A DNA stretch of 64,000 nucleotides from an uncultured Eubacteriales bacterium (lineage in GTDB: Bacteria > Bacillota > Clostridia > Lachnospirales > Lachnospiraceae), in NCBI GenBank assembly GCA_900315665.1, contig OMZX01000002.1:120959-184958 (forward strand), in the 5' to 3' direction. The position numbers were made by a program, and so were the translations under genes. Within the stretch, counting starts at the first letter, position 1; the number at the start of each line of letters is the position of its first letter. This document shows positions 1-64,000 of the stretch, one piece after another. The notes beneath the pieces are model-generated. The model had not been told where the DNA came from. It saw nothing but the letters and a program-made list of their open reading frames with translations, and did no database searches.

Positions 1-319
1 TGTCCGCTACCTCATAATCCGCATCAACAAGTCCTGTCCTTACATCCGTCACAAAAATGATCACATCAGCAGTGTCAATCGCAAGCTGTGCCTGATTCCG
101 CATCTGTTTCAGGATGATATCCTGTGAATCCGGTTCGATACCGCCAGTATCAACAAGTGTGAATTTGTAGTTTAACCATTCGGCATCCGCATAGATTCTG
201 TCTCTTGTAACGCCAGGCGTATCTTCAACAATCGAAATCTGCTTTCCTGCAATACAATTAAATAAGGTCGACTTTCCGACGTTTGGTCTACCGACGACCG
301 CAACAATGACTTTACGCAT
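1..319 (-). CDS. der: Ribosome-assembly GTPase Der (EngA), N-terminal part
   Basis: Only the first ~106 codons are present; the gene runs off the left edge. The translation starts [20 protein letters not shown], with the P-loop GRPNVGKS at residues 10-17, followed by a switch I Thr in [10 protein letters not shown] and the Walker B/G3 motif DTGG. This pattern is typical of the first G domain of Der, a tandem-GTPase that helps 50S subunit maturation. The start ATG at 319 has a GGAG ribosome binding site five bases upstream. The second G domain and KH-like domain would lie outside the window, so Der is preferred over other Era-type GTPases by the PGVTRDR motif. Confidence 0.93.
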
Positions 320-354
320 ATATACTCCATTTCAACGCTAACATAAATCACTTT

Positions 355-383
355 ATTCTAGCATGAAGACAGAATGAAATCAA
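355..383 (-). promoter_or_regulatory. Promoter of der
   Basis: On the minus strand a -35 box TTGATT (378-383) and a -10 box TAGAAT (355-360) are 17 bases apart. The -10 is preceded by TGC, an extended -10. It lies 36 bases upstream of the der start. It is a pattern match only. Confidence 0.6.
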
Positions 384-480
384 ATCCGCCGGGACTCTAT
401 TTCCTATGAATTATCGTAGGTTCAATATTTCTTTTGAATCAGCTATAAATAGTAACTTTCTTGGAAGTAAATGCATTATC

Positions 481-521
481 TTTTTAACAAAAAGGCGGAT
501 CCACTTTCGTGGATCCGCCTT
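481..521 (-). terminator. Rho-independent terminator of nifJ
   Basis: A 13-bp perfect stem (AAGGCGGATCCAC, 4-base loop GAAA on the minus strand) is followed on the minus strand by CTTTTTGTTAAAAA. It begins 23 bases after the nifJ stop codon. Confidence 0.9.
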
Positions 522-543
522 AGATTGTTCATACCAAGACGAA

Positions 544-3500
544 TTATGCGTTGTAGAGATCAATCAGCTTCTTCAGATGATCGTATCTAGCCTTCGACTC
601 AGCCTGGTTCTTCTCGTCAAGAGCCTTTGCTCTCTCCGGATTCTTAAGTCCAAGTGAAAGGTAACGAACCTCACCCTTCAGGAAGTCCTGATAGCCTGTG
701 AAATCCGGCTCCTTGGAATCAAGGGTGAACTTCTTGTCGCCGCCAGCCGGGTTGAACCGGAAGTTGTTCCAGTAGCCAGTTGTCAGAGCAAGCTTCTCCT
801 CAGTCATAGCCTTAGCCATGCCCTTCTTGATACCATGGTTGATACAAGGAGCATAAGCGATGATGAGTGAAGGTCCCGGATAAGCCTCAGCCTCTGCAAT
901 AGCCTTAACAGTCTGCTGCATATCACCGCCCATATCTACATGTGCTACATATACATAGCCATAAGACATTGCGATGCCCGGAAGATCCTTCTTACCAGTG
1001 TCCTTGCCGCCTGCTGCAAACTGTGCTACAGCACCGGTCGGCGTAGACTTCGAGGACTGTCCACCTGTGTTGGAGTAAACCTCTGTATCGAAGACCATAA
1101 CGTTGATATCCTTGCCGGAAGCAAGAACATGATCGAGGCCACCGAAGCCGATATCATAAGCCCAACCATCACCACCGAAGATCCACTGGCTCTTCTTAGC
1201 AAGGAAGTCCTTGTTCTTAAGAAGATCTACAGCGAGCTCGTCAGTCTTTCCTTCGAGAGCCTTAACCAGCTTTTCGGTAGCAGCACCATTGGTAGCGCCA
1301 ACACCGAAGGTATCGAGCCATTCCTGTGCAGCATCCTTAACGGAAGCATCTTTCTCCATGAGCTCGGTAACTTCTCTCTTCAGTCTGTCACGGATTGCAT
1401 TCTGTGCAAGAAGCATACCATAACCAAACTCAGCATTATCCTCAAACAGAGAGTTATCCCATGCAGGTCCCTGACCCTTAGCATTTACTGTGTAAGGAGT
1501 TGACGGTGAAGAGTTGCCCCAAATGGATGAGCAGCCTGTAGCATTGGCAATGTACATTCTGTCACCGAAGAGCTGTGTGATGAGCTTAGCATATGGTGTC
1601 TCACCACAGCCAGGACATGCGCCTGAGAACTCAAGAAGCGGCTTCTTGAACTGAGAGCCCTTAACGGTTGTCTCCTTGAACTTAGCAACAACTTCTTCCT
1701 TCTCCGGAAGCTTTACTGCATAGTCAAAGAACTTCTGTCTGTCAAGCTCCTCTGCGATCGGCTTCATCGTAAGTGCCTTCTCACCCTTCATGCCAGGGCA
1801 GACATTTGCGCAGGAGCCGCAACCGGTACAGTCAAGTACAGATACCTTGATGCCGAACTTGTAGCCTGTAAGACCATTGAGCGGCTTAAATGCATCGCCC
1901 TCCGGAGCCTTAGCAGCTTCATCATCCGTGTATGCGAAGGTTCTGATCGCAGCGTGCGGACATACATAAGAACAGAAACCGCATTCGATACACTTATCAG
2001 CATCCCACTGCGGAACATTAACAGCGATACCACGCTTCTCATATGCAGCTGTGCCGGACGGTGTTGTACCATCAACATACGGCTTGAATGCAGATACCGG
2101 AAGAGAATTACCTTCCTGAGCGGATACGAAATTCTGGATGTTGTTGACGAAATCAAGAACGTCCTTCGTGCCTTCTGTCTTATCCTTGAACTCAAGGCCT
2201 TCATCAGCACAGTTCGTCCACTCAGCCGGGATATCGATCTTCTCGAAAGCATTAGCGCCGGCATCAATAGCTGCCCAGTTCTTCTTTACGACATCCTCGC
2301 CCTTACGGCCATAGGTCTTCTGTGCAGCATCCTTCATGAGCTTGTTAGCTTCTTCCTTCGGGATGATGCCTGTCAGTGTGAAGAAGGCGGACTGAAGGAT
2401 CGTGTTGATTCTTGTCGGGCCCATGCCTGTCTCAATACCAATCTTTACACCATTGATGATGTAGAAGTTAATCTTGTGATCAGCCATGTATTTCTTAACC
2501 TGGCCAGGAAGATGATCTGCAACCTCGTCCTTTGTCCATACGCAGTTAAGAAGGAACGTACCACCGTCAACGAGCTCCTGTACCATGTTGAACTTCGTAA
2601 GATATGCCGGATTATGGCAGGCAACGAAGTTTGCTCTGTGGATGAGGTAGGTTGACTTGATCGGCTTCTTACCGAAACGAAGGTGAGACATCGTAACACC
2701 GCCGGACTTCTTCGAATCATAATCGAAATAAGCCTGTGCATACATGTCTGTGTTATCACCGATGATCTTAATGGAGTTCTTATTAGCACCTACGGTACCA
2801 TCAGCGCCAAGACCCCAGAACTTACAGTTGATCGTGCCTTCCGGAGTTGTAACAAGCGGAGCGCCCACCTTAAGAGACAGGTGCGTTACATCATCATCGA
2901 TACCGATTGTGAATCTCTTCTTATCTTCGTTCTCAAATACAGCAACGATCTGTGCCGGTGTCGTATCCTTCGAACCAAGGCCATAACGGCCGGAAAGAAT
3001 CTTTACATCCTTGAACTCAGAACCTGCAAGTGCAGCTACGACATCAAGGTAAAGCGGCTCGCCAACAGAGCCCGGCTCCTTCGTTCTATCAAGTACAGAA
3101 ATGGTCTTAACAGTCTTCGGGAGAGCCTTAAGAAGAGCTTCCTTGGAGAACGGTCTGTAAAGTCTAACCTTTACAACACCGACCTTAGCGCCCTTTGTCT
3201 TTACGAGATAATCGATGGTCTCTTCGATGGTATCGTTAACAGAACCCATAGCAATGATCACATGCTCGGCATCTTCAGCACCATAGTAGTTGAAAAGCTT
3301 ATAGTCCGTACCAATCTTAGCATTGATCTTATCCATGTAATCCTGAACGATGGCAGGAAGTGCATCATAATAAGGGTTGGAAGCCTCACGTGCCTGGAAG
3401 AAGATATCCGGGTTCTGTGCGGAGCCTCTCTCAACCGGGTGATTCGGATTCAGTGCATGCTTTCTGAACGCATCAACTGCATCCCAGTCAACGAGGTCAC

Positions 3501-4074
3501 GAAGATCCTCATAATCCCACTGCTCGATCTTCTGAATCTCATGAGAGGTTCTGAAACCATCGAAGAAGTTAATGAATGGAACATGGCCCTTCAGTGCAGA
3601 AAGATGTGCAACCGGTGTAAGGTCCATAACCTCCTGTACAGAGGACTCACAAAGCATAGCAGCACCTGTCTGGCGGCATGCCATAACATCGGAATGATCA
3701 CCGAAGATGGAAAGTGCGTGGCTTGCTACAGCACGGGCAGATACATCAAATACGCCCGGAAGCTGCTCACCAGCTACCTTGTATAGATCCGGGATCATGA
3801 GAAGAAGACCCTGTGATGCAGTGAATGTCGTCGTCAGAGCACCAGCAGCAAGAGAACCGTGTACTGCACCGGCAGCACCAGCCTCGGACTGCATCTCGGT
3901 TACCTGTACGGTCTGTCCGAGAAGGTTCTTCCGTCCTTCTGTTGCCCATTCATCAACATGCTCAGGCATGACGGATGAAGGAGTGATAGGATAGATTGCG
4001 GCTACTTCAGTAAATGCATATGAAGCATGTGCAGCAGCCTGGTTTCCATCCATGGTTTTCATTTTTCTTGCCAT
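544..4074 (-). CDS. nifJ: Pyruvate:ferredoxin (flavodoxin) oxidoreductase
   Basis: Single-chain 1176-aa enzyme that oxidises pyruvate with CoA to acetyl-CoA and CO2 and reduces ferredoxin, the central step of anaerobic sugar breakdown. Visible parts in order are the N-terminal pyruvate-binding domain (YPITPSSVMPEHVDEW near residue 28), the transketolase C-like and gamma domains, a double 4Fe-4S ferredoxin domain (CIECGFCSYVCP near 695, CTGCGSCANVCP near 750), the additional cysteine cluster motif ACPGCGE, and the TPP-binding domain (GDGWAYDIG with DTEVYSNTGG, about 965-1000). The length is the family norm. The start is supported by AAGGAGG seven bases upstream. The acetyl-CoA it makes would feed Pta-AckA encoded at 13-15.3 kb. 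Confidence 0.98.
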   Translation of the reverse strand: MARKMKTMDGNQAAAHASYAFTEVAAIYPITPSSVMPEHVDEWATEGRKNLLGQTVQVTEMQSEAGAAGAVHGSLAAGALTTTFTASQGLLLMIPDLYKVAGEQLPGVFDVSARAVASHALSIFGDHSDVMACRQTGAAMLCESSVQEVMDLTPVAHLSALKGHVPFINFFDGFRTSHEIQKIEQWDYEDLRDLVDWDAVDAFRKHALNPNHPVERGSAQNPDIFFQAREASNPYYDALPAIVQDYMDKINAKIGTDYKLFNYYGAEDAEHVIIAMGSVNDTIEETIDYLVKTKGAKVGVVKVRLYRPFSKEALLKALPKTVKTISVLDRTKEPGSVGEPLYLDVVAALAGSEFKDVKILSGRYGLGSKDTTPAQIVAVFENEDKKRFTIGIDDDVTHLSLKVGAPLVTTPEGTINCKFWGLGADGTVGANKNSIKIIGDNTDMYAQAYFDYDSKKSGGVTMSHLRFGKKPIKSTYLIHRANFVACHNPAYLTKFNMVQELVDGGTFLLNCVWTKDEVADHLPGQVKKYMADHKINFYIINGVKIGIETGMGPTRINTILQSAFFTLTGIIPKEEANKLMKDAAQKTYGRKGEDVVKKNWAAIDAGANAFEKIDIPAEWTNCADEGLEFKDKTEGTKDVLDFVNNIQNFVSAQEGNSLPVSAFKPYVDGTTPSGTAAYEKRGIAVNVPQWDADKCIECGFCSYVCPHAAIRTFAYTDDEAAKAPEGDAFKPLNGLTGYKFGIKVSVLDCTGCGSCANVCPGMKGEKALTMKPIAEELDRQKFFDYAVKLPEKEEVVAKFKETTVKGSQFKKPLLEFSGACPGCGETPYAKLITQLFGDRMYIANATGCSSIWGNSSPSTPYTVNAKGQGPAWDNSLFEDNAEFGYGMLLAQNAIRDRLKREVTELMEKDASVKDAAQEWLDTFGVGATNGAATEKLVKALEGKTDELAVDLLKNKDFLAKKSQWIFGGDGWAYDIGFGGLDHVLASGKDINVMVFDTEVYSNTGGQSSKSTPTGAVAQFAAGGKDTGKKDLPGIAMSYGYVYVAHVDMGGDMQQTVKAIAEAEAYPGPSLIIAYAPCINHGIKKGMAKAMTEEKLALTTGYWNNFRFNPAGGDKKFTLDSKEPDFTGYQDFLKGEVRYLSLGLKNPERAKALDEKNQAESKARYDHLKKLIDLYNA

Positions 4075-4159
4075 AAAGATTCCTCCTTAAAAAATGAATC
4101 ACCACATGAATGCGGTTGTTATATGAATCCCAACTCGTGGGAATATCATACCGTATAGA

Positions 4160-4187
4160 AGTATAACATTTCTGATTTAAATTGCAA
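4160..4187 (-). promoter_or_regulatory. Promoter of nifJ
   Basis: Minus-strand TTGCAA (4182-4187), a 16-base spacer and TATACT (4160-4165). The leader of about 80 bases contains a small inverted repeat (ATTCCCACGAGTTGGGAT) that could be an operator or a leader hairpin. Confidence 0.55.
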
Positions 4188-4269
4188 AGAAATTTGGCCG
4201 CGTTCATGTAAAAATACAATCAAATTCTACAAAGGAATTAATTCCCACTGAATTACTATAGTATAGATT

Positions 4270-4308
4270 GCACAAAAAAGAAAAATCCTGCAGGATATCC
4301 TGCAGGAT
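4270..4308 (-). terminator. Terminator of the VanW-type gene
   Basis: Self-complementary ATCCTGCAGG / CCTGCAGGAT with an ATAT loop, followed on the minus strand by TTTTCTTTTTTG. It starts about 9 bases past the stop codon at 4317. Confidence 0.88.
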
Positions 4309-4316
4309 GTATGAAT

Positions 4317-6392
4317 TTATATACCTGGTTCTGGAGAAAGCTGTGCCCCCGGCTCGTTTGCGTTTGAGGTTTCCGGCGCCTTTGTCTCGCCGCCAGCCGG
4401 CCCTTCAATAGTAGTCTTAGTTTCTTCCTTCGTCTCCGCTTTTGTTGAATCTGCCGCTTCCGTCGACTTTTCAGCTCCCTTTGTTTCCACTGTCGTTTCA
4501 ACGAGACCTGGTTCCTCTGGTTTACCCTCGGCTGTGGATGACTCAGTTTCACTGCCGCTCTCGCCAGATTCCGAGGTTTCTTCCGTAGATGCTGACTCTG
4601 TCATGCTTTCTGCATATTTCTTCGGTGTGTGACCCTTGTATTTCGTATAATGATCCTTTTCCTTCGTCACAACGCCATTCGTCGTGATAACCTTATAAGC
4701 CTGCCATTCGCTGCCGGCAGAACCATTGGACTCTGTGCCTTCCTCAGGTGTAATAATAACCGGATCCGGAACAGGAAGATCCTTCACCTTTTCAGAAGTA
4801 AGCTCCCAGGTCACACCCTCCGGCAATACACGCACACCGTAAATGGATACACTGCAGATATTGTCTTTATAATAAGCACGGATACCGATCGCATGTGATG
4901 AATCATTGACAAACTTATAATCCGGTCCCGGCCATGAAACCGTCGCATCCTGACCCGGCGTAACATAGTTCGGTGCAAAGGTATGTGAACGGCGATACGT
5001 CGTCGTTAGTCCGGAACGGAACACAGCGTTAAAAAGCGTGGTGGATACCTGGCATACGCCTCCACCTACCTCCTGAACTACCTCGCCGGCATTATAGGCA
5101 GGAGCAGCCCCATAACCTTTTGCCTCCGTACGTTGTCCTACGGTTCCATTAAACGAAAATTCCTCGCCGGGCTGCAGGATTGTTCCATTAATAGCAGCAG
5201 CAGCCAGCTTTACATTACCATTACGAATAGCATTGTTCGTCGTTTTTGTCTGATAGGAACCAATCGTTGTATAATTTTCCTTCTGTGATGAAGCTTCTAC
5301 ACTCGAGCCTTCGCAATCGATGCTCTCTGTGTATTTTCCAGCCTTGATGGCCGAAAGCACCTTCTCTGCAGTTGCTTCCGCATTCACGCTATACCCATTC
5401 ACTGAGCCGCCAAATGTAAATTCACCAGTCTGTGCATCATAAGCATTTATGTCACCATTCTTCGGTGCCATAGCCCAGACGGTGGCAAGCTGGTTCATAT
5501 AATCATTAATGATGTCTGTAAAATCAGGAAGCGTCAAAGCATAATCCGCATGTGCCTGTGTGCCCTCCGGTATCGAAGATCTGCTCTCTGTGCCGCTCGT
5601 GTCAGCATTGGACACATTTGAAGAAGCAACATCTGTAACAGCTTCTATCGTCCCCTTTTCAGCATAGTCCAGGAAAATCTGTTCGATAAAGCTATCAAGA
5701 TTTTTCGCAATCAGATCCGGAATCAAAAAGCTAGCCTTGTCTGGTCTGATTGAAATATCTGCATACTTGCTTGCAACCTTTTGTACCTGCTCAGTGCCTT
5801 CATTATCCACCGAATCAGATGCATCCGCCATGGTGGTCTCCGCTTCTGTCAGCTCCGGCATCTTGAAGCTGTCAAGTGAAGGATTTGTATTATTCACCAC
5901 AAGCTTCCACTGGTAGGTTGCTTCAAGAGCCTGCTTCGCCTGCTCGCGATTCATACCATTCAGATTGACGAGACCGCTATCCGGCGAAAAGCTCGAAACA
6001 TCGACATAAACATTGCCCTTTATAGTATCAGGATCAAATGCCTCCGTCGCGACTTCAGTGGCCTTTTCGGTCATCTCTGTCTCCGTAGGCTTTTTGAACT
6101 TTCCGGAAACTGCTAAACCTATCGCTGCAATAAGGCAGATGGCTAAAACGCCACCCAATGGTAAAATCCAGTTCGTTTGATCGTTATGATGGTTACTGTT
6201 TCTTCCGGAACGACTGCGACTGTTTCTCGTATAATTTTCTTCATACCCGGATCTTCTTCCGGTGCTATATTGCCCATTTCGTCCATTTTCACGAGACGAA
6301 GCTCCCTGGGAACGGGATCTCGACTGTCCTCTCGAGCGGGATCTTGATTGTCCTCTGCTATATTCAAATGAATCGTCGTATCTTTGTGCCAT
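4317..6392 (-). CDS. VanW-family cell-surface protein with RS-rich cytoplasmic tail
   Basis: 691 aa. Residues 1-72 are Arg/Ser/Asn-rich with an imperfect internal duplication (SRGQSRSRS twice). One membrane segment follows at about 75-96, then a long extracellular part. Residues ~110-380 resemble the paired YoaR-type putative peptidoglycan-binding domains. Residues ~405-515 are a VanW domain (EFSFNGTVGQRTEAKGYG, GGGVCQVSTTLFNA, RRSHTF). The last ~100 residues are a Glu/Thr/Ser-rich tail. VanW proteins of this layout are common in clostridia, with no settled biochemical role; they are thought to act at the cell wall, and the name does not imply vancomycin resistance here. An AAAGGAAG site precedes the ATG. 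It is transcribed divergently from uvrC. Confidence 0.85.
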   Translation of the reverse strand: MAQRYDDSFEYSRGQSRSRSRGQSRSRSQGASSRENGRNGQYSTGRRSGYEENYTRNSRSRSGRNSNHHNDQTNWILPLGGVLAICLIAAIGLAVSGKFKKPTETEMTEKATEVATEAFDPDTIKGNVYVDVSSFSPDSGLVNLNGMNREQAKQALEATYQWKLVVNNTNPSLDSFKMPELTEAETTMADASDSVDNEGTEQVQKVASKYADISIRPDKASFLIPDLIAKNLDSFIEQIFLDYAEKGTIEAVTDVASSNVSNADTSGTESRSSIPEGTQAHADYALTLPDFTDIINDYMNQLATVWAMAPKNGDINAYDAQTGEFTFGGSVNGYSVNAEATAEKVLSAIKAGKYTESIDCEGSSVEASSQKENYTTIGSYQTKTTNNAIRNGNVKLAAAAINGTILQPGEEFSFNGTVGQRTEAKGYGAAPAYNAGEVVQEVGGGVCQVSTTLFNAVFRSGLTTTYRRSHTFAPNYVTPGQDATVSWPGPDYKFVNDSSHAIGIRAYYKDNICSVSIYGVRVLPEGVTWELTSEKVKDLPVPDPVIITPEEGTESNGSAGSEWQAYKVITTNGVVTKEKDHYTKYKGHTPKKYAESMTESASTEETSESGESGSETESSTAEGKPEEPGLVETTVETKGAEKSTEAADSTKAETKEETKTTIEGPAGGETKAPETSNANEPGAQLSPEPGI

Positions 6393-6504
6393 TTTTCTTC
6401 CTTTATTTCTATCTAAAGACCGCGACTCTTATCTTAACAGTTTCATATCAGTTTGTATATCGACAAATTTATAAATTTACGGTCAAAAAATGTTAAAGGA
6501 AATG

Positions 6505-6510
6505 TATAAT
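6505..6510 (+). promoter_or_regulatory. Likely -10 box of uvrC
   Basis: A perfect TATAAT lies here with no convincing -35 box. Transcription would begin near 6517, leaving only ~7 bases before the first in-frame ATG (6524) but ~37 before the ATG at 6554. This favours the later start. Confidence 0.45.
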
Positions 6511-6553
6511 ATATTCCTATGATATGGAAAATTGGATGGAGGAGATATCACGC

Positions 6554-8464
6554 ATGTCCGAATTTATCATTGAAGAAGAACTGAAAAAACTGCCGGATAT
6601 GCCGGGCGTCTATCTGATGCATGGCCCACAGGATGAAGTGATCTATGTCGGGAAGGCAAAAATTCTAAAAAACCGTGTGAAACAATATTTTCAGAAATCC
6701 TATAAGAAATCTGTCAAAATACAGCAGATGGTCTCCCTCGTAAAGCGTTTTGAATATATTGTTGTTGACTCCGAGCTGGAAGCTCTGATGTTGGAAAACA
6801 ATCTCATCAAAGAATACCAGCCCCGCTATAATACACTTCTAAAGGACGATAAAACCTACCCGTATATCAAGGTTACCAGTGAAGCCTTTCCTCGTATTCT
6901 GAAAGTCCGGAAGCGTCTCACTGACAGAGCAAAATATTTTGGTCCATATGCTTCAAATGAACAGGTCAATGAAGTCATCGAACTCATCCGAAAAACCTTT
7001 CACATCCGCAATTGCAGCCGATCCTTTACGGAGGATCATCTTTTGCCGAACAAATGTGTGTATTATGACATGCATCAGTGTGATGGTCCCTGCATCGGCA
7101 AGCAGACGCGGGCTGAATACCAGCTTCGTATCGACCAGGCAGTCGATTTCCTAAATGGAAAATATGAGGATATCATAAAAGAGTTGACGCGTAAAATGAA
7201 CCGTGCTTCCGATAATCTTGATTACGAAACCGCCATCGAAATGCGCGATCTGATTCGTTCGATTGAAGCGGTACAGAACCGCCAGAAAATCATTGCCTAT
7301 GATTCTGAGGACCGCGACATTATCGGCATGCGTCGTGATTGGTCTGACTGTATCGTACAGCTTTTCTATGTACGGGATGGCAAGATCATCGGACGCGATC
7401 ATCAGTTTATCAGTATCGATCGGGAAGAAAGCGACGCCGATATCCTGAGTGAATTTATCCGTCAGTACTACAATGGTTCACCTTTTGTGCCTAAAGAGCT
7501 TTTCATTCAGACAGAACTTCCGGATAAAGATATCCTCGAGCAGTGGCTTTCACAGGAAAAAGGAAAAAAAGTACATATTCTGACGCCACAGATTGGAAAG
7601 AAAGAAAAGCTGGTGGAGCTTGCTGTCACAAATGCCGGCATCCTGATGAACCGGTATAAACAACAATATCGTGAAATGGATCAGAAAGCCGCAAAGGGAC
7701 TTTCCGAGCTTCAGGATATCATCGGATTACCCTCTCTTCCGCATCGTATCGAGTCCTATGACATTTCAAACACCTCGGGTGTCCTGAATGTCGGCTCCAT
7801 GATCGTCTATGAAAACGGAAAACCGAAAAATTCAGACTATCGGAAATTCCGAATACAATCCGTCCAGGGCTCTGATGATTACGCGTCCATGCACGAAATG
7901 CTTACACGACGCTTTGAGCATGGACTTCGTGAGATGGAGGAAAATGCTTTAAATGGCAAGGATAACTCACTAGGTTCCTTCTCTAATCTTCCGGACTTAG
8001 TCCTAATGGATGGCGGTAAAGGACAGGTCCATATCTGCGAAGATGTGCTTATAGACCTTGGAATCAATTCGGTCATTGTCGCCGGTATGGTGAAGGATGA
8101 CCATCATCGTACCCGTGCTCTCCTCTATCATGATGAAGAACTCCCGATTGAAGAAGATTCCGAAGCCTTCAAGCTTCTCACACGCATCCAGGACGAGGTG
8201 CACCGTTTCGCCATCGAATATCATCGTTCGCTGCGCTCGCAAAACCAGATTCATTCCCTTCTCGACGATATCAAAGGCATCGGTACCGTCCGAAAGAAAA
8301 ATCTCATGAAACAATTCGGCGATATCGACCACATCCGCCAAGCCACCCTTTCGGAGCTTCAGCAATGCCCGTCGATGGACGATTATTCCGCCCGTTCGGT
8401 CTATGACTTCTTCCACAACAATCCTGATACTGCCGTCGGGGCATTTACGGCTAACCGGACGTGA
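6554..8464 (+). CDS. uvrC: UvrABC excinuclease subunit C
   Basis: Nuclease subunit of nucleotide excision repair, incising on both sides of the lesion bound by UvrB. Visible are the GIY-YIG domain (GVYLM...VIYVGKAKILKNRV, about residues 14-95), the UVR motif near 200-240, the RNase H-like endonuclease domain (ESYDISNTSG, VLMDGGKGQ) and C-terminal helix-hairpin-helix motifs (LLDDIKGIGTVRKKNL). The frame is open from an earlier ATG at 6524, but GGATGGAGGAG at 6534-6544 sits nine bases before the ATG at 6554, giving 636 aa, close to the usual length. The stop codon lies inside the left arm of the large hairpin element that follows. Confidence 0.96.
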   Translation: MSEFIIEEELKKLPDMPGVYLMHGPQDEVIYVGKAKILKNRVKQYFQKSYKKSVKIQQMVSLVKRFEYIVVDSELEALMLENNLIKEYQPRYNTLLKDDKTYPYIKVTSEAFPRILKVRKRLTDRAKYFGPYASNEQVNEVIELIRKTFHIRNCSRSFTEDHLLPNKCVYYDMHQCDGPCIGKQTRAEYQLRIDQAVDFLNGKYEDIIKELTRKMNRASDNLDYETAIEMRDLIRSIEAVQNRQKIIAYDSEDRDIIGMRRDWSDCIVQLFYVRDGKIIGRDHQFISIDREESDADILSEFIRQYYNGSPFVPKELFIQTELPDKDILEQWLSQEKGKKVHILTPQIGKKEKLVELAVTNAGILMNRYKQQYREMDQKAAKGLSELQDIIGLPSLPHRIESYDISNTSGVLNVGSMIVYENGKPKNSDYRKFRIQSVQGSDDYASMHEMLTRRFEHGLREMEENALNGKDNSLGSFSNLPDLVLMDGGKGQVHICEDVLIDLGINSVIVAGMVKDDHHRTRALLYHDEELPIEEDSEAFKLLTRIQDEVHRFAIEYHRSLRSQNQIHSLLDDIKGIGTVRKKNLMKQFGDIDHIRQATLSELQQCPSMDDYSARSVYDFFHNNPDTAVGAFTANRT

Positions 8465-8712
8465 AACTGACTGCGGGAGCAGGACAGGGGCCGTCTCCGC
8501 ACTGCTCGAAAGTCTTAGCGCTATCCAGCCATCATGAACTGGGTCGGCCCAATTCCGGAGAATTCTTGAAAGAATTCTCCTACAATGGGCCTAAAAAATC
8601 GGGGTCAAGGAAAACCCCGATTTTTTACCCTGTTCATGCTGGCTGGCTAGCTGAGACTTTCGGCTTTATGTTTGTGCGACGGCCCCTGTCCTGCTCCCGC
8701 AGTCAGTTTCAC
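8461..8712 (+). repeat. Large palindromic element, copy 1 (conserved multi-helix core)
   Basis: A perfect 35-bp inverted repeat (8461-8495 with 8678-8712) encloses a structured core. The core holds AGTCTTAGCGCTATCCAG at 8511-8528, pairing loosely with CTAGCTGAGACTT at 8647-8659. It also has a hairpin GGAGAATTCTT/AAGAATTCTCC at 8557-8580 set inside GGCCCAATT/AATGGGCC, and a hairpin AAAATCGGGGT/ACCCCGATTTT at 8592-8627. The same core recurs on the other strand at 34832-35239 with different arms. It fills the space between convergent uvrC and leuS, overlaps the uvrC stop codon, and probably also ends transcription of both. No coding potential was recognised. Confidence 0.9.
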
Positions 8713-8727
8713 TGCTTTTTAATTTCT

Positions 8728-11145
8728 TTATCTTACGACGAAGTTCAAAATCTTCCCCGGAACGTAAATTACCTTCACGATATTCTTACCATCGAGTGCC
8801 TTTGCGACGGAAGCGTTTTCCTTTGCGGTTGCGACAGCTTCCTCCTGCTGAGCGTCGCGGGCAATGTCAACATTGCCCTTGACCTTGCCATTGACCTGAA
8901 CACCGATGTTGAGAACGGCATCCTTTGTTTTCTCTTCAGAATAGTCCGGCCAGCTGGAAAGTGTCAGAAGGCCTTCACCACCGATTTCGCTCCAGATTTC
9001 CTCGGTAAGATGCGGTGCAAAAGGATGCAGGAGCTTAATGAATACGACGAGATCATCTCGTGTAATCGTGCCGGCATCCTTGAAATCATTGATGAGCGTC
9101 ATCAGTGCAGCAATTGCTGTGTTAAACTTCATCTTTTCGATATCCTCGGATACCTTCTTGATGGTCTTATGCACCTTTGATTCCAGCTTCGGATCTTCCT
9201 TTTCACGAGTCGCAACGTCTGTCAAAGCGGCTACACGGTCAAGGAAACGCTTCACGCCACGAACCGATTCATCACTCCATGGCGCTGATGCAGTATAGTC
9301 ACTCATAAAGAGGACATAGGTACGAAGGGTATCCGCGCCATACTCATCGACGATATTCAGCGGATCAATGACATTACCCTTCGACTTTGACATCTTCTCA
9401 CCATCCGGTCCGAGAATAAGTCCCTGATAGGATCTCTTCCTGTACGGTTCATCGCAAGGTACCTCTCCGATATCATAGAGGAACCGATGCCAGAAGCGGG
9501 AATACAGAAGGTGTCTCGTGACATGCTCCATGCCGCCATTGTAATGATCTACCGGCATCCAGTACTTCAACTTCTCTTTATCTGCGAAGGCCTTGTCATT
9601 GTGCGGATCGCAGAAGCGAAGGAAATACCAGGAGGAACCAGCCCACTGCGGCATAGTATCTGTCTCTCTCTTTGCCGGACCGCCGCACTTCGGACAGGTA
9701 CAATTTACAAAAGAATCAATCCTTGCAAGAGGGCTCTTACCATCCTGTCCCGGCTCGAAGTTCTCTACATCCGGAAGTGTCAGCGGAAGCTCATCCTCTG
9801 GAACAGCTACCGTACCACAGTTCGGGCAATGAATCAGTGGAATTGGCTCACCCCAATAGCGCTGACGGTTAAAGGCCCAGTCCTTCATCTTATACTGCAC
9901 GCCCTTATGCCCGATGCCCTTCTCTTCAAGATACGGCAGCATCTTCTTGATCGAGTCTTTCTTGTTTGTAAAGCCGTCAAGGAAGCCGGAGTTCACCATT
10001 TCACCGTCTCCGGTGTATGCTTCCTTTGAAATATCTCCGCCCTTGATGACCTCGATGATCGGAACGCCGAATTTCTTTGCAAAATCATAGTCGCGCTGAT
10101 CATGCGCTGGCACTGCCATAATTGCACCAGTACCATAACCCATCATGACATAATCCGCGATAAAGATCGGAATATTTTTACCTGTAATCGGATTGATTGC
10201 GCTCAGTCCTTCAATCTTCACACCGGTCTTATCTTTTACAAGCTGTGTTCTCTCAAACTCCGTCTTCTTTGCGCATTCTGCGCGATAATCTTCTACCGCG
10301 TTCCAGTTAGTAATCTGTGCTTTATATTTATCAAGAACCGGATGCTCCGGTGCTACAACCATAAATGTAACACCGTACAGCGTATCACAACGAGTCGTAT
10401 AAATCTCAAGCTTTTCATCCATCGGTTTTTCGTTTTGATCAGAAAGCTGGAAGTTCACGAAGGCACCGGTAGATCTTCCAATCCAGGCCCTCTGCTGCTG
10501 CTTGATTGATTCCGGATAATCCACTTCATCAAGTCCTTCGAGCAGCTTATCGGCATACTGTGTAATCCGCAGATACCATACATCCTTCGGGAGCTGGATG
10601 ACATCATTATGACAGATATCGCATTTACCGCCCTGCGAATCCTCATTAGAAAGGACGACCTTACAATGAGGGCAATAATTTACAAGTGTTTTTGCGCGAA
10701 ATACTAGTCCATGCTCAAAAAGCTTCAAAAAGATCCATTGCGTCCATTTATAATAATCCGCATGGCTGGTTGCGATCTCACGGCTCCAGTCAAAGGAAAA
10801 TCCGACTCTCCTCATCTGATCCTTGAAATGCTCGATATTTTTTTCTGTGATCACATGCGGATGTGTATTTGTCTTGATGGCGTAGTTTTCTGCCGGAAGC
10901 CCGAAGGAATCAAATCCCATCGGGAAAAGAACATTGTAGCCCTGCATCCTTCTCTTTCTGGCAAGAACCTCGACACTAGAATAAGCCTTGATATGTCCGA
11001 CATGCATGCCAGCACCTGATGGATATGGAAATTCTACCAGACCATACCACTTCGGCTTTTTCGCAAAGTCAACCGCTTCAAACGCATGGGCTTCCTCCCA
11101 CTTTGCCTGCCACTTCGGCTCAATCTTCTTAAAATCATATTTCAT
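8728..11145 (-). CDS. leuS: Leucyl-tRNA synthetase
   Basis: Class I aminoacyl-tRNA synthetase charging tRNA-Leu, 805 aa from the ATG at 11145. Signature motifs: PYPSGAGMHVGH (HIGH box, near residue 45), a zinc site CPHC...CDIC near 155-175, the CP1 editing domain in the middle, and GEKMSKSKGNV (KMSKS box, near 585) before the anticodon-binding and C-terminal domains. The frame also opens with a GTG three codons earlier, but AGGTGA five bases before the ATG supports 11145. The leader is only ~60 bases, too short for a T-box riboswitch. Confidence 0.97.
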   Translation of the reverse strand: MKYDFKKIEPKWQAKWEEAHAFEAVDFAKKPKWYGLVEFPYPSGAGMHVGHIKAYSSVEVLARKRRMQGYNVLFPMGFDSFGLPAENYAIKTNTHPHVITEKNIEHFKDQMRRVGFSFDWSREIATSHADYYKWTQWIFLKLFEHGLVFRAKTLVNYCPHCKVVLSNEDSQGGKCDICHNDVIQLPKDVWYLRITQYADKLLEGLDEVDYPESIKQQQRAWIGRSTGAFVNFQLSDQNEKPMDEKLEIYTTRCDTLYGVTFMVVAPEHPVLDKYKAQITNWNAVEDYRAECAKKTEFERTQLVKDKTGVKIEGLSAINPITGKNIPIFIADYVMMGYGTGAIMAVPAHDQRDYDFAKKFGVPIIEVIKGGDISKEAYTGDGEMVNSGFLDGFTNKKDSIKKMLPYLEEKGIGHKGVQYKMKDWAFNRQRYWGEPIPLIHCPNCGTVAVPEDELPLTLPDVENFEPGQDGKSPLARIDSFVNCTCPKCGGPAKRETDTMPQWAGSSWYFLRFCDPHNDKAFADKEKLKYWMPVDHYNGGMEHVTRHLLYSRFWHRFLYDIGEVPCDEPYRKRSYQGLILGPDGEKMSKSKGNVIDPLNIVDEYGADTLRTYVLFMSDYTASAPWSDESVRGVKRFLDRVAALTDVATREKEDPKLESKVHKTIKKVSEDIEKMKFNTAIAALMTLINDFKDAGTITRDDLVVFIKLLHPFAPHLTEEIWSEIGGEGLLTLSSWPDYSEEKTKDAVLNIGVQVNGKVKGNVDIARDAQQEEAVATAKENASVAKALDGKNIVKVIYVPGKILNFVVR

Positions 11146-11203
11146 TTCAGTCACCTGTCATTCTCAGCATCTGCTGAATGTCTAATAAAAAACAGCAAAC
11201 ACG

Positions 11204-11232
11204 ATTATACATAGAATGCTTTCAATCGTCAA
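11204..11232 (-). promoter_or_regulatory. Promoter of leuS
   Basis: Minus-strand TTGACG (11227-11232), a 17-base spacer, and perfect TATAAT (11204-11209). The -35 overlaps the stop codon of the upstream lipoprotein gene, so the two genes are packed with no terminator between them. Confidence 0.8.
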
Positions 11233-12461
11233 CGAAATGCATCCCACTGGTAATTGTTTGAAGCGTTCCAGATCAGCCATTCATCATAGCCTGCATCATA
11301 GACCGCCTGTATTTCCTGACGAATTTGCTCAGGGCCATAAGAAATGTAAGAAGAAAGATAGGATGCAGTAAAGCCCTGGAGCCATGGACGAACAATTGCC
11401 TTATCAAAGCCGCTTTTATCGAGGGAATAAGCCTTTAGCGAAGATTGGCATGCAGCAAGGATTGCTTCATACGGATGCGTATCAGGTACATCCAGGCCGA
11501 AATTGCCATTAGAATAATGTGATGGATAAATCATGGGCGACATATAATCAACGGCCTGCGCCATCGTGACATATTCCTGCCCGACAGATTCCTGATCGAC
11601 ATAGGAACCGATGATGGTTCCGAAAACATCGCAGGACATAAAAATATTTTCTTCTGAAAGACGGTCGGAAGCCGTTTGAACAAACGCAGTAATAATATCC
11701 GTCTTTCCAAGTCCGCCGGTTTCCTCTTCTGGATAAACAACAGCCTTCGTTCCAGCCTCTGTACAGAAACGCACATAATCAAACTGTACTTCATCGAAAC
11801 CATCAGCAGCACATTGCTCTGCAACCGATATCTTATAGTTCCAGGCTTCTCTGTTATAGGGATCTACCCATGCGTTACCTGAATTATCATGAAAAACAGC
11901 ACCATCTGTCGTTTTAACCATCCATTCCGGATGTACTGTTTCGAGGTAGGGATCTCTGAAGGTAACGATTCTCGCAATGACATAAAGCTGATGTGCCTTC
12001 AGATTATCCAAAAAAGCGTGGATATCAGGTATTGTATCCGTCGTAGCACCGGTTGCAGCAATATCCGGATTATCCATACGGTATGAAATTTTACCATCAT
12101 CAGAAAGAACATCCACGACGACCGCGTTAAGGCTCGTGCCCTCCATATGAGAAAGGATATCTGCCATCCTCAAATCACTTCCGGCCGTAACTGCCGTAAG
12201 ATAAATGCCTCGGGCCTTCACAGCTTCTCTCTGCAAGGGCTTCTTTTGCCATACTGCCTCTGTTTCCTGCTCAGCACTTTCCTGAGCCGCCAGGCTTTTG
12301 GCTTCCGCCAATGATTCCTGAAAGCGTGATTCCTCCTCGGACTCTGATTCATATTCTCTTAACTCAGGCGACTTATTTATATTATAAACAAGTGGCTGTT
12401 TTTGCTGACAACCGGCCAGTAGTATACTGATCAGTATGAGAGCAGCAAGCTTCTGCTTCAT
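11229..12461 (-). CDS. Lipoprotein, putative glycosidase (DUF4015 / COG1306 type)
   Basis: 410 aa with a lipoprotein signal peptide (LILISILLAGC, lipobox Cys18), then a Glu/Ser-rich linker to about residue 75. The catalytic-like domain begins KARGIYLTAVTAGS and has TIM-barrel-type motifs: AVVVDVLSDDG, YVIARIVTFRDPYL, GFDEVQFDYVRF, DYMSPMIYPSHYS and WLQGFTASY. These match the DUF4015 putative glycosyl hydrolase family found at clostridial cell surfaces, whose substrate is unknown. The Asp/Glu-rich strand ends (DEVQFDYVRF) are where catalytic acids would be expected. The start has GAGGTTAAGTT before the ATG. It is alone between two promoters. Confidence 0.82.
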   Translation of the reverse strand: MKQKLAALILISILLAGCQQKQPLVYNINKSPELREYESESEEESRFQESLAEAKSLAAQESAEQETEAVWQKKPLQREAVKARGIYLTAVTAGSDLRMADILSHMEGTSLNAVVVDVLSDDGKISYRMDNPDIAATGATTDTIPDIHAFLDNLKAHQLYVIARIVTFRDPYLETVHPEWMVKTTDGAVFHDNSGNAWVDPYNREAWNYKISVAEQCAADGFDEVQFDYVRFCTEAGTKAVVYPEEETGGLGKTDIITAFVQTASDRLSEENIFMSCDVFGTIIGSYVDQESVGQEYVTMAQAVDYMSPMIYPSHYSNGNFGLDVPDTHPYEAILAACQSSLKAYSLDKSGFDKAIVRPWLQGFTASYLSSYISYGPEQIRQEIQAVYDAGYDEWLIWNASNNYQWDAFR

Positions 12462-12496
12462 AACTTAACCTCATCATAATGGCTTATTACGGGAAC

Positions 12497-12524
12497 ATTA
12501 TACCACTTTCGCTAAAATAAACAA
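12497..12524 (-). promoter_or_regulatory. Promoter of the DUF4015 lipoprotein gene
   Basis: Minus-strand TTGTTT (12519-12524), a 16-base spacer, and TATAAT (12497-12502), 36 bases before the start codon. Confidence 0.65.
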
Positions 12525-12613
12525 CTTTTAATGGGATGAGGTCACACAAATGCAAATTTCGCAGCGATTCGCGGATCAAGAGAGTGGCAAAATAGAGCGA
12601 AATAAGAAATCCT

Positions 12614-12638
12614 CGCAAGCGCGATACCCCGGGATAAC
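12614..12638 (+). repeat. 25-base repeat fragment shared with large element 2
   Basis: CGCAAGCGCG.TAC.CCGGGATAAC here matches 23 of 25 bases of the reverse complement of 35022-35046, an inner hairpin of large element 2. The surrounding ~100 bases (12530-12640) hold no gene and no other clear match. It may be a remnant or a separate small repeat nested in element 2. Confidence 0.6.
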
Positions 12639-12640
12639 TA

Positions 12641-12686
12641 AAAAACGATCCGATGTGTGTCATTTATATGACACCCACCGGATCGC
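12641..12686 (-). terminator. Terminator of rpmF
   Basis: On the minus strand GCGATCCGGTGGGTGTCAT pairs with ATGACACACATCGGATCGT, including G-U pairs, followed by TTTTTTAG. It begins 33 bases after the rpmF stop. Confidence 0.88.
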
Positions 12687-12719
12687 TTCAACTTCACTTT
12701 ATTTGTTTCAGATAGAAAA

Positions 12720-12902
12720 TTAGTCCTCTACCTTAATGATCTCACGCTTGTTGTAAGATCCACAAACCTTGCAGACTCTGTGAGGCATAACAAGAGAACC
12801 GCACTTCGGGCACTTTACAAGATTCACAGCACCCATCTTCCAGTTCGCTCTTCTAGCATCTCTATGAGCCTTAGAATTTTTATTCTTAGGACAGATTGAC
12901 AT
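12720..12902 (-). CDS. rpmF: 50S ribosomal protein L32
   Basis: 60-aa basic ribosomal protein. It starts MSICPKNKNSKAHRDARRAN and keeps two zinc-ligand pairs, CPKC (31/34) and CKVC (44/47), so it is the zinc-binding form. A strong GAAGGAGGT site precedes the ATG. It lies downstream of pta-ackA, as in many clostridia, but the DUF177/YceD gene that usually sits directly before rpmF is absent. Confidence 0.97.
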   Translation of the reverse strand: MSICPKNKNSKAHRDARRANWKMGAVNLVKCPKCGSLVMPHRVCKVCGSYNKREIIKVED

Positions 12903-12989
12903 TTCAACACCTCCTTCGTCATACCGGGTAAATCTTACGGCTGATTTATGTCAAGCAAATACGAATATTCGCGATTGCACACTCGAGAT

Positions 12990-13018
12990 ACTATACACTA
13001 CCATGAGCGAGAATGCAA
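12990..13018 (-). promoter_or_regulatory. Promoter of rpmF
   Basis: Minus-strand TTGCAT (13013-13018), a 17-base spacer and TATAGT (12990-12995), in the 127-base gap after ackA. A second TTGACA occurs closer to rpmF (around 12950) but lacks a well-spaced -10 box. Confidence 0.65.
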
Positions 13019-13029
13019 CCACTTTTTTC

Positions 13030-14229
13030 TTAAGCTTCTACCAGACGAAGGGTATCACGCGCAATCGCAAGCTCTTCATTCGTCGGAATCAGGAAGAGCT
13101 TAACCTTGGAATCATCCGAAGAAATCAGTGCTTCCTTTCCGCGAACATCATTTCTCTTATCATCGATCTTCGCGCCGAGATAACCAAGATACTGCTCTAC
13201 GATAAGCTTTCTGGTCTTCTTGTCGTTTTCACCGACACCAGCTGTGAAGGCAATCGCATCGACACCATTCATAGCTGCTGCATAAGCGCCGATATACTTG
13301 GCAACTCTATAACGGAATGCATCAAGAGCAACCTCTGCCATATGATTACCCTCTTCCGCAGCCTTTTCAACATCACGGAAATCAGAGGAAACACCGGACA
13401 TACCGAGAACACCGGACTTCTTATTGAGAATATTCAAAACTTCATCAACGGTCTTGTGCTCATGATTGCAGATGAACTGAACCACTGCTGCATCTACATC
13501 ACCGGATCGTGTTCCCATGATTAGCCCTTCAAGAGGAGTAAGGCCCATCGATGTATCAACGCCCTTTCCACCGATTGAAGCTGAAATCGACGCACCATTA
13601 CCCAGATGACATACAATTACCTTTGCCTTCTCCGGATCCAGATGGCCGAACTTGATGGTCTCGTGGGATACGAAGGTATGGCTGGTACCATGGAAGCCGT
13701 AACGGCGGATGCCATACTTCTCATAATACTCTGTCGGGATTGCATAATAATATGCCTTTTCCGGAAGTGACATGCCGAAGGTTGTATCAAATACGGCAAC
13801 ATTCTTCTTACCAGGCACAACTTTCTCACAAGCTTCGATACCAGTGAGGTTTGCAGGATTATGCAGTGGTCCGAGATCGAAGCAATCACGAATGACCTTC
13901 TTTACATGCTCATCCACGATGCAGGACTCGGTAAGCTTCGGGCCGCCATGGAGAACACGGTGACCAATCGCACCGATTTCATCAACAGAAGCGATAACAC
14001 CGTGTTCCTTGTCTGTCAGCGCATCAAATACAAGCTGTACAGCCTTTGCATGATCCGGCATCGCCGTCTCAAGTTCAAAATCATCTTTACCAGGAACCTT
14101 ATGCGTTAACTTCGAGCCCTCAATACCGATTCTCTCGCAGAGGCCCTTTGCCAAAACGGACTCATCCTCCATATCAATCAACTGATACTTAAGCGATGAG
14201 GAACCACAGTTTAATACAAGAATTTTCAT
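13030..14229 (-). CDS. ackA: Acetate kinase
   Basis: 399 aa, the family length. It converts acetyl phosphate + ADP to acetate + ATP. Motifs visible: KILVLNCGSSSLKYQL at the N-terminus (phosphate-binding loop), GHRVLHGG, FDTTFG with catalytic Asp, RRYGFHGTSH, VCHLGNGAS, DTSMGLTPLEG, MGTRSGD and AFTAGVGEN. GGAG lies eight bases before the ATG. The gene follows pta by 27 bases on the same strand, so the two probably form one acetate-producing operon fed by acetyl-CoA from NifJ. Confidence 0.98.
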   Translation of the reverse strand: MKILVLNCGSSSLKYQLIDMEDESVLAKGLCERIGIEGSKLTHKVPGKDDFELETAMPDHAKAVQLVFDALTDKEHGVIASVDEIGAIGHRVLHGGPKLTESCIVDEHVKKVIRDCFDLGPLHNPANLTGIEACEKVVPGKKNVAVFDTTFGMSLPEKAYYYAIPTEYYEKYGIRRYGFHGTSHTFVSHETIKFGHLDPEKAKVIVCHLGNGASISASIGGKGVDTSMGLTPLEGLIMGTRSGDVDAAVVQFICNHEHKTVDEVLNILNKKSGVLGMSGVSSDFRDVEKAAEEGNHMAEVALDAFRYRVAKYIGAYAAAMNGVDAIAFTAGVGENDKKTRKLIVEQYLGYLGAKIDDKRNDVRGKEALISSDDSKVKLFLIPTNEELAIARDTLRLVEA

Positions 14230-14256
14230 GGAAATGACTCCTTTATGATTTATGGA

Positions 14257-15255
14257 TCAGGCATTCTGCTGAGCCTGTACAGCAGTAATCGCTACAACAC
14301 CGACGATATCTTCTGCAAAGCAGCCTCTGGAAAGATCATTGACCGGCATGCTGAGTCCCTGCAGAACCGGGCCATAGGCATTGGCCTTAGCAAGTCTCTG
14401 TACGAGCTTATAGCCGATATTACCTGCCTCAAGAGACGGGAATACGAGTGTGTTCGCATGACCTGCAACCTTGGAGCCCGGTGCTTTCTGCTGACCAACA
14501 GATTCAACCAGTGCGGCGTCAAGCTGCAGCTCACCATCAAGCTCAATTTCCGGATGCTGCTCATGTGCAAGCGCTACCGCATCAGCAACCTTCGTCACAT
14601 CATCATGCTTTGCAGATCCCTTCGTGGAATACGACAGCATAGCAACCTTCGGCTCATCACCGGTCAACATCTTAAAGGACTCTGCAGAAAGATATGCAAT
14701 CTCAGCAAGCTTTGCAGAATCAAAATCAGTATTGACTGCACAATCTGCAAATACAAACTTACCGTTGTCACCAAATTCACAGTCCGGAACCTCCATGAAG
14801 AAGAAGCCGGAAACAGAGTGGATACCTGGCTTGCACTTCAGAAGCTGAAGGGCCGGGCGAATAGTGTTACCAGTAGAATGGCAAGCACCGGAAACAGCGC
14901 CATCTGCATCACCGCACTTACACATAAGACATGCATAGTACATGTAATCCTTCGTCATCTGCTCCTCGGCCTGCTCAGGTGTGAGGCCTTTCTTGGCACG
15001 AAGCTCTACAAACTTATCGATGTACTTCTGTCTGTTCGGATCTGTAAACGGGTCTACAAACTTGCAGCCGGTAAGGTCAAAGCCTTCGCTGTTCTTCTTG
15101 ATCTCATCCGGTGTGCCGATGATCACAAGATTCGCGATACCCTCCTTCAGAATCTGCTCTGCAGCCGCATAGGTACGCTTGTCCATCGACTCCGGAAGAA
15201 CGATTGTTTTCTTGTCTTTTCTTGCTCTGTCCTTGATAGTGTCAATAAATGCCAT
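14257..15255 (-). CDS. pta: Phosphate acetyltransferase
   Basis: 332-aa short, catalytic-domain-only form that moves the acetyl group from CoA to phosphate. It shows the PTA_PTB family features: KTIVLPESMDKRTYAAAE near the N-terminus, DYMYYACLMCKCGDADGAVSG, DCAVNTDF, and the C-terminal NTLVFPSLEAGNIGYKLVQRL and GPVLQGL...PVNDLSRGC. An AGAGGAGTT site precedes the ATG. It is the first gene of the pta-ackA pair. Confidence 0.97.
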   Translation of the reverse strand: MAFIDTIKDRARKDKKTIVLPESMDKRTYAAAEQILKEGIANLVIIGTPDEIKKNSEGFDLTGCKFVDPFTDPNRQKYIDKFVELRAKKGLTPEQAEEQMTKDYMYYACLMCKCGDADGAVSGACHSTGNTIRPALQLLKCKPGIHSVSGFFFMEVPDCEFGDNGKFVFADCAVNTDFDSAKLAEIAYLSAESFKMLTGDEPKVAMLSYSTKGSAKHDDVTKVADAVALAHEQHPEIELDGELQLDAALVESVGQQKAPGSKVAGHANTLVFPSLEAGNIGYKLVQRLAKANAYGPVLQGLSMPVNDLSRGCFAEDIVGVVAITAVQAQQNA

Positions 15256-15341
15256 ACTGAACTCCTCTCATGTATAGAAAATTTTTTAATTCCAAAGTAT
15301 TATCCCTCGGAATTATGTATACAATATAATGACCAAAGACC

Positions 15342-15369
15342 ATTATACACAATTGAAAAAAGGCCGCAA
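15342..15369 (-). promoter_or_regulatory. Promoter and possible operator of pta-ackA
   Basis: Minus-strand TTGCGG (15364-15369), a 16-base spacer and TATAAT (15342-15347). Downstream, a near-palindrome centred on GTATAC (TTATGTATACAATA, about 15314-15327) could be a regulator site. No known regulator motif was matched with confidence. Confidence 0.55.
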
Positions 15370-15374
15370 TATTT

Positions 15375-15408
15375 AAGGATGCATTAATTAAAAGACAAAT
15401 GCATCCTT
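15375..15408 (-). terminator. Hairpin after the c-di-AMP receptor gene
   Basis: An 11-bp inverted repeat AAGGATGCATT / AATGCATCCTT with a 12-base loop begins 14 bases past the stop. The T-run is broken (TTAAATATT), with six Ts only 12 bases later, so termination may be weak. Confidence 0.6.
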
Positions 15409-15421
15409 CAGAATCCATGCT

Positions 15422-15754
15422 TTAGTATTTTTCAAACCGTTCGAGATTCACGACCATAATGGTGGCACCGCCCACCTCAACCTGCATCGGCATCGTCGTA
15501 TAGCTAACCATCGACGTGCCGGAAACATAAGGCATATTCACAGTAATCTTCTGCCGCTTGCCACATTCCTTTTTAATCGCTTCAATCGCAGCATCAACCC
15601 GTTCATCATCGGTAGCAATCATGAGGGTAGAATTTCCTTTTTTTAAAAAGCCTCCTGTAGTCGCAAGCTTCGTCACCTGGAAGTTAGCATGCATCAGTGC
15701 ATCCATCACATCATCTTCATTATCATTACGCACGATAGCATAGATCAGCTTCAT
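15422..15754 (-). CDS. darA: Cyclic-di-AMP receptor, DarA/PstA type (PII-like)
   Basis: 110 aa from the ATG at 15754, which has AGGAGGT eight bases upstream; an upstream in-frame start would bypass this site. The sequence MKLIYAIVRNDNEDDVMDAL with ATTGGFLKKGNSTLMIATDDE and the GGATIMVVNLERFEKY end matches the DUF970/PstA family of PII-like trimers that bind the second messenger c-di-AMP. Its downstream partner is unknown. It is a single-gene transcription unit with its own strong promoter. Confidence 0.9.
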   Translation of the reverse strand: MKLIYAIVRNDNEDDVMDALMHANFQVTKLATTGGFLKKGNSTLMIATDDERVDAAIEAIKKECGKRQKITVNMPYVSGTSMVSYTTMPMQVEVGGATIMVVNLERFEKY

Positions 15755-15785
15755 TACGAAACCTCCTGTCAACAAATATAGTTCT

Positions 15786-15814
15786 ATTATAGAATGAATT
15801 TAGATTTCTTGCAA
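15786..15814 (-). promoter_or_regulatory. Promoter of darA
   Basis: Minus-strand TTGCAA (15809-15814), a 17-base spacer, TATAAT (15786-15791). It is a near-consensus match 32 bases before the start. Confidence 0.8.
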
Positions 15815-15832
15815 AGCAATTTGTCCGGGCGT

Positions 15833-17035
15833 TTACAATACATGAAGTCTTGAAGACAAATGAGGAAATTTCTGTTCTGTACCTGCTACAGCGTTATATA
15901 AGGCGGCTGCAAAAATATCATTCTCTAAAAGAGTCATCGCATAGATATCCTCTTTTCTCCCCTGCGATGCCTTGCATTCAATTTTTCTTCGATAATTTTC
16001 TACAGTCGTAACCGGTTCTGAAAGAAAACCACCGAGGCAGGGCTTCATATCCTTGCGAAGCGCTAGTACCTGAAGATATGGAAGCGGCATCGTCGTATTG
16101 CACGAATCAGATTTCTCCATGCCGAAGCAGCTATGACGGAAATATTCTGTCGTATCCTCCTTAATATCCAGAAGAATATGAAGCAACGCTCTTGAAATTC
16201 TGGAATAAGTGAAATTTCTCGTTTTCAAAGACATGATCCGGTCACTGAAGCATGCTGCTGTAAAGAGTTCCTTTCGAATCGTCTGGGCAAGTTCAAGTGA
16301 TACCCCTGAAAAAGCGCTAAGATTCTCTTTTTCGCAAACCAGACTTAGGATACGGTAGGTAAGCATTGTAGAAAAATCGTCAAGAAAAACCGGACCTTCC
16401 GTATCGTGAGTGCTATTCTTCCGAATTTCATCCCGAATCGCATGTGCACTCTGATAGCTCTGATCCCGATGAATCATAACCGGCTTAATATCAGTCTCCT
16501 GCATATGAAGCGCCTTTAAGTATTCAACACCGAGGATATCATTTGGCCAGAGTATCTCATCCGTTTCAAGGAACTGTGTGAGGGCAAGACTTCTTGCACG
16601 TGGATACGATAGACCCTTTTCCAGTCCGGAACGGATCAGAGCTTCATATACTTCCTCTTTTTCACTGCTTTCCAGTGCAGCGATTTTCTCGAGAAGCTCC
16701 TTATTCTCAGATTCAACGCCGAAGGCAATATAATCCACACATCCTATGCTTCGGAGCGCAGCGATGCCGCCTGCTGCAAAATCAGCGGCTGCTGCTGTAG
16801 AAAAAACGGTTGGAAGCTGTACGCACAAATCAGCCCCATCAGAGACAGCTTCTTCTGCTCTTTGAAATTTATGGAATATGGCAGGTTCTCCGCGCTGCAC
16901 AAAATCCCCTGACATCACCACAACGATGATACTATCCGGGAAGCTTTCTTTAATATTCTGAAAAAGATATCTGTGCCCGTCATGAAACGGATTAAATTCA
17001 GCGATTACGCCAATTACAGGTCTATTGTCGAACAT
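15833..17035 (-). CDS. tmcAL: tRNA(Met) cytidine acetate ligase-like nucleotidyltransferase
   Basis: 400 aa. It starts with VIGVIAEFNPFHDGHRYLF, the HxGH-type nucleotidyltransferase motif, followed by VVMSGDFVQRGEPAIF and a family-typical IAFGVES and a DILGVEYLKAL motif. This matches the YlbM/DUF795 family; in B. subtilis TmcAL makes N4-acetylcytidine at the wobble position of elongator tRNA-Met from acetate and ATP. The ribosome binding site is modest (GATGAGAT). It begins 17 bases after the PFL-family gene ends, so it is probably co-transcribed with it. Confidence 0.9.
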   Translation of the reverse strand: MFDNRPVIGVIAEFNPFHDGHRYLFQNIKESFPDSIIVVVMSGDFVQRGEPAIFHKFQRAEEAVSDGADLCVQLPTVFSTAAAADFAAGGIAALRSIGCVDYIAFGVESENKELLEKIAALESSEKEEVYEALIRSGLEKGLSYPRARSLALTQFLETDEILWPNDILGVEYLKALHMQETDIKPVMIHRDQSYQSAHAIRDEIRKNSTHDTEGPVFLDDFSTMLTYRILSLVCEKENLSAFSGVSLELAQTIRKELFTAACFSDRIMSLKTRNFTYSRISRALLHILLDIKEDTTEYFRHSCFGMEKSDSCNTTMPLPYLQVLALRKDMKPCLGGFLSEPVTTVENYRRKIECKASQGRKEDIYAMTLLENDIFAAALYNAVAGTEQKFPHLSSRLHVL

Positions 17036-17052
17036 ATCTCATCTTAAAGCAA

Positions 17053-18435
17053 TTAATTCTTAAAGCTGTGAATCGGTGCAGGGATTCGACCGCTCCGTTT
17101 TATGAACTCCTCACAGCCATATTGATTTACCCTCATAATCGGAGCATGACCGAGCAGTCCGCCGAAATTCACTTCATCACCAGTTGTCTTTCCAATAACC
17201 GGAATCACTCGGACAGCCGTGGTCTTCTGATTCACCATGCCAAGTGCAGCTTCATCTGCAATGATACCGGAAATCGTCGACGCCGGTGTATCTCCGGGAA
17301 TCGCGATCATATCAAGACCTACTGAGCATACACAGGTCATCGCCTCTAGCTTTTCAATATTGAGGGCTCCTGCTTCAACGGCATTGATCATGCCCTGGTC
17401 TTCAGAAACCGGAATGAAAGCACCGCTTAGCCCGCCGACTGAGCTTGACGCCATGATACCACCCTTTTTCACCTGATCGTTCAGCATAGCAAGAGCTGCT
17501 GTTGTGCCTGGCGCACCCGTTTTTTCAATGCCCATCATTTCTAGGATATCTGCGACAGAGTCACCGACAGCCGGAGTCGGTGCCAGACTAAGGTCAATGA
17601 TTCCGAACGGCACGTGAAGCTTTCTGGATGCTTCATTTGCAACAAGCTGGCCAACTCTCGTAATCTTAAAGGCAGTCTTTTTTATCGTTTCAGCTAATGT
17701 AGCAAAATCCTTCCCCTTTGCCTGTTCCAAAGCATTTCTTACAACGCCGGGGCCGGATACGCCGACATTAATGACACAATCGGGTTCTGAAACGCCATGA
17801 AAAGCACCTGCCATAAAGGGATTATCATCTGGTGCGTTACAAAATACAACAAGCTTTGCACAGGCAATGGAATCAAGCTCTTTTGTACGCTCTGCAGCCT
17901 CTACGATCATCTCTCCCATGAGACGGACGGCATCCATATTGATGCCTGTTTTTGTCGAACCGACATTGACACTTGAGCAGACAACTTCAGTCTTCGAAAG
18001 TGCCTCCGGGATTGCCCGCATAAGAAGCTCATCTGCCGTTGTCGCTCCCTTCTGACAAATAGCGGAAAATCCGCCCAGAAAATTCACGCCACAGGTTTTA
18101 GCGGCCCGGTCCAGCGTTTCTGCTACCTTGACAAAATCCTGTGACGAATGACAGGCGCTTGCACCTGCAATAGCAATCGGTGTAACAGAAATCCGCTTGT
18201 GAACGATGGGAATGCCATATTCGCGTGAAATCTCTTCACCCGTTTCTACCAGCTTCTCTGCTTTTTTTGTGATTTTATTATAGATATGATCACAGAAGGC
18301 ATCAACATGTTCTGCGCCACAATCCAAAAGTGAAATTCCCATCGTAATGGTCCGGACATCCAGATTGTTATGCTCGATCATCGCATTGGTTTCAGAAACT
18401 TCCTGAAGATTTACAATCTCGTTATAATTTGCCAT
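17053..18435 (-). CDS. PFL/DUF711 family protein (UPF0210)
   Basis: 460 aa. It has the family hallmarks [67 protein letters not shown] and [20 protein letters not shown]. The fold is related to the pyruvate-formate-lyase/ribonucleotide-reductase barrel, but the reaction is unknown. It lies 21 bases downstream of an ACT-domain gene, the usual partner in Firmicutes. AAAGGG precedes the ATG. Confidence 0.9.
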
Positions 18436-18456
18436 GGCCTACCCTTTCCGGTTCAA

Positions 18457-18729
18457 TCAGATACGATGCATCGATGTAAAGATTTCTTCCAGCTGCATCT
18501 TGATGAGAACGCCGATCTCATTACCAAGCGCTGCAAGTCCATTGTCAATTTCATCAAGGGAAGACGAAGTAAGCTGGAGATCCACAACCATCATCATGTT
18601 GAAATATCCACCCGTAATCGTCTGTGAAATATCAAGAATATTGATATTTTTCTCTGACAAATAGGTACATACCTTTGCAATGATACCAACAGAATCCTTG
18701 CCGACTACTGTAATGATCGCTTTTTTCAT
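18457..18729 (-). CDS. ACT-domain protein (UPF0237)
   Basis: 90 aa from the ATG at 18729, which has GGGAGG about eight bases upstream. MKKAIITVVGKDSVGIIAKVCTYL is a classic ACT domain N-terminus, and the protein consists of little else. ACT domains bind small ligands, often amino acids; this subfamily is nearly always next to a PFL/DUF711 gene, as here, suggesting a regulatory partner. The ligand is not known. Confidence 0.92.
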   Translation of the reverse strand: MKKAIITVVGKDSVGIIAKVCTYLSEKNINILDISQTITGGYFNMMMVVDLQLTSSSLDEIDNGLAALGNEIGVLIKMQLEEIFTSMHRI

Positions 18730-18942
18730 GCCATAACCTCCCATCCCTGGTCAATGCATACTATTGTATTTTCTGTATCGGTTGCATCAGGATACCGGTA
18801 CATTATTCATAAAAATACAGGAAAATGCCCCAAAATACAATACATATGTTTTTTATGGGCGGACAAAATCTTAATGATTCAGCTTCTAACCCTCTTAAAA
18901 ATAAAAGGTCATCTGTATTACATACAGTCAAATCAAAAAATA

Positions 18943-19767
18943 TCAGAACTCGATGATTTCCGAGTGCCCATCTCTTTTTGCGACAGAAATATCAAAATCC
19001 TTACCATGTAATCCGCGTTCCGAACCGTCAATTTCCTTGATAACCGTTTCAAATGCAAGCTCTGGCAGATTATTTTCTTTACTGAGATGGCCAAGGAAAA
19101 CGTGTCTTGTGTGCGCATTGAGCACCTTCGTAAGAAGCTCCCCGCAGGAAGCATTGGAAAGATGACCCTTGGCACCGAGAATCCTTCGCTTGAGAGATAA
19201 AGGATATGGGCCACGGCTAAGCATCTGTATATCGTGATTGGCCTCAATGATCATGGCATCGAGGTCTGTAAGATGCGATAGAATATACTCGTCATAATGC
19301 CCCATATCTGTCGCTACAGCGACTGCTTTTTTTCGTTCCGTTTTACCAGGAGTGTCTGTATCTTCTTCTATTCTGTATCCTACAGGATCCGCCGCATCAT
19401 GATAGATGCTAAAGGGAAGAATGGAAAGCTCTCCAAAGCGTAACGTTTGATCCGGCAGAATCGGATGCAAAAGTTCCTTCGGAATCTCACCCACGGAGGA
19501 TACCAGCAGAAGCTCCTGCAATGTCGTGAGCGTCCCATATACAGGGATATGATATTTTCTTGCAATTGTACCGACGGCCCGGATATGGTCGCTATGTTCA
19601 TGAGTCAGAAACAATCCCTGAATATCTCTAAGGTCAAGCGAGAGGCTGGCAAGCTCCTCATTAATGGACCGCATCGTGATACCGGCATCAACCAGGATGT
19701 GGGTATTGTTTGTTCCGATGTAGGCAGCATTGCCACTTGAACCACTGGCAAGACTTGTAAATCGCAT
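18943..19767 (-). CDS. MBL-fold metallo-hydrolase, WalJ/YycJ type
   Basis: 274 aa. MRFTSLASGSSGNAAYI, followed by ILVDAGI, LFLTHEHSDHIRAVG (metal site HxHxDH), VAVATDMGHY, IIEANHD and HVFLGHLSKENN, are the metallo-beta-lactamase motifs in the order seen in YycJ/WalJ, a single-stranded DNA-acting nuclease family linked to cell-wall stress and DNA repair in Bacillus. The start codon directly abuts the coaE stop (TAAATG), so it is the last gene of the polA-coaE unit. Unlike in Bacillus there is no walRK operon here. Confidence 0.88.
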   Translation of the reverse strand: MRFTSLASGSSGNAAYIGTNNTHILVDAGITMRSINEELASLSLDLRDIQGLFLTHEHSDHIRAVGTIARKYHIPVYGTLTTLQELLLVSSVGEIPKELLHPILPDQTLRFGELSILPFSIYHDAADPVGYRIEEDTDTPGKTERKKAVAVATDMGHYDEYILSHLTDLDAMIIEANHDIQMLSRGPYPLSLKRRILGAKGHLSNASCGELLTKVLNAHTRHVFLGHLSKENNLPELAFETVIKEIDGSERGLHGKDFDISVAKRDGHSEIIEF

Positions 19768-20379
19768 TTATTTGATCCTTTCCAACAGAGTGCTTAACTT
19801 TTCCTCAGTTTCCTTGATTGTACCAGAATTATCAATTTCCAGTGTAGCAGCCTGTCGGAACCACGCGTCAGTATGCTGACTGCGAAGTATTTCCTGAGCA
19901 CGCTCTCTCGTATAGCCGCGCGTTTCCATGAGGCGTTCTATCCGGATCTCCGGTTCTGTAAAAACATACAAGATCTCATCACAAAGACTTAAAAATCTCC
20001 CCTCCGGAAGCGCTGTTTCTATAGCGATCTGTATATCGTTCTGTCTATCGCTCGTTTCTTCGGACTGAAGCGTCTTTATAGTGTGCTCCACCTTATCCCA
20101 GACAGCAGGATGTACGATTGCATCTACCTTCTCCCGGAGGGACCTATTTTGATACAATTTCCGCGCCATCTCATGAAAATCAGGTTCACCACTGCCATCC
20201 TCTTTTAAAATATCTTTGCCAAACAGAGGCAGAAGCTTCTTCCAAATCTTATTTTCAGGAACATAAAAGGACTTCGCGATATCATCAGTCCGAAGCAATG
20301 TGAAATGGTATTCTCTTTCTAAAAGATCAAGTATTGTCGATTTTCCGGCACCGACACCGCCGATTACACCGAGGATCAA
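19768..20379 (-). CDS. coaE: Dephospho-CoA kinase
   Basis: Last step of CoA synthesis, phosphorylating dephospho-CoA. I place the start at TTG 20379: its TTGA overlaps the stop of the upstream 110-aa gene (translational coupling), GGAGGG lies about 11 bases upstream, and the protein becomes 203 aa, the usual size. The open frame extends to 20421 but has no ribosome binding site there. Visible are the P-loop GGVGAGKST at the N-terminus, DDIAKSFYV, IVHPAVWDKVE, ALPEGRFLSLCDEILYVF and the lid region RGYTRERAQEILRSQ. Confidence 0.93.
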   Translation of the reverse strand: MILGVIGGVGAGKSTILDLLEREYHFTLLRTDDIAKSFYVPENKIWKKLLPLFGKDILKEDGSGEPDFHEMARKLYQNRSLREKVDAIVHPAVWDKVEHTIKTLQSEETSDRQNDIQIAIETALPEGRFLSLCDEILYVFTEPEIRIERLMETRGYTRERAQEILRSQHTDAWFRQAATLEIDNSGTIKETEEKLSTLLERIK

Positions 20380-20708
20380 AGCTTCGCCCACTCCCTCCAG
20401 GATATTTTTTCCTTTGTCCAATCCTTCTCACTTGCCTTTTGATTCAGCCATTCGACAGCTTCTCTGATGCCGTCCTCAGAAAATTCAAGCTCCGTTTTTT
20501 CTTTCCTGTCCTCCGGTGTTTTATCATAAGAAAAAGGCTCTGGCCAAATCGTCAGAAGAAGTGAATACCTCTCCTCTGGCTTTTCCTCCGTTCCCTCCTG
20601 ATACACCTTCTTCTCCATACGAAACCGCATCCCGTTCATGGACCCGGTAAACTTTTCTTTTTTGAGAAAGCTAATATGCATCACATCACGTATTGAAAGA
20701 GTTGTCAT
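20376..20708 (-). CDS. Unknown 110-aa protein between polA and coaE
   Basis: A small soluble protein, rich in Glu, Lys and Trp and without a signal peptide or membrane segment. Its N-terminal half (LSIRDVMHISFLKKEKFTGS) looks like two beta strands and its C-terminal half (EAVEWLNQKASEKDW) an amphipathic helix. It is probably real: its ATG overlaps the polA stop (TGATG) and its stop overlaps the TTG start of coaE, so it is locked into a coupled polA-orf-coaE-walJ unit. I do not recognise the family. Confidence 0.75.
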   Translation of the reverse strand: MTTLSIRDVMHISFLKKEKFTGSMNGMRFRMEKKVYQEGTEEKPEERYSLLLTIWPEPFSYDKTPEDRKEKTELEFSEDGIREAVEWLNQKASEKDWTKEKISWREWAKL

Positions 20709-23389
20709 CAGTGCGCTTCCTCCCAGTTCGAGCCGATCTTTGCATCCGCAACAAGCGAGACTGCAAGCTCTGCCGCATGCTCCATCTTATCCTTTAGAAG
20801 TTCCTGTACCATCTCCGCTTCTTCAACCGGTGCCTCTACCAGAAGCTCATCATGAACCTGCACGACGATTCGCGCCTTTAACCCCCTGTCCTTCAGAGCA
20901 ATGTCTACATCATTCATCGCCTTCTTCATGATATCGGCTGCTGTACCCTGAATCGGTGAATTCATCGCAACCCGCTCAGAGAAGGAACGGCGCATAAAAT
21001 TCTGTGCATTGATATCCGGAACAGGACGACGACGCCCAAACAATGTCGTGACATAGCCGTTTTTATGTGCAAATGAAACCTGTTCGTCGAGATAACGTTT
21101 CACGTCAGGATAAGTTTGAAAATAACGCTCAATATATTCCTTTGCTTCTGCACGACTGATGCTTAAGCCCTCAGAAAGGCCAAACGCCGAAATACCATAA
21201 ACGATGCCAAAATTGACAGCCTTTGCATTCCGACGAAGATCAGGCGTCACCAGAGAAAGCGGTACATGAAAAACCTGGGATGCCGTCACAGCATGAATAT
21301 CCTCTGCATGCCGGTAGGCCTCGATCAGCTTCTGGTCGCCGGAAAGACTCGCAAGAATACGAAGCTCGACCTGCGAATAATCCGCATCGACAAAGACACA
21401 GCCTTCCTTCGGCACAAAAACCGTACGGAAGCGTCGTCCAAGCTCAGTACGAATCGGGATGTTCTGAAGATTAGGATTTGCTGAAGAAATTCGCCCTGTC
21501 GCGGTCACCATCTGATTAAATTCTCCGTGAATCCGTCCGTCCTCAGAAATAAATGGCAGAAGTCCCTCTGCATATGTAGAATTTAATTTACTGAGCGTTC
21601 GATACTGCAGAATATCCCGGACAACCGGCTGATCCTCCGCCAGCTTCTCCAGCACATCTGCAGCAGTAGAATAACCGCTTTTTGTCTTCTTGCCACCCTT
21701 AAGACCCATGTGCACGAAAAGCACCTCTCCAAGTTGCTTCGGAGAGTTAATGTTAAAGATCTCACCAGCCTCTTTATAGATTTTTTGTTCAAGCTCCTGA
21801 ATACCGGTTCTCAGTTCCTCCCCATAAGCCGTAAGCTGCTTCTTGTCGACGAGTATCCCGACTTCCTCCATATTGTGCAATGTGTAAACCAGTGGCATTT
21901 CGATCTGTTCATAGAGCCAAGCCCCGGAAAGCGAAGAAAGCTTTTCAAAAACAGTTTTTTTGGAAAGCATCGATACGACCGCTGTAAACGCCGCACAGGC
22001 GTCCCCACCAGCCAGTGCATTCATCTCCTCCGTGATATCCTTACCGGATGGCAAAGTAACAGATAGATAGTCCTGACTGATGTCTGCATAATCATAGCTG
22101 TCCTTTAAAGGATTTACGATATATGCTGCGAGACTAATGTCCTTAATATGACTATCCCGCGAAAACATAACGCTCTTTAGCTGTTGCTTCAGTCCCATCG
22201 TATAGAGAAAAAAATTCTTCTCTTTCGAAAGCGAAATAAGCGCCTCACGGAAGTCGAAACCATGGAAGCAGTAATTTCTGTCATGCTTAAGTGCCATATA
22301 AAGTGCGCCGGTTTTCGCCGAGATAAAGAAGCCGGCCTCACCCTCCGCCGCTGCATCACGAAAGACAATCTTTGCCATAAAAGGATCATCAACAGACTTA
22401 AAGCTATCAAGCTTAATGGCAGAACCATCGTTACCGGATGGAAGTGGCACAGCAGAAAAACGCTTTTCTAGAGATTTAAGGCCATAAGTCTTGATCATCT
22501 CATACGCCTCCGGATTCAACATATCCGAAATATCCGCGTCATCAAGTGAGAAATCAATCGGCGCCGTCGTACAAATCGTTGCCAGTGTCTTCGACATTAC
22601 CGCCGAATCCCAGCTATCGATCAGCATATCCTTCGCCTTCGGTTTTCTCGGGACCTTAAAATCCGGATCATCCGAAAGCGCAGCTTCATGCGCAGCCTCA
22701 ATCGTATGGTATTTTTCAATAATCCACTCTGCTGATTTCGGTCCTAGTCCAGGCACACCCGGAATATTATCGCTCGTATCACCCATCAGAGCCTTTAGAT
22801 CGATGAACTCCTCCGGCGTGGCATGCCACTCCCGTACGACATCCTCCGGATAATATTGATACACTGTCGTAACGCCCTTTGCCGTTTTCGGAAGGATGAT
22901 CTTGATGCCCTTGTCCGAGAGCTGTAAAAGATCCCGGTCTCCTGACATAATGCTTACATCGACGCCTGATGCCTCCATACGCTTGCCAATCGTACCAAGG
23001 ATATCATCGGCCTCATAGCCTTCCTTCGTAAGAATCGGCACATGCATCGCCCGGAGCATATCCTGCATCATCGGAACCTGGAGATGCAGCTCCTCCGGCA
23101 TCGGTTTGCGCGTTCCCTTATACGCCGCATACATTTTATGACGGAAGGTCGGCGCCTTAAGATCAAACGCAACTGCAAGATGCGTTGCCTTCTCTTCGTC
23201 TAAAACCTTAAAAAGGATATTGAGGAAACCATAAATTGCGTTCGTCGGCCGTCCCTGTCCATCCGTCAAAGCCGGAATCCCATAAAATGCACGTGAAAGG
23301 ATGCTATGCCCATCGACCAGCAAAAGCTTCACGGTCTTTGCTTCGCCATCCCGTATCTGTACGCTGTTTCTATTCTCAATCTCCGACAT
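20708..23389 (-). CDS. polA: DNA polymerase I
   Basis: 893 aa; gap-filling, Okazaki-fragment and repair polymerase. The N-terminal 5' nuclease domain (KLLLVDGHSILSRAFYG, GYEADDILGTI, SGDRDLLQL, GDTSDNIPGVPGLGPKSA) spans about 1-310. The middle domain has the place of the 3'-5' exonuclease but lacks the DxE motif (FRDAAAEGEAGFF), so proofreading is probably absent, as in many Firmicutes. The polymerase domain has motif A (VDADYSQVELRILA), motif B (RRNAKAVNFGIVYG) and motif C (VQVHDELLVE). AGGAG precedes the ATG. Confidence 0.98.
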   Translation of the reverse strand: MSEIENRNSVQIRDGEAKTVKLLLVDGHSILSRAFYGIPALTDGQGRPTNAIYGFLNILFKVLDEEKATHLAVAFDLKAPTFRHKMYAAYKGTRKPMPEELHLQVPMMQDMLRAMHVPILTKEGYEADDILGTIGKRMEASGVDVSIMSGDRDLLQLSDKGIKIILPKTAKGVTTVYQYYPEDVVREWHATPEEFIDLKALMGDTSDNIPGVPGLGPKSAEWIIEKYHTIEAAHEAALSDDPDFKVPRKPKAKDMLIDSWDSAVMSKTLATICTTAPIDFSLDDADISDMLNPEAYEMIKTYGLKSLEKRFSAVPLPSGNDGSAIKLDSFKSVDDPFMAKIVFRDAAAEGEAGFFISAKTGALYMALKHDRNYCFHGFDFREALISLSKEKNFFLYTMGLKQQLKSVMFSRDSHIKDISLAAYIVNPLKDSYDYADISQDYLSVTLPSGKDITEEMNALAGGDACAAFTAVVSMLSKKTVFEKLSSLSGAWLYEQIEMPLVYTLHNMEEVGILVDKKQLTAYGEELRTGIQELEQKIYKEAGEIFNINSPKQLGEVLFVHMGLKGGKKTKSGYSTAADVLEKLAEDQPVVRDILQYRTLSKLNSTYAEGLLPFISEDGRIHGEFNQMVTATGRISSANPNLQNIPIRTELGRRFRTVFVPKEGCVFVDADYSQVELRILASLSGDQKLIEAYRHAEDIHAVTASQVFHVPLSLVTPDLRRNAKAVNFGIVYGISAFGLSEGLSISRAEAKEYIERYFQTYPDVKRYLDEQVSFAHKNGYVTTLFGRRRPVPDINAQNFMRRSFSERVAMNSPIQGTAADIMKKAMNDVDIALKDRGLKARIVVQVHDELLVEAPVEEAEMVQELLKDKMEHAAELAVSLVADAKIGSNWEEAH

Positions 23390-23442
23390 CCGTGCTTCTC
23401 CTATATCAGTAAAATTAAAAATCAGATATCATCATCCAGCCT

Positions 23443-23787
23443 CTACCCGCGAAACCATATCCTAAGCTGTAAAAGCAAAATCAAAAAGACTGACCAGAAG
23501 GCCATAGTGTCCACCGCATACCGCATCACATGCAGCATTGACAGCTTTAAAAGATAATGCTTCGACCGGATTAGAAGCCGTTTAAAGGATGTTTCAAAAT
23601 CCAGGGTGCCGCTTTCTGCATCATCCAGTGATTTTGCACCCGTATAGACCATATGGGTAATCTTAAGCTCCTCCATGCACTCCGGACAATTCTCGACATG
23701 CTCCATAAATTCACGAAGCTCCGTATCCGATAGATCGTCATTGAGATACGCATAAATTCTCTTTCGAGCCAGAAGACAATTAATCAT
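23443..23787 (-). CDS. Membrane-anchored zinc-finger (anti-sigma HC2-like) protein
   Basis: 114 aa from the ATG at 23787 (longer frames exist; the ribosome binding site is weak, GAAGGACGG). Residues ~1-50 form a small zinc-finger-like helical domain with HVENCPEC (HxxxCxxC), the signature of ZAS/zf-HC2 anti-sigma domains. A single C-terminal membrane segment (TMAFWSVFLILLLQL) follows, ending WFRG. Family members usually bind an ECF sigma factor, but none is encoded here; instead the gene lies 53 bases before polA. Its role in this place is unknown. Confidence 0.7.
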   Translation of the reverse strand: MINCLLARKRIYAYLNDDLSDTELREFMEHVENCPECMEELKITHMVYTGAKSLDDAESGTLDFETSFKRLLIRSKHYLLKLSMLHVMRYAVDTMAFWSVFLILLLQLRIWFRG

Positions 23788-23827
23788 AGTCCCGTCCTTC
23801 ACTGCATAATGACACACGAAACATCAC

Positions 23828-23856
23828 TTGAAAATACAAATAAAATATGTTACCTT
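23828..23856 (+). promoter_or_regulatory. Promoter of tRNA-Leu
   Basis: TTGAAA (23828-23833), a 17-base spacer, TACCTT (23851-23856) on the plus strand, 16 bases before the tRNA. The -10 is poor. Confidence 0.4.
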
Positions 23857-23872
23857 AAATAAGCATTTGTAA

Positions 23873-23954
23873 GCCGCCATGGCGGAATGGCAGACGCGAG
23901 CGACTCAAAATCGCTTTGGTTTTACCAGTGCCGGTTCAAGTCCGGCTGGCGGCA
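23873..23954 (+). tRNA. tRNA-Leu (anticodon CAA)
   Basis: An 82-base class II tRNA gene. The acceptor stem GCCGCCA pairs with TGGCGGC. The anticodon arm AGCGA-CTCAAAA-TCGCT gives anticodon CAA, reading UUG. A long variable arm is followed by a T arm GCCGG-TTCAAGT-CCGGC and discriminator A. CCA is not encoded. It is one of the few plus-strand genes here. Confidence 0.95.
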
Positions 23955-23958
23955 GCGT

Positions 23959-23989
23959 AGCAAAACGCATCAAGCGTTTTGCTTTTTTT
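23959..23989 (+). terminator. Terminator of tRNA-Leu
   Basis: Perfect 10-bp stem AGCAAAACGC / GCGTTTTGCT with loop ATCAA, then TTTTTTT, five bases past the tRNA. Confidence 0.93.
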
Positions 23990-24005
23990 GTAATAATATA
24001 CTTTA

Positions 24006-24219
24006 GTGCAATTCCCTACGAAACGTAAATGGAACACCGGAGCCGGCAGGGGCGATTTCAGCGTACTGCCGCGTCCCGGCGCTTAGCGACCCACGACACG
24101 TTTTACCGTCGTGGGAGCTTAGCGTCCGTTGGTCAACGCGGCCTGTAGGCGAGAGCCGGGCGATGGAATCGCCCCTGCCGGCTCCGGTGTTCCTCCATGA
24201 CCTCCACTGGGAATTGCAC
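24006..24219. repeat. Large palindromic element of a second type
   Basis: A 214-base structured block between tRNA-Leu and upp. The outer inverted repeat GTGCAATTCCC / GGGAATTGCAC (24006-24016, 24209-24219) encloses a perfect 27-bp repeat (24031-24057 with 24167-24193). Inside lie GCCGCGT/ACGCGGC and a hairpin CCCACGAC/GTCGTGGG, flanked by two copies of GCTTAGCG. It shares only the CTTAGCG motif with the elements at 8.5 and 34.9 kb. It would be read through by upp transcription and may act as its terminator. No coding potential was recognised. Confidence 0.85.
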
Positions 24220-24227
24220 CATGAGAA

Positions 24228-24872
24228 TTATTTTGTACCAAAAATTCGATCCCCGGCATCGCCAAGTCCCGGACAAATATACGCATTCTCATTGAGACAC
24301 CGATCGAGATTTCCGACATAAATCTGCACATCCGGATGCTCCGTCGCCACCTTCTTGATACCCTCTGGTGCGGCAATAATACAAATAAACTTGATCTTCC
24401 GGCCACCATGCTGCTTAATCAGCGTGATGGCATCCGCAGCAGATCCGCCAGTTGCACACATCGGATCACAGATGACGATGGTACGTTCATTGATCGGATT
24501 CGGCAACTTGCAAAAATACTCTACCGGCTCATGCGTCTCAGGATCGCGATACATGCCGATATGGCCAATCTTAGCCGACGGAACCAGTGCCGTAAGACCG
24601 CTGACCATGCCGAGACCCGCCCGAAGGATCGGAACGATGGCAAGCTTCCGGCCTGCAAGCATCTTAACCGTCGTTTTCTCAATCGGTGTTTCAATCTCGA
24701 CATCCTTCGTCGGAAGATCTGCGAGCGCCTCGAAACCCATCAGCATACCGATCTCCTCAACCAGCTTTCTGAACTCATTCGTGCCGGTATTCTTATCCCG
24801 AAGAAGAGAAATCTTGTGTGTAAGAAGCGGATGATTGAGAATCGTTACATTAGGGCCAAACTTGTTTTCCAT
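24228..24872 (-). CDS. upp: Uracil phosphoribosyltransferase
   Basis: 214 aa. It salvages uracil by joining it to PRPP to give UMP. Motifs: [25 protein letters not shown] at the start, [24 protein letters not shown], and the PRPP loop [14 protein letters not shown], ending [17 protein letters not shown], the characteristic C-terminus. AAAGGAG is six bases before the ATG. It is probably a single-gene unit. Confidence 0.97.
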
Positions 24873-24909
24873 ACTTACTCCTTTTCTCCGTGCACAACAC
24901 GGTTAACAC

Positions 24910-24937
24910 ATACTATGCTATAAGCGGCCTCGTGCAA
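24910..24937 (-). promoter_or_regulatory. Promoter of upp
   Basis: Minus-strand TTGCAC (24932-24937), a 16-base spacer and TAGTAT (24910-24915). Confidence 0.55.
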
Positions 24938-24976
24938 AAAGGCTAGAGCACTAAAAACTTACGATACATAAAAGCG

Positions 24977-25648
24977 TCAGCGTTTCTTCACGATCTCACC
25001 CTGCGCCTTATAAATTGAATCCGGATCAACACAGCCCCGCACAGCACTCAGCGGATAAATGTTCGTATTTCTGCCAATGCACACACCAGGATTCAAAACC
25101 GAGCCACAGCCGACCTCCACATGATCAGACAGCATCGCGCCAAACTTCTTTAAGCCTGTTTCGATATCGCCATCCTCAGCATGAACCATCACAAGTTTTT
25201 TATCCGAGCGGACATTTGAGGTAAGACTCGCCGCACCCATATGTGACTTGTAGCCAAGGATAGAATCTCCGACATAATTATAGTGCGGTGTCTGCACAGA
25301 ATCAAAAATAATCACATTCTTTAACTCACATGAATTCCCGACGACACAGCCGGCGCCGACGATGATATTCCCTCTTAAAAAGGCACAGTGCCGGACCTCG
25401 GTTTCCGGCCCTATGATGATATACTCTGCAAAATACGCCGATTCAAAGACCTTCGCTGTCTTATGGATCCACACATGCGGCTTCACCTCAGTATACTCCT
25501 CCTTAGGAAGCTTTGGTCCGATGGCGGCGATAAAGTCGTGAATTTTCGGCAAAGCTTCCCAAGGATACGTTAACCCTGTAAAAATATCTCCGGCTATTGT
25601 ATGAGACAAATCATACATAGCCTGCACCGTAAGTTCTTCCTTCTTCAT
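24977..25648 (-). CDS. Left-handed beta-helix protein (nucleotidyltransferase/acyltransferase-like)
   Basis: 223 aa from the ATG at 25648, preceded by AGGAG. After ~70 residues the sequence has hexapeptide-type repeats with Ile/Val spacing (IIIGPETEVRHCAFLRGNIIVG, GCVVGNSCELKNVIIFD, SVLNPGVCIGRNTNIYPL), a left-handed beta helix as in the C-terminal half of GlmU and sugar-1-phosphate transferases. There is no N-terminal nucleotidyltransferase domain or GxGTRxxP motif, so a GlmU-like name from homology would overstate the function. The substrate is unknown. Confidence 0.78.
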   Translation of the reverse strand: MKKEELTVQAMYDLSHTIAGDIFTGLTYPWEALPKIHDFIAAIGPKLPKEEYTEVKPHVWIHKTAKVFESAYFAEYIIIGPETEVRHCAFLRGNIIVGAGCVVGNSCELKNVIIFDSVQTPHYNYVGDSILGYKSHMGAASLTSNVRSDKKLVMVHAEDGDIETGLKKFGAMLSDHVEVGCGSVLNPGVCIGRNTNIYPLSAVRGCVDPDSIYKAQGEIVKKR

Positions 25649-25745
25649 GCAAACTCCTATTATTTTTAACATCTGCCTTTCTGATCAAACAGATATATTA
25701 TTTACCCTTCATTTTCAATTGTCGATTTCTATATTTCTATACTGG

Positions 25746-27779
25746 TTATAAATTTCTGATTTTCTCTGTCTTTTCCCGCACAAATTGCTCAAGCTTTTCC
25801 ATATATTCCGCTTCCGTCAGCGTACCCTCTGCGACCTCGGAAAGTCCCATTTCCCAGGAAGCTGTCAGCTTCGGATTGAGAAGATGCGGTACACTGCACT
25901 TCACATAATAAGCAATATATTCGCCAAGCTTAGTCGGTGATAATATCTGGGTTTTCTTATCTAGAGAAATATATTTATCTACAACCAGCTTTGTGAGGAT
26001 GCCGGCTCTTGTCGCGCTAGTACCAATCCCGGCGCCTTTAATCTGTGCACGTAGATCCTCATCCTCGATGAGATTTCCTGCATTCTCCATGGCTAAAATC
26101 ATAGAACCAGAAGTATAACGCTTCGGCGGTGCCGTCTCACCAGGCTTCACGGAGAGCGTGATCAAGGATACATGCTGTCCCTTTCGAAGCCGTAAAAGCG
26201 CCTCTGACAGCCGTTTCGCATCGTCCACACTGTGATCTCCGAGAGTGTCGCGGGAAGTCTTAATTTTGTTATTCTTCTCCACTACTGCATCTTGTTCATT
26301 GCCTGCCATGACTACGTCATTACGCTCTCCATAGGTGGGATCAGCTACGACGAGATATCCAGGCGTTTTCAAGGCACGGGTATTTACAATAAATAGCTCC
26401 TCCTTCACGAGAAATACAGCCTGCAGCTTCTCATATACCGCACTGTCCATAAAGATAGACAGAAACCGGCGGACGATGAGCTCATATACCTTTTTAGATA
26501 AAGGACTGAGCGACGCAAATTCTCTTTCGCCCTGTCCGGTCGGTATGATTGCATAATGATCAGAAATTTTCTTATCATCTGTATATTTTGTTTTTACGAT
26601 ATTCTTAAATCGTCCCTCCGTAAGAATCTGTTCCGCTATATCCTTTGCCGGGGCAAATCCTGACACACCGCGAATGTTTTTGTCGATTTCCTTTGCAACA
26701 GCACTGGAAAAAACTCTTGCATCCGTTCTCGGATAGGTCGTCAGCTTCTTTTCATAGAGCTCTTGTGCGATCGCAAGCGTCTTGTCCGGATCAATCTTAA
26801 ACAGCTTTGCGCAGTCATTTTGCAGCTCCGCAAGATTATAAAGCAAAGGCGGATTCTTGGTTTCACGTCGTTTTTCTATCTTAAGAACGACAGCGTCATC
26901 CGGGAAAGGCATAAAGCGCTTCATGAACTGAACTGCCTTCCCTTCAAGAAGAAAGCCCTTTCCATCATAAATATCCGTCCACGGGTAAAACTTTGAATTC
27001 TCAGACGGTTTCCAGTCGGCTGTGATATAAACGGCACCTGGACCACCCTGCTCTATAATATCGAATTTACCCTGAATTCGGTAAAACGTCGTTTTCTGGA
27101 AGGCACGAATTTCCTGCTCCCTTTTGACAATCATCCCAAGTACACAGGTCATCACACGTCCCACCGCAATCACAACCTTTTCCTTTGGCCCGATATTCAG
27201 TTGTTTTTTTAGATTATTCCGATATTTCAGTGTTAAAGCACGTGAAAAATTGATGCCCATCAGATAATCTTCCTTGGCTCTCGAAAATGCAGCCTCCGAA
27301 AGATGATCATAGGCGCTGTCCGGCTTTGCCTCCCGGATACCGCGTCTGATTTCTTCTCTCGTTTGTGAATCGATCCAGACCCGACGCCTTTCTTTAGAAG
27401 GATCGACCTTTGCCATCATATCCACAAGACGATAAATATACTCGCCCTCTCGTGCAGAGTCCGTGCAGACATAAATCGTATCGACATCTGACCGATTGAG
27501 AAGACCAGCTACAATTTGAAATTGCTTTTCCGTCGACTTGGAAACCTCATATTTCCATTCCGCCGGTATAAAGGGGAGTGTCGAAAAATCCCACTTTTTT
27601 AATGCCGGATCATATGCCTCCGGATAACTAAGCGCCACCAGATGTCCTACGCACCATGTGATGATAAGCCGGTCTGTTTCGATATATCCGTCATGCTTCG
27701 GCCATTTTCTTGTATCCACATCCATAGCCGCAGCAAACTGCTGTGCAACTGACGGTTTTTCTGTAATAAATAGCTTCAA
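25746..27779 (-). CDS. topB: DNA topoisomerase III
   Basis: 677-aa type IA topoisomerase that unlinks single-stranded or catenated DNA. The Toprim domain (KLFITEKPSVAQQFA at the start, TDSAREGEYIYRLV near 110) is followed by the catalytic Tyr in TTYPRTDARVF, near residue 346, and ends with the toroid domain (GIGTSATRAGIL, LLNPKLTASWE). No C-terminal zinc fingers are present. Translation begins at TTG: GAGG lies just before it and no ATG occurs before the essential Toprim strand. Confidence 0.94.
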   Translation of the reverse strand: MKLFITEKPSVAQQFAAAMDVDTRKWPKHDGYIETDRLIITWCVGHLVALSYPEAYDPALKKWDFSTLPFIPAEWKYEVSKSTEKQFQIVAGLLNRSDVDTIYVCTDSAREGEYIYRLVDMMAKVDPSKERRRVWIDSQTREEIRRGIREAKPDSAYDHLSEAAFSRAKEDYLMGINFSRALTLKYRNNLKKQLNIGPKEKVVIAVGRVMTCVLGMIVKREQEIRAFQKTTFYRIQGKFDIIEQGGPGAVYITADWKPSENSKFYPWTDIYDGKGFLLEGKAVQFMKRFMPFPDDAVVLKIEKRRETKNPPLLYNLAELQNDCAKLFKIDPDKTLAIAQELYEKKLTTYPRTDARVFSSAVAKEIDKNIRGVSGFAPAKDIAEQILTEGRFKNIVKTKYTDDKKISDHYAIIPTGQGEREFASLSPLSKKVYELIVRRFLSIFMDSAVYEKLQAVFLVKEELFIVNTRALKTPGYLVVADPTYGERNDVVMAGNEQDAVVEKNNKIKTSRDTLGDHSVDDAKRLSEALLRLRKGQHVSLITLSVKPGETAPPKRYTSGSMILAMENAGNLIEDEDLRAQIKGAGIGTSATRAGILTKLVVDKYISLDKKTQILSPTKLGEYIAYYVKCSVPHLLNPKLTASWEMGLSEVAEGTLTEAEYMEKLEQFVREKTEKIRNL

Positions 27780-27834
27780 AATACCTCGTTTCTTTCCCCG
27801 AAACGTATCAGCCCATACCCTGATGAAATTCTAA

Positions 27835-28899
27835 TTACTTGTTGTCTGTTGAGAAGGCGAAAACCGTCGTTGTATCGTAATCGGTACCAGCCTTTACGAT
27901 AGAAGAAGGCCAGGTTTTCTCATGAAGACAATCCGGATAATACTGTGTTTCCATGCAGAAGCCGCTCCGATTCCCGTATACATGGCCAAGCTTACCATGT
28001 GCATCCGAAAGGCCATTCGCCGTATAAAACTGCATTCCCGGAAGATCTGTGTACAAAGACAGCTTAATCCCCGAGCTCTGGGATTGTGCTGTCGCTTGAA
28101 GACGAACTGTACCATCATACTGGTCAAGCACAAAGTTATGATCATATCCGCCTGCAAAGCTAAGCTGGTCAAATTCCTGTCCGATATCCTGGCCAATCCG
28201 CTTAGGTGACGTAAAATCCATCGGCGTCCCTTCTACAGCATCAATCGTTCCATACGGGATAGACTCTCTGTCGGCCGGCGTATAATGAGAAGCATTGATC
28301 CATACCAGATGATCAAGGACATCACCGCTGCCCTCACCATTCAAATTAAAATAAGCATGATTCGTCATATTAAAGACGGTATCCTTGTCCGCATTGGCAA
28401 GATAATGAATCGAAAGCGCATCATCCTCTGACAGCGTATAGGTTACAGAAACATGCGCATTACCAGGGAAGCCCTGATCGCCATCCGGGGACACAAGACT
28501 AAACATCACATAGCTTCCAAGGCCGGCATCTGCATACTCTGCAGTCCATACCCTCGTTCTCCAGTAATCCGGTCCCGAATGAAGGCTGTTTCTCTCATGA
28601 TCATTCTTCGCAAGCTGGTATGTCTTCCCATTGATTTCAAAGGAAGCCGTACAGATCCGGTTTGCATTACGACCTACCGGCTCACCCATATGACCTGCGT
28701 TTGTGAAAAGCGTCTCAACCGTATCATGTCCAAGCACAACATCCCTGAAATTTCCGTCTCTGTCCTTCACCAGCATCGACATCAGAATACCGCCCAGATT
28801 CGTAAACGAAGCCTCCGTGCCGTTTCCATTCTTCAAAGTATAGCAGGAAACCGTCTCACCTGTCGGGAGCTTCCCAAGCTCATTTACCTTTACTGACAT
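27835..28899 (-). CDS. galM: Aldose 1-epimerase (galactose mutarotase)
   Basis: 354 aa. It interconverts alpha and beta anomers of aldohexoses, feeding alpha-galactose to GalK. Family motifs include FTNLGGILMSMLVKDRDG, EPVGRNANRI, NDHERNSLHSG, FNMTNHAYFNLNGEG (catalytic His) and GYDHNFVLD, with a GMQFYTANG substrate strand and a catalytic Glu in FCMETQYYPD. GGAGG lies seven bases before the ATG. It is ~16 kb from galKET, so it is not in the same operon. Confidence 0.95.
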   Translation of the reverse strand: MSVKVNELGKLPTGETVSCYTLKNGNGTEASFTNLGGILMSMLVKDRDGNFRDVVLGHDTVETLFTNAGHMGEPVGRNANRICTASFEINGKTYQLAKNDHERNSLHSGPDYWRTRVWTAEYADAGLGSYVMFSLVSPDGDQGFPGNAHVSVTYTLSEDDALSIHYLANADKDTVFNMTNHAYFNLNGEGSGDVLDHLVWINASHYTPADRESIPYGTIDAVEGTPMDFTSPKRIGQDIGQEFDQLSFAGGYDHNFVLDQYDGTVRLQATAQSQSSGIKLSLYTDLPGMQFYTANGLSDAHGKLGHVYGNRSGFCMETQYYPDCLHEKTWPSSIVKAGTDYDTTTVFAFSTDNK

Positions 28900-28942
28900 T
28901 TCATTTCCTCCATCAAGGGTTTAGCCATTACAAATTCAACTC

Positions 28943-28971
28943 ATTATACCATCGATTACGCTATGAGACAA
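28943..28971 (-). promoter_or_regulatory. Promoter of galM
   Basis: Minus-strand TTGTCT (28966-28971), a 17-base spacer, TATAAT (28943-28948). Confidence 0.7.
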
Positions 28972-28990
28972 ATCAACATTAGTTATAAAA

Positions 28991-29073
28991 GCCGAAAAAG
29001 AAATTGACGCTGAAATGATCCGGCCGATTGCATTTACATGCCATCGGCCGGATCCTTTTAGCGTCAATTTTTT
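28991..29073 (-). terminator. Terminator of asd
   Basis: A long imperfect stem: ATTGACGCT and GGATCCGGCCGAT pair with ATCGGCCGGATC and AGCGTCAAT. On the minus strand TTTCTTTTT follows. It begins right after the asd stop codon. Confidence 0.9.
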
Positions 29074-29074
29074 A

Positions 29075-30157
29075 TTACTTTCTTGTGATGTATTCCTTCG
29101 CGCAGAGATACTCGGCGGCTTCTACCCCACCACCGGCTGCGCCGCGGAGCGTGTTATGGCTTAATCCGACGAACTTCCAGTCAAAGATCGTATCCTCCCT
29201 GAGCCGTCCAATGCTTACACCCATGCCATGTTCGTAGTTTACATCAAGCCGCACCTGCGGACGGTCATCCTCCTCCATATACTGGATAAACTGCTTCGGA
29301 GCAGACGGAAGCTTGAGCTTCTGCGGCTCACCTGAAAAACTCCGGAGAGCATCAATCAGCTGCTCCTTTGTCGGATGCTGACGGAAGGATACAAAGCAGG
29401 TTGCCGTATGTCCGTTTAAGATAGGTACACGGATGCACTGCGCAGAAATCAGCGGCTCTACAGCCGTTTCGATATGATCTCCCTCGATATGTCCGAATAC
29501 CTTCAGCGGCTCCTTTTCTGACTTTTCTTCCTCACCGCCAATATATGGGATGATATTGCCGACCATTTCCGGCCAGGATTCAAAATTCTTGCCGGCGCCG
29601 GAAATTGCCTGATACGTAGAAACGATTGCCTTCACCGGTTCAAATGGCATCCATGCAGCAAGTGCCGGCGTATAGGACTGAATCGAGCAGTTCGGTTTAA
29701 CCGCGATGAAGCCTCTTGTTGTACCGAGTCTTTTTCTCTGCATCGGGATGATATCATAATGCTGCGGATTGATTTCCGGAATCACCATCGGTACATCCGG
29801 GGTCCAGCGGTGTGCAGAGTTGTTCGACACAACCGGCGTCTCTGTTTTCGCATAAGCTTCTTCGATTGCACGGATCTCATCTTTCTTCATATCAACGGCT
29901 GAAAACACGAAGTCAACATCCTTTGCAACCTCTTCTACCTTCGATACATCCTTTACAATCATCTTTTTTACAAAAGAAGGCTCTGGGACATCAAGCTTCC
30001 AGCGTCCATCGACAGCCTCCTCATAGGTCTGTCCTGCACTTCTCGGTGAAGCAGCAAGTGTCGTAAGCTCAAACCAGGGATGATTCTCAAGAAGTGTGAT
30101 GAAGCGCTGCCCGACCATACCGGTAGCACCTAGAACGCCGACTTTAAATTTTTCCAT
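29075..30157 (-). CDS. asd: Aspartate-semialdehyde dehydrogenase
   Basis: 360 aa from the ATG at 30157, which has GGAGGGG six bases upstream. It reduces aspartyl phosphate to the semialdehyde for lysine, threonine, methionine and cell-wall diaminopimelate. Motifs: GVLGATGMVGQRF (NADP-binding), NNSAHRW, AVKPNCSIQSY (catalytic Cys), QAISGAGK and RVPILNGHTA (catalytic His). The PNCS context and the 'AHRW' segment suggest the long archaeal/fungal-type branch rather than the E. coli-type enzyme. It stands alone with its own structured leader. Confidence 0.94.
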   Translation of the reverse strand: MEKFKVGVLGATGMVGQRFITLLENHPWFELTTLAASPRSAGQTYEEAVDGRWKLDVPEPSFVKKMIVKDVSKVEEVAKDVDFVFSAVDMKKDEIRAIEEAYAKTETPVVSNNSAHRWTPDVPMVIPEINPQHYDIIPMQRKRLGTTRGFIAVKPNCSIQSYTPALAAWMPFEPVKAIVSTYQAISGAGKNFESWPEMVGNIIPYIGGEEEKSEKEPLKVFGHIEGDHIETAVEPLISAQCIRVPILNGHTATCFVSFRQHPTKEQLIDALRSFSGEPQKLKLPSAPKQFIQYMEEDDRPQVRLDVNYEHGMGVSIGRLREDTIFDWKFVGLSHNTLRGAAGGGVEAAEYLCAKEYITRK

Positions 30158-30216
30158 TGGATTCCCCTCCATGATAAATTGCATTGAATCGTTTCATCGA
30201 TCTAAGCCTTCTTGAA

Positions 30217-30281
30217 CGGACATCTTAAAACGAATGGCTTCCATAGTTTCAGGCTAAGGCGCCTGTATGTCCGTACAGAAA
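30217..30281 (-). promoter_or_regulatory. Structured leader of asd (possible cis-regulatory RNA)
   Basis: In the ~150-base leader predicted from the promoter at 30314-30342, ACGGACAT and ATGTCCGT pair around a 45-base G/C-rich interior that contains GGCGCC and several GCC/GGC pairs. I could not match the lysine riboswitch, T-box or SAM classes. It could be an attenuator or simply an mRNA-stabilising stem. Confidence 0.4.
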
Positions 30282-30313
30282 AGACAATTGATCTTTAGAA
30301 AAACACTTTCCCC

Positions 30314-30342
30314 TTTATAACGCTTACACATCAAATAAGCAA
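30314..30342 (-). promoter_or_regulatory. Promoter of asd
   Basis: Minus-strand TTGCTT (30337-30342), a 17-base spacer, TATAAA (30314-30319). Confidence 0.55.
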
Positions 30343-30448
30343 GGCAATTAAAGTCATATCAGCTATAACTTCATCATGCAAAAGATACCTAAAAGACGCA
30401 CAGTCTATGTATCTGCAACCTATGAAGAAAAGGCTATCATCATTAATG

Positions 30449-32686
30449 CTAGTGTTTCGTACCCTTCCCTGCTCTATTGGAAAGCTTCAGTCGATTAAGG
30501 GACAGCGGCTTTTTATTGACTGTGATGTCCACCGGCTCTGTACCCAGCAAGTAAAACGTCTTCAGATGGTCGTCCTTTGACAGCTTGATAGCCGTGACGC
30601 CCTTCGCTGTCTTTTTCTGGACCGGTATATCCGAAAGGGAGCAGCGCAGGAAGTAAGCATTGTCCGTTTCAAAGACGATATCCGTTTCATAGCCCATTAG
30701 CTGAATCGATGCAACCTTTGCCTGATCGTTCAGCTTAGTCGCAGTCACAAGACGGTTCGCGGTATCAAATTCTGTTGCTTCTACAATTTTCACGAAGCCA
30801 TCGGTTGTCGCAAAAATGAGCGAACGTCCCTGGAGGCTTGCTTTAACCGCTGCAAAAAGGATTTCCTCGGCTGATGCGCTGTACTTGCTGATATTATCGA
30901 TCGGTACGCCCTTGTCCCGGTATTTTCCAAGCGGCACATCCTGGCACTTAATCTGATGCATATTGCCGCTGTCCGTGAAGAGAAGAATATTATCTGTATT
31001 CTTACACTTTAACACAAAGCGATACTCGGTATCGACGGCCTCCTGATTTCGCTGGTAGGTCTGCTCATCCATCAACTTACAATAGCCGAACTTATCCTGT
31101 AGATAATAACAGTCGATCTCAGCCACCTTCGTTTCATCGAAAACTGCTTCTTTACTATCCTCGATCAGCGTTTTCCTTGGCTTCCCGTATTCCTCACGGA
31201 TCAGCATAAGATCCTGTGCGAGCACTTCATTCATCTTGTCTCTGGAGCTGAGAATCGCCCGATATTCCTTCATCCTGCGAAGCGTTTCTGCATGCTCCTT
31301 TTTCAGCTCGAGAAGCTCGAGATTGATGAGCTTTGAAAGCTTCATATCGAGGATTGCCTGCGCCTGTCTCTCTGTGAAGGAAAAGCCCTCGATGGTTTCC
31401 TTAAATTCTGCATCTCTCTGACGGAAGCGAATGTCTTTTACATCACCGGTCATCAGAGCCTTCTTCGCATCAACCTGTGAATTTGAACTTCGAAGCAGCG
31501 CGATGATTGCATCAATGAGATCAACTGCCTTGATGAGACCATCCTGGATTTCCTTTTTATCCGTCTCCTTCTGGAGGAGATTTTTATACTTGCTGTCGAG
31601 AATCTGATACTGGAATTTAAGATAAGCTTTAAGAATTGCCCGAAGCGTCATCGTTTCCGGCCGACCCTCATTGATTGCCAGCATATTGACACCAAACGTG
31701 TCCTCCAGCTTCGTCTTTTTATAAAGGATGTTTGTGATCCGCTCGATATCTGTACCCTGTTTAAGATCCAGGACGATCCTTACACCATTTTTATCGGACT
31801 GGTTCGAAATATCTGTGATTTCAGGAAGCTTCTTATCCTCGACAAGCTGCGCGACATCCGACATAAACTTACTGATACCGGCACCAACCATCGTATAGGG
31901 AATCTCTGTTACGACAAGCTTATCCCGGTCCGAGCGTCCCTGCTTCTTTTCATATACCAGCTTCCCGCGAAGCTTCAATCTCCCGCTTCCCGTCCGATAA
32001 ATATCGACAAGCTCTGATTTATTGGCGATGATACCTCCGGTTGGAAAATCCGGTCCCGGCAGATATTTCATCATTTCCGCCGTTTCCATCGCAGGATTAC
32101 GAAGATAAGCAAGAATCAGATCGATGATCTCCGAAAGATTATGGCTTGGCGTCGAGGTCGTCATACCGACTGCGATACCCTCGGACCCATTCAGCAGAAA
32201 ATACGGAATTCTCGCCGGCAGCACAACTGGCTCCCTGAGCGTCTCATCATAGTTCGGCTGGAAGGGCACCATGACATTCATGTCCTTAAGCATCGTATCA
32301 TCGGTGAATTTCTCGAGCTTCGCCTCAGTATATCTCGGAGCAGCGGCAGAGTCACCTTCGATGGAACCAAAATTTCCCTGTCCGTGCACCAGCGGCTGCA
32401 TCCGCTTAAAATCCTGCGCCATCACAACCAGTGTATCATAGATGGAAGCATCACCATGCGGATGATACTTACCCATCGTATCACCGCAGATACGAGCCGA
32501 CTTATAGGTTGGATGATCATGTGTTGCATGCAGTTCATTCATGTCATAGAGTACACGCCGCTGCACCGGCTTAAGACCATCACGAATGTCCGGCACGGCT
32601 CTCGATGTGATGACACTCATCGAATAATCGAGATAGCTCTTCTGCATCTCCTCAGAATATTCTGTCGTTAAAATCTGTTCTGCCAT
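30449..32686 (-). CDS. parC: Topoisomerase IV subunit A (type IIA)
   Basis: 745 aa. The DNA-breakage subunit: LDYSMSVITSRAVPDIRDGLKPVQRRVLY, the winged-helix motif with catalytic Tyr in APRYTEAKL (near residue 118), a coiled-coil region, then a degenerate C-terminal beta-pinwheel lacking a clear GyrA box. The partner parE lies 137 bases upstream. The short length, absent GyrA box and pairing away from dnaA/recF suggest Topo IV rather than gyrase; a second gyrase pair elsewhere would confirm this. The quinolone-determining segment reads HPHGDASIYD, with Ala where E. coli ParC has Ser80. Confidence 0.88.
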   Translation of the reverse strand: MAEQILTTEYSEEMQKSYLDYSMSVITSRAVPDIRDGLKPVQRRVLYDMNELHATHDHPTYKSARICGDTMGKYHPHGDASIYDTLVVMAQDFKRMQPLVHGQGNFGSIEGDSAAAPRYTEAKLEKFTDDTMLKDMNVMVPFQPNYDETLREPVVLPARIPYFLLNGSEGIAVGMTTSTPSHNLSEIIDLILAYLRNPAMETAEMMKYLPGPDFPTGGIIANKSELVDIYRTGSGRLKLRGKLVYEKKQGRSDRDKLVVTEIPYTMVGAGISKFMSDVAQLVEDKKLPEITDISNQSDKNGVRIVLDLKQGTDIERITNILYKKTKLEDTFGVNMLAINEGRPETMTLRAILKAYLKFQYQILDSKYKNLLQKETDKKEIQDGLIKAVDLIDAIIALLRSSNSQVDAKKALMTGDVKDIRFRQRDAEFKETIEGFSFTERQAQAILDMKLSKLINLELLELKKEHAETLRRMKEYRAILSSRDKMNEVLAQDLMLIREEYGKPRKTLIEDSKEAVFDETKVAEIDCYYLQDKFGYCKLMDEQTYQRNQEAVDTEYRFVLKCKNTDNILLFTDSGNMHQIKCQDVPLGKYRDKGVPIDNISKYSASAEEILFAAVKASLQGRSLIFATTDGFVKIVEATEFDTANRLVTATKLNDQAKVASIQLMGYETDIVFETDNAYFLRCSLSDIPVQKKTAKGVTAIKLSKDDHLKTFYLLGTEPVDITVNKKPLSLNRLKLSNRAGKGTKH

Positions 32687-32823
32687 AGATAATGCCTACT
32701 CCTTGCGACTGCCCGTTTGCTTTCCGTCAATAAGACGTTCAGCAAAGCTTGCAGCCGATTGTTCATATTTCCATCTATCATCTGATGAAGCATGTTGCAG
32801 GATAAAAGTTGCTTCTATTTCTG

Positions 32824-34749
32824 TCAGCTGTCGATCTCCGCCTCATTGGCATGATCATGGATAAAATCCTTACGAGGACCGACATCCGTGCCCATCAGCA
32901 TAGAGGTCACCTCAGACGCAAGACGCCCATCCTCGATCTGTACCTGTTTAAGAACCCGGTTCTCCGGATTCAGCGTCGTCTCCCAGAGCTGCTCCGGATT
33001 CATCTCACCTAAGCCCTTGAACCGCTTCAGCGTATAGCTTCCTTCCTTATGATCCTTCTGATAAAGAGAAAGCGCCTTCTCATCATAAAGATACTGTGAC
33101 GTTTCCTTTTTGTTGTTCGGAATCGCCTGATAAAGCGGCGGCATCGAGACATAGACATGCCCCTCCCGGATCAGATCCGGCATGAAGCGATAAAGAAAAG
33201 TCAAAAGCAGTGTATCAATATGCGAACCATCGACATCGGCATCCGTCATCAGAATAATCTTATTATACCGAAGCTTCGTGATATCGAAGTCATTGCCGTA
33301 GCCTTCGGAAAAGCCGCAGCCGAAGGTATTAATCATCGTTTTGATCTCAGCGTTTGCGAGAACCTTATCGATTGATGCCTTTTCAACATTAATGATCTTA
33401 CCACGGAGCGGCAGGATTGCCTGCGTATGACGGTCACGACAGGTCTTCGCAGAACCGCCGGCCGAATCACCCTCGACGATGAAGATTTCACATTTCTCCG
33501 GATCCTTCGAGATACAGTTTGCAAGCTTGCCATTCGAGTCGAAGCTATACTTCGACTTCGAAAGCATATTCGTCTTCGCCTTCTCCTCCTGCCGGCGGAT
33601 CTTTGCAGACTTTTCCGCACAGGAAATAATCGCCTTCACGACCTCGACATTCCGGTCAAAATAATGCTGCAGCTCCGTATCGATAATGGCTGCAACCGTC
33701 TTCGCCGCATCCTGCGAAGCAAGCTTGGTTTTCGTCTGTCCTTCAAAAATCGGATCAGGATATTTAATGGCTACAACAGCCGTCATACCGTTTCTTGTAT
33801 CAGCGCCGGTAAAATTCTGATCCTTATCCTTGAGGATGCCGAGCTGTCGTGCATAAGAATTAATAAGCTGCGTAAATTTCGTCTTGAAACCGACGATATG
33901 TGTGCCACCCTCCTGCGTGAAAATATTGTTACAGAAGCCGAGCACATTTTCCTCAAAGCTGTCCTGGAACTGGATGCAGCACTCAAGACTCGTTCCTTCC
34001 TGCTCGCCCTTTATATAAATCTCGGGTGTCACATGTTCGACATCCTTATCGAGTTCCCGTACGAATGCAATGATGCCATCCGGCTCATGATAATCGATGC
34101 ACTCCGGTGTTTCTTCTCTCTCATCCCGATAATGAATCGTAAGAGCCGGATTCAGGTAAGCTGTTTCATGAAGCCTCGACTTCAGCCATTCCTCCCTGAA
34201 TCTCGTCTTCTCAAAAATCTCCGGATCCGGAATAAATGTCGTCTCTGTGCCAGTTTCCTTCGTCTTCCCGACAACCGGTAACAACCCGTCTACAAGCTCC
34301 TTCGTCGGAATACCACGAGAAAACTCATCTTCATAGATCTTTCCGCCCTGATAAACCCGAACCCGCATATACGTAGAAAGAGCATTGACGACAGACGATC
34401 CAACACCATGAAGACCGCCGGATGTTTTATAGGCTTTATTATCGAACTTGCCCCCTGCATGAAGCGTCGTCATGACGATACGCTCCGCTGACACACCCTT
34501 CTGATGCATCCCAACCGGTATGCCACGTCCATCATCACGAACCGTACAGGAACCATCCTTACCTAGCGTAACAAATATATTTTTACAATATCCAGCCAGA
34601 TGCTCATCAACCGAGTTATCGACGATCTCATAGATCAGATGATTAAGCCCTCTGGATCCGACCGAACCAATATACATACCCGGTCTCTTCCGAACCGGCT
34701 CAAGTCCCTCCAGCACTGTAATCGACGACGCATCATACACTTCCGCCAT
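32824..34749 (-). CDS. parE: Topoisomerase IV subunit B (ATPase)
   Basis: 641 aa from the ATG at 34749, preceded by AGGAG. GHKL ATPase motifs: EIVDNSVDEHLAG, DDGRGIPVG, and GGLHGVGSSVVNALS. The Toprim domain has EGDSAGGSA and TDADVDGSHI, and RFKGLGEMNPEQLWETT is near the end. It supplies ATP-driven strand passage with ParC. GyrB is about as similar at this level; the ParE call rests on the ParC neighbour. Confidence 0.88.
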   Translation of the reverse strand: MAEVYDASSITVLEGLEPVRKRPGMYIGSVGSRGLNHLIYEIVDNSVDEHLAGYCKNIFVTLGKDGSCTVRDDGRGIPVGMHQKGVSAERIVMTTLHAGGKFDNKAYKTSGGLHGVGSSVVNALSTYMRVRVYQGGKIYEDEFSRGIPTKELVDGLLPVVGKTKETGTETTFIPDPEIFEKTRFREEWLKSRLHETAYLNPALTIHYRDEREETPECIDYHEPDGIIAFVRELDKDVEHVTPEIYIKGEQEGTSLECCIQFQDSFEENVLGFCNNIFTQEGGTHIVGFKTKFTQLINSYARQLGILKDKDQNFTGADTRNGMTAVVAIKYPDPIFEGQTKTKLASQDAAKTVAAIIDTELQHYFDRNVEVVKAIISCAEKSAKIRRQEEKAKTNMLSKSKYSFDSNGKLANCISKDPEKCEIFIVEGDSAGGSAKTCRDRHTQAILPLRGKIINVEKASIDKVLANAEIKTMINTFGCGFSEGYGNDFDITKLRYNKIILMTDADVDGSHIDTLLLTFLYRFMPDLIREGHVYVSMPPLYQAIPNNKKETSQYLYDEKALSLYQKDHKEGSYTLKRFKGLGEMNPEQLWETTLNPENRVLKQVQIEDGRLASEVTSMLMGTDVGPRKDFIHDHANEAEIDS

Positions 34750-34791
34750 GAAAAACACTCCTTACTCTCTAAAACTTCGCAATCGTGAGCT

Positions 34792-34821
34792 ATGATACCA
34801 CAGGATGCCATTAAATTGCAA
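34792..34821 (-). promoter_or_regulatory. Promoter of parE-parC
   Basis: Minus-strand TTGCAA (34816-34821), an 18-base spacer, TATCAT (34792-34797), close to the outer stem of large element 2. Confidence 0.5.
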
Positions 34822-34831
34822 ACCCCTCATA

Positions 34832-35239
34832 GGCCGTCGTTCAAAGTTGTAAAAAGCAGGGACTGCCGTGTGACACTGGACTACATGTCCGAACCGCTGA
34901 GGGGCGCTCTCAGAAACCATTCTGACGCAAGTCTCAGCTAGACAGCCATTTCGAACAGGGTAGAAAATCCGGGTTACAACCCCGGATTTTCTAGGCCCAT
35001 TGAAGGAAAAATCCCTTCAAGGTTATCCCGGAGTACCGCGCTTGCGCGGGGAGGCTTGCGTTCAAAGACATCGCTTGCGATGTCTTCTGATTTTTCCTGA
35101 ATTGGGCCGGCCCAGTTCGAAATGACTGGATAGCGCTAAGACTTGGCGTCCCTGGCTTCTGAGAGCGCCCCTCAGCGGTTCGGACATGTAGTCCAGCGTC
35201 ACACGGCAATCCCTGCATCAAAATCTACAAGCGACGGCC
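34832..35239 (-). repeat. Large palindromic element, copy 2 (conserved multi-helix core)
   Basis: A 408-base block filling the 506-base gap between ptsI and parE. The base pair arm is GGCCGTCG/CGACGGCC. Next comes a 60-bp inverted repeat (34856-34915 with 35157-35216) with two mismatches, both G-U pairs if the minus strand is RNA. The inner core, read on the minus strand, repeats that of the 8461-8712 element: AGTCTTAGCGCTATCCAG (18/18, 35127-35144), GAACTGGG.CGGCCCAATTC (19/20, 35099-35118), AATGGGCCTA.AAAATC (16/17, 34985-35001) and CTAGCTGAGACTT (13/13, 34929-34941). Extra hairpins AAGACATCG/CGATGTCTT and CCGCGC/GCGCGG enlarge one branch. It starts 17 bases after the ptsI stop. Confidence 0.92.
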
Positions 35240-35255
35240 ATGTAAAATTTTATTC

Positions 35256-36908
35256 TTAAGCGGTTGTCACGGTTTCCTTCGGTGGCTTTCGGAGATCCGT
35301 GTCACGGATGAGTTTCCGTAAAGGCAGAACCGATACTGGGTTCACACTCAACTCATCGATGCCCATCCGGAGGAAGGTTTCCGTCAAGCTCCGGTCCGCA
35401 CCGAGCTCACCGCAGATGCCAACCCAGATACCATGACGATGACCTGCCTCAATCGTCATCTGAATCTCACGAAGAACAGCAGGATGATGCGTGTCGAGGA
35501 AAGAATCAAGCGATGCGTTCTGACGATCGATTGCCAATGTGTATTGTGTCAAGTCATTGGTACCGATGGAGAAGAAATCGCAATCCTCGGCAAGTGAATC
35601 GGCTACCAGTACCGCTGCCGGTGTCTCGATCATGATGCCGACCTGATATTTACCAATCTGCACGCCCTTATCTTCGAGCTCCTTCGTACACTCGGCGAGA
35701 AGCTCCTTACATTCATGAAGCTCTCTGGCCGAGATGATCATCGGGAACATGATGCCCAAATTTCCATAAGCGGATGCCCGGAGCAGTGCCCGGAGCTGGG
35801 TCTTAAAGAAATCCCGGTGTGTAAGGCACAAACGAATCGCACGGAGACCCATCGCCGGATTATCTTCCTTCGGCATATTCATATAGTCAACCTGCTTGTC
35901 AGCACCGATATCACAGGTACGGATCACGACGAGTTTCGGCGCGAGGGTCTCGACCGCCAGGCGGTAAGCATTGAACTGTTCCTCCTCGGTCGGATAATCA
36001 CGACTGTTGAGATAAACGAACTCAGAACGGAACAGTCCGACACCGCCGGCATCGTTCTGCTGTACAAGTCCGATATCCTGTGGTCCGCCAATATTCGCGT
36101 AAACCTGGATTGTCTTTCCGTCAATTGTCGTATTCGGCTGACCCTTCAAGCCCTTGAGCAGTGCTTTCTGCTTGATGTCCTCCTCCTGCTTTTTCTTTAA
36201 GGATTCCTGAAGATCCGGCGTCGGATCTACATAGACACAACCATTGTAGCCATCGATGATGGCATCCTGTCCGTCCCACTTCGAAGCAACATCTGCACAC
36301 TTCACAAGCGCCGGGATGCCCATCGAGCGGGCAAGGATTGCGGTATGGGAGTTAAGCGAACCTTCACGCGTTATGATACCGAGAAGCAGCGACTTATCAA
36401 GACGTACCGTTTCGGACGGCGTCAGATCGTTTGCCACCAGGATACAAGGCTCCGTACCTTGCATCGACTCCGGATCGATGCCAAACAGGACATTGAGCAC
36501 AGCCTGCTGGATATCATAGATATCTGCAGAGCGTTCCTTCATGTACGGATCGTCCATCTCCGCGAAGACTCGCGCCTGGTTGTTAAATGCGATCTTCACG
36601 GCATATTCTGCATTGTGCTTCTGTGTCTGAATGATTTCCTTCGTCGCATCAACGAGGTCATCATCATCGAGCATCATAGCATGCACAGAGAAAACCTCTG
36701 CGCTATCCTCGCCAGCATCGATGACAGCCTTTTCATAAAGCGCATTTTGCTGATCGATAGCCTTCTCCCGAGCATTCTCAAAGCGCTGGAGCTCCTTATC
36801 GACGTCCTCCGTCAGGGCTTCACTGATTTCAACCTTTGGCGGTGTATAGACCTTGATTTTTCCGATGGCGATACCATTCAGAACACTTTTTCCTGTTGCA
36901 ACCTGCAT
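35256..36908 (-). CDS. ptsI: PTS enzyme I (phosphoenolpyruvate-protein phosphotransferase)
   Basis: 550 aa. It transfers phosphate from PEP to HPr. The N-terminal domain carries the phosphorylatable His in REGSLNSHTAILARSMGIPA, near residue 190. The PEP-binding barrel has GVGLFRSEFVYLNSRDYPTEEEQ, RTCDIGADKQ, FFSIGTNDLTQYTLAIDRQN and GICGELGAD. The His motif reads SLNSH instead of the usual GGRTSH, a mild divergence. Its start is two bases past the ptsH stop, with GGAG in the end of ptsH, so the two are coupled. Confidence 0.96.
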   Translation of the reverse strand: MQVATGKSVLNGIAIGKIKVYTPPKVEISEALTEDVDKELQRFENAREKAIDQQNALYEKAVIDAGEDSAEVFSVHAMMLDDDDLVDATKEIIQTQKHNAEYAVKIAFNNQARVFAEMDDPYMKERSADIYDIQQAVLNVLFGIDPESMQGTEPCILVANDLTPSETVRLDKSLLLGIITREGSLNSHTAILARSMGIPALVKCADVASKWDGQDAIIDGYNGCVYVDPTPDLQESLKKKQEEDIKQKALLKGLKGQPNTTIDGKTIQVYANIGGPQDIGLVQQNDAGGVGLFRSEFVYLNSRDYPTEEEQFNAYRLAVETLAPKLVVIRTCDIGADKQVDYMNMPKEDNPAMGLRAIRLCLTHRDFFKTQLRALLRASAYGNLGIMFPMIISARELHECKELLAECTKELEDKGVQIGKYQVGIMIETPAAVLVADSLAEDCDFFSIGTNDLTQYTLAIDRQNASLDSFLDTHHPAVLREIQMTIEAGHRHGIWVGICGELGADRSLTETFLRMGIDELSVNPVSVLPLRKLIRDTDLRKPPKETVTTA

Positions 36909-36909
36909 A

Positions 36910-37167
36910 TCAGAAGTTCTCCTTCAGTGCATCTAGAAGCGTCTTAGCGCAAGCCTCTTCGTCATCACCTTCAACCTGAATCTTGATGGTATCTCCCTGC
37001 TTGATGCCCATACCCATGAGCGCAAGAAGCTTCTTCATATCACAGTTCTTATCATCCTTAAAAACAGTAACCTTGCTTCCGAAGGTCTTCAAGGTCTTCA
37101 CGAGAACGCCTGCCGGACGTGCATGAATACCATTCGGATCTGTGATTTTATACTCGATTTCTTTCAT
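36910..37167 (-). CDS. ptsH: HPr phosphocarrier protein lacking Ser46
   Basis: 85 aa. Catalytic His15 is in GIHARPAG. In Firmicutes HPr, Ser46 (in LKSIMG) is the target of HPr kinase and the CcpA corepressor switch; here residues 45-55 read KKLLALMGMGI, aligned without gaps, so position 46 is Lys. It can still carry phosphate from enzyme I, but should not be phosphorylated at 46. A second, canonical HPr may exist elsewhere. GAAGGAG precedes the ATG. The paired palindromes at 37247-37291 lie ~80-125 bases upstream. Confidence 0.93.
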   Translation of the reverse strand: MKEIEYKITDPNGIHARPAGVLVKTLKTFGSKVTVFKDDKNCDMKKLLALMGMGIKQGDTIKIQVEGDDEEACAKTLLDALKENF

Positions 37168-37246
37168 TTTGTACTCCTTCTGCCGGAACCCCGGCGATAT
37201 AAAATTATTTGTTCCGGATTCTCTCCGGGATAAACCTTGTTTAGGG

Positions 37247-37291
37247 TGCCAATGCCTCCATTAGCGTTTGCATCTGTAGGCATTGGCATCG
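37247..37291. promoter_or_regulatory. Palindromic operator-like site upstream of ptsH
   Basis: Inverted repeat TGCCAATGCCT / AGGCATTGGCA (37247-37257, 37278-37288), 20-base loop, no T-run after it on either strand, so not a clear terminator. The right half extends to CGATGCCAATGCCTACA on the minus strand (37275-37291), 16/17 identical to CGATTCCAATGCCTACA at 39408-39424 upstream of the PTS permease gene. Confidence 0.45.
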
Positions 37292-37338
37292 GTATGTTGA
37301 TCTGTCCTTCGAAGTACTTGTTACTTTGAAAAACCGTT

Positions 37339-39324
37339 TTATGCCTTTACTGAAACATCTTCAAAATCATCGCTGTTTGTGAGCAGTACGACGACAACAT
37401 CCGGATGACCGGCTGCCTTGATTTTTTCCTTCGAGAAATGAAGAATCGGTTGGCCCTTCGTCACATGATCGCCTTCCTTTACAAGCGGCTCGAAGCCTTC
37501 ACCATTCATCGCGACAGTATCGACACCGACATGGATAAGGATTTCCATGTCATTCGGTCCTGTCACACCGATCGCATGCTTCGATTCGGCGACAGAGGAA
37601 ATCTCGCCATCGCATGGTGCGAATACCGTTTCATCCTCCGGCTCGATGCCAAGCCCCGCGCCAAGTACGCCGGCGGCGAAGGTTTCATCCGGGATGTCCT
37701 CCTGCTTTACGAAGGATCCCTTTACCGGCTGCAGTACCTCACCAGCCTTACATGTGATAACCGGAATCTGATCAAAGGCCTCCTTCGCAGGGGTATCAGC
37801 CTTTTCTTCTTTAATTTCCTTCTCAACCTTCTTCTGATCCGGTTCATCCTCGTGCCAGAACATCCAGGTGCCTGCAAAGGCTACACCACCGGAGATCAGG
37901 AGAAGAATCGTATAAACAAGCGGATTGTTGATTGTAAGATATCCAGGAATACCCGTTACACCATAAGCCGTCGCACCGATGCCGGAAATTGCACCGAAGA
38001 TGGAACCGATAGCGCCGCCGACCATACCAGCTACGAACGGCTTAAAGAAACGCATGTTCACACCGAAGATTGCCGGCTCTGTGATACCGAGGGATGCAGA
38101 TAGTGCGGATGGAACCGCTACAACCTTCGTCTTATCCTTCTTCGTCTTGAGACCAACTGCAAGGCAGGCGCCAAACTGAGCGAAGTTTGCAGCACTCGCG
38201 ATCGGCATCCAGGTGTTCAAGCCAACAGAAGAAAGCATGCCGGCTTCGATGACATTGTACATATGATGAAGACCCATCACGACGGTTACCGGATAGATGG
38301 CGCCCATGATCATCGCACCGATCGGATTATGCACGAGAATCTCCGCGCCATGAAGAACGAGGGTCTCGAGATTCGAGAAGATCGGTCCGATGATCGTGAA
38401 GGTAACAAGCGCAGTGGAAAGAACAGTGCAGAGCGGCGTGATAAAGAGGTCGAGCATCTCCGGCACATGTTCATGCAGCCATTTTTCAATCTTGCACATG
38501 AAGAAGACCGCCAGCATAACCGGGATAACATGGCCCTGATAGCCAGAACGTGTGATCGGCAGGATAGGTCCGAACAGGTGCCATTTCGGGATGGCGATAC
38601 CATTCGCTGCAGCAAGAGCCTTCTGGGCATCTGCCGAAAGTGCAGAAAATGCAGCCCAGTCATAGGCATATGGACTCTGGCCTTCCATCGTAAGACCGAA
38701 GAACTTCGCGATCTGCTCATAGGAACCGACATTCCATCCATTCAGGAGACTGCCATGCACCATCATGAGGCCGATGACCGCACCGAGGAAAATATTGCCA
38801 CCGAACACACGGGCTGCAGACACAGCGACGATAACCGGCAGGAACGCAAAGGCTGTATTCGATGCCATATCAAGGAACGCATACCAGTCTGAGCCGGCAA
38901 AGCCAGGAATCGCTTTACCTAAGGCTTCGACGAGACCCATCATGAGACCGGAAGCGACGATAGCCGGAAGAATCGGCACGAAAACATCGCCAATCGGCTT
39001 CAGAAGTCTCTTCCAAAGCGGCTGTTTCGCGGCAGCAGCTGCCTTGACATCATCCTTTGTTGCTGCTGTCATACCGGTAATGTCAAGAAATTCGTCATAT
39101 ACCTTGTTGACGGTGCCAGTGCCGATGATCAGCTGCAGCTGGCCATTCGACTCGAACATACCCTTTACGCCTTCGACATTATCGAGGTATTCCTTGTCAA
39201 CCTTCGAGTTGTCCTTGATCACGAGTCGTAATCTTGTTGCACAATGCGCCGCCTGGGCCACATTATCACGTCCTCCGATGTGGTCCACAATCTCCTGCGC
39301 GCATTTCCTGTAATCCAGTGCCAT
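37339..39324 (-). CDS. PTS sugar permease EIIBCA, sucrose/beta-glucoside-type
   Basis: 661 aa from the ATG at 39324 (AAGGGG upstream). The order is EIIB with phosphocysteine in AAHCATRLR (Cys28), a ~10-helix EIIC membrane domain (residues ~100-470), a charged linker, and a crr-like EIIA with its active His in ILIHVGVDTVAMNG near 598. EIIB features such as VKGMFESNGQLQLIIGTGTVNKVY favour the sucrose/trehalose/beta-glucoside branch. The neighbouring amylosucrase-like enzyme and fructokinase-type ROK gene suggest sucrose, but the substrate is inferred only. Confidence 0.9.
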   Translation of the reverse strand: MALDYRKCAQEIVDHIGGRDNVAQAAHCATRLRLVIKDNSKVDKEYLDNVEGVKGMFESNGQLQLIIGTGTVNKVYDEFLDITGMTAATKDDVKAAAAAKQPLWKRLLKPIGDVFVPILPAIVASGLMMGLVEALGKAIPGFAGSDWYAFLDMASNTAFAFLPVIVAVSAARVFGGNIFLGAVIGLMMVHGSLLNGWNVGSYEQIAKFFGLTMEGQSPYAYDWAAFSALSADAQKALAAANGIAIPKWHLFGPILPITRSGYQGHVIPVMLAVFFMCKIEKWLHEHVPEMLDLFITPLCTVLSTALVTFTIIGPIFSNLETLVLHGAEILVHNPIGAMIMGAIYPVTVVMGLHHMYNVIEAGMLSSVGLNTWMPIASAANFAQFGACLAVGLKTKKDKTKVVAVPSALSASLGITEPAIFGVNMRFFKPFVAGMVGGAIGSIFGAISGIGATAYGVTGIPGYLTINNPLVYTILLLISGGVAFAGTWMFWHEDEPDQKKVEKEIKEEKADTPAKEAFDQIPVITCKAGEVLQPVKGSFVKQEDIPDETFAAGVLGAGLGIEPEDETVFAPCDGEISSVAESKHAIGVTGPNDMEILIHVGVDTVAMNGEGFEPLVKEGDHVTKGQPILHFSKEKIKAAGHPDVVVVLLTNSDDFEDVSVKA

Positions 39325-39407
39325 ATTGCGCCCCTTCCTGCTGTCTCCTTTCTCCCGAGAACAGCTCACAAATGTTTATTTATTTTGACAGCAACCGCTG
39401 TAAAATA

Positions 39408-39424
39408 CGATTCCAATGCCTACA
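39408..39424. promoter_or_regulatory. Operator-like copy upstream of the PTS permease gene
   Basis: CGATTCCAATGCCTACA lies between the HAD stop and the permease start (~84 bases upstream of it), in opposite orientation to the 37275-37291 copy near ptsH. Shared only near PTS genes in this window. Confidence 0.35.
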
Positions 39425-40321
39425 TCAGGCAAACAAACCAAGCTGGTCAAAAGCCTTATAGAGTCCGTCATCCGTAACAGCCGGGCAGATGAGCTTACAT
39501 TTTTCCTTGAGTGCCGGAGAACCGTTTTCCATACATACAGAGGTGCCGACGGCAAGAATCATCTCTAGATCGTTCATACTGTCGCCAAAGCCGTAGGTAT
39601 CGGACATCGGAACATGATAATATTCCGCCGCACGGACGCAGCCCTTGCCCTTATCAAATGCTCTGTTTACGAGCTCACCATTTACGCAGCCATGTGCCGG
39701 TACATCCTGAAGAACAAACTGGAAATCCTTTTCAAGAAGCGCCCTGCATTCATCGAACTGGCTGAGGTCTCTCGCCATCATCACAACCTTGTAAATCGGC
39801 TGACCATCATACTGACTCATCGGCTTGATGCCGAGATTTCCGGCCAGTGCCTTCCGCCAGCGTTCAATCTCCGAGTTACCGCCCTCCGTACCATCGAGAA
39901 AATCCTTCAGGTTTTCATCTCCGAAGGAGCCGGTCTTTCCCTCTATCGTACAGAATACACCATTGTTATGGAGTGTTGTCACAGCGATTTCCTGCTGTTC
40001 TCTGGAGATTGGATGGTCATAAAGCACCCGATAATAGCCTTCAACATCCGACAGTGTCTCCACATAGGTACCAGCAGCTTCTCTATCCTTCTCTTCCTCC
40101 GGAATCCTTACGGCAACATAGCCGCCGGAGCTTCCGATGATGCCATCGAAGCCGTATTTTAAAAGCGGCTTCAGCATATCGACATTTCTACCGGTACAAA
40201 GCAGAACACGATTGCCCGCCTGCTGTGCCTTCCGTATCGCCAGAAGGGCACTGTCAGGCGGCACATTTGTGCCGGCCGGTGTCAATGTTCCATCGATATC
40301 TACAAAAATCAGCTTGTTCAT
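39425..40321 (-). CDS. HAD-superfamily (Cof-type) sugar phosphatase-like protein
   Basis: 298 aa. It carries all four HAD motifs: FVDIDGTLTP (nucleophile Asp at 8 and Asp at 10), LLCTGRN, a Lys in the DKGKGCVRA segment, and YGFGDSMNDLEMI. The insertion between motifs II and III is the type IIB cap seen in Cof/YkrA phosphatases, which usually dephosphorylate sugar phosphates or pyridoxal phosphate. It lies between the PTS permease and the amylosucrase-like gene, with GGAAGAGAG before the ATG. Its substrate might be the sugar phosphate imported by the PTS; that is an inference from position. Confidence 0.85.
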   Translation of the reverse strand: MNKLIFVDIDGTLTPAGTNVPPDSALLAIRKAQQAGNRVLLCTGRNVDMLKPLLKYGFDGIIGSSGGYVAVRIPEEEKDREAAGTYVETLSDVEGYYRVLYDHPISREQQEIAVTTLHNNGVFCTIEGKTGSFGDENLKDFLDGTEGGNSEIERWRKALAGNLGIKPMSQYDGQPIYKVVMMARDLSQFDECRALLEKDFQFVLQDVPAHGCVNGELVNRAFDKGKGCVRAAEYYHVPMSDTYGFGDSMNDLEMILAVGTSVCMENGSPALKEKCKLICPAVTDDGLYKAFDQLGLFA

Positions 40322-40413
40322 GGATACTCTCTTCCTTAATGGATTTATGATGACGACTCCATCCCTTCGCCTGATAAAGCAAGTAAAGGGAAATCGCTAA
40401 CAATTCATTTTCT

Positions 40414-42564
40414 TTACAACAGCTTCACCATGAGCCAGGCAAAATCATAGCCCGGTACACCGACGGCTTTTGCTTCTCTGGGATCTCCCGTCAGCATATC
40501 ATGATAATCGCCGTCTTCATTGATCCATGCCGTCTCATCAAACGGAGAGAAGTTGAAAAGACCGATCATCTTTTCACCCATATAGTAGCGGCCGATGCCG
40601 AGGATGTGATCATTGTACGTCTCTACAACCCAGCAGTCCGCCTTTGAATCAAATACAGCCGTATTCTGTCGGATCTTGAGGAGTCTCTGGATGCCATGGA
40701 AGATCTGTCCTTCACGGGTGTTTGGATTATTTCTTTTCTTTGCAGCATCCCAGTTGAAATCACCACGGTGAATATATCTTGAATCATCCCATTTTAAAGC
40801 GTTCTCGTGATAGGTGTAGTCATTGAGCTGACCGATCTCATCGCCGGAATAGATGATCGGAATGCCGCTCTGCGTAAGAAGAAAAGCATGAAGCATCAGA
40901 TCAAGCTTGATGCCACGCTGAAGCTTCGCAGGGTTTTTCTCATACTCCGCGGCCTCGATGCCACAGAGTGAAGCGGTTGTGCCGCAAAGTCTTGCATCAT
41001 GGAGCTTCGGGTCATTGTTATACAGCTCGCCCCGTGCATCTGAGCCCGGATAGTAGCCCTGGAAGTAGTCATTGAGAAACTTTTTGTGGTCAATCTCGTC
41101 CACACCAAACTGCTTTAAGAAGGGATAGTCCAGACCCCAGCCGATGTCATCATGGCAGCGAAGATAATTTAAGAATATATATTCCTTCGGCAGTGCAAAT
41201 ACCTGGGCAAGCTGATGCTTCATGAGCCGGACATCCTTCGTCGCCACCGTATGCCACGTGGAGGCCATCGTCGTGACATTGTAAAGCATGTGACATTCCG
41301 GTTTCTCAACCGTACCGAAATATGGCACAACCTTCGACGGCTCCATGACGATCTCGCCGAGAAGCAATGTGCCCGGGCAGACGATCTCGGATGCCATCCG
41401 CATGATACGGACAAGGGTATGCACCTCGGGAAGGTTCCGGCAGGAGGTGCCGAGTGTTTTCCAGATATATGGCGTAGCATCCAGACGGATGATATCGATA
41501 CCGTGATTGCAGAGATTCAGCATATTCGCGGTCATATCATTGAACACAGTCGGATTACGGTAATTGAGATCCCACTGATACGGATAGAAGGTCGTCATCA
41601 CGACCTTTCCGGCTTCCTCACACCATGTGAAGTTACCGGGTGCTGTCTGCGGGAAAACCTGCGGTACAGTCTTTTCGAATTCATTCGGGATATTCCAGTT
41701 GTCGAAGAAGAAATATCGGTCCTGATATTCCTTTTCACCAGCCTTTGCGCGCTTCGCCCATTCATGATCCTCTGAGGTATGATTCATGACGAAATCCATG
41801 CAGACACTGATACCATTTTCATGGCACTTGCCGGTCAGATCTGAAAGATCTTCCATCGTACCGAGCTTCGGATCGACCTTTCGGAAATCAGAAACGGCAT
41901 AGCCACCGTCTGATCTTCCTTCAGGACTCTCTAGAAGCGGCATCAGATGGATGTAGTTGGCGCCGGATTCTTTCACATAATCAATATGCTTCTCTACACC
42001 CTTCAGTGTATTTCCAAAGCAGTTGACATACATCTGCATCCCGAGCATCTCATTGCCGCGGTACCAGTCTGGTACGAGCTCTCTGGCTTCATCCCACTCC
42101 TTAAGAACCGCACTACGCTCGTTATAATATTCACGCAGCATAGAAACAAAATAGTCAAAGGCATGCTGATCGCCGTACAGCTCCATATAGAGCCACTTCA
42201 TCTCATCATAATGCTTACGGAGCCGCTCTTCAAAGATTTCCTCTACACTGAGTCCACGTGCTTCAACCTCTACGACATCCGTCTCAGAAGCCTTTTCCGC
42301 TGACGTCTTTCTGTCAACCGCAGTTTTCTTTTCAACCGCTGATTTCTTCTCAGCTACTGGTTTCTTTTCAATCTCCAGTTTCTTCTCGACTACCGGCTTT
42401 TTCTCGACTACCGGCTTTTTCTCGACTACCGGCTTTTTCTCGACTACCGGCTTTTTCTCGACTACCGGCTTTTTCTCGACTACCGGCTTTTTCTCTGCTG
42501 AAGCCTTTGCCTTCAGGACATCCTTTTCTGGAACCGCTTCCGTGACCTTACGACCTCTCTTCAT
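40414..42564 (-). CDS. Amylosucrase-like alpha-glucan enzyme (GH13 subfamily 4 type)
   Basis: 716 aa from the ATG at 42564 (GGGGAG upstream; the frame stays open further 5' but without a site). Residues ~10-75 are a Lys/Glu/Pro/Val repeat tail. The rest follows the amylosucrase layout: an N-terminal helical domain, YVNCFGNTLKGVEKH, HLMPLLESPEGRSDGGYAVSDF, FVMNHTSEDHEWA, nucleophile in DIIRLDATPYIWKTLGTSCRNLPE, acid/base in LLLGEIVMEP, and RCHDDIGWG. Amylosucrases split sucrose to fructose while building alpha-1,4-glucan. No signal peptide, so a cytoplasmic enzyme. Sucrose hydrolase or a related transglycosylase remains possible. Confidence 0.85.
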   Translation of the reverse strand: MKRGRKVTEAVPEKDVLKAKASAEKKPVVEKKPVVEKKPVVEKKPVVEKKPVVEKKPVVEKKLEIEKKPVAEKKSAVEKKTAVDRKTSAEKASETDVVEVEARGLSVEEIFEERLRKHYDEMKWLYMELYGDQHAFDYFVSMLREYYNERSAVLKEWDEARELVPDWYRGNEMLGMQMYVNCFGNTLKGVEKHIDYVKESGANYIHLMPLLESPEGRSDGGYAVSDFRKVDPKLGTMEDLSDLTGKCHENGISVCMDFVMNHTSEDHEWAKRAKAGEKEYQDRYFFFDNWNIPNEFEKTVPQVFPQTAPGNFTWCEEAGKVVMTTFYPYQWDLNYRNPTVFNDMTANMLNLCNHGIDIIRLDATPYIWKTLGTSCRNLPEVHTLVRIMRMASEIVCPGTLLLGEIVMEPSKVVPYFGTVEKPECHMLYNVTTMASTWHTVATKDVRLMKHQLAQVFALPKEYIFLNYLRCHDDIGWGLDYPFLKQFGVDEIDHKKFLNDYFQGYYPGSDARGELYNNDPKLHDARLCGTTASLCGIEAAEYEKNPAKLQRGIKLDLMLHAFLLTQSGIPIIYSGDEIGQLNDYTYHENALKWDDSRYIHRGDFNWDAAKKRNNPNTREGQIFHGIQRLLKIRQNTAVFDSKADCWVVETYNDHILGIGRYYMGEKMIGLFNFSPFDETAWINEDGDYHDMLTGDPREAKAVGVPGYDFAWLMVKLL
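42385..42492 (-). repeat. Six identical 18-bp tandem repeats within the amylosucrase-like gene
   Basis: CTCGACTACCGGCTTTTT (plus strand) occurs six times without any difference, encoding six consecutive Lys-Lys-Pro-Val-Val-Glu units. Degenerate units flank it (KKPVAE, KKSAVE, KKTAVD). Perfect identity, including third codon positions, suggests recent expansion by replication slippage. Confidence 0.97.
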
Positions 42565-42733
42565 GCGTGAAATATCTCCCCAATCTGTAAAAATGACAAA
42601 AGACAGGCAAAAAACGACCGTAATCTCTGTTAAACATATACAATAATTATATATTGTCGGAGGCAATATAACAAGAACAAATTGTCTTTATGCCAAGTGA
42701 AATCGGAAATAATTTTCGTTTAAATTAATAACA

Positions 42734-42811
42734 ACACTGGCGACAAACATTAAGCCCGCACAGCAACATTTAAAAATGTAGCCGTGCAGGCCTGTTCTTA
42801 GTCACCAGTGT
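42734..42811 (-). terminator. Long two-part hairpin after the ROK kinase gene
   Basis: Outer stem ACACTGGCGAC/GTCACCAGTGT encloses an inner stem GCCCGCAC/GTGCAGGC extended by AGCAACATT/AATGTAGCC. Three C-A mismatches on the plus strand become G-U pairs in a minus-strand RNA, so it is probably transcribed with the kinase gene. The following GTTGTTATTAATTT is T-rich. It may be a terminator or a structured leader of the gene at 42564. Confidence 0.65.
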
Positions 42812-42843
42812 CTATAGCGTCATAGTATTCAGGCGATATAAAA

Positions 42844-43689
42844 TTATTCTGCGTCTATAGCAAGCTTTACGCAGCCGAGGATACCCTGGTCATCATGAAG
42901 GCTTGCTGGTACGATGTAATGATCGATATCCGAGAGTTCTTTCGTCTTTAAATAGCCGTTCAGGTTTTCCAACGTCATCCTGCGGATCAACGGGAAAAGC
43001 TGCGTCTGATGCATCACTCCGCCGCCAAGGATGATGATTTCAGGGCTCAAGGTCAGAATCAATGTATGGAGTGCCTGTGCGATGTAGTAAGCCTCGAGTT
43101 CCCAAACAAAGGCATCATCCTTTAGCTCGATTGCCTTTTTCCCCCACCGGTCCTCAATGGCAGGCCCTGCCGCCAGACCCTCGAAGCAGGTACCATGGAA
43201 CGGACAATGTCCCTTGTAGGTATCCTTCGGATGCACAATCATCTTCATGTGCCCGAGCTCCGGGTGCAGCATGCCATGCAGAAGCCTTCCATTTGTCATA
43301 ACACCGCCGCCGATGCCGGTACCGATCGTCAGATACAGGGCATCCGTCAGGCCCTTTGCCTGTCCGAAGGTCACTTCACCAAGAAGCGAGCCATTGACAT
43401 CCGTATCAAACCCAACCGGGACATGAAGTGCGCTTTTCATGGTACCGACGATATCGAAATTTGCCCATTTAAGCTTAGGCGTCGTCGTGATATAGCCGTA
43501 GGTCTCTGAAGCGGGATTCAAATCGACCGGCCCGAAACAGGCGATTCCCAGCGCCTTAATCTCCTTATCCTTAAAATATTCGATGATCTTCGGCATCGTA
43601 ATCTCCGGTTCAATCGTCGGGATAGAAATCTGCTCATAAATCTTACCGGTCTCATCTGTGCCGCCAGCTTCTAGAGCTCCATACAGCAT
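42844..43689 (-). CDS. ROK-family sugar kinase (fructokinase-like) with a 7-residue deletion
   Basis: 281 aa from the ATG at 43689, which has GGAGG five bases upstream (two earlier in-frame ATGs lack a site). Compared with the ScrK/YdhR fructokinase pattern, most hallmarks are intact: IACFGPVDLN, GFDTDVNG (catalytic Asp), YLTIGTGIGGGV, the zinc site HPELGH...CPFHGTC, and FEGLAAGPAI. At the N-terminus, LEAGGT runs directly into DETGKIYEQI; family members have about seven more residues (of the type KFVCAVG) here, forming the second strand of the nucleotide-phosphate hairpin. The loss is in frame. Activity is therefore doubtful. Confidence 0.85.
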   Translation of the reverse strand: MLYGALEAGGTDETGKIYEQISIPTIEPEITMPKIIEYFKDKEIKALGIACFGPVDLNPASETYGYITTTPKLKWANFDIVGTMKSALHVPVGFDTDVNGSLLGEVTFGQAKGLTDALYLTIGTGIGGGVMTNGRLLHGMLHPELGHMKMIVHPKDTYKGHCPFHGTCFEGLAAGPAIEDRWGKKAIELKDDAFVWELEAYYIAQALHTLILTLSPEIIILGGGVMHQTQLFPLIRRMTLENLNGYLKTKELSDIDHYIVPASLHDDQGILGCVKLAIDAE

Positions 43690-43814
43690 AAACGCCTCCA
43701 TCAATCTTGATTCATTAAGGACAATGCTTCCTTCATCCTACGATCCGTCTCGTAATGCGTTCTGGCGCTTCACGCTCATCCGCACATTTCAAGACAAATA
43801 TTTATAGTTCTATC

Positions 43815-45320
43815 TTATAGCGTCTTGATAAATCGGTCAAAGGCTTTCTGTCCTTCTTCTGTCCTCTTATAAACGCCGGCATCGAGAAGAACTCTAAGGA
43901 ACACATCTCCAATCTCAGCCTTAAGAATAGCATCGATATTATCCTGTCCAAGTGCAATACCTCTATCCTGATAATTTTTTATGAAGCCATCCGCCCAGTC
44001 GGCATGCTTTTTCAGTGCCTCATCGGCACGAATATCCTTTCCATCGAGGATCGCATCTCTAAGCGCAAACATCTCATCCTTTAGTCTCGCCGGAAGCACG
44101 GCAAGTCCCATCACCTCGATAAGACCAATATTTTCCTTCTTGATATGATGGTCGCCGCGCTTCCTTGCGATCGGTGTGATCGTCGAATGGGGCGTACCAT
44201 CAGTCTCCGCAAAGATAAAAGCATCCGGATCTGTATAGCCGCGCCAGCTTACAAGGATATGATCTGCAAGCTCTGCCAGTCTCCCTGTGTCCGTACCGCT
44301 TAGACGAATGACCGACATCGGCCACTTTACGATACCGGCCTTTACATCTTCATAGCCTTTTACCGTAAAGCTTCTTTCCACTGGTGCCTTCGCCATCGCA
44401 AACTCATAATGGCCACCCTGGAAGTGTTCATGTGCAAGGATCGAGCCACCGACGATCGGCAGGTCAGCATTGGAACCTACAAAATAATGCGGGAACTGAC
44501 GCACGAAATCAAAGAGCTTAAGAAACGCGCTCTTGTCAATCTTCATCGGTGTGTGCTTTGCGTTCAACACGATACAGTGCTCGTTATAATAGACGTAGGG
44601 GGAATACTGGAAGCCCCACTCCTGCCCGCAGATTTCGATCGGGATGATCCTATGATTTTCTCTTGCAGGATAATCCACGCGGCCGGCATAGCCCTCGCAC
44701 TCATGGCAAAGCTGGCACTTCGGATACCCGGTCTGCTTTGCTTTACCGGCAGCTGCAATCGCCTTCGGATCCTTCTCCGGCTTTGAGAGATTGATCGTGA
44801 TATCGAGATCTCCATACTCTGTCGCCGTCTTCCATTTGAGATCCTTCCGTACACGATATCGGCGGATATAGTCGGTATCCCGTGAGAACGTATAATACCA
44901 GTTTGTCGCCTCCTCCGGGCTTTCTTCATAGAGTGTATCAAAACGTGCCTGAACTTCCGAAGGCCGCGGTGTCAGATCACCCATGAGCTTCGTATCGAAA
45001 AGATCACGGAACAGTGTCGATTCCCCATCTGTGAGGCCCTTCTCCACGGCATAATCATCGATGTCCTTAAGCACATGTTCAAGATAATCACCGCCCTCGA
45101 TGGTACCGAGCGGATGAAACTTCTTATCCTCCTGCATCTCCGTAAGATCAAAGGGAATGCTGTCCGCTTCCTGAAGCACATCCTCTCTCGTCGCATCGAC
45201 GGCATCGATTCCGAGCTCCCGGATGATCGTATTGAGAGCCCAGATGATATCTCCCTCCTCGATCAGTCCTGTCTTCACACTATACGCACACAAATCCTTG
45301 ATTGCTTCCTGAATTTCCAT
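43815..45320 (-). CDS. galT: UDP-glucose-hexose-1-phosphate uridylyltransferase, class II
   Basis: 501 aa, the long Firmicutes form. It exchanges UMP between UDP-glucose and galactose 1-phosphate. Recognised by the C-rich segment KCQLCHECEGYAGR, HCIVLNAKHTPMKI, FVGSNADLPIVGGSILAHEHFQGGHYEF and the C-terminal KENIGLIEVMGLAVLPARL. Third gene of the galK-galE-galT run, 93 bases after galE, with GGAGAG before the ATG. Confidence 0.95.
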   Translation of the reverse strand: MEIQEAIKDLCAYSVKTGLIEEGDIIWALNTIIRELGIDAVDATREDVLQEADSIPFDLTEMQEDKKFHPLGTIEGGDYLEHVLKDIDDYAVEKGLTDGESTLFRDLFDTKLMGDLTPRPSEVQARFDTLYEESPEEATNWYYTFSRDTDYIRRYRVRKDLKWKTATEYGDLDITINLSKPEKDPKAIAAAGKAKQTGYPKCQLCHECEGYAGRVDYPARENHRIIPIEICGQEWGFQYSPYVYYNEHCIVLNAKHTPMKIDKSAFLKLFDFVRQFPHYFVGSNADLPIVGGSILAHEHFQGGHYEFAMAKAPVERSFTVKGYEDVKAGIVKWPMSVIRLSGTDTGRLAELADHILVSWRGYTDPDAFIFAETDGTPHSTITPIARKRGDHHIKKENIGLIEVMGLAVLPARLKDEMFALRDAILDGKDIRADEALKKHADWADGFIKNYQDRGIALGQDNIDAILKAEIGDVFLRVLLDAGVYKRTEEGQKAFDRFIKTL

Positions 45321-45351
45321 AAGCTCTCCACTATATCAAAATTTAAATATT

Positions 45352-45377
45352 TGCGGCCAATGTTTTCACCGGCCGCA
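45352..45377 (-). other. Hairpin between galE and galT
   Basis: TGCGGCC / GGCCGCA, 12-base loop, with no T-run on the minus strand. Probably an intra-operon stem affecting mRNA stability or partial termination. Confidence 0.45.
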
Positions 45378-45413
45378 TCCTCCCTGTACTCTACATATGA
45401 AAGCCGGATCTTA

Positions 45414-46430
45414 TCAGGAATTGTAACCGTCCGGATTCTTCGACTGCCAGTTCCAGCTGTCACGGCACATATCATCGAGATCGTATTCAGCCTTCCAGCC
45501 AAGCTCCTTTTCCGCTTTCTCAGAGCTTGAATAACAGGTTGGTACATCGCCGTCACGACGCGGACAGATCTTGTACGGAAGCTCCTTACCACAGGCCTTT
45601 TCAAAGGCATGGATAACATCAAGAACGGAATAACCGTGACCGGTACCAAGGTTACAGATGAAAACACCATCGTGTTTTGCGAGGCGCTCAATTGCCTTGA
45701 CGTGACCTCTTGCAAGATCGACAACATGAATATAGTCGCGGACACCTGTGCCATCCGGTGTCGGATAGTCATTGCCGAAGACATTGATGCACGGAAGCTT
45801 GCCGATGGCAACCTGCGCAACATACGGAAGCAGGTTGTTCGGGATACCCTTCGGATCCTCGCCGAGAAGGCCGGACTTATGCGCACCAATCGGATTAAAG
45901 TACCGAAGCAGGATCACATTCCATTCAGGATCCGCTGTATGAATATCGGTAAGGATCTGTTCCTGCATCCATTTCGTCCAGCCATACGGATTTGTGCAGG
46001 TGCCCTTCGGACAGTTTTCCGTAATTGGAATCTCCGCCGGATCACCATATACTGTCGCAGAGGAGGAGAAAATGATATTCTTACAGCCGTGTTTCCGCAT
46101 GACATCCACAAGCTTCAGCGTGCCGCCGATATTTGTCTCATAATATTCAATCGGCTTATGCACAGACTCGCCGACAGCCTTCAGCCCCGCAAAATGAATG
46201 ACGGCATCGATCTTATTTTCTTGAAATACCTTCTCAAGCGCATCCTTGTCCAGCATATCATCCTGGTAGAACTTTACTTTTTTACCAGTAATGCTTTCGA
46301 TCCGGTCAACAGCCTTTTTATTCGAATTATACAGATTATCATAAATGACCACATCATAGCCTGCATCAAGAAGCTCGACGCAGGTATGACTGCCGATATA
46401 GCCTGCACCGCCCGTTACAAGAATATTCAT
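45414..46430 (-). CDS. galE: UDP-glucose 4-epimerase
   Basis: 338-aa short-chain dehydrogenase-type enzyme. It has NILVTGGAGYIGSHTCVELL (NAD-binding GxxGxxG), HFAGLKAVGESV, FSSSATVYG (catalytic Ser), NPYGWTKW (YxxxK; here a Tyr in NPYGWTK) and LRYFNPIGAH. It overlaps galK by four bases (ATGA), and GAGGAGGAG lies in the end of galK, so translation is coupled. Confidence 0.97.
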   Translation of the reverse strand: MNILVTGGAGYIGSHTCVELLDAGYDVVIYDNLYNSNKKAVDRIESITGKKVKFYQDDMLDKDALEKVFQENKIDAVIHFAGLKAVGESVHKPIEYYETNIGGTLKLVDVMRKHGCKNIIFSSSATVYGDPAEIPITENCPKGTCTNPYGWTKWMQEQILTDIHTADPEWNVILLRYFNPIGAHKSGLLGEDPKGIPNNLLPYVAQVAIGKLPCINVFGNDYPTPDGTGVRDYIHVVDLARGHVKAIERLAKHDGVFICNLGTGHGYSVLDVIHAFEKACGKELPYKICPRRDGDVPTCYSSSEKAEKELGWKAEYDLDDMCRDSWNWQSKNPDGYNS

Positions 46431-47629
46431 GATTTCTCCTCCTCTTCAGAAATTGTAAGCTTTTCAGGGCCATCACCGATGCTGACAATATAGAATGTGC
46501 AATCATAGCCAACTGTCCTGCGATATGCATCCCCTACTGTAGCCTTAAAATCTTCAATTGCTTCATCCTTTACGATCGATACCGTGCAGCCGCCGAAGCC
46601 GGCGCCTGTCATACGGGAGCCAAGAACACCAGGTACCTTCCAGGCTTCTTCTGCCAGTACATCAAGCTCCGGACAGCTGACTTCGAAATCATCCCGAAGG
46701 GAAACATGAGATTCATTCATAAGCTTGCCGAAGGTTTCGAGGTCCCCCTTCTTCAGTGCTTCGACTGCCTCCAGCGTACGATTATTTTCATAAACAGCAT
46801 GGCGTGCACGCTTCCGGATGACAGGATCTGTCAGGACGGATTTATTTTTCTCAAATTCCTCATTGGAAAGATCCCCGAGGGTATTGATGCCGCATGCATC
46901 ATGTAAAAGCTTCGTCGCGGTCTCACATTCTCTTCTACGGTCATTGTAGGCGGAGCCGACAAGCTTATGCTTTTTATTCGTATTGGTCACAACAAGCTTC
47001 ATGCCATTCAGGACGACCGGTGCATACTGATAATTTAATGTCGCACAGTCGAGGAAGATCGCATGATCCTTTTTACCCATAGCACTGGCAAACTGATCCA
47101 TGATGCCGCAGTTCATGCCATTGTAATTGTTTTCAGAATACTGTCCGATGAGGGCAAGGTCCTGATTCGTAACCGTAAATCCAAAAAGATCACGAAGGAT
47201 AAAACCAGTCAGTACCTCAAGAGAAGCACTAGAGCTTAAACCGGAGCCGTTTGGAATATTGCCGCATACGACCATATCAAGGCCGCTGTCAAGCTTCATG
47301 CCACGGCCCTCGAACGCCCAGATCACACCCTTCGGATACGCTGTCCAGCTGTCATCGTGCAGTGGTTTTAAGTCATCAAGTGACGTCTCGACGACACCGA
47401 TACGGGAAAGATTCGTGCTGTAAAACCGAAGTTTTCGGTCCTTTCTCTTCTTCGCAACCGCATAAGTGCCAATCGTAAGTGCGCATGGAAATACATGTCC
47501 GCCGTTATAGTCCGTATGCTCACCGATCAGATTGACACGTCCCGGTGCAAAATAGGCATAAGCTCCTTCCAGTGAACCGAACTTCTCCTGAAAAGCCTTC
47601 GCCGCCTCCGTAACAAAGCTTTGATCCAT
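46427..47629 (-). CDS. galK: Galactokinase
   Basis: 400-aa GHMP kinase phosphorylating galactose at C1. Motifs: APGRVNLIGEHTDYNGGHVFPCAL, the ATP loop GNIPNGSGLSSSASLE, GIMDQFASAMGKKDHAIFLDC, and MTGAGFGGCTVSIV. First gene of galK-galE-galT behind a near-consensus promoter, with AAGGAGGG before the ATG. Confidence 0.97.
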   Translation of the reverse strand: MDQSFVTEAAKAFQEKFGSLEGAYAYFAPGRVNLIGEHTDYNGGHVFPCALTIGTYAVAKKRKDRKLRFYSTNLSRIGVVETSLDDLKPLHDDSWTAYPKGVIWAFEGRGMKLDSGLDMVVCGNIPNGSGLSSSASLEVLTGFILRDLFGFTVTNQDLALIGQYSENNYNGMNCGIMDQFASAMGKKDHAIFLDCATLNYQYAPVVLNGMKLVVTNTNKKHKLVGSAYNDRRRECETATKLLHDACGINTLGDLSNEEFEKNKSVLTDPVIRKRARHAVYENNRTLEAVEALKKGDLETFGKLMNESHVSLRDDFEVSCPELDVLAEEAWKVPGVLGSRMTGAGFGGCTVSIVKDEAIEDFKATVGDAYRRTVGYDCTFYIVSIGDGPEKLTISEEEEKS

Positions 47630-47642
47630 TTTGTCCCTCCTT

Positions 47643-47671
47643 AGCAGAGCGCTTCCATTGCTCTGTTATTT
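47643..47671 (-). promoter_or_regulatory. Hairpin/operator-like site in the galK leader
   Basis: Minus-strand ACAGAGC..GCGCTCTGCT hairpin with AATGGAA loop. It includes TGGAAGCGCTCTGC, resembling a LacI/CcpA-family operator (TGnAAnCGnTnnCA) except at the last two bases. It lies between the promoter and the ribosome binding site. Confidence 0.4.
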
Positions 47672-47684
47672 TTATCACAAACTT

Positions 47685-47713
47685 ATTATAAAAATCGATC
47701 TATATACCGTCAA
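47685..47713 (-). promoter_or_regulatory. Promoter of galK-galE-galT
   Basis: Minus-strand TTGACG (47708-47713), a 17-base spacer, TATAAT (47685-47690). Confidence 0.8.
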
Positions 47714-47741
47714 CGCAAAAACGACTGATTCTTATTCAAAA

Positions 47742-48743
47742 TTATCTTCGATTGCTGAGAAAATCCTGATAGATCACATCAATATCCTGTTTATCCGGGA
47801 AGCTCAAAGAAAAAGCCGCAGCCGATCCGGTGGCAACACTATATAAAAAAGCATCCTCATAATTGCCAAAAGCTTTTAAACCATATAGAAAGCCGGCTAC
47901 CATACTGTCACCGGCACCGACCGCATTTACTGCCCGTCCCTTCGGCGCTCGTGCCGTATGCACCGCACCATTTTCATCGACAAGCACTGCGCCCCTGTTT
48001 CCTAGAGAGACCAAAACATTGACAGCGCCACGCCCCTGCAAGGTTCTAGCTGCATCCTCGATATCCTGTTCGAAGTAGAGCTCACGTGAAAAAAGCTCCG
48101 AAAGTTCGTCTTCATTCGGCTTAATGAGAAAAGGATGGTATGGCAGTGTATCAAGAAGTGCCTGCCCGGAGGTATCCACGAGCGTCATGATACCATGTTC
48201 CGGTGCTTCAGGCTTTTCCGTTTCAGGATAACTCGGGAACCAATGCGCACATCTGTCTTCATCCTGAATATTATCACCGGCAATGCCCTTTGCCATCATG
48301 ATGAGCTTTTCGTAGATATCAACCGGTACACCCGTCGGAATCGAACCGCCCAGCACGAGGACATCTCCATCACTAAGAGCAGAAAGTCCTGCCAACAAGG
48401 CATTAACGTCCTCCGGAGAAACCACCGGCCCTTTTCCGTTGATCTCCGTGCCCTCAAAATCCTCAAGCTTCACATTGATCCTGGAATCGCCCTCAACAGG
48501 AATCGGATTCGTAAGAATATCTGCGGCCTGCAAACGCTTGAGAATCTCAGAGCCGACGAAGCCTCCTGTAAAAAGAACCGCCTCAGAGGGAATCGAAAGC
48601 TTTCTCAGCATGATGGAAACATTGAGACCTTTGCCACCCGGCTGCATGTTCTCATGTTCCGTTCGATTTGTTTTTCCAAATTCGAAATTCTTCATCTTGA
48701 CAAAATAATCAAGTGAAGGATTCATCGTGACTGTATAAATCAT
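47742..48743 (-). CDS. pfkB: PfkB-family kinase, 1-phosphofructokinase/tagatose-6-phosphate kinase type
   Basis: 333 aa from the ATG at 48743, two bases past the stop of the upstream gene; the site is weak, so translation is probably coupled. Starts IYTVTMNPSLDYFV with GGKGLNVS, GGSIPTGVP, FLIKPNEDELSELF and the catalytic anion-hole motif NAVGAGDSMVAGF. A ~25-30 residue insertion (DEDRCAHWFPSYPETEKP and beyond, near residues 165-195) is not usual and makes it longer than the ~305-aa family members. FruK-type use is likely, but no fructose PTS or FruR gene is adjacent. Confidence 0.87.
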   Translation of the reverse strand: MIYTVTMNPSLDYFVKMKNFEFGKTNRTEHENMQPGGKGLNVSIMLRKLSIPSEAVLFTGGFVGSEILKRLQAADILTNPIPVEGDSRINVKLEDFEGTEINGKGPVVSPEDVNALLAGLSALSDGDVLVLGGSIPTGVPVDIYEKLIMMAKGIAGDNIQDEDRCAHWFPSYPETEKPEAPEHGIMTLVDTSGQALLDTLPYHPFLIKPNEDELSELFSRELYFEQDIEDAARTLQGRGAVNVLVSLGNRGAVLVDENGAVHTARAPKGRAVNAVGAGDSMVAGFLYGLKAFGNYEDAFLYSVATGSAAAFSLSFPDKQDIDVIYQDFLSNRR

Positions 48744-48747
48744 AGGA

Positions 48748-49386
48748 TTATTTTCTCTTTCTTCCGGCATGACGCACGATATGACGCACATGGAGCCGTG
48801 GCCCCTTTTTATGATATTTTCTTTTCAATGACGGTGAAAGCGCTGTATAGTCTCTGTCAAAAAGAAGTGCGGAGATTTCCGGGTTAAGTATGTCCTCATC
48901 AACCTGTTCCAGAAGCTTTTTTGCGACAGCTCTTTTAGAAAGACCCTCATATTTGTATTGAAGATGCCTTGAAACGAGGGCATTCAGCTCCGACCGCCAT
49001 AAAAGTGACAGCTTTTTTTCAAGACTGCATTTCGAATTTTCCCTTGGCGTACGTAGAAGATAAAAATCCGGTTTCCCCTCGATTTCATCGATGGTAATAA
49101 TCCCCCAGTGGGTCGGTACATGCTCTGCGACATGCTCTGCATGATGACTGCCGACAGCGATAATATTCCGGTCAAAATACTGATCATAGTCCTTTACCTG
49201 ACCGGGCAGTCTTTGATAGGTATCGGCATCCGATTTGATTTCGAGTCCGATGAGCTCTTCTTCTGTCACAATGACTACATCAGCCCGCGAACCGCCCATA
49301 TTTTTTTCTTCGATAATACGTATCCTACCGAGTCTTTCCTCTAGAAAGAAAAAAAGCGGTTCGCGGATATCCTTGTCATACAGCAT
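48748..49386 (-). CDS. PD-(D/E)XK nuclease-like protein (sce7726/MmcB-like)
   Basis: 212 aa. The N-terminal domain has the order of a PD-(D/E)XK fold: a helix with LYDKDIREPL, then GGSRADVVIV (acidic Asp) and LIGLEIKSDADTYQRLPGQVKDY (E-x-K). This looks like the sce7726/MmcB group of putative nucleases. The C-terminal third (ALVSRHLQYKYEGLSKRAVAKKLLEQV) is helical and ends strongly basic, suggesting DNA binding. Function is unknown. GGAG precedes the ATG. It is the first gene of a pair with pfkB, an odd partnership. Confidence 0.65.
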   Translation of the reverse strand: MLYDKDIREPLFFFLEERLGRIRIIEEKNMGGSRADVVIVTEEELIGLEIKSDADTYQRLPGQVKDYDQYFDRNIIAVGSHHAEHVAEHVPTHWGIITIDEIEGKPDFYLLRTPRENSKCSLEKKLSLLWRSELNALVSRHLQYKYEGLSKRAVAKKLLEQVDEDILNPEISALLFDRDYTALSPSLKRKYHKKGPRLHVRHIVRHAGRKRK

Positions 49387-49412
49387 GCTTCACGCTCCAT
49401 TTTGTCAGCTTC

Positions 49413-49441
49413 ACACTACGAGCTTTTTTGAAAATTGTCAA
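49413..49441 (-). promoter_or_regulatory. Promoter of the nuclease-like gene and pfkB
   Basis: Minus-strand TTGACA (49436-49441), a 17-base spacer, TAGTGT (49413-49418). Confidence 0.65.
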
Positions 49442-49448
49442 TATAAAG

Positions 49449-49502
49449 CAGGAGTGATCCGCACAGCGCCATCCTAAAATGTCACTGTTAAGATCACTCC
49501 TG
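49449..49502 (-). terminator. Long hairpin after the SGNH-like gene
   Basis: CAGGAGTGATC / GATCACTCCTG closes an inner ACAGTG/CGCTGT stem, followed on the minus strand by CTTTATATT. Probably the terminator of the gene ending at 49591, though ~90 bases away. Confidence 0.6.
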
Positions 49503-49590
49503 TCAAGCATCAGGCTATCGCCATAGATTCCTTCACCCAGTCGAAAATTTTGCCATAAGGCCATAGCTTTGAAACACATTCTGCAAAGTA

Positions 49591-51198
49591 TTAAGCGCCC
49601 GGACCAGCTGGTGCTGCCGCTGCAGTCGTTTCATCACCGGTGGCCGCCTCTGTTGTCTTAATCTTAATCTTATTTCTGACGACAGACGTTGCATAGCCAG
49701 GGCGATCGGTGCCCTGGGATACCACACCGGCATCTTCCGTTTCGTTTTGAGAACTGTCATCTTCAAGCTCCCAAAGCTGACCGTCAGAAAACTCGTACTT
49801 TACACCATCCTTCTCGATGATCTGTCCCTCCTGATAGCCGCCAGCAGAAGCAGTGGTGGGTGCCGGTGCAGGCGCCTCATTTTCTTCATCAGAAACCTCC
49901 GGACCGAATACGTCCTCTGCCGAGATACCACCGTCATCGGACGAATCATCTTCGGCGCTATCGTCATCAAGTTCTTCGGCACTAAGCTCCTTTACCTCCA
50001 TCGATTCAAACTGGTCATAGGAATCCGGAAGTGTTACATTGCCGGAGAGAATAATCCCTGTGAAGGTGCCGGCTTCCTCCGGTGTGCCAAATACAACAGT
50101 AAGATGGTCCGTCGTGTTTAGATTGTCATTAACCGGGAGAATCTGCTGTGCAGCCTGCATGCCACTATAATCCACAGTATGCCGTCCGAAGGGTTCTCCG
50201 TCGGATGTGATATAGACATCATTGCTTCCGGTCAGATAAGAATAATCGATTCCGAGAACGCCCATGACAGGGTTGCCATCTTCATCCGTCATCATATCCG
50301 CTGTCAATTCATATGTTGTATCATTGACCTCTGTGAATTCGCCTGAGGAAATGTAGACAAAAGAATCCAGGGCTTCGACACCCTCTGTTACCGGTGCGAC
50401 CTCATCCGTAGAAACCGTTGCGCCCGCAGCTGCTTCTTCATCGATTTTTGCAAGTACTGCATCCGCCATAGCCTTCTGGCCATCAGCATTCTGATAAAGA
50501 CCGTCCGTGCCGGCTGTCGATGCTGCATCCGAAAGCGTAGCGCCAAGATCGAGATATACTGCATGGTAGGCATCGGAAAGCGCTGCGATTTCACTCTTGT
50601 TTGCCTGTGCGTTGCCAGAAGCCGCTGTCACGGAAGACGGATCGGAAAGCATGATGAAAGCAGCCTCTGGTGAGGTCGTGCGTATTGCACGAAGCATAGC
50701 TTCATAAAATACCGGAAAGACTTCCGGTGTATCATCCATACCATAAGCAAGGATGACAGCGTCATAAGGATCAACCAGCTGCTTCGCTGTAACATAACCG
50801 CTGTATACGCCATTGCCCTTCGGGAATGTCTCAATATCAAAAGAAACATCTTCGTATTTCTCTGACATCGCTTCCTCGAGCATCGTGATAAAGGAGTTGT
50901 CCGCTGTTTCACCATCCGTGCCATTTAGGAAGCTGTCTCCAAGCACAAGTACATTAACAGACTCTCCCGCTGAAAGCTTCTGATAAAAGCCCTCGGCTGG
51001 TGCAGCCGCCTCCGTCGTTTCTACCGCACTTGTATCTACGACGCTTTCAGATGCCTCTGTTTCCTCCACAGTCTTCTTGCCACTTCCAGAAAAAGCTGCT
51101 GCAAGAACCAAAACAAGTGCCAATGCACCAGTACCACCTGTAATCGCTACTCTATTTTTATGAAAAAATGACTTGAAATCAAACATACCCTTTTGCAT
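49591..51198 (-). CDS. Membrane-anchored SGNH/GDSL-like exported protein
   Basis: 535 aa from the ATG at 51198 (GGCAGGGAG upstream). A short cytoplasmic start and one membrane segment (VAITGGTGALALVLVLAAAF, about 17-36) precede a linker. The SGNH-type domain at ~75-240 has VNVLVLGDSFLNGTDG (GDS block), VILAYGMDD and FIMLSDPSS. The middle (~260-420) has repeated beta-rich units, and the end is acidic (Asp/Glu/Ser, Pro/Ala-rich). Catalytic Ser is in GDS; the DxxH block is not obvious, so enzymatic activity is uncertain. Possibly a cell-wall or polysaccharide esterase. Confidence 0.65.
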   Translation of the reverse strand: MQKGMFDFKSFFHKNRVAITGGTGALALVLVLAAAFSGSGKKTVEETEASESVVDTSAVETTEAAAPAEGFYQKLSAGESVNVLVLGDSFLNGTDGETADNSFITMLEEAMSEKYEDVSFDIETFPKGNGVYSGYVTAKQLVDPYDAVILAYGMDDTPEVFPVFYEAMLRAIRTTSPEAAFIMLSDPSSVTAASGNAQANKSEIAALSDAYHAVYLDLGATLSDAASTAGTDGLYQNADGQKAMADAVLAKIDEEAAAGATVSTDEVAPVTEGVEALDSFVYISSGEFTEVNDTTYELTADMMTDEDGNPVMGVLGIDYSYLTGSNDVYITSDGEPFGRHTVDYSGMQAAQQILPVNDNLNTTDHLTVVFGTPEEAGTFTGIILSGNVTLPDSYDQFESMEVKELSAEELDDDSAEDDSSDDGGISAEDVFGPEVSDEENEAPAPAPTTASAGGYQEGQIIEKDGVKYEFSDGQLWELEDDSSQNETEDAGVVSQGTDRPGYATSVVRNKIKIKTTEAATGDETTAAAAPAGPGA

Positions 51199-51242
51199 AG
51201 TACTCCCTGCCTGTATGGCATGAAAAATAAGGTTTATTACGA

Positions 51243-51276
51243 TAAAAGACTGCCACAAATCTGTGACAGTCTTTTC
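51243..51276 (-). terminator. Terminator of tRNA-Thr
   Basis: AAAAGACTGTCACA / TGTGGCAGTCTTTT, loop GATT, directly after the tRNA; nearly perfect stem ending in TTTTATC on the minus strand. Confidence 0.9.
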
Positions 51277-51277
51277 G

Positions 51278-51350
51278 AGCTACTGACCAGACTTGAACTG
51301 GTGACCTTCTGATTACGAATCAGATGCACTACCAACTGTGCTACAGTAGC
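51278..51350 (-). tRNA. tRNA-Thr (anticodon CGT)
   Basis: 73 bases. Acceptor GCTACTG/CAGTAGC; anticodon arm TCTGA-TTCGTAA-TCAGA with anticodon CGT, reading ACG; T arm ACCAG-TTCAAGT-CTGGT. The discriminator base is T and CCA is not encoded. Confidence 0.95.
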
Positions 51351-51379
51351 ATGTCCTTTTGCTTCCGAACAGCCTGTTT

Positions 51380-51408
51380 AATATAGCACAGCCTTTTCTG
51401 ATTGTAAA
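51380..51408 (-). promoter_or_regulatory. Promoter of tRNA-Thr
   Basis: Minus-strand TTTACA (51403-51408), a 17-base spacer, TATATT (51380-51385), with an A/T-rich stretch just upstream. Confidence 0.75.
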
Positions 51409-51410
51409 GT

Positions 51411-51460
51411 TTAATTTTCCAGTGGCAGCGTTGCCTTAATTTTCCAGTGGCAGCGTTGCC
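51411..51460. repeat. Tandem 25-bp duplication upstream of the tRNA-Thr promoter
   Basis: TTAATTTTCCAGTGGCAGCG plus TTGCC occurs twice, back to back and identical (51411-51435, 51436-51460). Each unit contains GGCAACGCTGCC, a small hairpin, and an A/T-rich block that ends next to the -35 box. Confidence 0.95.
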
Positions 51461-51475
51461 CCTTTACCTTAAATT

Positions 51476-53491
51476 TCAAGCCGACGGTTCAATCAGGCCA
51501 TCACTTGAAATTTTTATACCAGTGCTATCCGGGATTTCATCGGATATCGCTTCCATATTGCGGTAGAACTGTCCGATGGCTGCTTCATCGCTAAGTGCGC
51601 TCGTATAGCCTGCACCTGATTTTCCGGGAATAAGTTCTAGTGTCATACCCTTATCGACGCCAGACGTTGTATCAATCTTAGATCCGGATAGTGTAACCTT
51701 AAGGAGTGCTGTAGACGGAATCTGACTGCCGAATACAAAATTTCCGAGGCTATAGACCACCGGTACACCACGGTAATATTCTATGCCTTGCAGCACATGT
51801 GGATGTGCGCCGATGACCAGATCCGCTCCTGCATCTACCGCAGCATGTGAAAGCTCCATCTGATAGTCATTCGGGACGGTCATACGTTCGAGACCCCAGT
51901 GCATATAAACGATGACATAATCCACATCATTTCGAATTGCCTTGATTTCCTTCTGCAATTCCTTTCCACTATCATAGGCAGAAAAAACGCCTGCACTGGT
52001 CTTACTTGCTGCCCAGGAGGCATCGGGGATCACACGTGTAGCACCGATAAAGGCAATCTTTTTCCCATGCATGCTGACAGTCACAGGAGCTTCCGCATCC
52101 GATAGATTCTTTCCGGCACCTATATGCCGTATCCCTGCCTGATCAAGTGTTTCCAAAGTGTCCAGAAGTGCAGTACTGCCGAAATCGAGAGAATGATTAT
52201 TTGCCAGCGTCACGAGATCCAGTCCCATATCCTTTAGCAAAGAAACTCTGTCTGGTGGGACACGGAAGGTATACGTCTTATCCTGTGCAGTTCCTTTAAG
52301 ACTAAAAGGAAACTCCTCATTTGCAACAAAGTAATCTGCATTTGTCAGAATGCTTAAATACTGAGGTGAAACGACACCCTGGATCCCGCCTGCGTCGTAG
52401 GCATTTAATACATGGCTGGATAAATAAATATCTCCTGAAAATACAAGCGATACCGGAGACTGATCCGATACGGACTCGGTTTCCGTTTCCTGCTCAATAT
52501 AAAGCGGCGCAACAGTTTCTACGGACTCCTTAAGTGTCATGGCAGTTTCTGTCTGTGACGGACTTTCGCCTGTCGTTTCCTCTTCACCTGCGTCCTTTCT
52601 TAAAGCCGGCGTGTTTCTAAGCTTCCGCTCCTCGACCATCCTTTGATAAGATGGAAGCTGCTGTCGTAAGACATCAAGCGCCTCCGGGTTTGAACGAATC
52701 ATATACAGTGCCAAAGACTCGAGACACAATACAAGAAAAAGGACGATAAAGACTGGCATAACGCTCGGCTTTTTCTTCCTTCTTTTTCTCGAATGTCCAG
52801 GGTTTTTAAACACTGGTGTCACGTCCTGATGCTTTCCTTCGACAGAAACTCTATGCGAGCTTCTAAGGAGTCTCGCACTACGTTCACCCTGATAACCACT
52901 TTTTCTCGTATTGAAAAAGAGATGGGTTCTGTTTCGAATATCCTCTTCCTCTTCATACGGAGAGCTCGTATTACGAAAATGTCCGTCCTGCGCGATCAGT
53001 TCATCCAGTGGCAGATTCTGACCGGTTGATTCCATGCCTGTCCGTCCCGTTACCCGGTATTCGGTCTGATAACGCTCCGTTCTTGTCGGAAGACCCCGCT
53101 TTGGCTCAGTTGCCTCCGGGGCTAGCTCTCTTTTCCGGCTTCTGAAGCGCACAGAGGGGCCCTTTACCGAGGCATCCTCCTTAGCCTCTTCGTATGCTTG
53201 TGTATGCTGAAATTGAGAGGGTAAAGGGCTAAGCCATAAATCCTCTTCTTCATCCATGAAATAATATCGTCTTTCCCCTCGATGCTGTCGTTCCGCCCGT
53301 GGTCCGGTATAATGACTCCTTCTGCCGGCTGAAACGTCTTGGTTTTTGGCTGCCGTTCTCCTATATCCCGTCGACATCCGTTTCGATCTGGTAATCGATA
53401 CCGTATGTCCATTCGATGCCCTTCGAGAGTATGACGACGTACTTTTATAATTTTTCTGCGGTGTATGTCTCCGCTGATTTCTACCTGCCAT
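51476..53491 (-). CDS. CapA-family (metallophosphatase-like) membrane protein
   Basis: 671 aa. The first ~240 residues are basic, Arg/Ser/Gly-rich and probably disordered in the cytoplasm. A membrane segment (VMPVFIVLFLVLCLESLALYM, ~245-265) follows, then a Thr/Glu-rich linker and, from ~345, a CapA/poly-gamma-glutamate synthesis-type domain: VFSGDIYLSSHV, DYFVANEEFPFS, DLVTLANNHSLDFG, YMHWGLE, VIGAHPHVLQGIEYYRGVPVVYSLGNFVFG. This group has a calcineurin-like fold; the substrate here is unknown and no CapB/CapC genes are adjacent. No ribosome binding site is visible before the ATG. Confidence 0.85.
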   Translation of the reverse strand: MAGRNQRRHTPQKNYKSTSSYSRRASNGHTVSITRSKRMSTGYRRTAAKNQDVSAGRRSHYTGPRAERQHRGERRYYFMDEEEDLWLSPLPSQFQHTQAYEEAKEDASVKGPSVRFRSRKRELAPEATEPKRGLPTRTERYQTEYRVTGRTGMESTGQNLPLDELIAQDGHFRNTSSPYEEEEDIRNRTHLFFNTRKSGYQGERSARLLRSSHRVSVEGKHQDVTPVFKNPGHSRKRRKKKPSVMPVFIVLFLVLCLESLALYMIRSNPEALDVLRQQLPSYQRMVEERKLRNTPALRKDAGEEETTGESPSQTETAMTLKESVETVAPLYIEQETETESVSDQSPVSLVFSGDIYLSSHVLNAYDAGGIQGVVSPQYLSILTNADYFVANEEFPFSLKGTAQDKTYTFRVPPDRVSLLKDMGLDLVTLANNHSLDFGSTALLDTLETLDQAGIRHIGAGKNLSDAEAPVTVSMHGKKIAFIGATRVIPDASWAASKTSAGVFSAYDSGKELQKEIKAIRNDVDYVIVYMHWGLERMTVPNDYQMELSHAAVDAGADLVIGAHPHVLQGIEYYRGVPVVYSLGNFVFGSQIPSTALLKVTLSGSKIDTTSGVDKGMTLELIPGKSGAGYTSALSDEAAIGQFYRNMEAISDEIPDSTGIKISSDGLIEPSA

Positions 53492-53557
53492 AATTTATAT
53501 AGTGTAAATTTCCAAGACCGTTTGTGTCAATAGCATCTTTTCTCAAAAGATGAAGGC

Positions 53558-53597
53558 CAAAAAAAGACGTCCTCCATCTTTAGAGATGGAGGACGCC
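53558..53597 (-). terminator. Terminator of the cytidylate kinase-like gene
   Basis: Minus-strand GGCGTCCTCCATCT / AGATGGAGGACGTC, loop CTAA, then seven Ts; a strong intrinsic terminator 27 bases past the stop. Confidence 0.93.
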
Positions 53598-53623
53598 TAT
53601 GAAAGGAGAAAAGAGAAATCAGT

Positions 53624-54223
53624 TTATCTTTCAAGTCCTTTCTCGACGACACCATAGATTAAGTCTACACATTGATCCAGTCCGAGTGCGCTGCTCGATA
53701 GGGTCAGGTCATAATTCTGTGACTTGCCCCACTCCTGTTCAGTATAATATTTATAATTAAATTTTCTCTTTTTATCGATATCATTCAGCATCTTTTCCGT
53801 ATGTTCAGGATCCTTGTAAATATCTGTGATGCGATGACGACGATATTTATAATCAGCATGAATAAATACGTTAAGAACATCGGTGCGATCCCGCAGGATG
53901 TAATCTGCACATCTGCCTACGATGACGCACGGACCCTTCTTAACGAGATCCAGGATAACCTCTCTTTGTTTCGCCCACAAATAATCCTCAGGACTCATAC
54001 CATAGGAATTTCTGGAGGAGAAGGAATATTCCAGCCAGTTTCGCGCATTGGCATATTCACCCTGCTTTTTAACATATTCTTCTGCAAAGCCTGTCTTAAA
54101 TGCAGTCTCCTCGATGATTTCCTTGTCATAGCACGGGATCCCAAGTTTTTCACTTAGCTTTTTTCCGATCTCGCGTCCGCCGGATCCGTACTCTCTTGAT
54201 ATTGTTACATAATTGACCTTCAT
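53624..54223 (-). CDS. Cytidylate kinase-like family protein
   Basis: 199 aa from the ATG at 54223, which has GAGGTGG six bases upstream (an in-frame GTG lies three codons earlier). It starts VNYVTISREYGSGGREIGKKL, a P-loop variant typical of the cytidylate_kin2 family, with GIPCYDKEII, GPCVIVGRCADYIL, RIT and RKFNYKYYTEQEWG (an LID-like arginine region). Members are widespread in clostridia; the phosphorylated substrate has not been settled. A standard cmk is probably elsewhere. Confidence 0.85.
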   Translation of the reverse strand: MKVNYVTISREYGSGGREIGKKLSEKLGIPCYDKEIIEETAFKTGFAEEYVKKQGEYANARNWLEYSFSSRNSYGMSPEDYLWAKQREVILDLVKKGPCVIVGRCADYILRDRTDVLNVFIHADYKYRRHRITDIYKDPEHTEKMLNDIDKKRKFNYKYYTEQEWGKSQNYDLTLSSSALGLDQCVDLIYGVVEKGLER

Positions 54224-54370
54224 AAAAGCCACCTCGATTTCTTTTCAATTATCTATATCATACCATTTCAGAAAAGAAGTTTCCAGCAGAAAAGGAAATA
54301 ATTTTCTTTAAATCTGGCAGAGAAAATATTGCTGCTTGTTGGATATAAGCATCCAGCCCGAAAAATGTAA

Positions 54371-55843
54371 TCATTGACCCTTTTGTATCCAGTAGTCCAT
54401 TACCTTTTTCGCAATCGGCACTGCTGTGCGCCCACCGGTTTCTCCATCCTCTACGACAACACAGACCGCAATACGCGGTGAGGAATACGGAGCAAAGCCC
54501 GTAAACCAAGCATTTGTTTTTGTTATACCATCCTTTGTTACTTCTGCGGAGCCGGTCTTTCCAGCTGCCTCGTAAGAAGCATCCCTTAGTCTGGAGGCGG
54601 TGCCATCTGTCACGACCTTTCGCATGTAGCTTGCAAGAACAGAAGCCTCCTCTTGATTCATGAGCGTTTTTCTATTGCCATCCTGCCAATTGAAAGTACG
54701 CACGATTTCACCATCTGAAGATGTAATCTGCATGAGAAGCTGCGGTTCCATCGAGATACCGCCATTGGCGATGGCTGCTGTGATCAGTACACTGTGAAGC
54801 GGACTCATCATCGTATTTCCCTGTCCGATTGCGGTCTGCATCATAGTCCATGTATCGGTCGTCGCATCCACGGTAAAGCGGCTGCGGCTCTTCGTGAGCG
54901 CAATCGGCAGGTCTTCATTGAAATACATACTGTCGCACAGCTTTCGGAGCTCTGTTCGGTCGATGGTTGTTCCCATCTCCGAAAAAGCAGCATTACAGGA
55001 GTTTGCAAAGGCTTCAGAAAGATCCTCCTGTCCGTGCACTTCCCCATCAAAACAGTGTACGATATATTTATCATCAGACGGATCCTGATAGGCACCGGTG
55101 CAATGAAACTGAAAGCCCGACGGATCATCTCCATGCTCCCGAAGATATGCAAGAGTCATGAAAATCTTGAAGGTAGAACCCGGTGCATATAAGCCCTGGG
55201 TGCAACGGTTCAGGAGCTCACCGTTTTGATTCGGATCATTGACGATGGCATCCCACGCATCGACAATCGTGTTCGGATCAAAGCTGGGCTTCGAAACCAT
55301 GCAGAGTATATAGCCTGTCATGGGATCCATCGCGATGACTGCGCCAGCATGATCTCCCAGCGCCTCATAGGCAGTTTGCTGAAGACCCGCATCGAGAGAT
55401 ATCGTGACATTATCACCCGGGCTTTTTGTCTCTGTAAGCTCATTTGCGACGCGGGCGACAGGATTCGCGCTCGATTTCATGAGATAGAAATTTGTGAGTG
55501 ACTCAATACCGGTTTTTCCCTTCGTGGAATAACCGACTGCTTGAGCAAACACTTCACCGAAGGGATAAACTCTTTTTTCTATTGTCGTAGCATTACCGTC
55601 CTGATCTTTGTTTTCGGTTATCTCGGTTTTTGCCAGAATCTGTCCGTCGCTGGAAAGGATATTGCCACGGATAAACTGATCGTTAAAAACCTCCGTCCTT
55701 GCGTTATACGGATTACCCATGAGATCCGCTGCCCGAAAACCGACAAAATAGACCATATAGGCGATCATCGCAAAAAATAATGCCGAAAAGAAATAGATGC
55801 ACGCGACGATTTCATGATTTGATTTTCGTTTATTATTCTTCAT
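54371..55843 (-). CDS. Class B penicillin-binding protein (transpeptidase)
   Basis: 490 aa from the ATG at 55843, inside the end of the FtsW/RodA gene (11-base overlap), with no clear site of its own, so translation is coupled. A single N-terminal membrane anchor (ACIYFFSALFFAMIAYMVYF) is followed by a short PBP dimer-like region, then the transpeptidase: YAPGSTFKI (SxxK near residue 225), AFANSCNAAF (SxN) and AAGKTGSAEV (KTG near 428). It cross-links peptidoglycan with the adjacent SEDS protein. PbpA/SpoVD subtype is not resolved. Confidence 0.92.
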   Translation of the reverse strand: MKNNKRKSNHEIVACIYFFSALFFAMIAYMVYFVGFRAADLMGNPYNARTEVFNDQFIRGNILSSDGQILAKTEITENKDQDGNATTIEKRVYPFGEVFAQAVGYSTKGKTGIESLTNFYLMKSSANPVARVANELTETKSPGDNVTISLDAGLQQTAYEALGDHAGAVIAMDPMTGYILCMVSKPSFDPNTIVDAWDAIVNDPNQNGELLNRCTQGLYAPGSTFKIFMTLAYLREHGDDPSGFQFHCTGAYQDPSDDKYIVHCFDGEVHGQEDLSEAFANSCNAAFSEMGTTIDRTELRKLCDSMYFNEDLPIALTKSRSRFTVDATTDTWTMMQTAIGQGNTMMSPLHSVLITAAIANGGISMEPQLLMQITSSDGEIVRTFNWQDGNRKTLMNQEEASVLASYMRKVVTDGTASRLRDASYEAAGKTGSAEVTKDGITKTNAWFTGFAPYSSPRIAVCVVVEDGETGGRTAVPIAKKVMDYWIQKGQ

Positions 55844-57257
55844 CGTCGAACAATTCACTTTCTGATACCTGCTCTGCGCTGTATCCTTCTTGAGCAGAAT
55901 CCGGTTCATCCATTTCCTGCTCTCGAGACTGATATAGCGCTGAAAGCTCCTTCTCATCCTCATTGCCCTGAATGATGAACATTGCCTGAATGATAGCAAA
56001 AACCAAAAAGCTTGCAATCAAAGAAGAACCGCCATAGCTGATAAAAGGCAGGGTCACACCGGTAGAAGGAATAAATTTGATGGCACCGCCAATCGTAAGA
56101 AACACCTGCGTCACATATTGAATAGCAAGTCCTACCGCAATCAACTTATAAAAAAGTGATTCCATATAGGTTCCGATCATCATCATTTGCATGAAGCATC
56201 CAAGACAGATCAATATAATGGCAATCGCGGTAGCGGCACCAAGCTCCTCTGAAATGGCCGAAATGATAAAATCCTTTTCAACAATTGGTATCTTCTTAGG
56301 CATTCCCTGGCAAAGACCTAAACCTGTAAAACCGCCGGTTCCGATTGCAAAAAGAGACTGCGTAATCTGATAACCCTTATCCGAAATATCTGCCCAGGGA
56401 TCAATAAAAGCAAACACCCTCGTCCGTACGTGGCTAAAGAAGTGATATGAAAAAACAGCCGCCATCCCCGCCGCCGCTGCTCCTAGCACAAGATATCTCT
56501 TTTGATTCGTCGCTATAAAAACCATAAAGATATACGAAAGGAAAAAAATCAGAGCCGAGCCTAAATCACGACATCCAACGAGAATGAGCACGTGAACGGC
56601 TGCAATCACAGTCGTGACACAAAGCTCCTTGAAGTTATGTGCCTGATCAAGCATCCCGGCCATCGCAAGAACAAAAAGAATCTTCACAATTTCAGAAGCC
56701 TGAAAAGTGAAGCCGCCAATTGAAATCGACATTCTGGCTCCATAGCTTGTGACACCGATTGCCAGCACAGATAAGAGAAGGCCGATACCGACGACAACAA
56801 AAGCAAAGCGCCATCTCACCAGATCCCAAATTTTATCGATGAGATAAGGAATCGGAAGGGTTAAAACAGATGCCAGTATAACAATGACAAACTGCTTTAC
56901 CGATTTGCTAAAGCCGAGTCTTTCCAGCATGATGAGCCCGTAGCAGAGAAATATCAGCGTGTTGTTCAGTAAAAGCCTGTTTATATTATGGTAAAAGCGT
57001 CGGCATAGCATCGGATACAGAAGAAAATATAGGAGCTCCGAAATATAGAGAAACACAGTTTCCTTTTTCATATCATGAAAAAAGAGAACCGCACTCATCA
57101 GAAAATGTAAGAGAAGAACGATTCTATACTGCCAGTCACAGAGAGGATCTGCATCCTCTTTATCCGGTATCGACAAATATCGGAAATTGCAGTAGGTATA
57201 TAATCCTGCTAAAATCAGGCAGATATATTTCGTGATTGAGGTGAACAGCGTAAGCAT
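55833..57257 (-). CDS. FtsW/RodA/SpoVE-family peptidoglycan polymerase
   Basis: 474 aa with about ten membrane segments. The SEDS hallmarks are seen: GARMSISIGGFTFQASEIVKI, DLGSALIFFLSYIFMVFIA, QSLFAIGTGGFTGLGLCQGMPKKIPIVEKDFIISAISEE (in parts) and PSTGVTLPFISYGGSSLIASF. SEDS proteins polymerise lipid II together with a class B PBP, and here the PBP gene directly follows. The C-terminal tail is acidic. FtsW versus RodA cannot be settled from sequence alone. It starts three bases past the end of the U32 C-terminal ORF. Confidence 0.92.
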   Translation of the reverse strand: MLTLFTSITKYICLILAGLYTYCNFRYLSIPDKEDADPLCDWQYRIVLLLHFLMSAVLFFHDMKKETVFLYISELLYFLLYPMLCRRFYHNINRLLLNNTLIFLCYGLIMLERLGFSKSVKQFVIVILASVLTLPIPYLIDKIWDLVRWRFAFVVVGIGLLLSVLAIGVTSYGARMSISIGGFTFQASEIVKILFVLAMAGMLDQAHNFKELCVTTVIAAVHVLILVGCRDLGSALIFFLSYIFMVFIATNQKRYLVLGAAAAGMAAVFSYHFFSHVRTRVFAFIDPWADISDKGYQITQSLFAIGTGGFTGLGLCQGMPKKIPIVEKDFIISAISEELGAATAIAIILICLGCFMQMMMIGTYMESLFYKLIAVGLAIQYVTQVFLTIGGAIKFIPSTGVTLPFISYGGSSLIASFLVFAIIQAMFIIQGNEDEKELSALYQSREQEMDEPDSAQEGYSAEQVSESELFDDEE

Positions 57258-57260
57258 ACC

Positions 57261-58289
57261 TTATTGTATCCCGTTTTTGAAATGTCCTCTGGTGAAGCTT
57301 GCCGGTATCTGCCCGGAAAGGATCTGTCGTACCAGAGATGCCGACTCAATAGAAAAATCATAGCGCACAGATGCCGGTGAAAGCCGCTGAATCTCTTCTG
57401 GAAGATCATAGAGCACCAGTGGATCTGCATTGTAGATTTCATTGTAGCATGGCTTGCAATAGCACCGGACAGGCATGCTCTTCTCCATCCTGTCCTTGAG
57501 CTTAAGGATCCGGTTCTCATGATCACACGCATCTGTCGTTTTCCGAAGGCAGTTTGCAGAAACCATCATGGGAAGATGTCCATACACGAGCAGCTCATAC
57601 TTATATGCAGACGCGGTCCCATCGTCCCGTCGGCATAAATGAAGAAGTTCGGGGAAGGTAAGCTCGATAGGGAAAGTCAGCTTATCCTGGCCTAAACTGC
57701 ACAGAACATCTGCGGCTGCATGGTGATAGCCATACAGAGTATAATCAAACACAATTTCCGGGCGCTCCTTCAGTTCCATCTGAAGTAAAAGCTCTACTTC
57801 ATCAAAGCTCCTTATAAGAAGCGCATCTGGCTTTGATTCCTGTGAATCTAAGAGTAAATAAATCAAATCCTCAAGTGGCTTACCAGACTGTATTTCCCTG
57901 AGTACGCGTGGCAAACGAAGTCCTGCCTTCTTTCCCGCGTGATGAACTTGCGCAAGTAGCAAAGGCAGAGCATCATCCGAAAAAGCAGCAGCATCGATAA
58001 ACACCGTCGAAACAGAAGGATTCGAAAGCACTACCATAAGCTGTTCTTCCCGTTCGATTGAAACGTTGACCGGTATCGGAAAACCGTCTGCAGAAAGGCC
58101 TGAAGATGCAAAGTTTCCCACAGCTTCAGCTTCCCTTTTCCCGGCCTTATCCAAGTTTCCATTGCGGTCTCCTTTTCTCTTCGGATTCGCCTTTCGATCC
58201 AGATATGTCCGCCGATCCTTCCCTTTCTTTTTCATCTGTTCTCTGGTTCTTCCCGAATCAGATCTTCCTCTTCTTTTATCACCATTCAT
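57261..58289 (-). CDS. U32 peptidase C-terminal part encoded as a separate ORF
   Basis: 342 aa. After a strongly basic, low-complexity first ~55 residues (DKRRGRSDSGRTREQMKKKG), the sequence has FPIPVNVSIEREEQLMVV and a second barrel-like domain, ending with RCYCKPCYNEIYNADPLVLYD and VRYDFSIES. This fits the C-terminal region of ~800-aa U32 collagenase-like proteins of Lachnospiraceae. It begins at an ATG overlapping the stop of the upstream U32 ORF by 11 bases in another frame, with GAGAGAG six bases before. Either a natural split or a frameshift remnant. Confidence 0.7.
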   Translation of the reverse strand: MNGDKRRGRSDSGRTREQMKKKGKDRRTYLDRKANPKRKGDRNGNLDKAGKREAEAVGNFASSGLSADGFPIPVNVSIEREEQLMVVLSNPSVSTVFIDAAAFSDDALPLLLAQVHHAGKKAGLRLPRVLREIQSGKPLEDLIYLLLDSQESKPDALLIRSFDEVELLLQMELKERPEIVFDYTLYGYHHAAADVLCSLGQDKLTFPIELTFPELLHLCRRDDGTASAYKYELLVYGHLPMMVSANCLRKTTDACDHENRILKLKDRMEKSMPVRCYCKPCYNEIYNADPLVLYDLPEEIQRLSPASVRYDFSIESASLVRQILSGQIPASFTRGHFKNGIQ

Positions 58290-59625
58290 TTATGACTCTC
58301 TCTGATTTTTTAAGGATACAGTCAGTCAGTTTCTGTATTGCATCTCTTCTTAGACGATTGATTGCAGAAACCGGAAGAAAACAATCCTCGTCCATTTCGA
58401 TTATCGGTTCCATGATTGAAAAAGCAGTGCCACCGGTCTTTATAAGCTTATCAAAAACCACTTCCTTCGTGAGCGGACTGGATCCGGCTTTTTCGGCCAA
58501 TGTATCTGACGAAACTTCCACACTCGTACCGTCAGGAAGATAAAGCATAAGCCTTGCCTTCTCTCCCTGATGAAGACTTAGTCTTGCCTTAACAGGAAGC
58601 TGCCTGTCCTTTTCAATAAAATTCTTCTTAATATAATCCGTAACATCGATATTTTCTTCTCTGAATTTCTTTTCAGAGACTGCGATCATTTCCTGCCCGT
58701 TATGTCTGGTGAGATACTCCGTGACACCTCCGCGATCATAAATCGCATGTAAGATACGAATGTCCTGCGGATCAACTCTGTACTCCTCATGCACGCCTTT
58801 TTCATCGGCAATAGATGCCATAGCGAGGTCAAGATATTTCCGATATATTGCCGCCACACCGGCTGTATAAACCGGTGACTTCATACGTCCCTCTATCTTA
58901 AAGCTATATACACCTGCGCTGATCATCTCGGGAAGCAAAGCTACTGTTTCCATATCCTTCATGCTGAGATAGTAGCCCTGTTTCCCGGCTGCCTGGTACT
59001 CGAGTCTACAGGTTCCGGCACATCTTCCCCGATTGCCGGACCGTCCGCCGAGTAGAGAAGACATAAAGCATGCACCAGAATACGAATAGCACATGGCGCC
59101 ATGGCAGAAAGCCTCAAGCTCCATATGCGTTTTCTCATAAATCTGCTTTATTTCTGAAAGGCTGAGCTCTCTTGACAAGACAACTCTCGTCATGCCTAAA
59201 CGCTTCGCCATCTCTACGCCATAGGAACTTGTAATTGTCATCTGCGTGCTTGCGTGTACCGGAAGATCAGGAAACCAATGCTGTATCATTTTAGCCGCTC
59301 CGATATCCTGCATGATGAGGCCGTCAACGCCAGCCACATAATACGGCTTTATGAAATCCCGGAGAGCCGGCAGTTCGCTCTCCTTAAACAGAATATTCAC
59401 CGTCATATATAATTTGACGGAGAAAAGATGACAGTAATGGATTGCCTCCATTACCATATCTTCCTCCGTCGATTCTGCGGATTCCGCATATGCACGAGCG
59501 CCAAACCGTATGCCTCCCATATAGACAGCATCCGCCCCGGCATTCACAGCCGCTTTCACCGACTGGAAAGACCCGGCAGGTGCAAGCAGCTCGACTTTTC
59601 TATTTTCCATCGTAATATCAGTCAT
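58279..59625 (-). CDS. Peptidase U32 family protein
   Basis: 448 aa. The U32 (collagenase-like/PrtC) core is clear: VELLAPAGSFQSVKAAVNAGADAVYMGG, IMQDIGAAKMI, HASTQMTI, VVLSRELSLSEI, LEAFCHGAMCYSYSGACFMSS, GGRSGNRGRCAGTCR and FKIEGRMKSPVYTAGVA. Members act as peptidases or in tRNA/ubiquinone hydroxylation complexes; this cysteine-containing group may bind Fe-S. The start ATG overlaps the zapA stop by eight bases (ATGACTGA). It ends where the C-terminal ORF begins. Confidence 0.9.
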   Translation of the reverse strand: MTDITMENRKVELLAPAGSFQSVKAAVNAGADAVYMGGIRFGARAYAESAESTEEDMVMEAIHYCHLFSVKLYMTVNILFKESELPALRDFIKPYYVAGVDGLIMQDIGAAKMIQHWFPDLPVHASTQMTITSSYGVEMAKRLGMTRVVLSRELSLSEIKQIYEKTHMELEAFCHGAMCYSYSGACFMSSLLGGRSGNRGRCAGTCRLEYQAAGKQGYYLSMKDMETVALLPEMISAGVYSFKIEGRMKSPVYTAGVAAIYRKYLDLAMASIADEKGVHEEYRVDPQDIRILHAIYDRGGVTEYLTRHNGQEMIAVSEKKFREENIDVTDYIKKNFIEKDRQLPVKARLSLHQGEKARLMLYLPDGTSVEVSSDTLAEKAGSSPLTKEVVFDKLIKTGGTAFSIMEPIIEMDEDCFLPVSAINRLRRDAIQKLTDCILKKSERVINEW

Positions 59626-60148
59626 TTAAAATTTTCTGCAGCGCCTTTGCCGTCTTCGACTCCTGCGCCTTATCCGTCGTCAGAACCTTTTCCTCCATGA
59701 GTTTTTTCGTTGCAGCCTCATCTTCATCTTTTTCACGCTGCTCCATCATGGCCTTTTCTCTTGCAAGCCTGGCAGCCTCCTTCGCTTCCTGGTCCGCAAG
59801 CTTCTTCTGCGTATTTTCAAGCTCCTTCAAAGCTGTCTCGAGCTTCATCTGCATATTCACAAGATCGTGCTTCGCACTATAAAGATCACGCTCCTGATCA
59901 TCCAGATCCTGCTGCGATTTTCTCGTCCTCCTCTGCTCCTTGAACAGATCATCACAAATATTGATTTCCAGGAGCAACGCCTTCAGATTATCATCGAGCT
60001 TGTTGTAATTCGGCACCTGCTTCTTAAAATCCAAAATCTTCTCATTGAGATAACTTGCTACTTCATGCATATAGGCTTCTGATTCCGTGCCCATCAGCTG
60101 GTAAATCTTACCGTCAATGACAACCTCTACTATATTTTTATCCGCCAT
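59618..60148 (-). CDS. zapA: Cell division protein ZapA
   Basis: 176 aa. Residues 1-~75 are the ZapA domain (VEVVIDGKIYQLMGTESEAYMHEVASYLNEKI), which binds and bundles FtsZ. The remaining ~100 residues form a long Lys/Glu/Ala coiled coil, longer than in the ~90-aa standard protein but common in clostridia. Located between ruvB and the U32 gene in one continuous run that continues to ftsW/rodA and pbp, linking it to division and wall growth. Confidence 0.9.
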   Translation of the reverse strand: MADKNIVEVVIDGKIYQLMGTESEAYMHEVASYLNEKILDFKKQVPNYNKLDDNLKALLLEINICDDLFKEQRRTRKSQQDLDDQERDLYSAKHDLVNMQMKLETALKELENTQKKLADQEAKEAARLAREKAMMEQREKDEDEAATKKLMEEKVLTTDKAQESKTAKALQKILND

Positions 60149-60170
60149 AGTATTTCCTTACCTTTCTCTG

Positions 60171-61184
60171 TCAACTTAGGTTAAGCGTACCCTGAAAGGG
60201 AAGCCCCAGATGACGATATGCATTTTCCGTAGCCACTCTCCCGCGCGGTGTACGGTTGATTAACCCATTCATAATAAGATATGGTTCATAAACATCTTCT
60301 ATTGTACCACTATCTTCCGAAAGTGCGGCAGCCAATGTTTCCACACCGACCGGCCCGCCATGAAATTTATCTATGATCGTCATAAGATATGCACGGTCAT
60401 TCTGATCAAGGCCAAGCTTATCAACATCCAAAATGTCGAGTGCGTTATCGGCAACTTCCTTTGTGATCTTACCATCATAACGAACATCTGCAAAGTCCCG
60501 CACTCTTTTTAATAGACGATTTGCCAGTCGCGGCGTACCGCGCGAACGAAGTGCGATTCTCTCTGCCCCGGCATCATCGATTGGTACATCGAGCACCTTG
60601 GCAGACCGGAGAACAATCTGTTTCAGTTCATCCGTCGTATAAAATTCGAGCTTTGCAATGATACCGAAGCGGTCCCGAAGCGGTGCGGACAGAAGTCCTG
60701 CCCTCGTTGTAGCTCCAATCAGGGTAAAATGCGGCAGGTCCAACCGTATTGAACGCGCCTGCGCTTCCTTTCCAAGCATAATATCGATGGCAAAATCCTC
60801 CATCGCCGGATACAGAACCTCTTCCACCTGGCGGTTCAGCCGGTGAATCTCATCCACGAACAGCACATCTCCCTCTGACAATCCATTTAAAATTGCTGCA
60901 ATTTCACCTGGTTTCTCGATGGCCGGACCAGAGGTGACCTTGATGTTCACTTGCAGCTCATTTGCGATAATATTTGAAAGGGTTGTCTTACCAAGCCCTG
61001 GAGGGCCATAAAACAGGCAGTGATCCAGCGATTCATGCCGGCTTTTCGCAGCCTCGATATATACCTTTAACATGCTTTTCAGCTTCGACTGTCCGATATA
61101 ATCATCCAGTGTCTGTGGCCGGATTTTCGGTGTCAGCTGTTTATCTTCTATTGTTTCATCTGTATTGATGACACGACGATTCAT
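60171..61184 (-). CDS. ruvB: Holliday junction branch migration ATPase RuvB
   Basis: 337-aa AAA+ motor. [12 protein letters not shown]-like [15 protein letters not shown] start, Walker A in [12 protein letters not shown], Walker B FVDEIHRL, sensor 1 [15 protein letters not shown] (arginine finger), [17 protein letters not shown], and a winged helix ending [25 protein letters not shown] precedes the ATG; it follows ruvA by 16 bases. Confidence 0.98.
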
Positions 61185-61200
61185 GCAGTTTCCTTGCTAT

Positions 61201-61830
61201 CTATCCTAGCGTATTGAGATTCTTGAGGCTTGCCTTCAGAATCTGATTGACGGTCATATCCTCTGTAATTGCTACCTTTTGTACCGCGCGGTTTGCCTCC
61301 ATCGCCGTATATCCAAGTGCAATCAAAGCATCGACGGCATCCTTTGCCGTATTTTTGAGAACCGGCGTACCAGCATCATTTCCTGTACTGCCATGTTCCA
61401 ACGCGGTATTGAAAACAGCCTGTGCATCCAGCTTATCTTTCAGTTCAAGGACGATTCTCTGGGCCGTCTTTGATCCGACACCCGGCGCGCGCGATATGGC
61501 CTTTGCGTCGGAAGTGACAATCGCCATACGAAGATCATCCGGACTAATCACAGAAAGAACGCCCATGGCAGCCTTCGGCCCGACACCATTGACACTGAGA
61601 AGCATCGTAAACATTTCCCGGTCTTCCGGCGTTAAGAAGCCAAAAAGATCCATCGATCCATCCTGACTGTTTACCCGGAAATAGGTATAAATCATGACTT
61701 CCTCGGAAATTCCGGGAAGTGCAGAAAGAGCAGTAGCCGGAACATGTATACCATATCCTATCCCACCTGCCTCTACGATAATAAAATTCTCGGATTTTTC
61801 ACGAAGTGCCCCATGCACAAAACGGATCAT
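61201..61830 (-). CDS. ruvA: Holliday junction DNA-binding protein RuvA
   Basis: 209 aa. The OB-fold N-terminus (MIRFVHGALREKSENFIIVEAGGIGYGIHVP) is followed by two helix-hairpin-helix motifs (LLSVNGVGPKAAMGVLS, APGVGSKTAQRIVLELK) and a C-terminal UBA-like domain (DAVDALIALGYTAMEANRAV) that contacts RuvB. First gene of the ruvA-ruvB-zapA run; GGAAAGAG precedes the ATG. Confidence 0.98.
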   Translation of the reverse strand: MIRFVHGALREKSENFIIVEAGGIGYGIHVPATALSALPGISEEVMIYTYFRVNSQDGSMDLFGFLTPEDREMFTMLLSVNGVGPKAAMGVLSVISPDDLRMAIVTSDAKAISRAPGVGSKTAQRIVLELKDKLDAQAVFNTALEHGSTGNDAGTPVLKNTAKDAVDALIALGYTAMEANRAVQKVAITEDMTVNQILKASLKNLNTLG

Positions 61831-61912
61831 ATGCTTCTCTTTCCTGAAAAAATTCTGCTAAAAGAACAGCTTTTCGATCCGATACCCATCGAAAGCTCTA
61901 TTCTGAAGATTT

Positions 61913-61941
61913 AGAATACCACATTCAAACCTTCTCTGCAA
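61913..61941 (-). promoter_or_regulatory. Promoter of ruvA-ruvB
   Basis: Minus-strand TTGCAG (61936-61941), a 17-base spacer, TATTCT (61913-61918). Back-to-back with the plus-strand promoter at 61947-61975. Confidence 0.6.
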
Positions 61942-61946
61942 TCCGT

Positions 61947-61975
61947 TTCGTAAGAACTGCTTTCTATGCTATAAT
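61947..61975 (+). promoter_or_regulatory. Promoter of the YprB-like nuclease gene
   Basis: TATAAT at 61970-61975 with TGC in front (extended -10), TTCGTA as -35 at 61947-61952, spacing 17. Confidence 0.65.
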
Positions 61976-62001
61976 GAGACGCGCGAAAGGAAAGAAATTT
62001 T

Positions 62002-63123
62002 ATGCTTAAAACAGAAAAGAACATTGAAATAAACGAGGATTACATGCTCCTAAAACTAGGACGTCCAGAGGATATTATCTTTTTTGACATCGAAACAACC
62101 GGCTTAAGCATGTATAAATCACAGCTTTATCTGATTGGTCTTCTAACCTACGATGAAAGCAATGCTTGCTGGAAGCTAATTCAGTACCTTTGCGAAGAAG
62201 TTTCTGATGAACTGCCTGTGCTTGAGGATTTCTTTAAGCTTCTTTCCTCGAAGAAAATCCTCATCTCCTTCAATGGAGACGGTTTCGATATTCCCTTCCT
62301 CAGTACAATGGCACATCAGTATGGAATTTCCTCCGATTTTTCTGCCATTGAAAGCTTCGATATTCTTAAAAAAATCCGTCCATTAAAATCTCTTCTCGGC
62401 ATGCCAGATCAGAAATTAAAAACCTGTGAACGTTTTCTTGGCATCGGCCGGGAGGATATCTTCAGCGGTGCCGAGCTCATCTACATGTATCTTGACTGGC
62501 AGAGAGATCACGATCCGGAAAAATTACGTTGCCTACTACTTCATAACGATGAAGACATCGAAAATCTTCCGCACGTTCTTCCGCTTCTTTCTTATCTCTA
62601 TATGCTGGAAAATCCGCTTCATGTAGAGCGTCAGGAGATCAAAACCTATCAGGATGGTTCCAAAACACTCTTTCTTTATTACCATTCGGAGGAAACCGTT
62701 CCTGTCCCGATTCACTATGAAGAAGGGCGCGCTGATCTATATTTCGAAAAAAATCAGATTATACTATCCATCGAACTCTTCGAAGGTGAATGTAAACTCT
62801 TTTTTCCGGATTACCAAAACTATTACTATTTACCGGTAGAAGACACTGCCATCCATAAATCCCTTGCAGACTTTATGGATGCAAAATATCGTGTGAAAGC
62901 CACCGCACGAACTGCCTACCAGCGTGTAAATGGCCTTTTTGTGCCGGAAAAAGCTGACATTTTCACGCCGGTTCTAAAAAAGGAATACAAAGGAAAAATA
63001 TCCTATGTTCCATATCAGGCTGCATTGTTTATAGATAACAAAAGCTCCGGAGCATATCTCCGAAGCTTACTGCCAGCATCACTTGTCCATCTGTGTCGGA
63101 ATCGACAGGAAGGACTCCAGTGA
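62002..63123 (+). CDS. Ribonuclease H-like (YprB-type) exonuclease domain protein
   Basis: 373 aa. The first ~200 residues are a DEDD-type 3'-5' exonuclease fold: IIFFDIETTGLSMYKSQLYLIGL (DxE), SFNGDGFDIPFL (second Asp) and NDEDIENLPHVL (Asp in the final helix). This pattern is the YprB ribonuclease H-like family. The C-terminal part (~210-373) has no clear match. AAAGGAAAG is seven bases before the ATG. Its last 45 bases overlap the end of the convergent LysR gene and include that gene's terminator. Confidence 0.83.
   Translation: MLKTEKNIEINEDYMLLKLGRPEDIIFFDIETTGLSMYKSQLYLIGLLTYDESNACWKLIQYLCEEVSDELPVLEDFFKLLSSKKILISFNGDGFDIPFLSTMAHQYGISSDFSAIESFDILKKIRPLKSLLGMPDQKLKTCERFLGIGREDIFSGAELIYMYLDWQRDHDPEKLRCLLLHNDEDIENLPHVLPLLSYLYMLENPLHVERQEIKTYQDGSKTLFLYYHSEETVPVPIHYEEGRADLYFEKNQIILSIELFEGECKLFFPDYQNYYYLPVEDTAIHKSLADFMDAKYRVKATARTAYQRVNGLFVPEKADIFTPVLKKEYKGKISYVPYQAALFIDNKSSGAYLRSLLPASLVHLCRNRQEGLQ
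63043..63067 (-). terminator. Terminator of the LysR gene, inside the opposite gene
   Basis: Minus-strand AGCTTCGGAG / CTCCGGAGCT (one G-T pair), loop ATATG, followed by TTTTGTT. It starts 11 bases after the LysR stop and lies within the coding end of the YprB-like gene. Confidence 0.8.
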
Positions 63124-63975
63124 TTTCGAGGTATTGTTTGCATTGTACACAAAACCGATATTTCTGGACGGAATCGGAAGAGAAAGCGGAAGCTCTACAA
63201 GCGTACCCTCCTGAAGTTCCTTCTCCACAAATTCCCGGATCACACAGGCAATACCGATACCGGTCTTTGCAAACTCGATCAAAAGATCCATCGTGCCGAC
63301 CTCAAGGATCTGTCCTGGTGTGATGTTCATGGATTTAAAATATTCATCCACATGCTGTCTTGATACATTACTCGGCTCCAACAGCATGATATTTCCTTCT
63401 TCAAAAAGATTGGCATTCTCTCCACAGATGGATCTCAGGTTTTCAAGATACTGTGGCGTCGCAATAAATACATCATGAATCTGACGTGAATGAACGATAC
63501 GAAGCTCCGGACGCCTTACCTTCGGCTCCGCAATAAGACCAATATCGAGCTTTCTCTGTTCAAGAAGCTGAAGCGTCTGCGACGAACCATTCGTTGTAAT
63601 AGAAACACGTATATTAGGATAAGCCTTTAGGAAATCTTTAAGATATGGAAGAAGCATATACCGACAAAGTGTGGTGCTAACACCGATATGAATATGGCCG
63701 ATATTAAATTCCTTCATATGCTTCAGCTCAGTTTCCGCTGAATTAATATTTTCGAAAGCTTCACGGATATACTTGTAAAGGACCTCGCCTTCCTCTGTTA
63801 AAGTAACGCCACGGGAATTACGATGAAAAAGCTTCGTATCGAGGCCATCCTCCAGCTTAACAATCGACTTTGAAATTGCCGGCTGCGATATATAAAGTTT
63901 CTTCGCTGCTTTTGAAATATTACCGCAGCTCGCCACCTCATAAAAAATTTTATACCCTGAAAGATTCTGATCCAT
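63079..63975 (-). CDS. LysR-family transcriptional regulator
   Basis: 298 aa. N-terminal winged helix-turn-helix (YKIFYEVASCGNISKAAKKLYISQPAISKSIVKLE, residues ~7-40 in pieces), followed by the substrate-binding domain typical of LysR proteins (IGVSTTLCRYMLLPYLKDFL, LDIGLIAE, GIGIACVIREFV). GGAGGGGG lies about nine bases before the ATG. The effector and targets are unknown; its divergent neighbour, often the target, is beyond the right edge. Confidence 0.95.
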   Translation of the reverse strand: MDQNLSGYKIFYEVASCGNISKAAKKLYISQPAISKSIVKLEDGLDTKLFHRNSRGVTLTEEGEVLYKYIREAFENINSAETELKHMKEFNIGHIHIGVSTTLCRYMLLPYLKDFLKAYPNIRVSITTNGSSQTLQLLEQRKLDIGLIAEPKVRRPELRIVHSRQIHDVFIATPQYLENLRSICGENANLFEEGNIMLLEPSNVSRQHVDEYFKSMNITPGQILEVGTMDLLIEFAKTGIGIACVIREFVEKELQEGTLVELPLSLPIPSRNIGFVYNANNTSKSLESFLSIPTQMDK

Positions 63976-64000
63976 ACAAGGTCCCCCTCCATCTATGTTT

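Follow-up and report, generated by a model that had tools for sequence, protein, structure and literature searches.

Giant hairpins with a conserved three-way-junction core and copy-specific self-complementary arms: a dispersed repeat family in a Lachnospiraceae genome and its relatives

Two gene-free blocks in the window (the whole 64,000-nucleotide stretch analysed here) raise the question of what kind of element keeps the sequence of its core but only the pairing of its arms. We found both blocks where the preliminary description had placed them (8461–8712, and 34832–35239 on the opposite strand). Its four core segments are, by eye, common to the two copies: AGTCTTAGCGCTATCCAG (18/18 identical), GAACTGGGYCGGCCCAATTC (19/20), CAATGGGCCTARAAAAT (16/17) and CTAGCTGAGACTT (13/13). 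The closing arm is indeed perfect in copy 1 and nearly perfect in copy 2 (Table 1), and, by eye, the outer-arm sequences show no relation between one copy and the other. The extent given for copy 1 needed one change, at its left boundary, because a conserved foot belongs to the element too; copy 2 spans 34856–35216 and is read on the minus strand. RNA folding gives –182.7 kcal/mol for copy 1 plus its flanks (z –17.8) and –281.9 kcal/mol for copy 2 (z –21.4); as DNA, the two strands of copy 1 give z –17.9 and –20.3.

Table 1. Parts of the two window copies, with the observation on which each assignment rests
Feature	Position	Strand	Basis
Copy 1 left foot, TTTACGGCTAACCGGAC	8444–8460	+	by eye, similar to the usual foot TTTTTGGCTATGCGGAC
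Copy 1 left arm, 35 nt, copy-specific	8461–8495	+	35/35 complementary to 8678–8712
Copy 1 internal-loop segment, left, arm to core, partly paired	8496–8510	+	fold
Copy 1 conserved three-way-junction core	8511–8659	+	part modelled as R1 and R3; alignment A1; R3 119.9 bits
Copy 1 core hairpin 1, GGCCCAATTC...ACAATGGGCC	8546–8591	+	fold; A1 helices 4 and 5 covary
Copy 1 core hairpin 2, TAAAAAATCGGGG...CCCCGATTTTTTA	8592–8627	+	fold; A1 helix 6 covaries
Copy 1 internal-loop segment, right, core to arm, partly paired	8660–8677	+	fold
Copy 1 right arm, 35 nt	8678–8712	+	complementary to left arm
Copy 1 right foot, TGCTTTTTAATTT	8713–8725	+	usual right foot, by eye: TGTTTTTT
Copy 2 left arm, 64 nt, without GGAC foot	35153–35216	–	61 Watson-Crick and 3 G.U pairs over 64
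Copy 2 core, about 66 nt extra in hairpin 1 (nested small hairpins)	34929–35143	–	R3 107.9 bits
Copy 2 right arm	34856–34919	–	

The window holds other palindromes as well. A different large hairpin at 24031–24193 has a nearly perfect arm of about 30 bp and inner loops with CTTAGC (z –12); its sequence is unlike the element, and a second copy is absent from the fetched DNA of the window genome. One long, nearly perfect hairpin at 29001–29070 (z –12.3) is followed by a T run and is perhaps a terminator.

The two copies belong to a large family. A blastn search of the window's own genome (G000) with copy 1 gave 43 matches, itself and pieces counted, which merge into 40 places. A covariance model, R1, built from 31 cores (alignment A1, which takes 31 of the 40 blastn places), returned 83 matches in the 2.45-Mb genome with E no higher than 0.01; many of these are the two strands of one place, and they reduce to 50 distinct places. 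Model R3 found one place beyond these 50, while R2, built from a poor alignment with 15 pairs, was left unused. The copies are scattered across numerous contigs, the 51.6-kb C62 carrying seven of the blastn places, and their surroundings, judged from ORFs, look like ordinary chromosomal genes. The preliminary description had proposed such a covariance search; since it returned many further copies whose stems covary, and Rfam yielded no family, the suspicion of a repeat family stands. At gathering score Rfam detected two tRNAs only in the window and nothing in 10 loci from 6 genomes; at E up to 0.5, four loci gave a single miRNA match, far under its threshold. As far as Rfam goes, then, no named family fits, as had been supposed. 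The literature that we searched, whose coverage leaves out many journals, does not describe such a family either, and it is apparently undescribed so far.

Read from the outside in, the general plan starts with a left foot, an arm and an internal loop; a conserved stem then leads to a three-way junction that bears two hairpins, after which the parts are mirrored and a right foot ends the unit. The core measures about 150 nt, the closing arms 25–111 nt, and the gene-free unit 250–400 nt. Nested within core hairpin 1, an insert that bears small hairpins of its own (CATCGCAAGCGATG, CCGCGCAAGCGCGG) was seen by eye in copy 2 and at four other loci (L021, L083, L084 and L087), and looks like a repeat within another repeat. 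Many copies carry short conserved feet, GGACG on the left and CTGTTTT on the right. Among 38 of the 40 blastn places (incomplete L036 and L028_5291 were left out), a left GGAC, direct or one base off, occurs in 17, versus a background of 0.6%; a right foot starting with TG, direct or after one base, occurs in 22, and both feet together in 16. Genome-wide, the left-foot pattern occurs 20 times versus 3 for the reversed control. Some loci have feet and a perfect hairpin without the core (for example, L012:10040–10125). A separate dispersed repeat, CACCGGGGACGGTTCTCTNTGTCA, lies at L081:623–731 and also in L024, L028, L029 and L083, with a long inverted pair in one place; we take it to resemble repeats near RAYT genes.

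In the same 38 copies, alignment of arm with arm covers 2215 positions, of which 2083 match; the remainder are 50 G.U, 44 A.C, 23 mismatches of other kinds and 15 gaps. The inner two fifths of the arms have a lower share of mismatches and gaps (36/898) than the outer three fifths (96/1317). Between copies the arms are mostly unalignable: when outer arms of 36 copies were compared (two became too short once trimmed), 21 of 630 pairs scored above the best shuffled pair, which shows a faint common ancestor. Searched against 223 kb of the window genome, the 38 arms matched arms of other copies only. A terminator-like GGGCTGTCGC hairpin in the outer arms of three copies had suggested that a host terminator was duplicated inward; this idea was dropped, as unsupported, since GGGCTGTCGC occurs in no other fetched locus (these loci being part of the genome; L044, L047 and L058 contain the same three copies fetched again), nor in the window. 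The contrast of a conserved core with free arms holds in the window copies but not everywhere. In G284, several copies are >90% identical over spans that include the arms, and in G187 two copies (L207 and L209) are identical at 319 of 326 positions of hairpin 1; therefore the arms are not rewritten at each move. Mismatches of the conserved internal loops also persist, so copying between arms is incomplete.

Hairpins of this architecture are present in nine further genomes of the bacterial family (G117, G078, G313, G187, G392, G284, G709, G146 and G161), with feet that by eye are GTACG/GGACG-like. Focused searches with R3 gave 25 matches in G117, 14 in G078, 1 in G313, 24 in G187, 18 in G392, 142 in G284 and 11 in G709, totals that may count two strands of one place; R1 gave 4 in G146, where a fifth copy was found in a fetched locus, and 1 in G161. 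Large draws were positive in 7/397 genomes of the family (R1) and 4/392 of the order (R3), while in the class draw (R3) 1/391 was positive, the window's own genome, and no other. Since scoring in these draws covered just 7 or 8 candidates for each genome, the positives are lower bounds. Within the genus, 15 of 16 genomes had no match, and the remaining one (G003) had one marginal 34-bit match that by eye is simply a hairpin with a different sequence. A pattern scan of genome contigs, which may omit the window genome's own records, returned 18 matches from assorted organisms; with R3 none of these 18 loci yields the element, and hence they are chance matches.

At copy 1 the element has become part of a gene. 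The ORF at 6524–8464 is uvrC, and its stop codon (8462–8464) lies within the left arm, so that the foot and arm supply the last codons and the stop; the uvrC end of relatives differs. The neighbours are leuS (8728–11154) and a 691-aa ORF (4317–6392). Matches to uvrC and leuS share a contig in 13 same-genus genomes, and there the direction of uvrC relative to leuS is the opposite of that in the window; in several congeners the next gene runs the same way too. From this opposite arrangement, uvrC is inverted in the window relative to both neighbours, with breakpoints at the element (leuS side) and in an AT-rich gap at 6393–6523, where no palindrome was found. Inversion through recombination of two copies seems less likely by reasoning: it would leave non-matching arms, and the arms match.

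The orientation of copies was compared with replication and with genes. In G117, a single contig, the primary hairpins are plus in 11 of 11 cases before the GC-skew switch and minus in 4 of 4 after it, under a primary/partner split that is partly post hoc and an origin placed from GC skew, which is positive in all 11 stretches sampled as far as 1.816 Mb and negative in the 9 sampled from 1.9 Mb onward. Fourteen of these 15 primaries come from the R3 matches listed (17 of 25) and one from R1 only; among the matches listed, three partner hairpins point the opposite way, as inverted pairs should. Seven of nine G117 copies examined sit between convergent genes, so gene direction is not an easy explanation. 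The hairpins follow the replichore in 4 of 4 listed cases in G078 (out of 14 matches), and in the window genome the local GC skew is positive in the element orientation at 29 of 40 places (P-value 0.006); the trend was not significant in G146 (3/4) or in G392 and G078 together (6/9). Orientation to flanking genes in the window genome is random (++ 14 and –– 14 of 40). As G117 orientation follows the replichore, the core-sense strand would correspond to the lagging-strand template.

On balance, we favour the reading that the copies are a non-autonomous mobile DNA element that transposes as a folded single strand. The lagging-strand template, i.e. the core-sense strand, would fold during replication, and an enzyme that processes single-stranded DNA, for which the best candidate may be an HUH/Y1 transposase acting in trans, would recognise the core, loops and foot. 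The unit would then be cut and pasted, or copied, as single-stranded DNA. Because the element would repeatedly take the hairpin form, a mutation in either arm could be copied into the other or repaired against it, by template switching or hairpin mismatch repair; the arms would drift or be replaced, and pairing would be restored. A pair of such hairpins makes up the full unit in some genera. We put forward more tentatively that the heritable unit is half a hairpin: the folded tip is recognised, and each time the lagging-strand template folds the arms are rewritten from their partner, with no selection on their sequence. If this were true, structure alone would be inherited over the arm stretch, and copies would gain private self-complementary arms.

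A partner enzyme was sought with PF01797 (Y1 transposase) in 14 genomes, seven with the element and seven without. The Y1 transposases of the seven positive genomes are of mixed types, none was found by this search in G161, and relatives without the element carry Y1 genes as well. RAYT-type genes, typed by length and score, are present in G000, G117 and G284 and were not seen in G146, G078, G392 and G161. Neither a RAYT nor an IS200 gene is thus a consistent partner among the 14 genomes. R3 detected no element around four fetched RAYT genes, and a Y1 transposase gene is not present inside the units read. On contig C26 of the window genome, about 200 bp separate an IS200-type transposase gene (L085:166–852) and a degenerate copy without core hairpin 2, a closeness that is possibly due to chance.

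An ordinary double-stranded MITE, with terminal inverted repeats and a DDE transposase, would make the hairpins passengers whose arms are matched by gene conversion or template switching. Several units outside the window genome look the part. Two G187 units of about 650–690 bp end in TGGAAATTTAGT/ACTAAATTTCCA, a terminal inverted repeat, and share about 73% identity in their second hairpin, whose arms are different yet self-complementary; three G117 units end, by eye, roughly in TGGGGATTTTTGTTGG and its inverse; and in G284 and G117 many hairpins form inverted pairs a few hundred bases apart. In other genera, therefore, the full unit may be MITE-like. However, the copies in the window genome are single hairpins with no common terminal repeat past the short feet, no target-site duplication was seen by eye in the single recent pair of copies checked (G187), and an orientation set by replichore would be unexpected of a MITE. 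We consider this alternative unlikely. G187 also has a second type of giant hairpin with variable self-complementary arms and a motif near AGGTAAGC...GGA (L207:1880–2105, L209:1837–2061, L204:1807–1926), which adjoins the three-way-junction hairpin.

Whether pairing is kept as DNA or as RNA can be judged from the mismatches. In an alignment of 41 copies from seven genomes (A4), fitted to the model and made of matches at E up to 1e–10 among 36 chosen loci, all 53 of 53 core pairs have two-sided changes, and covariation is 0.884, versus 0.232 when shuffled and at most 0.194 when slid. In the window genome alone (31 copies), 29 of 53 pairs have two-sided changes, with 143 two-sided versus 13 one-sided cells. 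RNA under selection tolerates G.U but not A.C on its own strand. The cores of the window genome contain 1595 Watson-Crick, 14 G.U, 10 A.C and 20 other combinations (15 of these C.T), and the arms of 32 chosen copies from six other genomes contain 68 G.U versus 57 A.C; single-genome arm counts diverge (44 versus 21 in G117, 5 versus 17 in G284). Since G.U is no commoner than A.C, pairing seems to be maintained at the DNA level rather than by selection on one RNA. As core divergence grows from under 4% to over 40%, one-sided differences stay flat at 1.7–3.3 per two-copy comparison, whereas two-sided differences climb from 0.6 to about 20. The flat count looks like a pool of young mismatches that are removed by copying or repair. 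In the accessible text of PMC8794818, template switching is described as making and mending perfect stems in a single copying event.

These counts bear on a second alternative, an amplified functional structured RNA (a 3'-UTR element, giant terminator or small RNA) with arms selected for RNA pairing. The very stable three-way-junction fold, the conserved internal loops, the often T-rich, terminator-like right foot, the convergent-gene setting of seven of the nine G117 copies examined and the excess of G.U over A.C in G117 arms would all suit it. Against it stand the near-equality of G.U and A.C in the arms and core of the window genome and in the six other genomes pooled, the rarity of one-sided changes, the lack of any match in the Rfam searches, and an orientation that in the window genome is random to genes and in G117 goes by replichore. 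We judge it improbable. The preliminary description had left a MITE-like element, a REP-type unit and a 3'-UTR RNA side by side: REP-like mobile DNA is the best supported of these, membership in REP proper does not hold, and the 3'-UTR RNA is weakened by the parity of G.U and A.C, by random gene orientation (G000) and by replichore orientation (G117).

It is also conceivable, but very unlikely, that the palindromes are immobile, i.e. old repeats kept perfect by template switching alone and multiplied by segmental recombination. The published ability of that process to make and mend perfect stems (PMC8794818, in the part accessible) would be in keeping with this, as would the two G187 loci, L207 and L209, that have only the hairpin 1 block in common (about 98%); 50 dispersed places in one species with none clear in 16 congeners, and a patchy presence across other genera, would not. 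That the arms were taken up from foreign DNA, as hairpin 'spacers' directed at phages or plasmids, would agree with their variation between copies but is hardly credible given the faint motif common to outer arms (21/630 pairs over the shuffled maximum) and, more weakly, the absence of a phage match for the two window arms and of one exact arm 22-mer from viral contigs. A distant blastn search of phages and plasmids and a search of viral contigs with three exact patterns gave no match.

Covariation in RNA is commonly read as strong evidence of a functional RNA. A family within one genome that has textbook covariation, apparently arising at the DNA level, therefore cautions against naive ncRNA calls. 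Its dozens of replicate arms are available for measuring hairpin-driven correction. The family may also represent a sizeable overlooked class of elements mobile as single-stranded DNA in this bacterial family (G284 alone has 142 model matches, with strands perhaps double-counted).

Other systems are known in which folded strands matter. Integron attC also recombines as a folded strand, with R and L core sites cut by the integron integrase. Hairpins maintained by template switching, like the element, have two-sided substitutions without G.U intermediates, but in the accessible part of the source they are described in RNA genes, whereas the element is a dispersed repeat family (PMC8794818). IS200/IS605 elements have subterminal hairpins, a guide at the 5' foot and a habit of using the lagging-strand template (PMC6006769, in part). 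The element resembles them in foot, hairpin and strand orientation (15/15 seen in G117, 4/4 listed in G078, 29/40 in G000); unlike them, the units examined are without a transposase gene, and the hairpins are far above 20–25 nt.

The CGTC-tagged REPs are tetranucleotide-tagged palindromes without a dedicated transposase, reported, in the portion of the source consulted, from Proteobacteria, Chlorobi, Bacteroidetes, Spirochaetes and Thermotogae (PMC3733652). The GACG of the element's left foot reads CGTC on the opposite strand; CGTC-tagged REPs differ, however, in having stems of 8–9 bp, loops of 4–5 and conserved sequence (PMC3733652, same portion). With REP/REPIN sequences in general the element shares an intergenic position, many copies, palindromy, a tetranucleotide foot 5' of the hairpin and frequent dimers. 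REP hairpins are described, in the parts of these papers accessible, as processed by TnpA-REP as single-stranded DNA (PMC6006769, PMC3733652, PMC8266576, PMC3116915). Unlike REPs, which measure about 20–65 nt, conserve their stem sequence and have a GTAG or GTGG foot, the element measures 250–400 nt, has a three-way-junction core, arms without common sequence and a GGACG/GTACG foot, and lacks a consistent RAYT across the positive genomes searched. Overall, although tag and size place it outside REP, the element is best read as a hairpin that works in the manner of REP or IS200-type ones but is far larger and has no GTAG tag.
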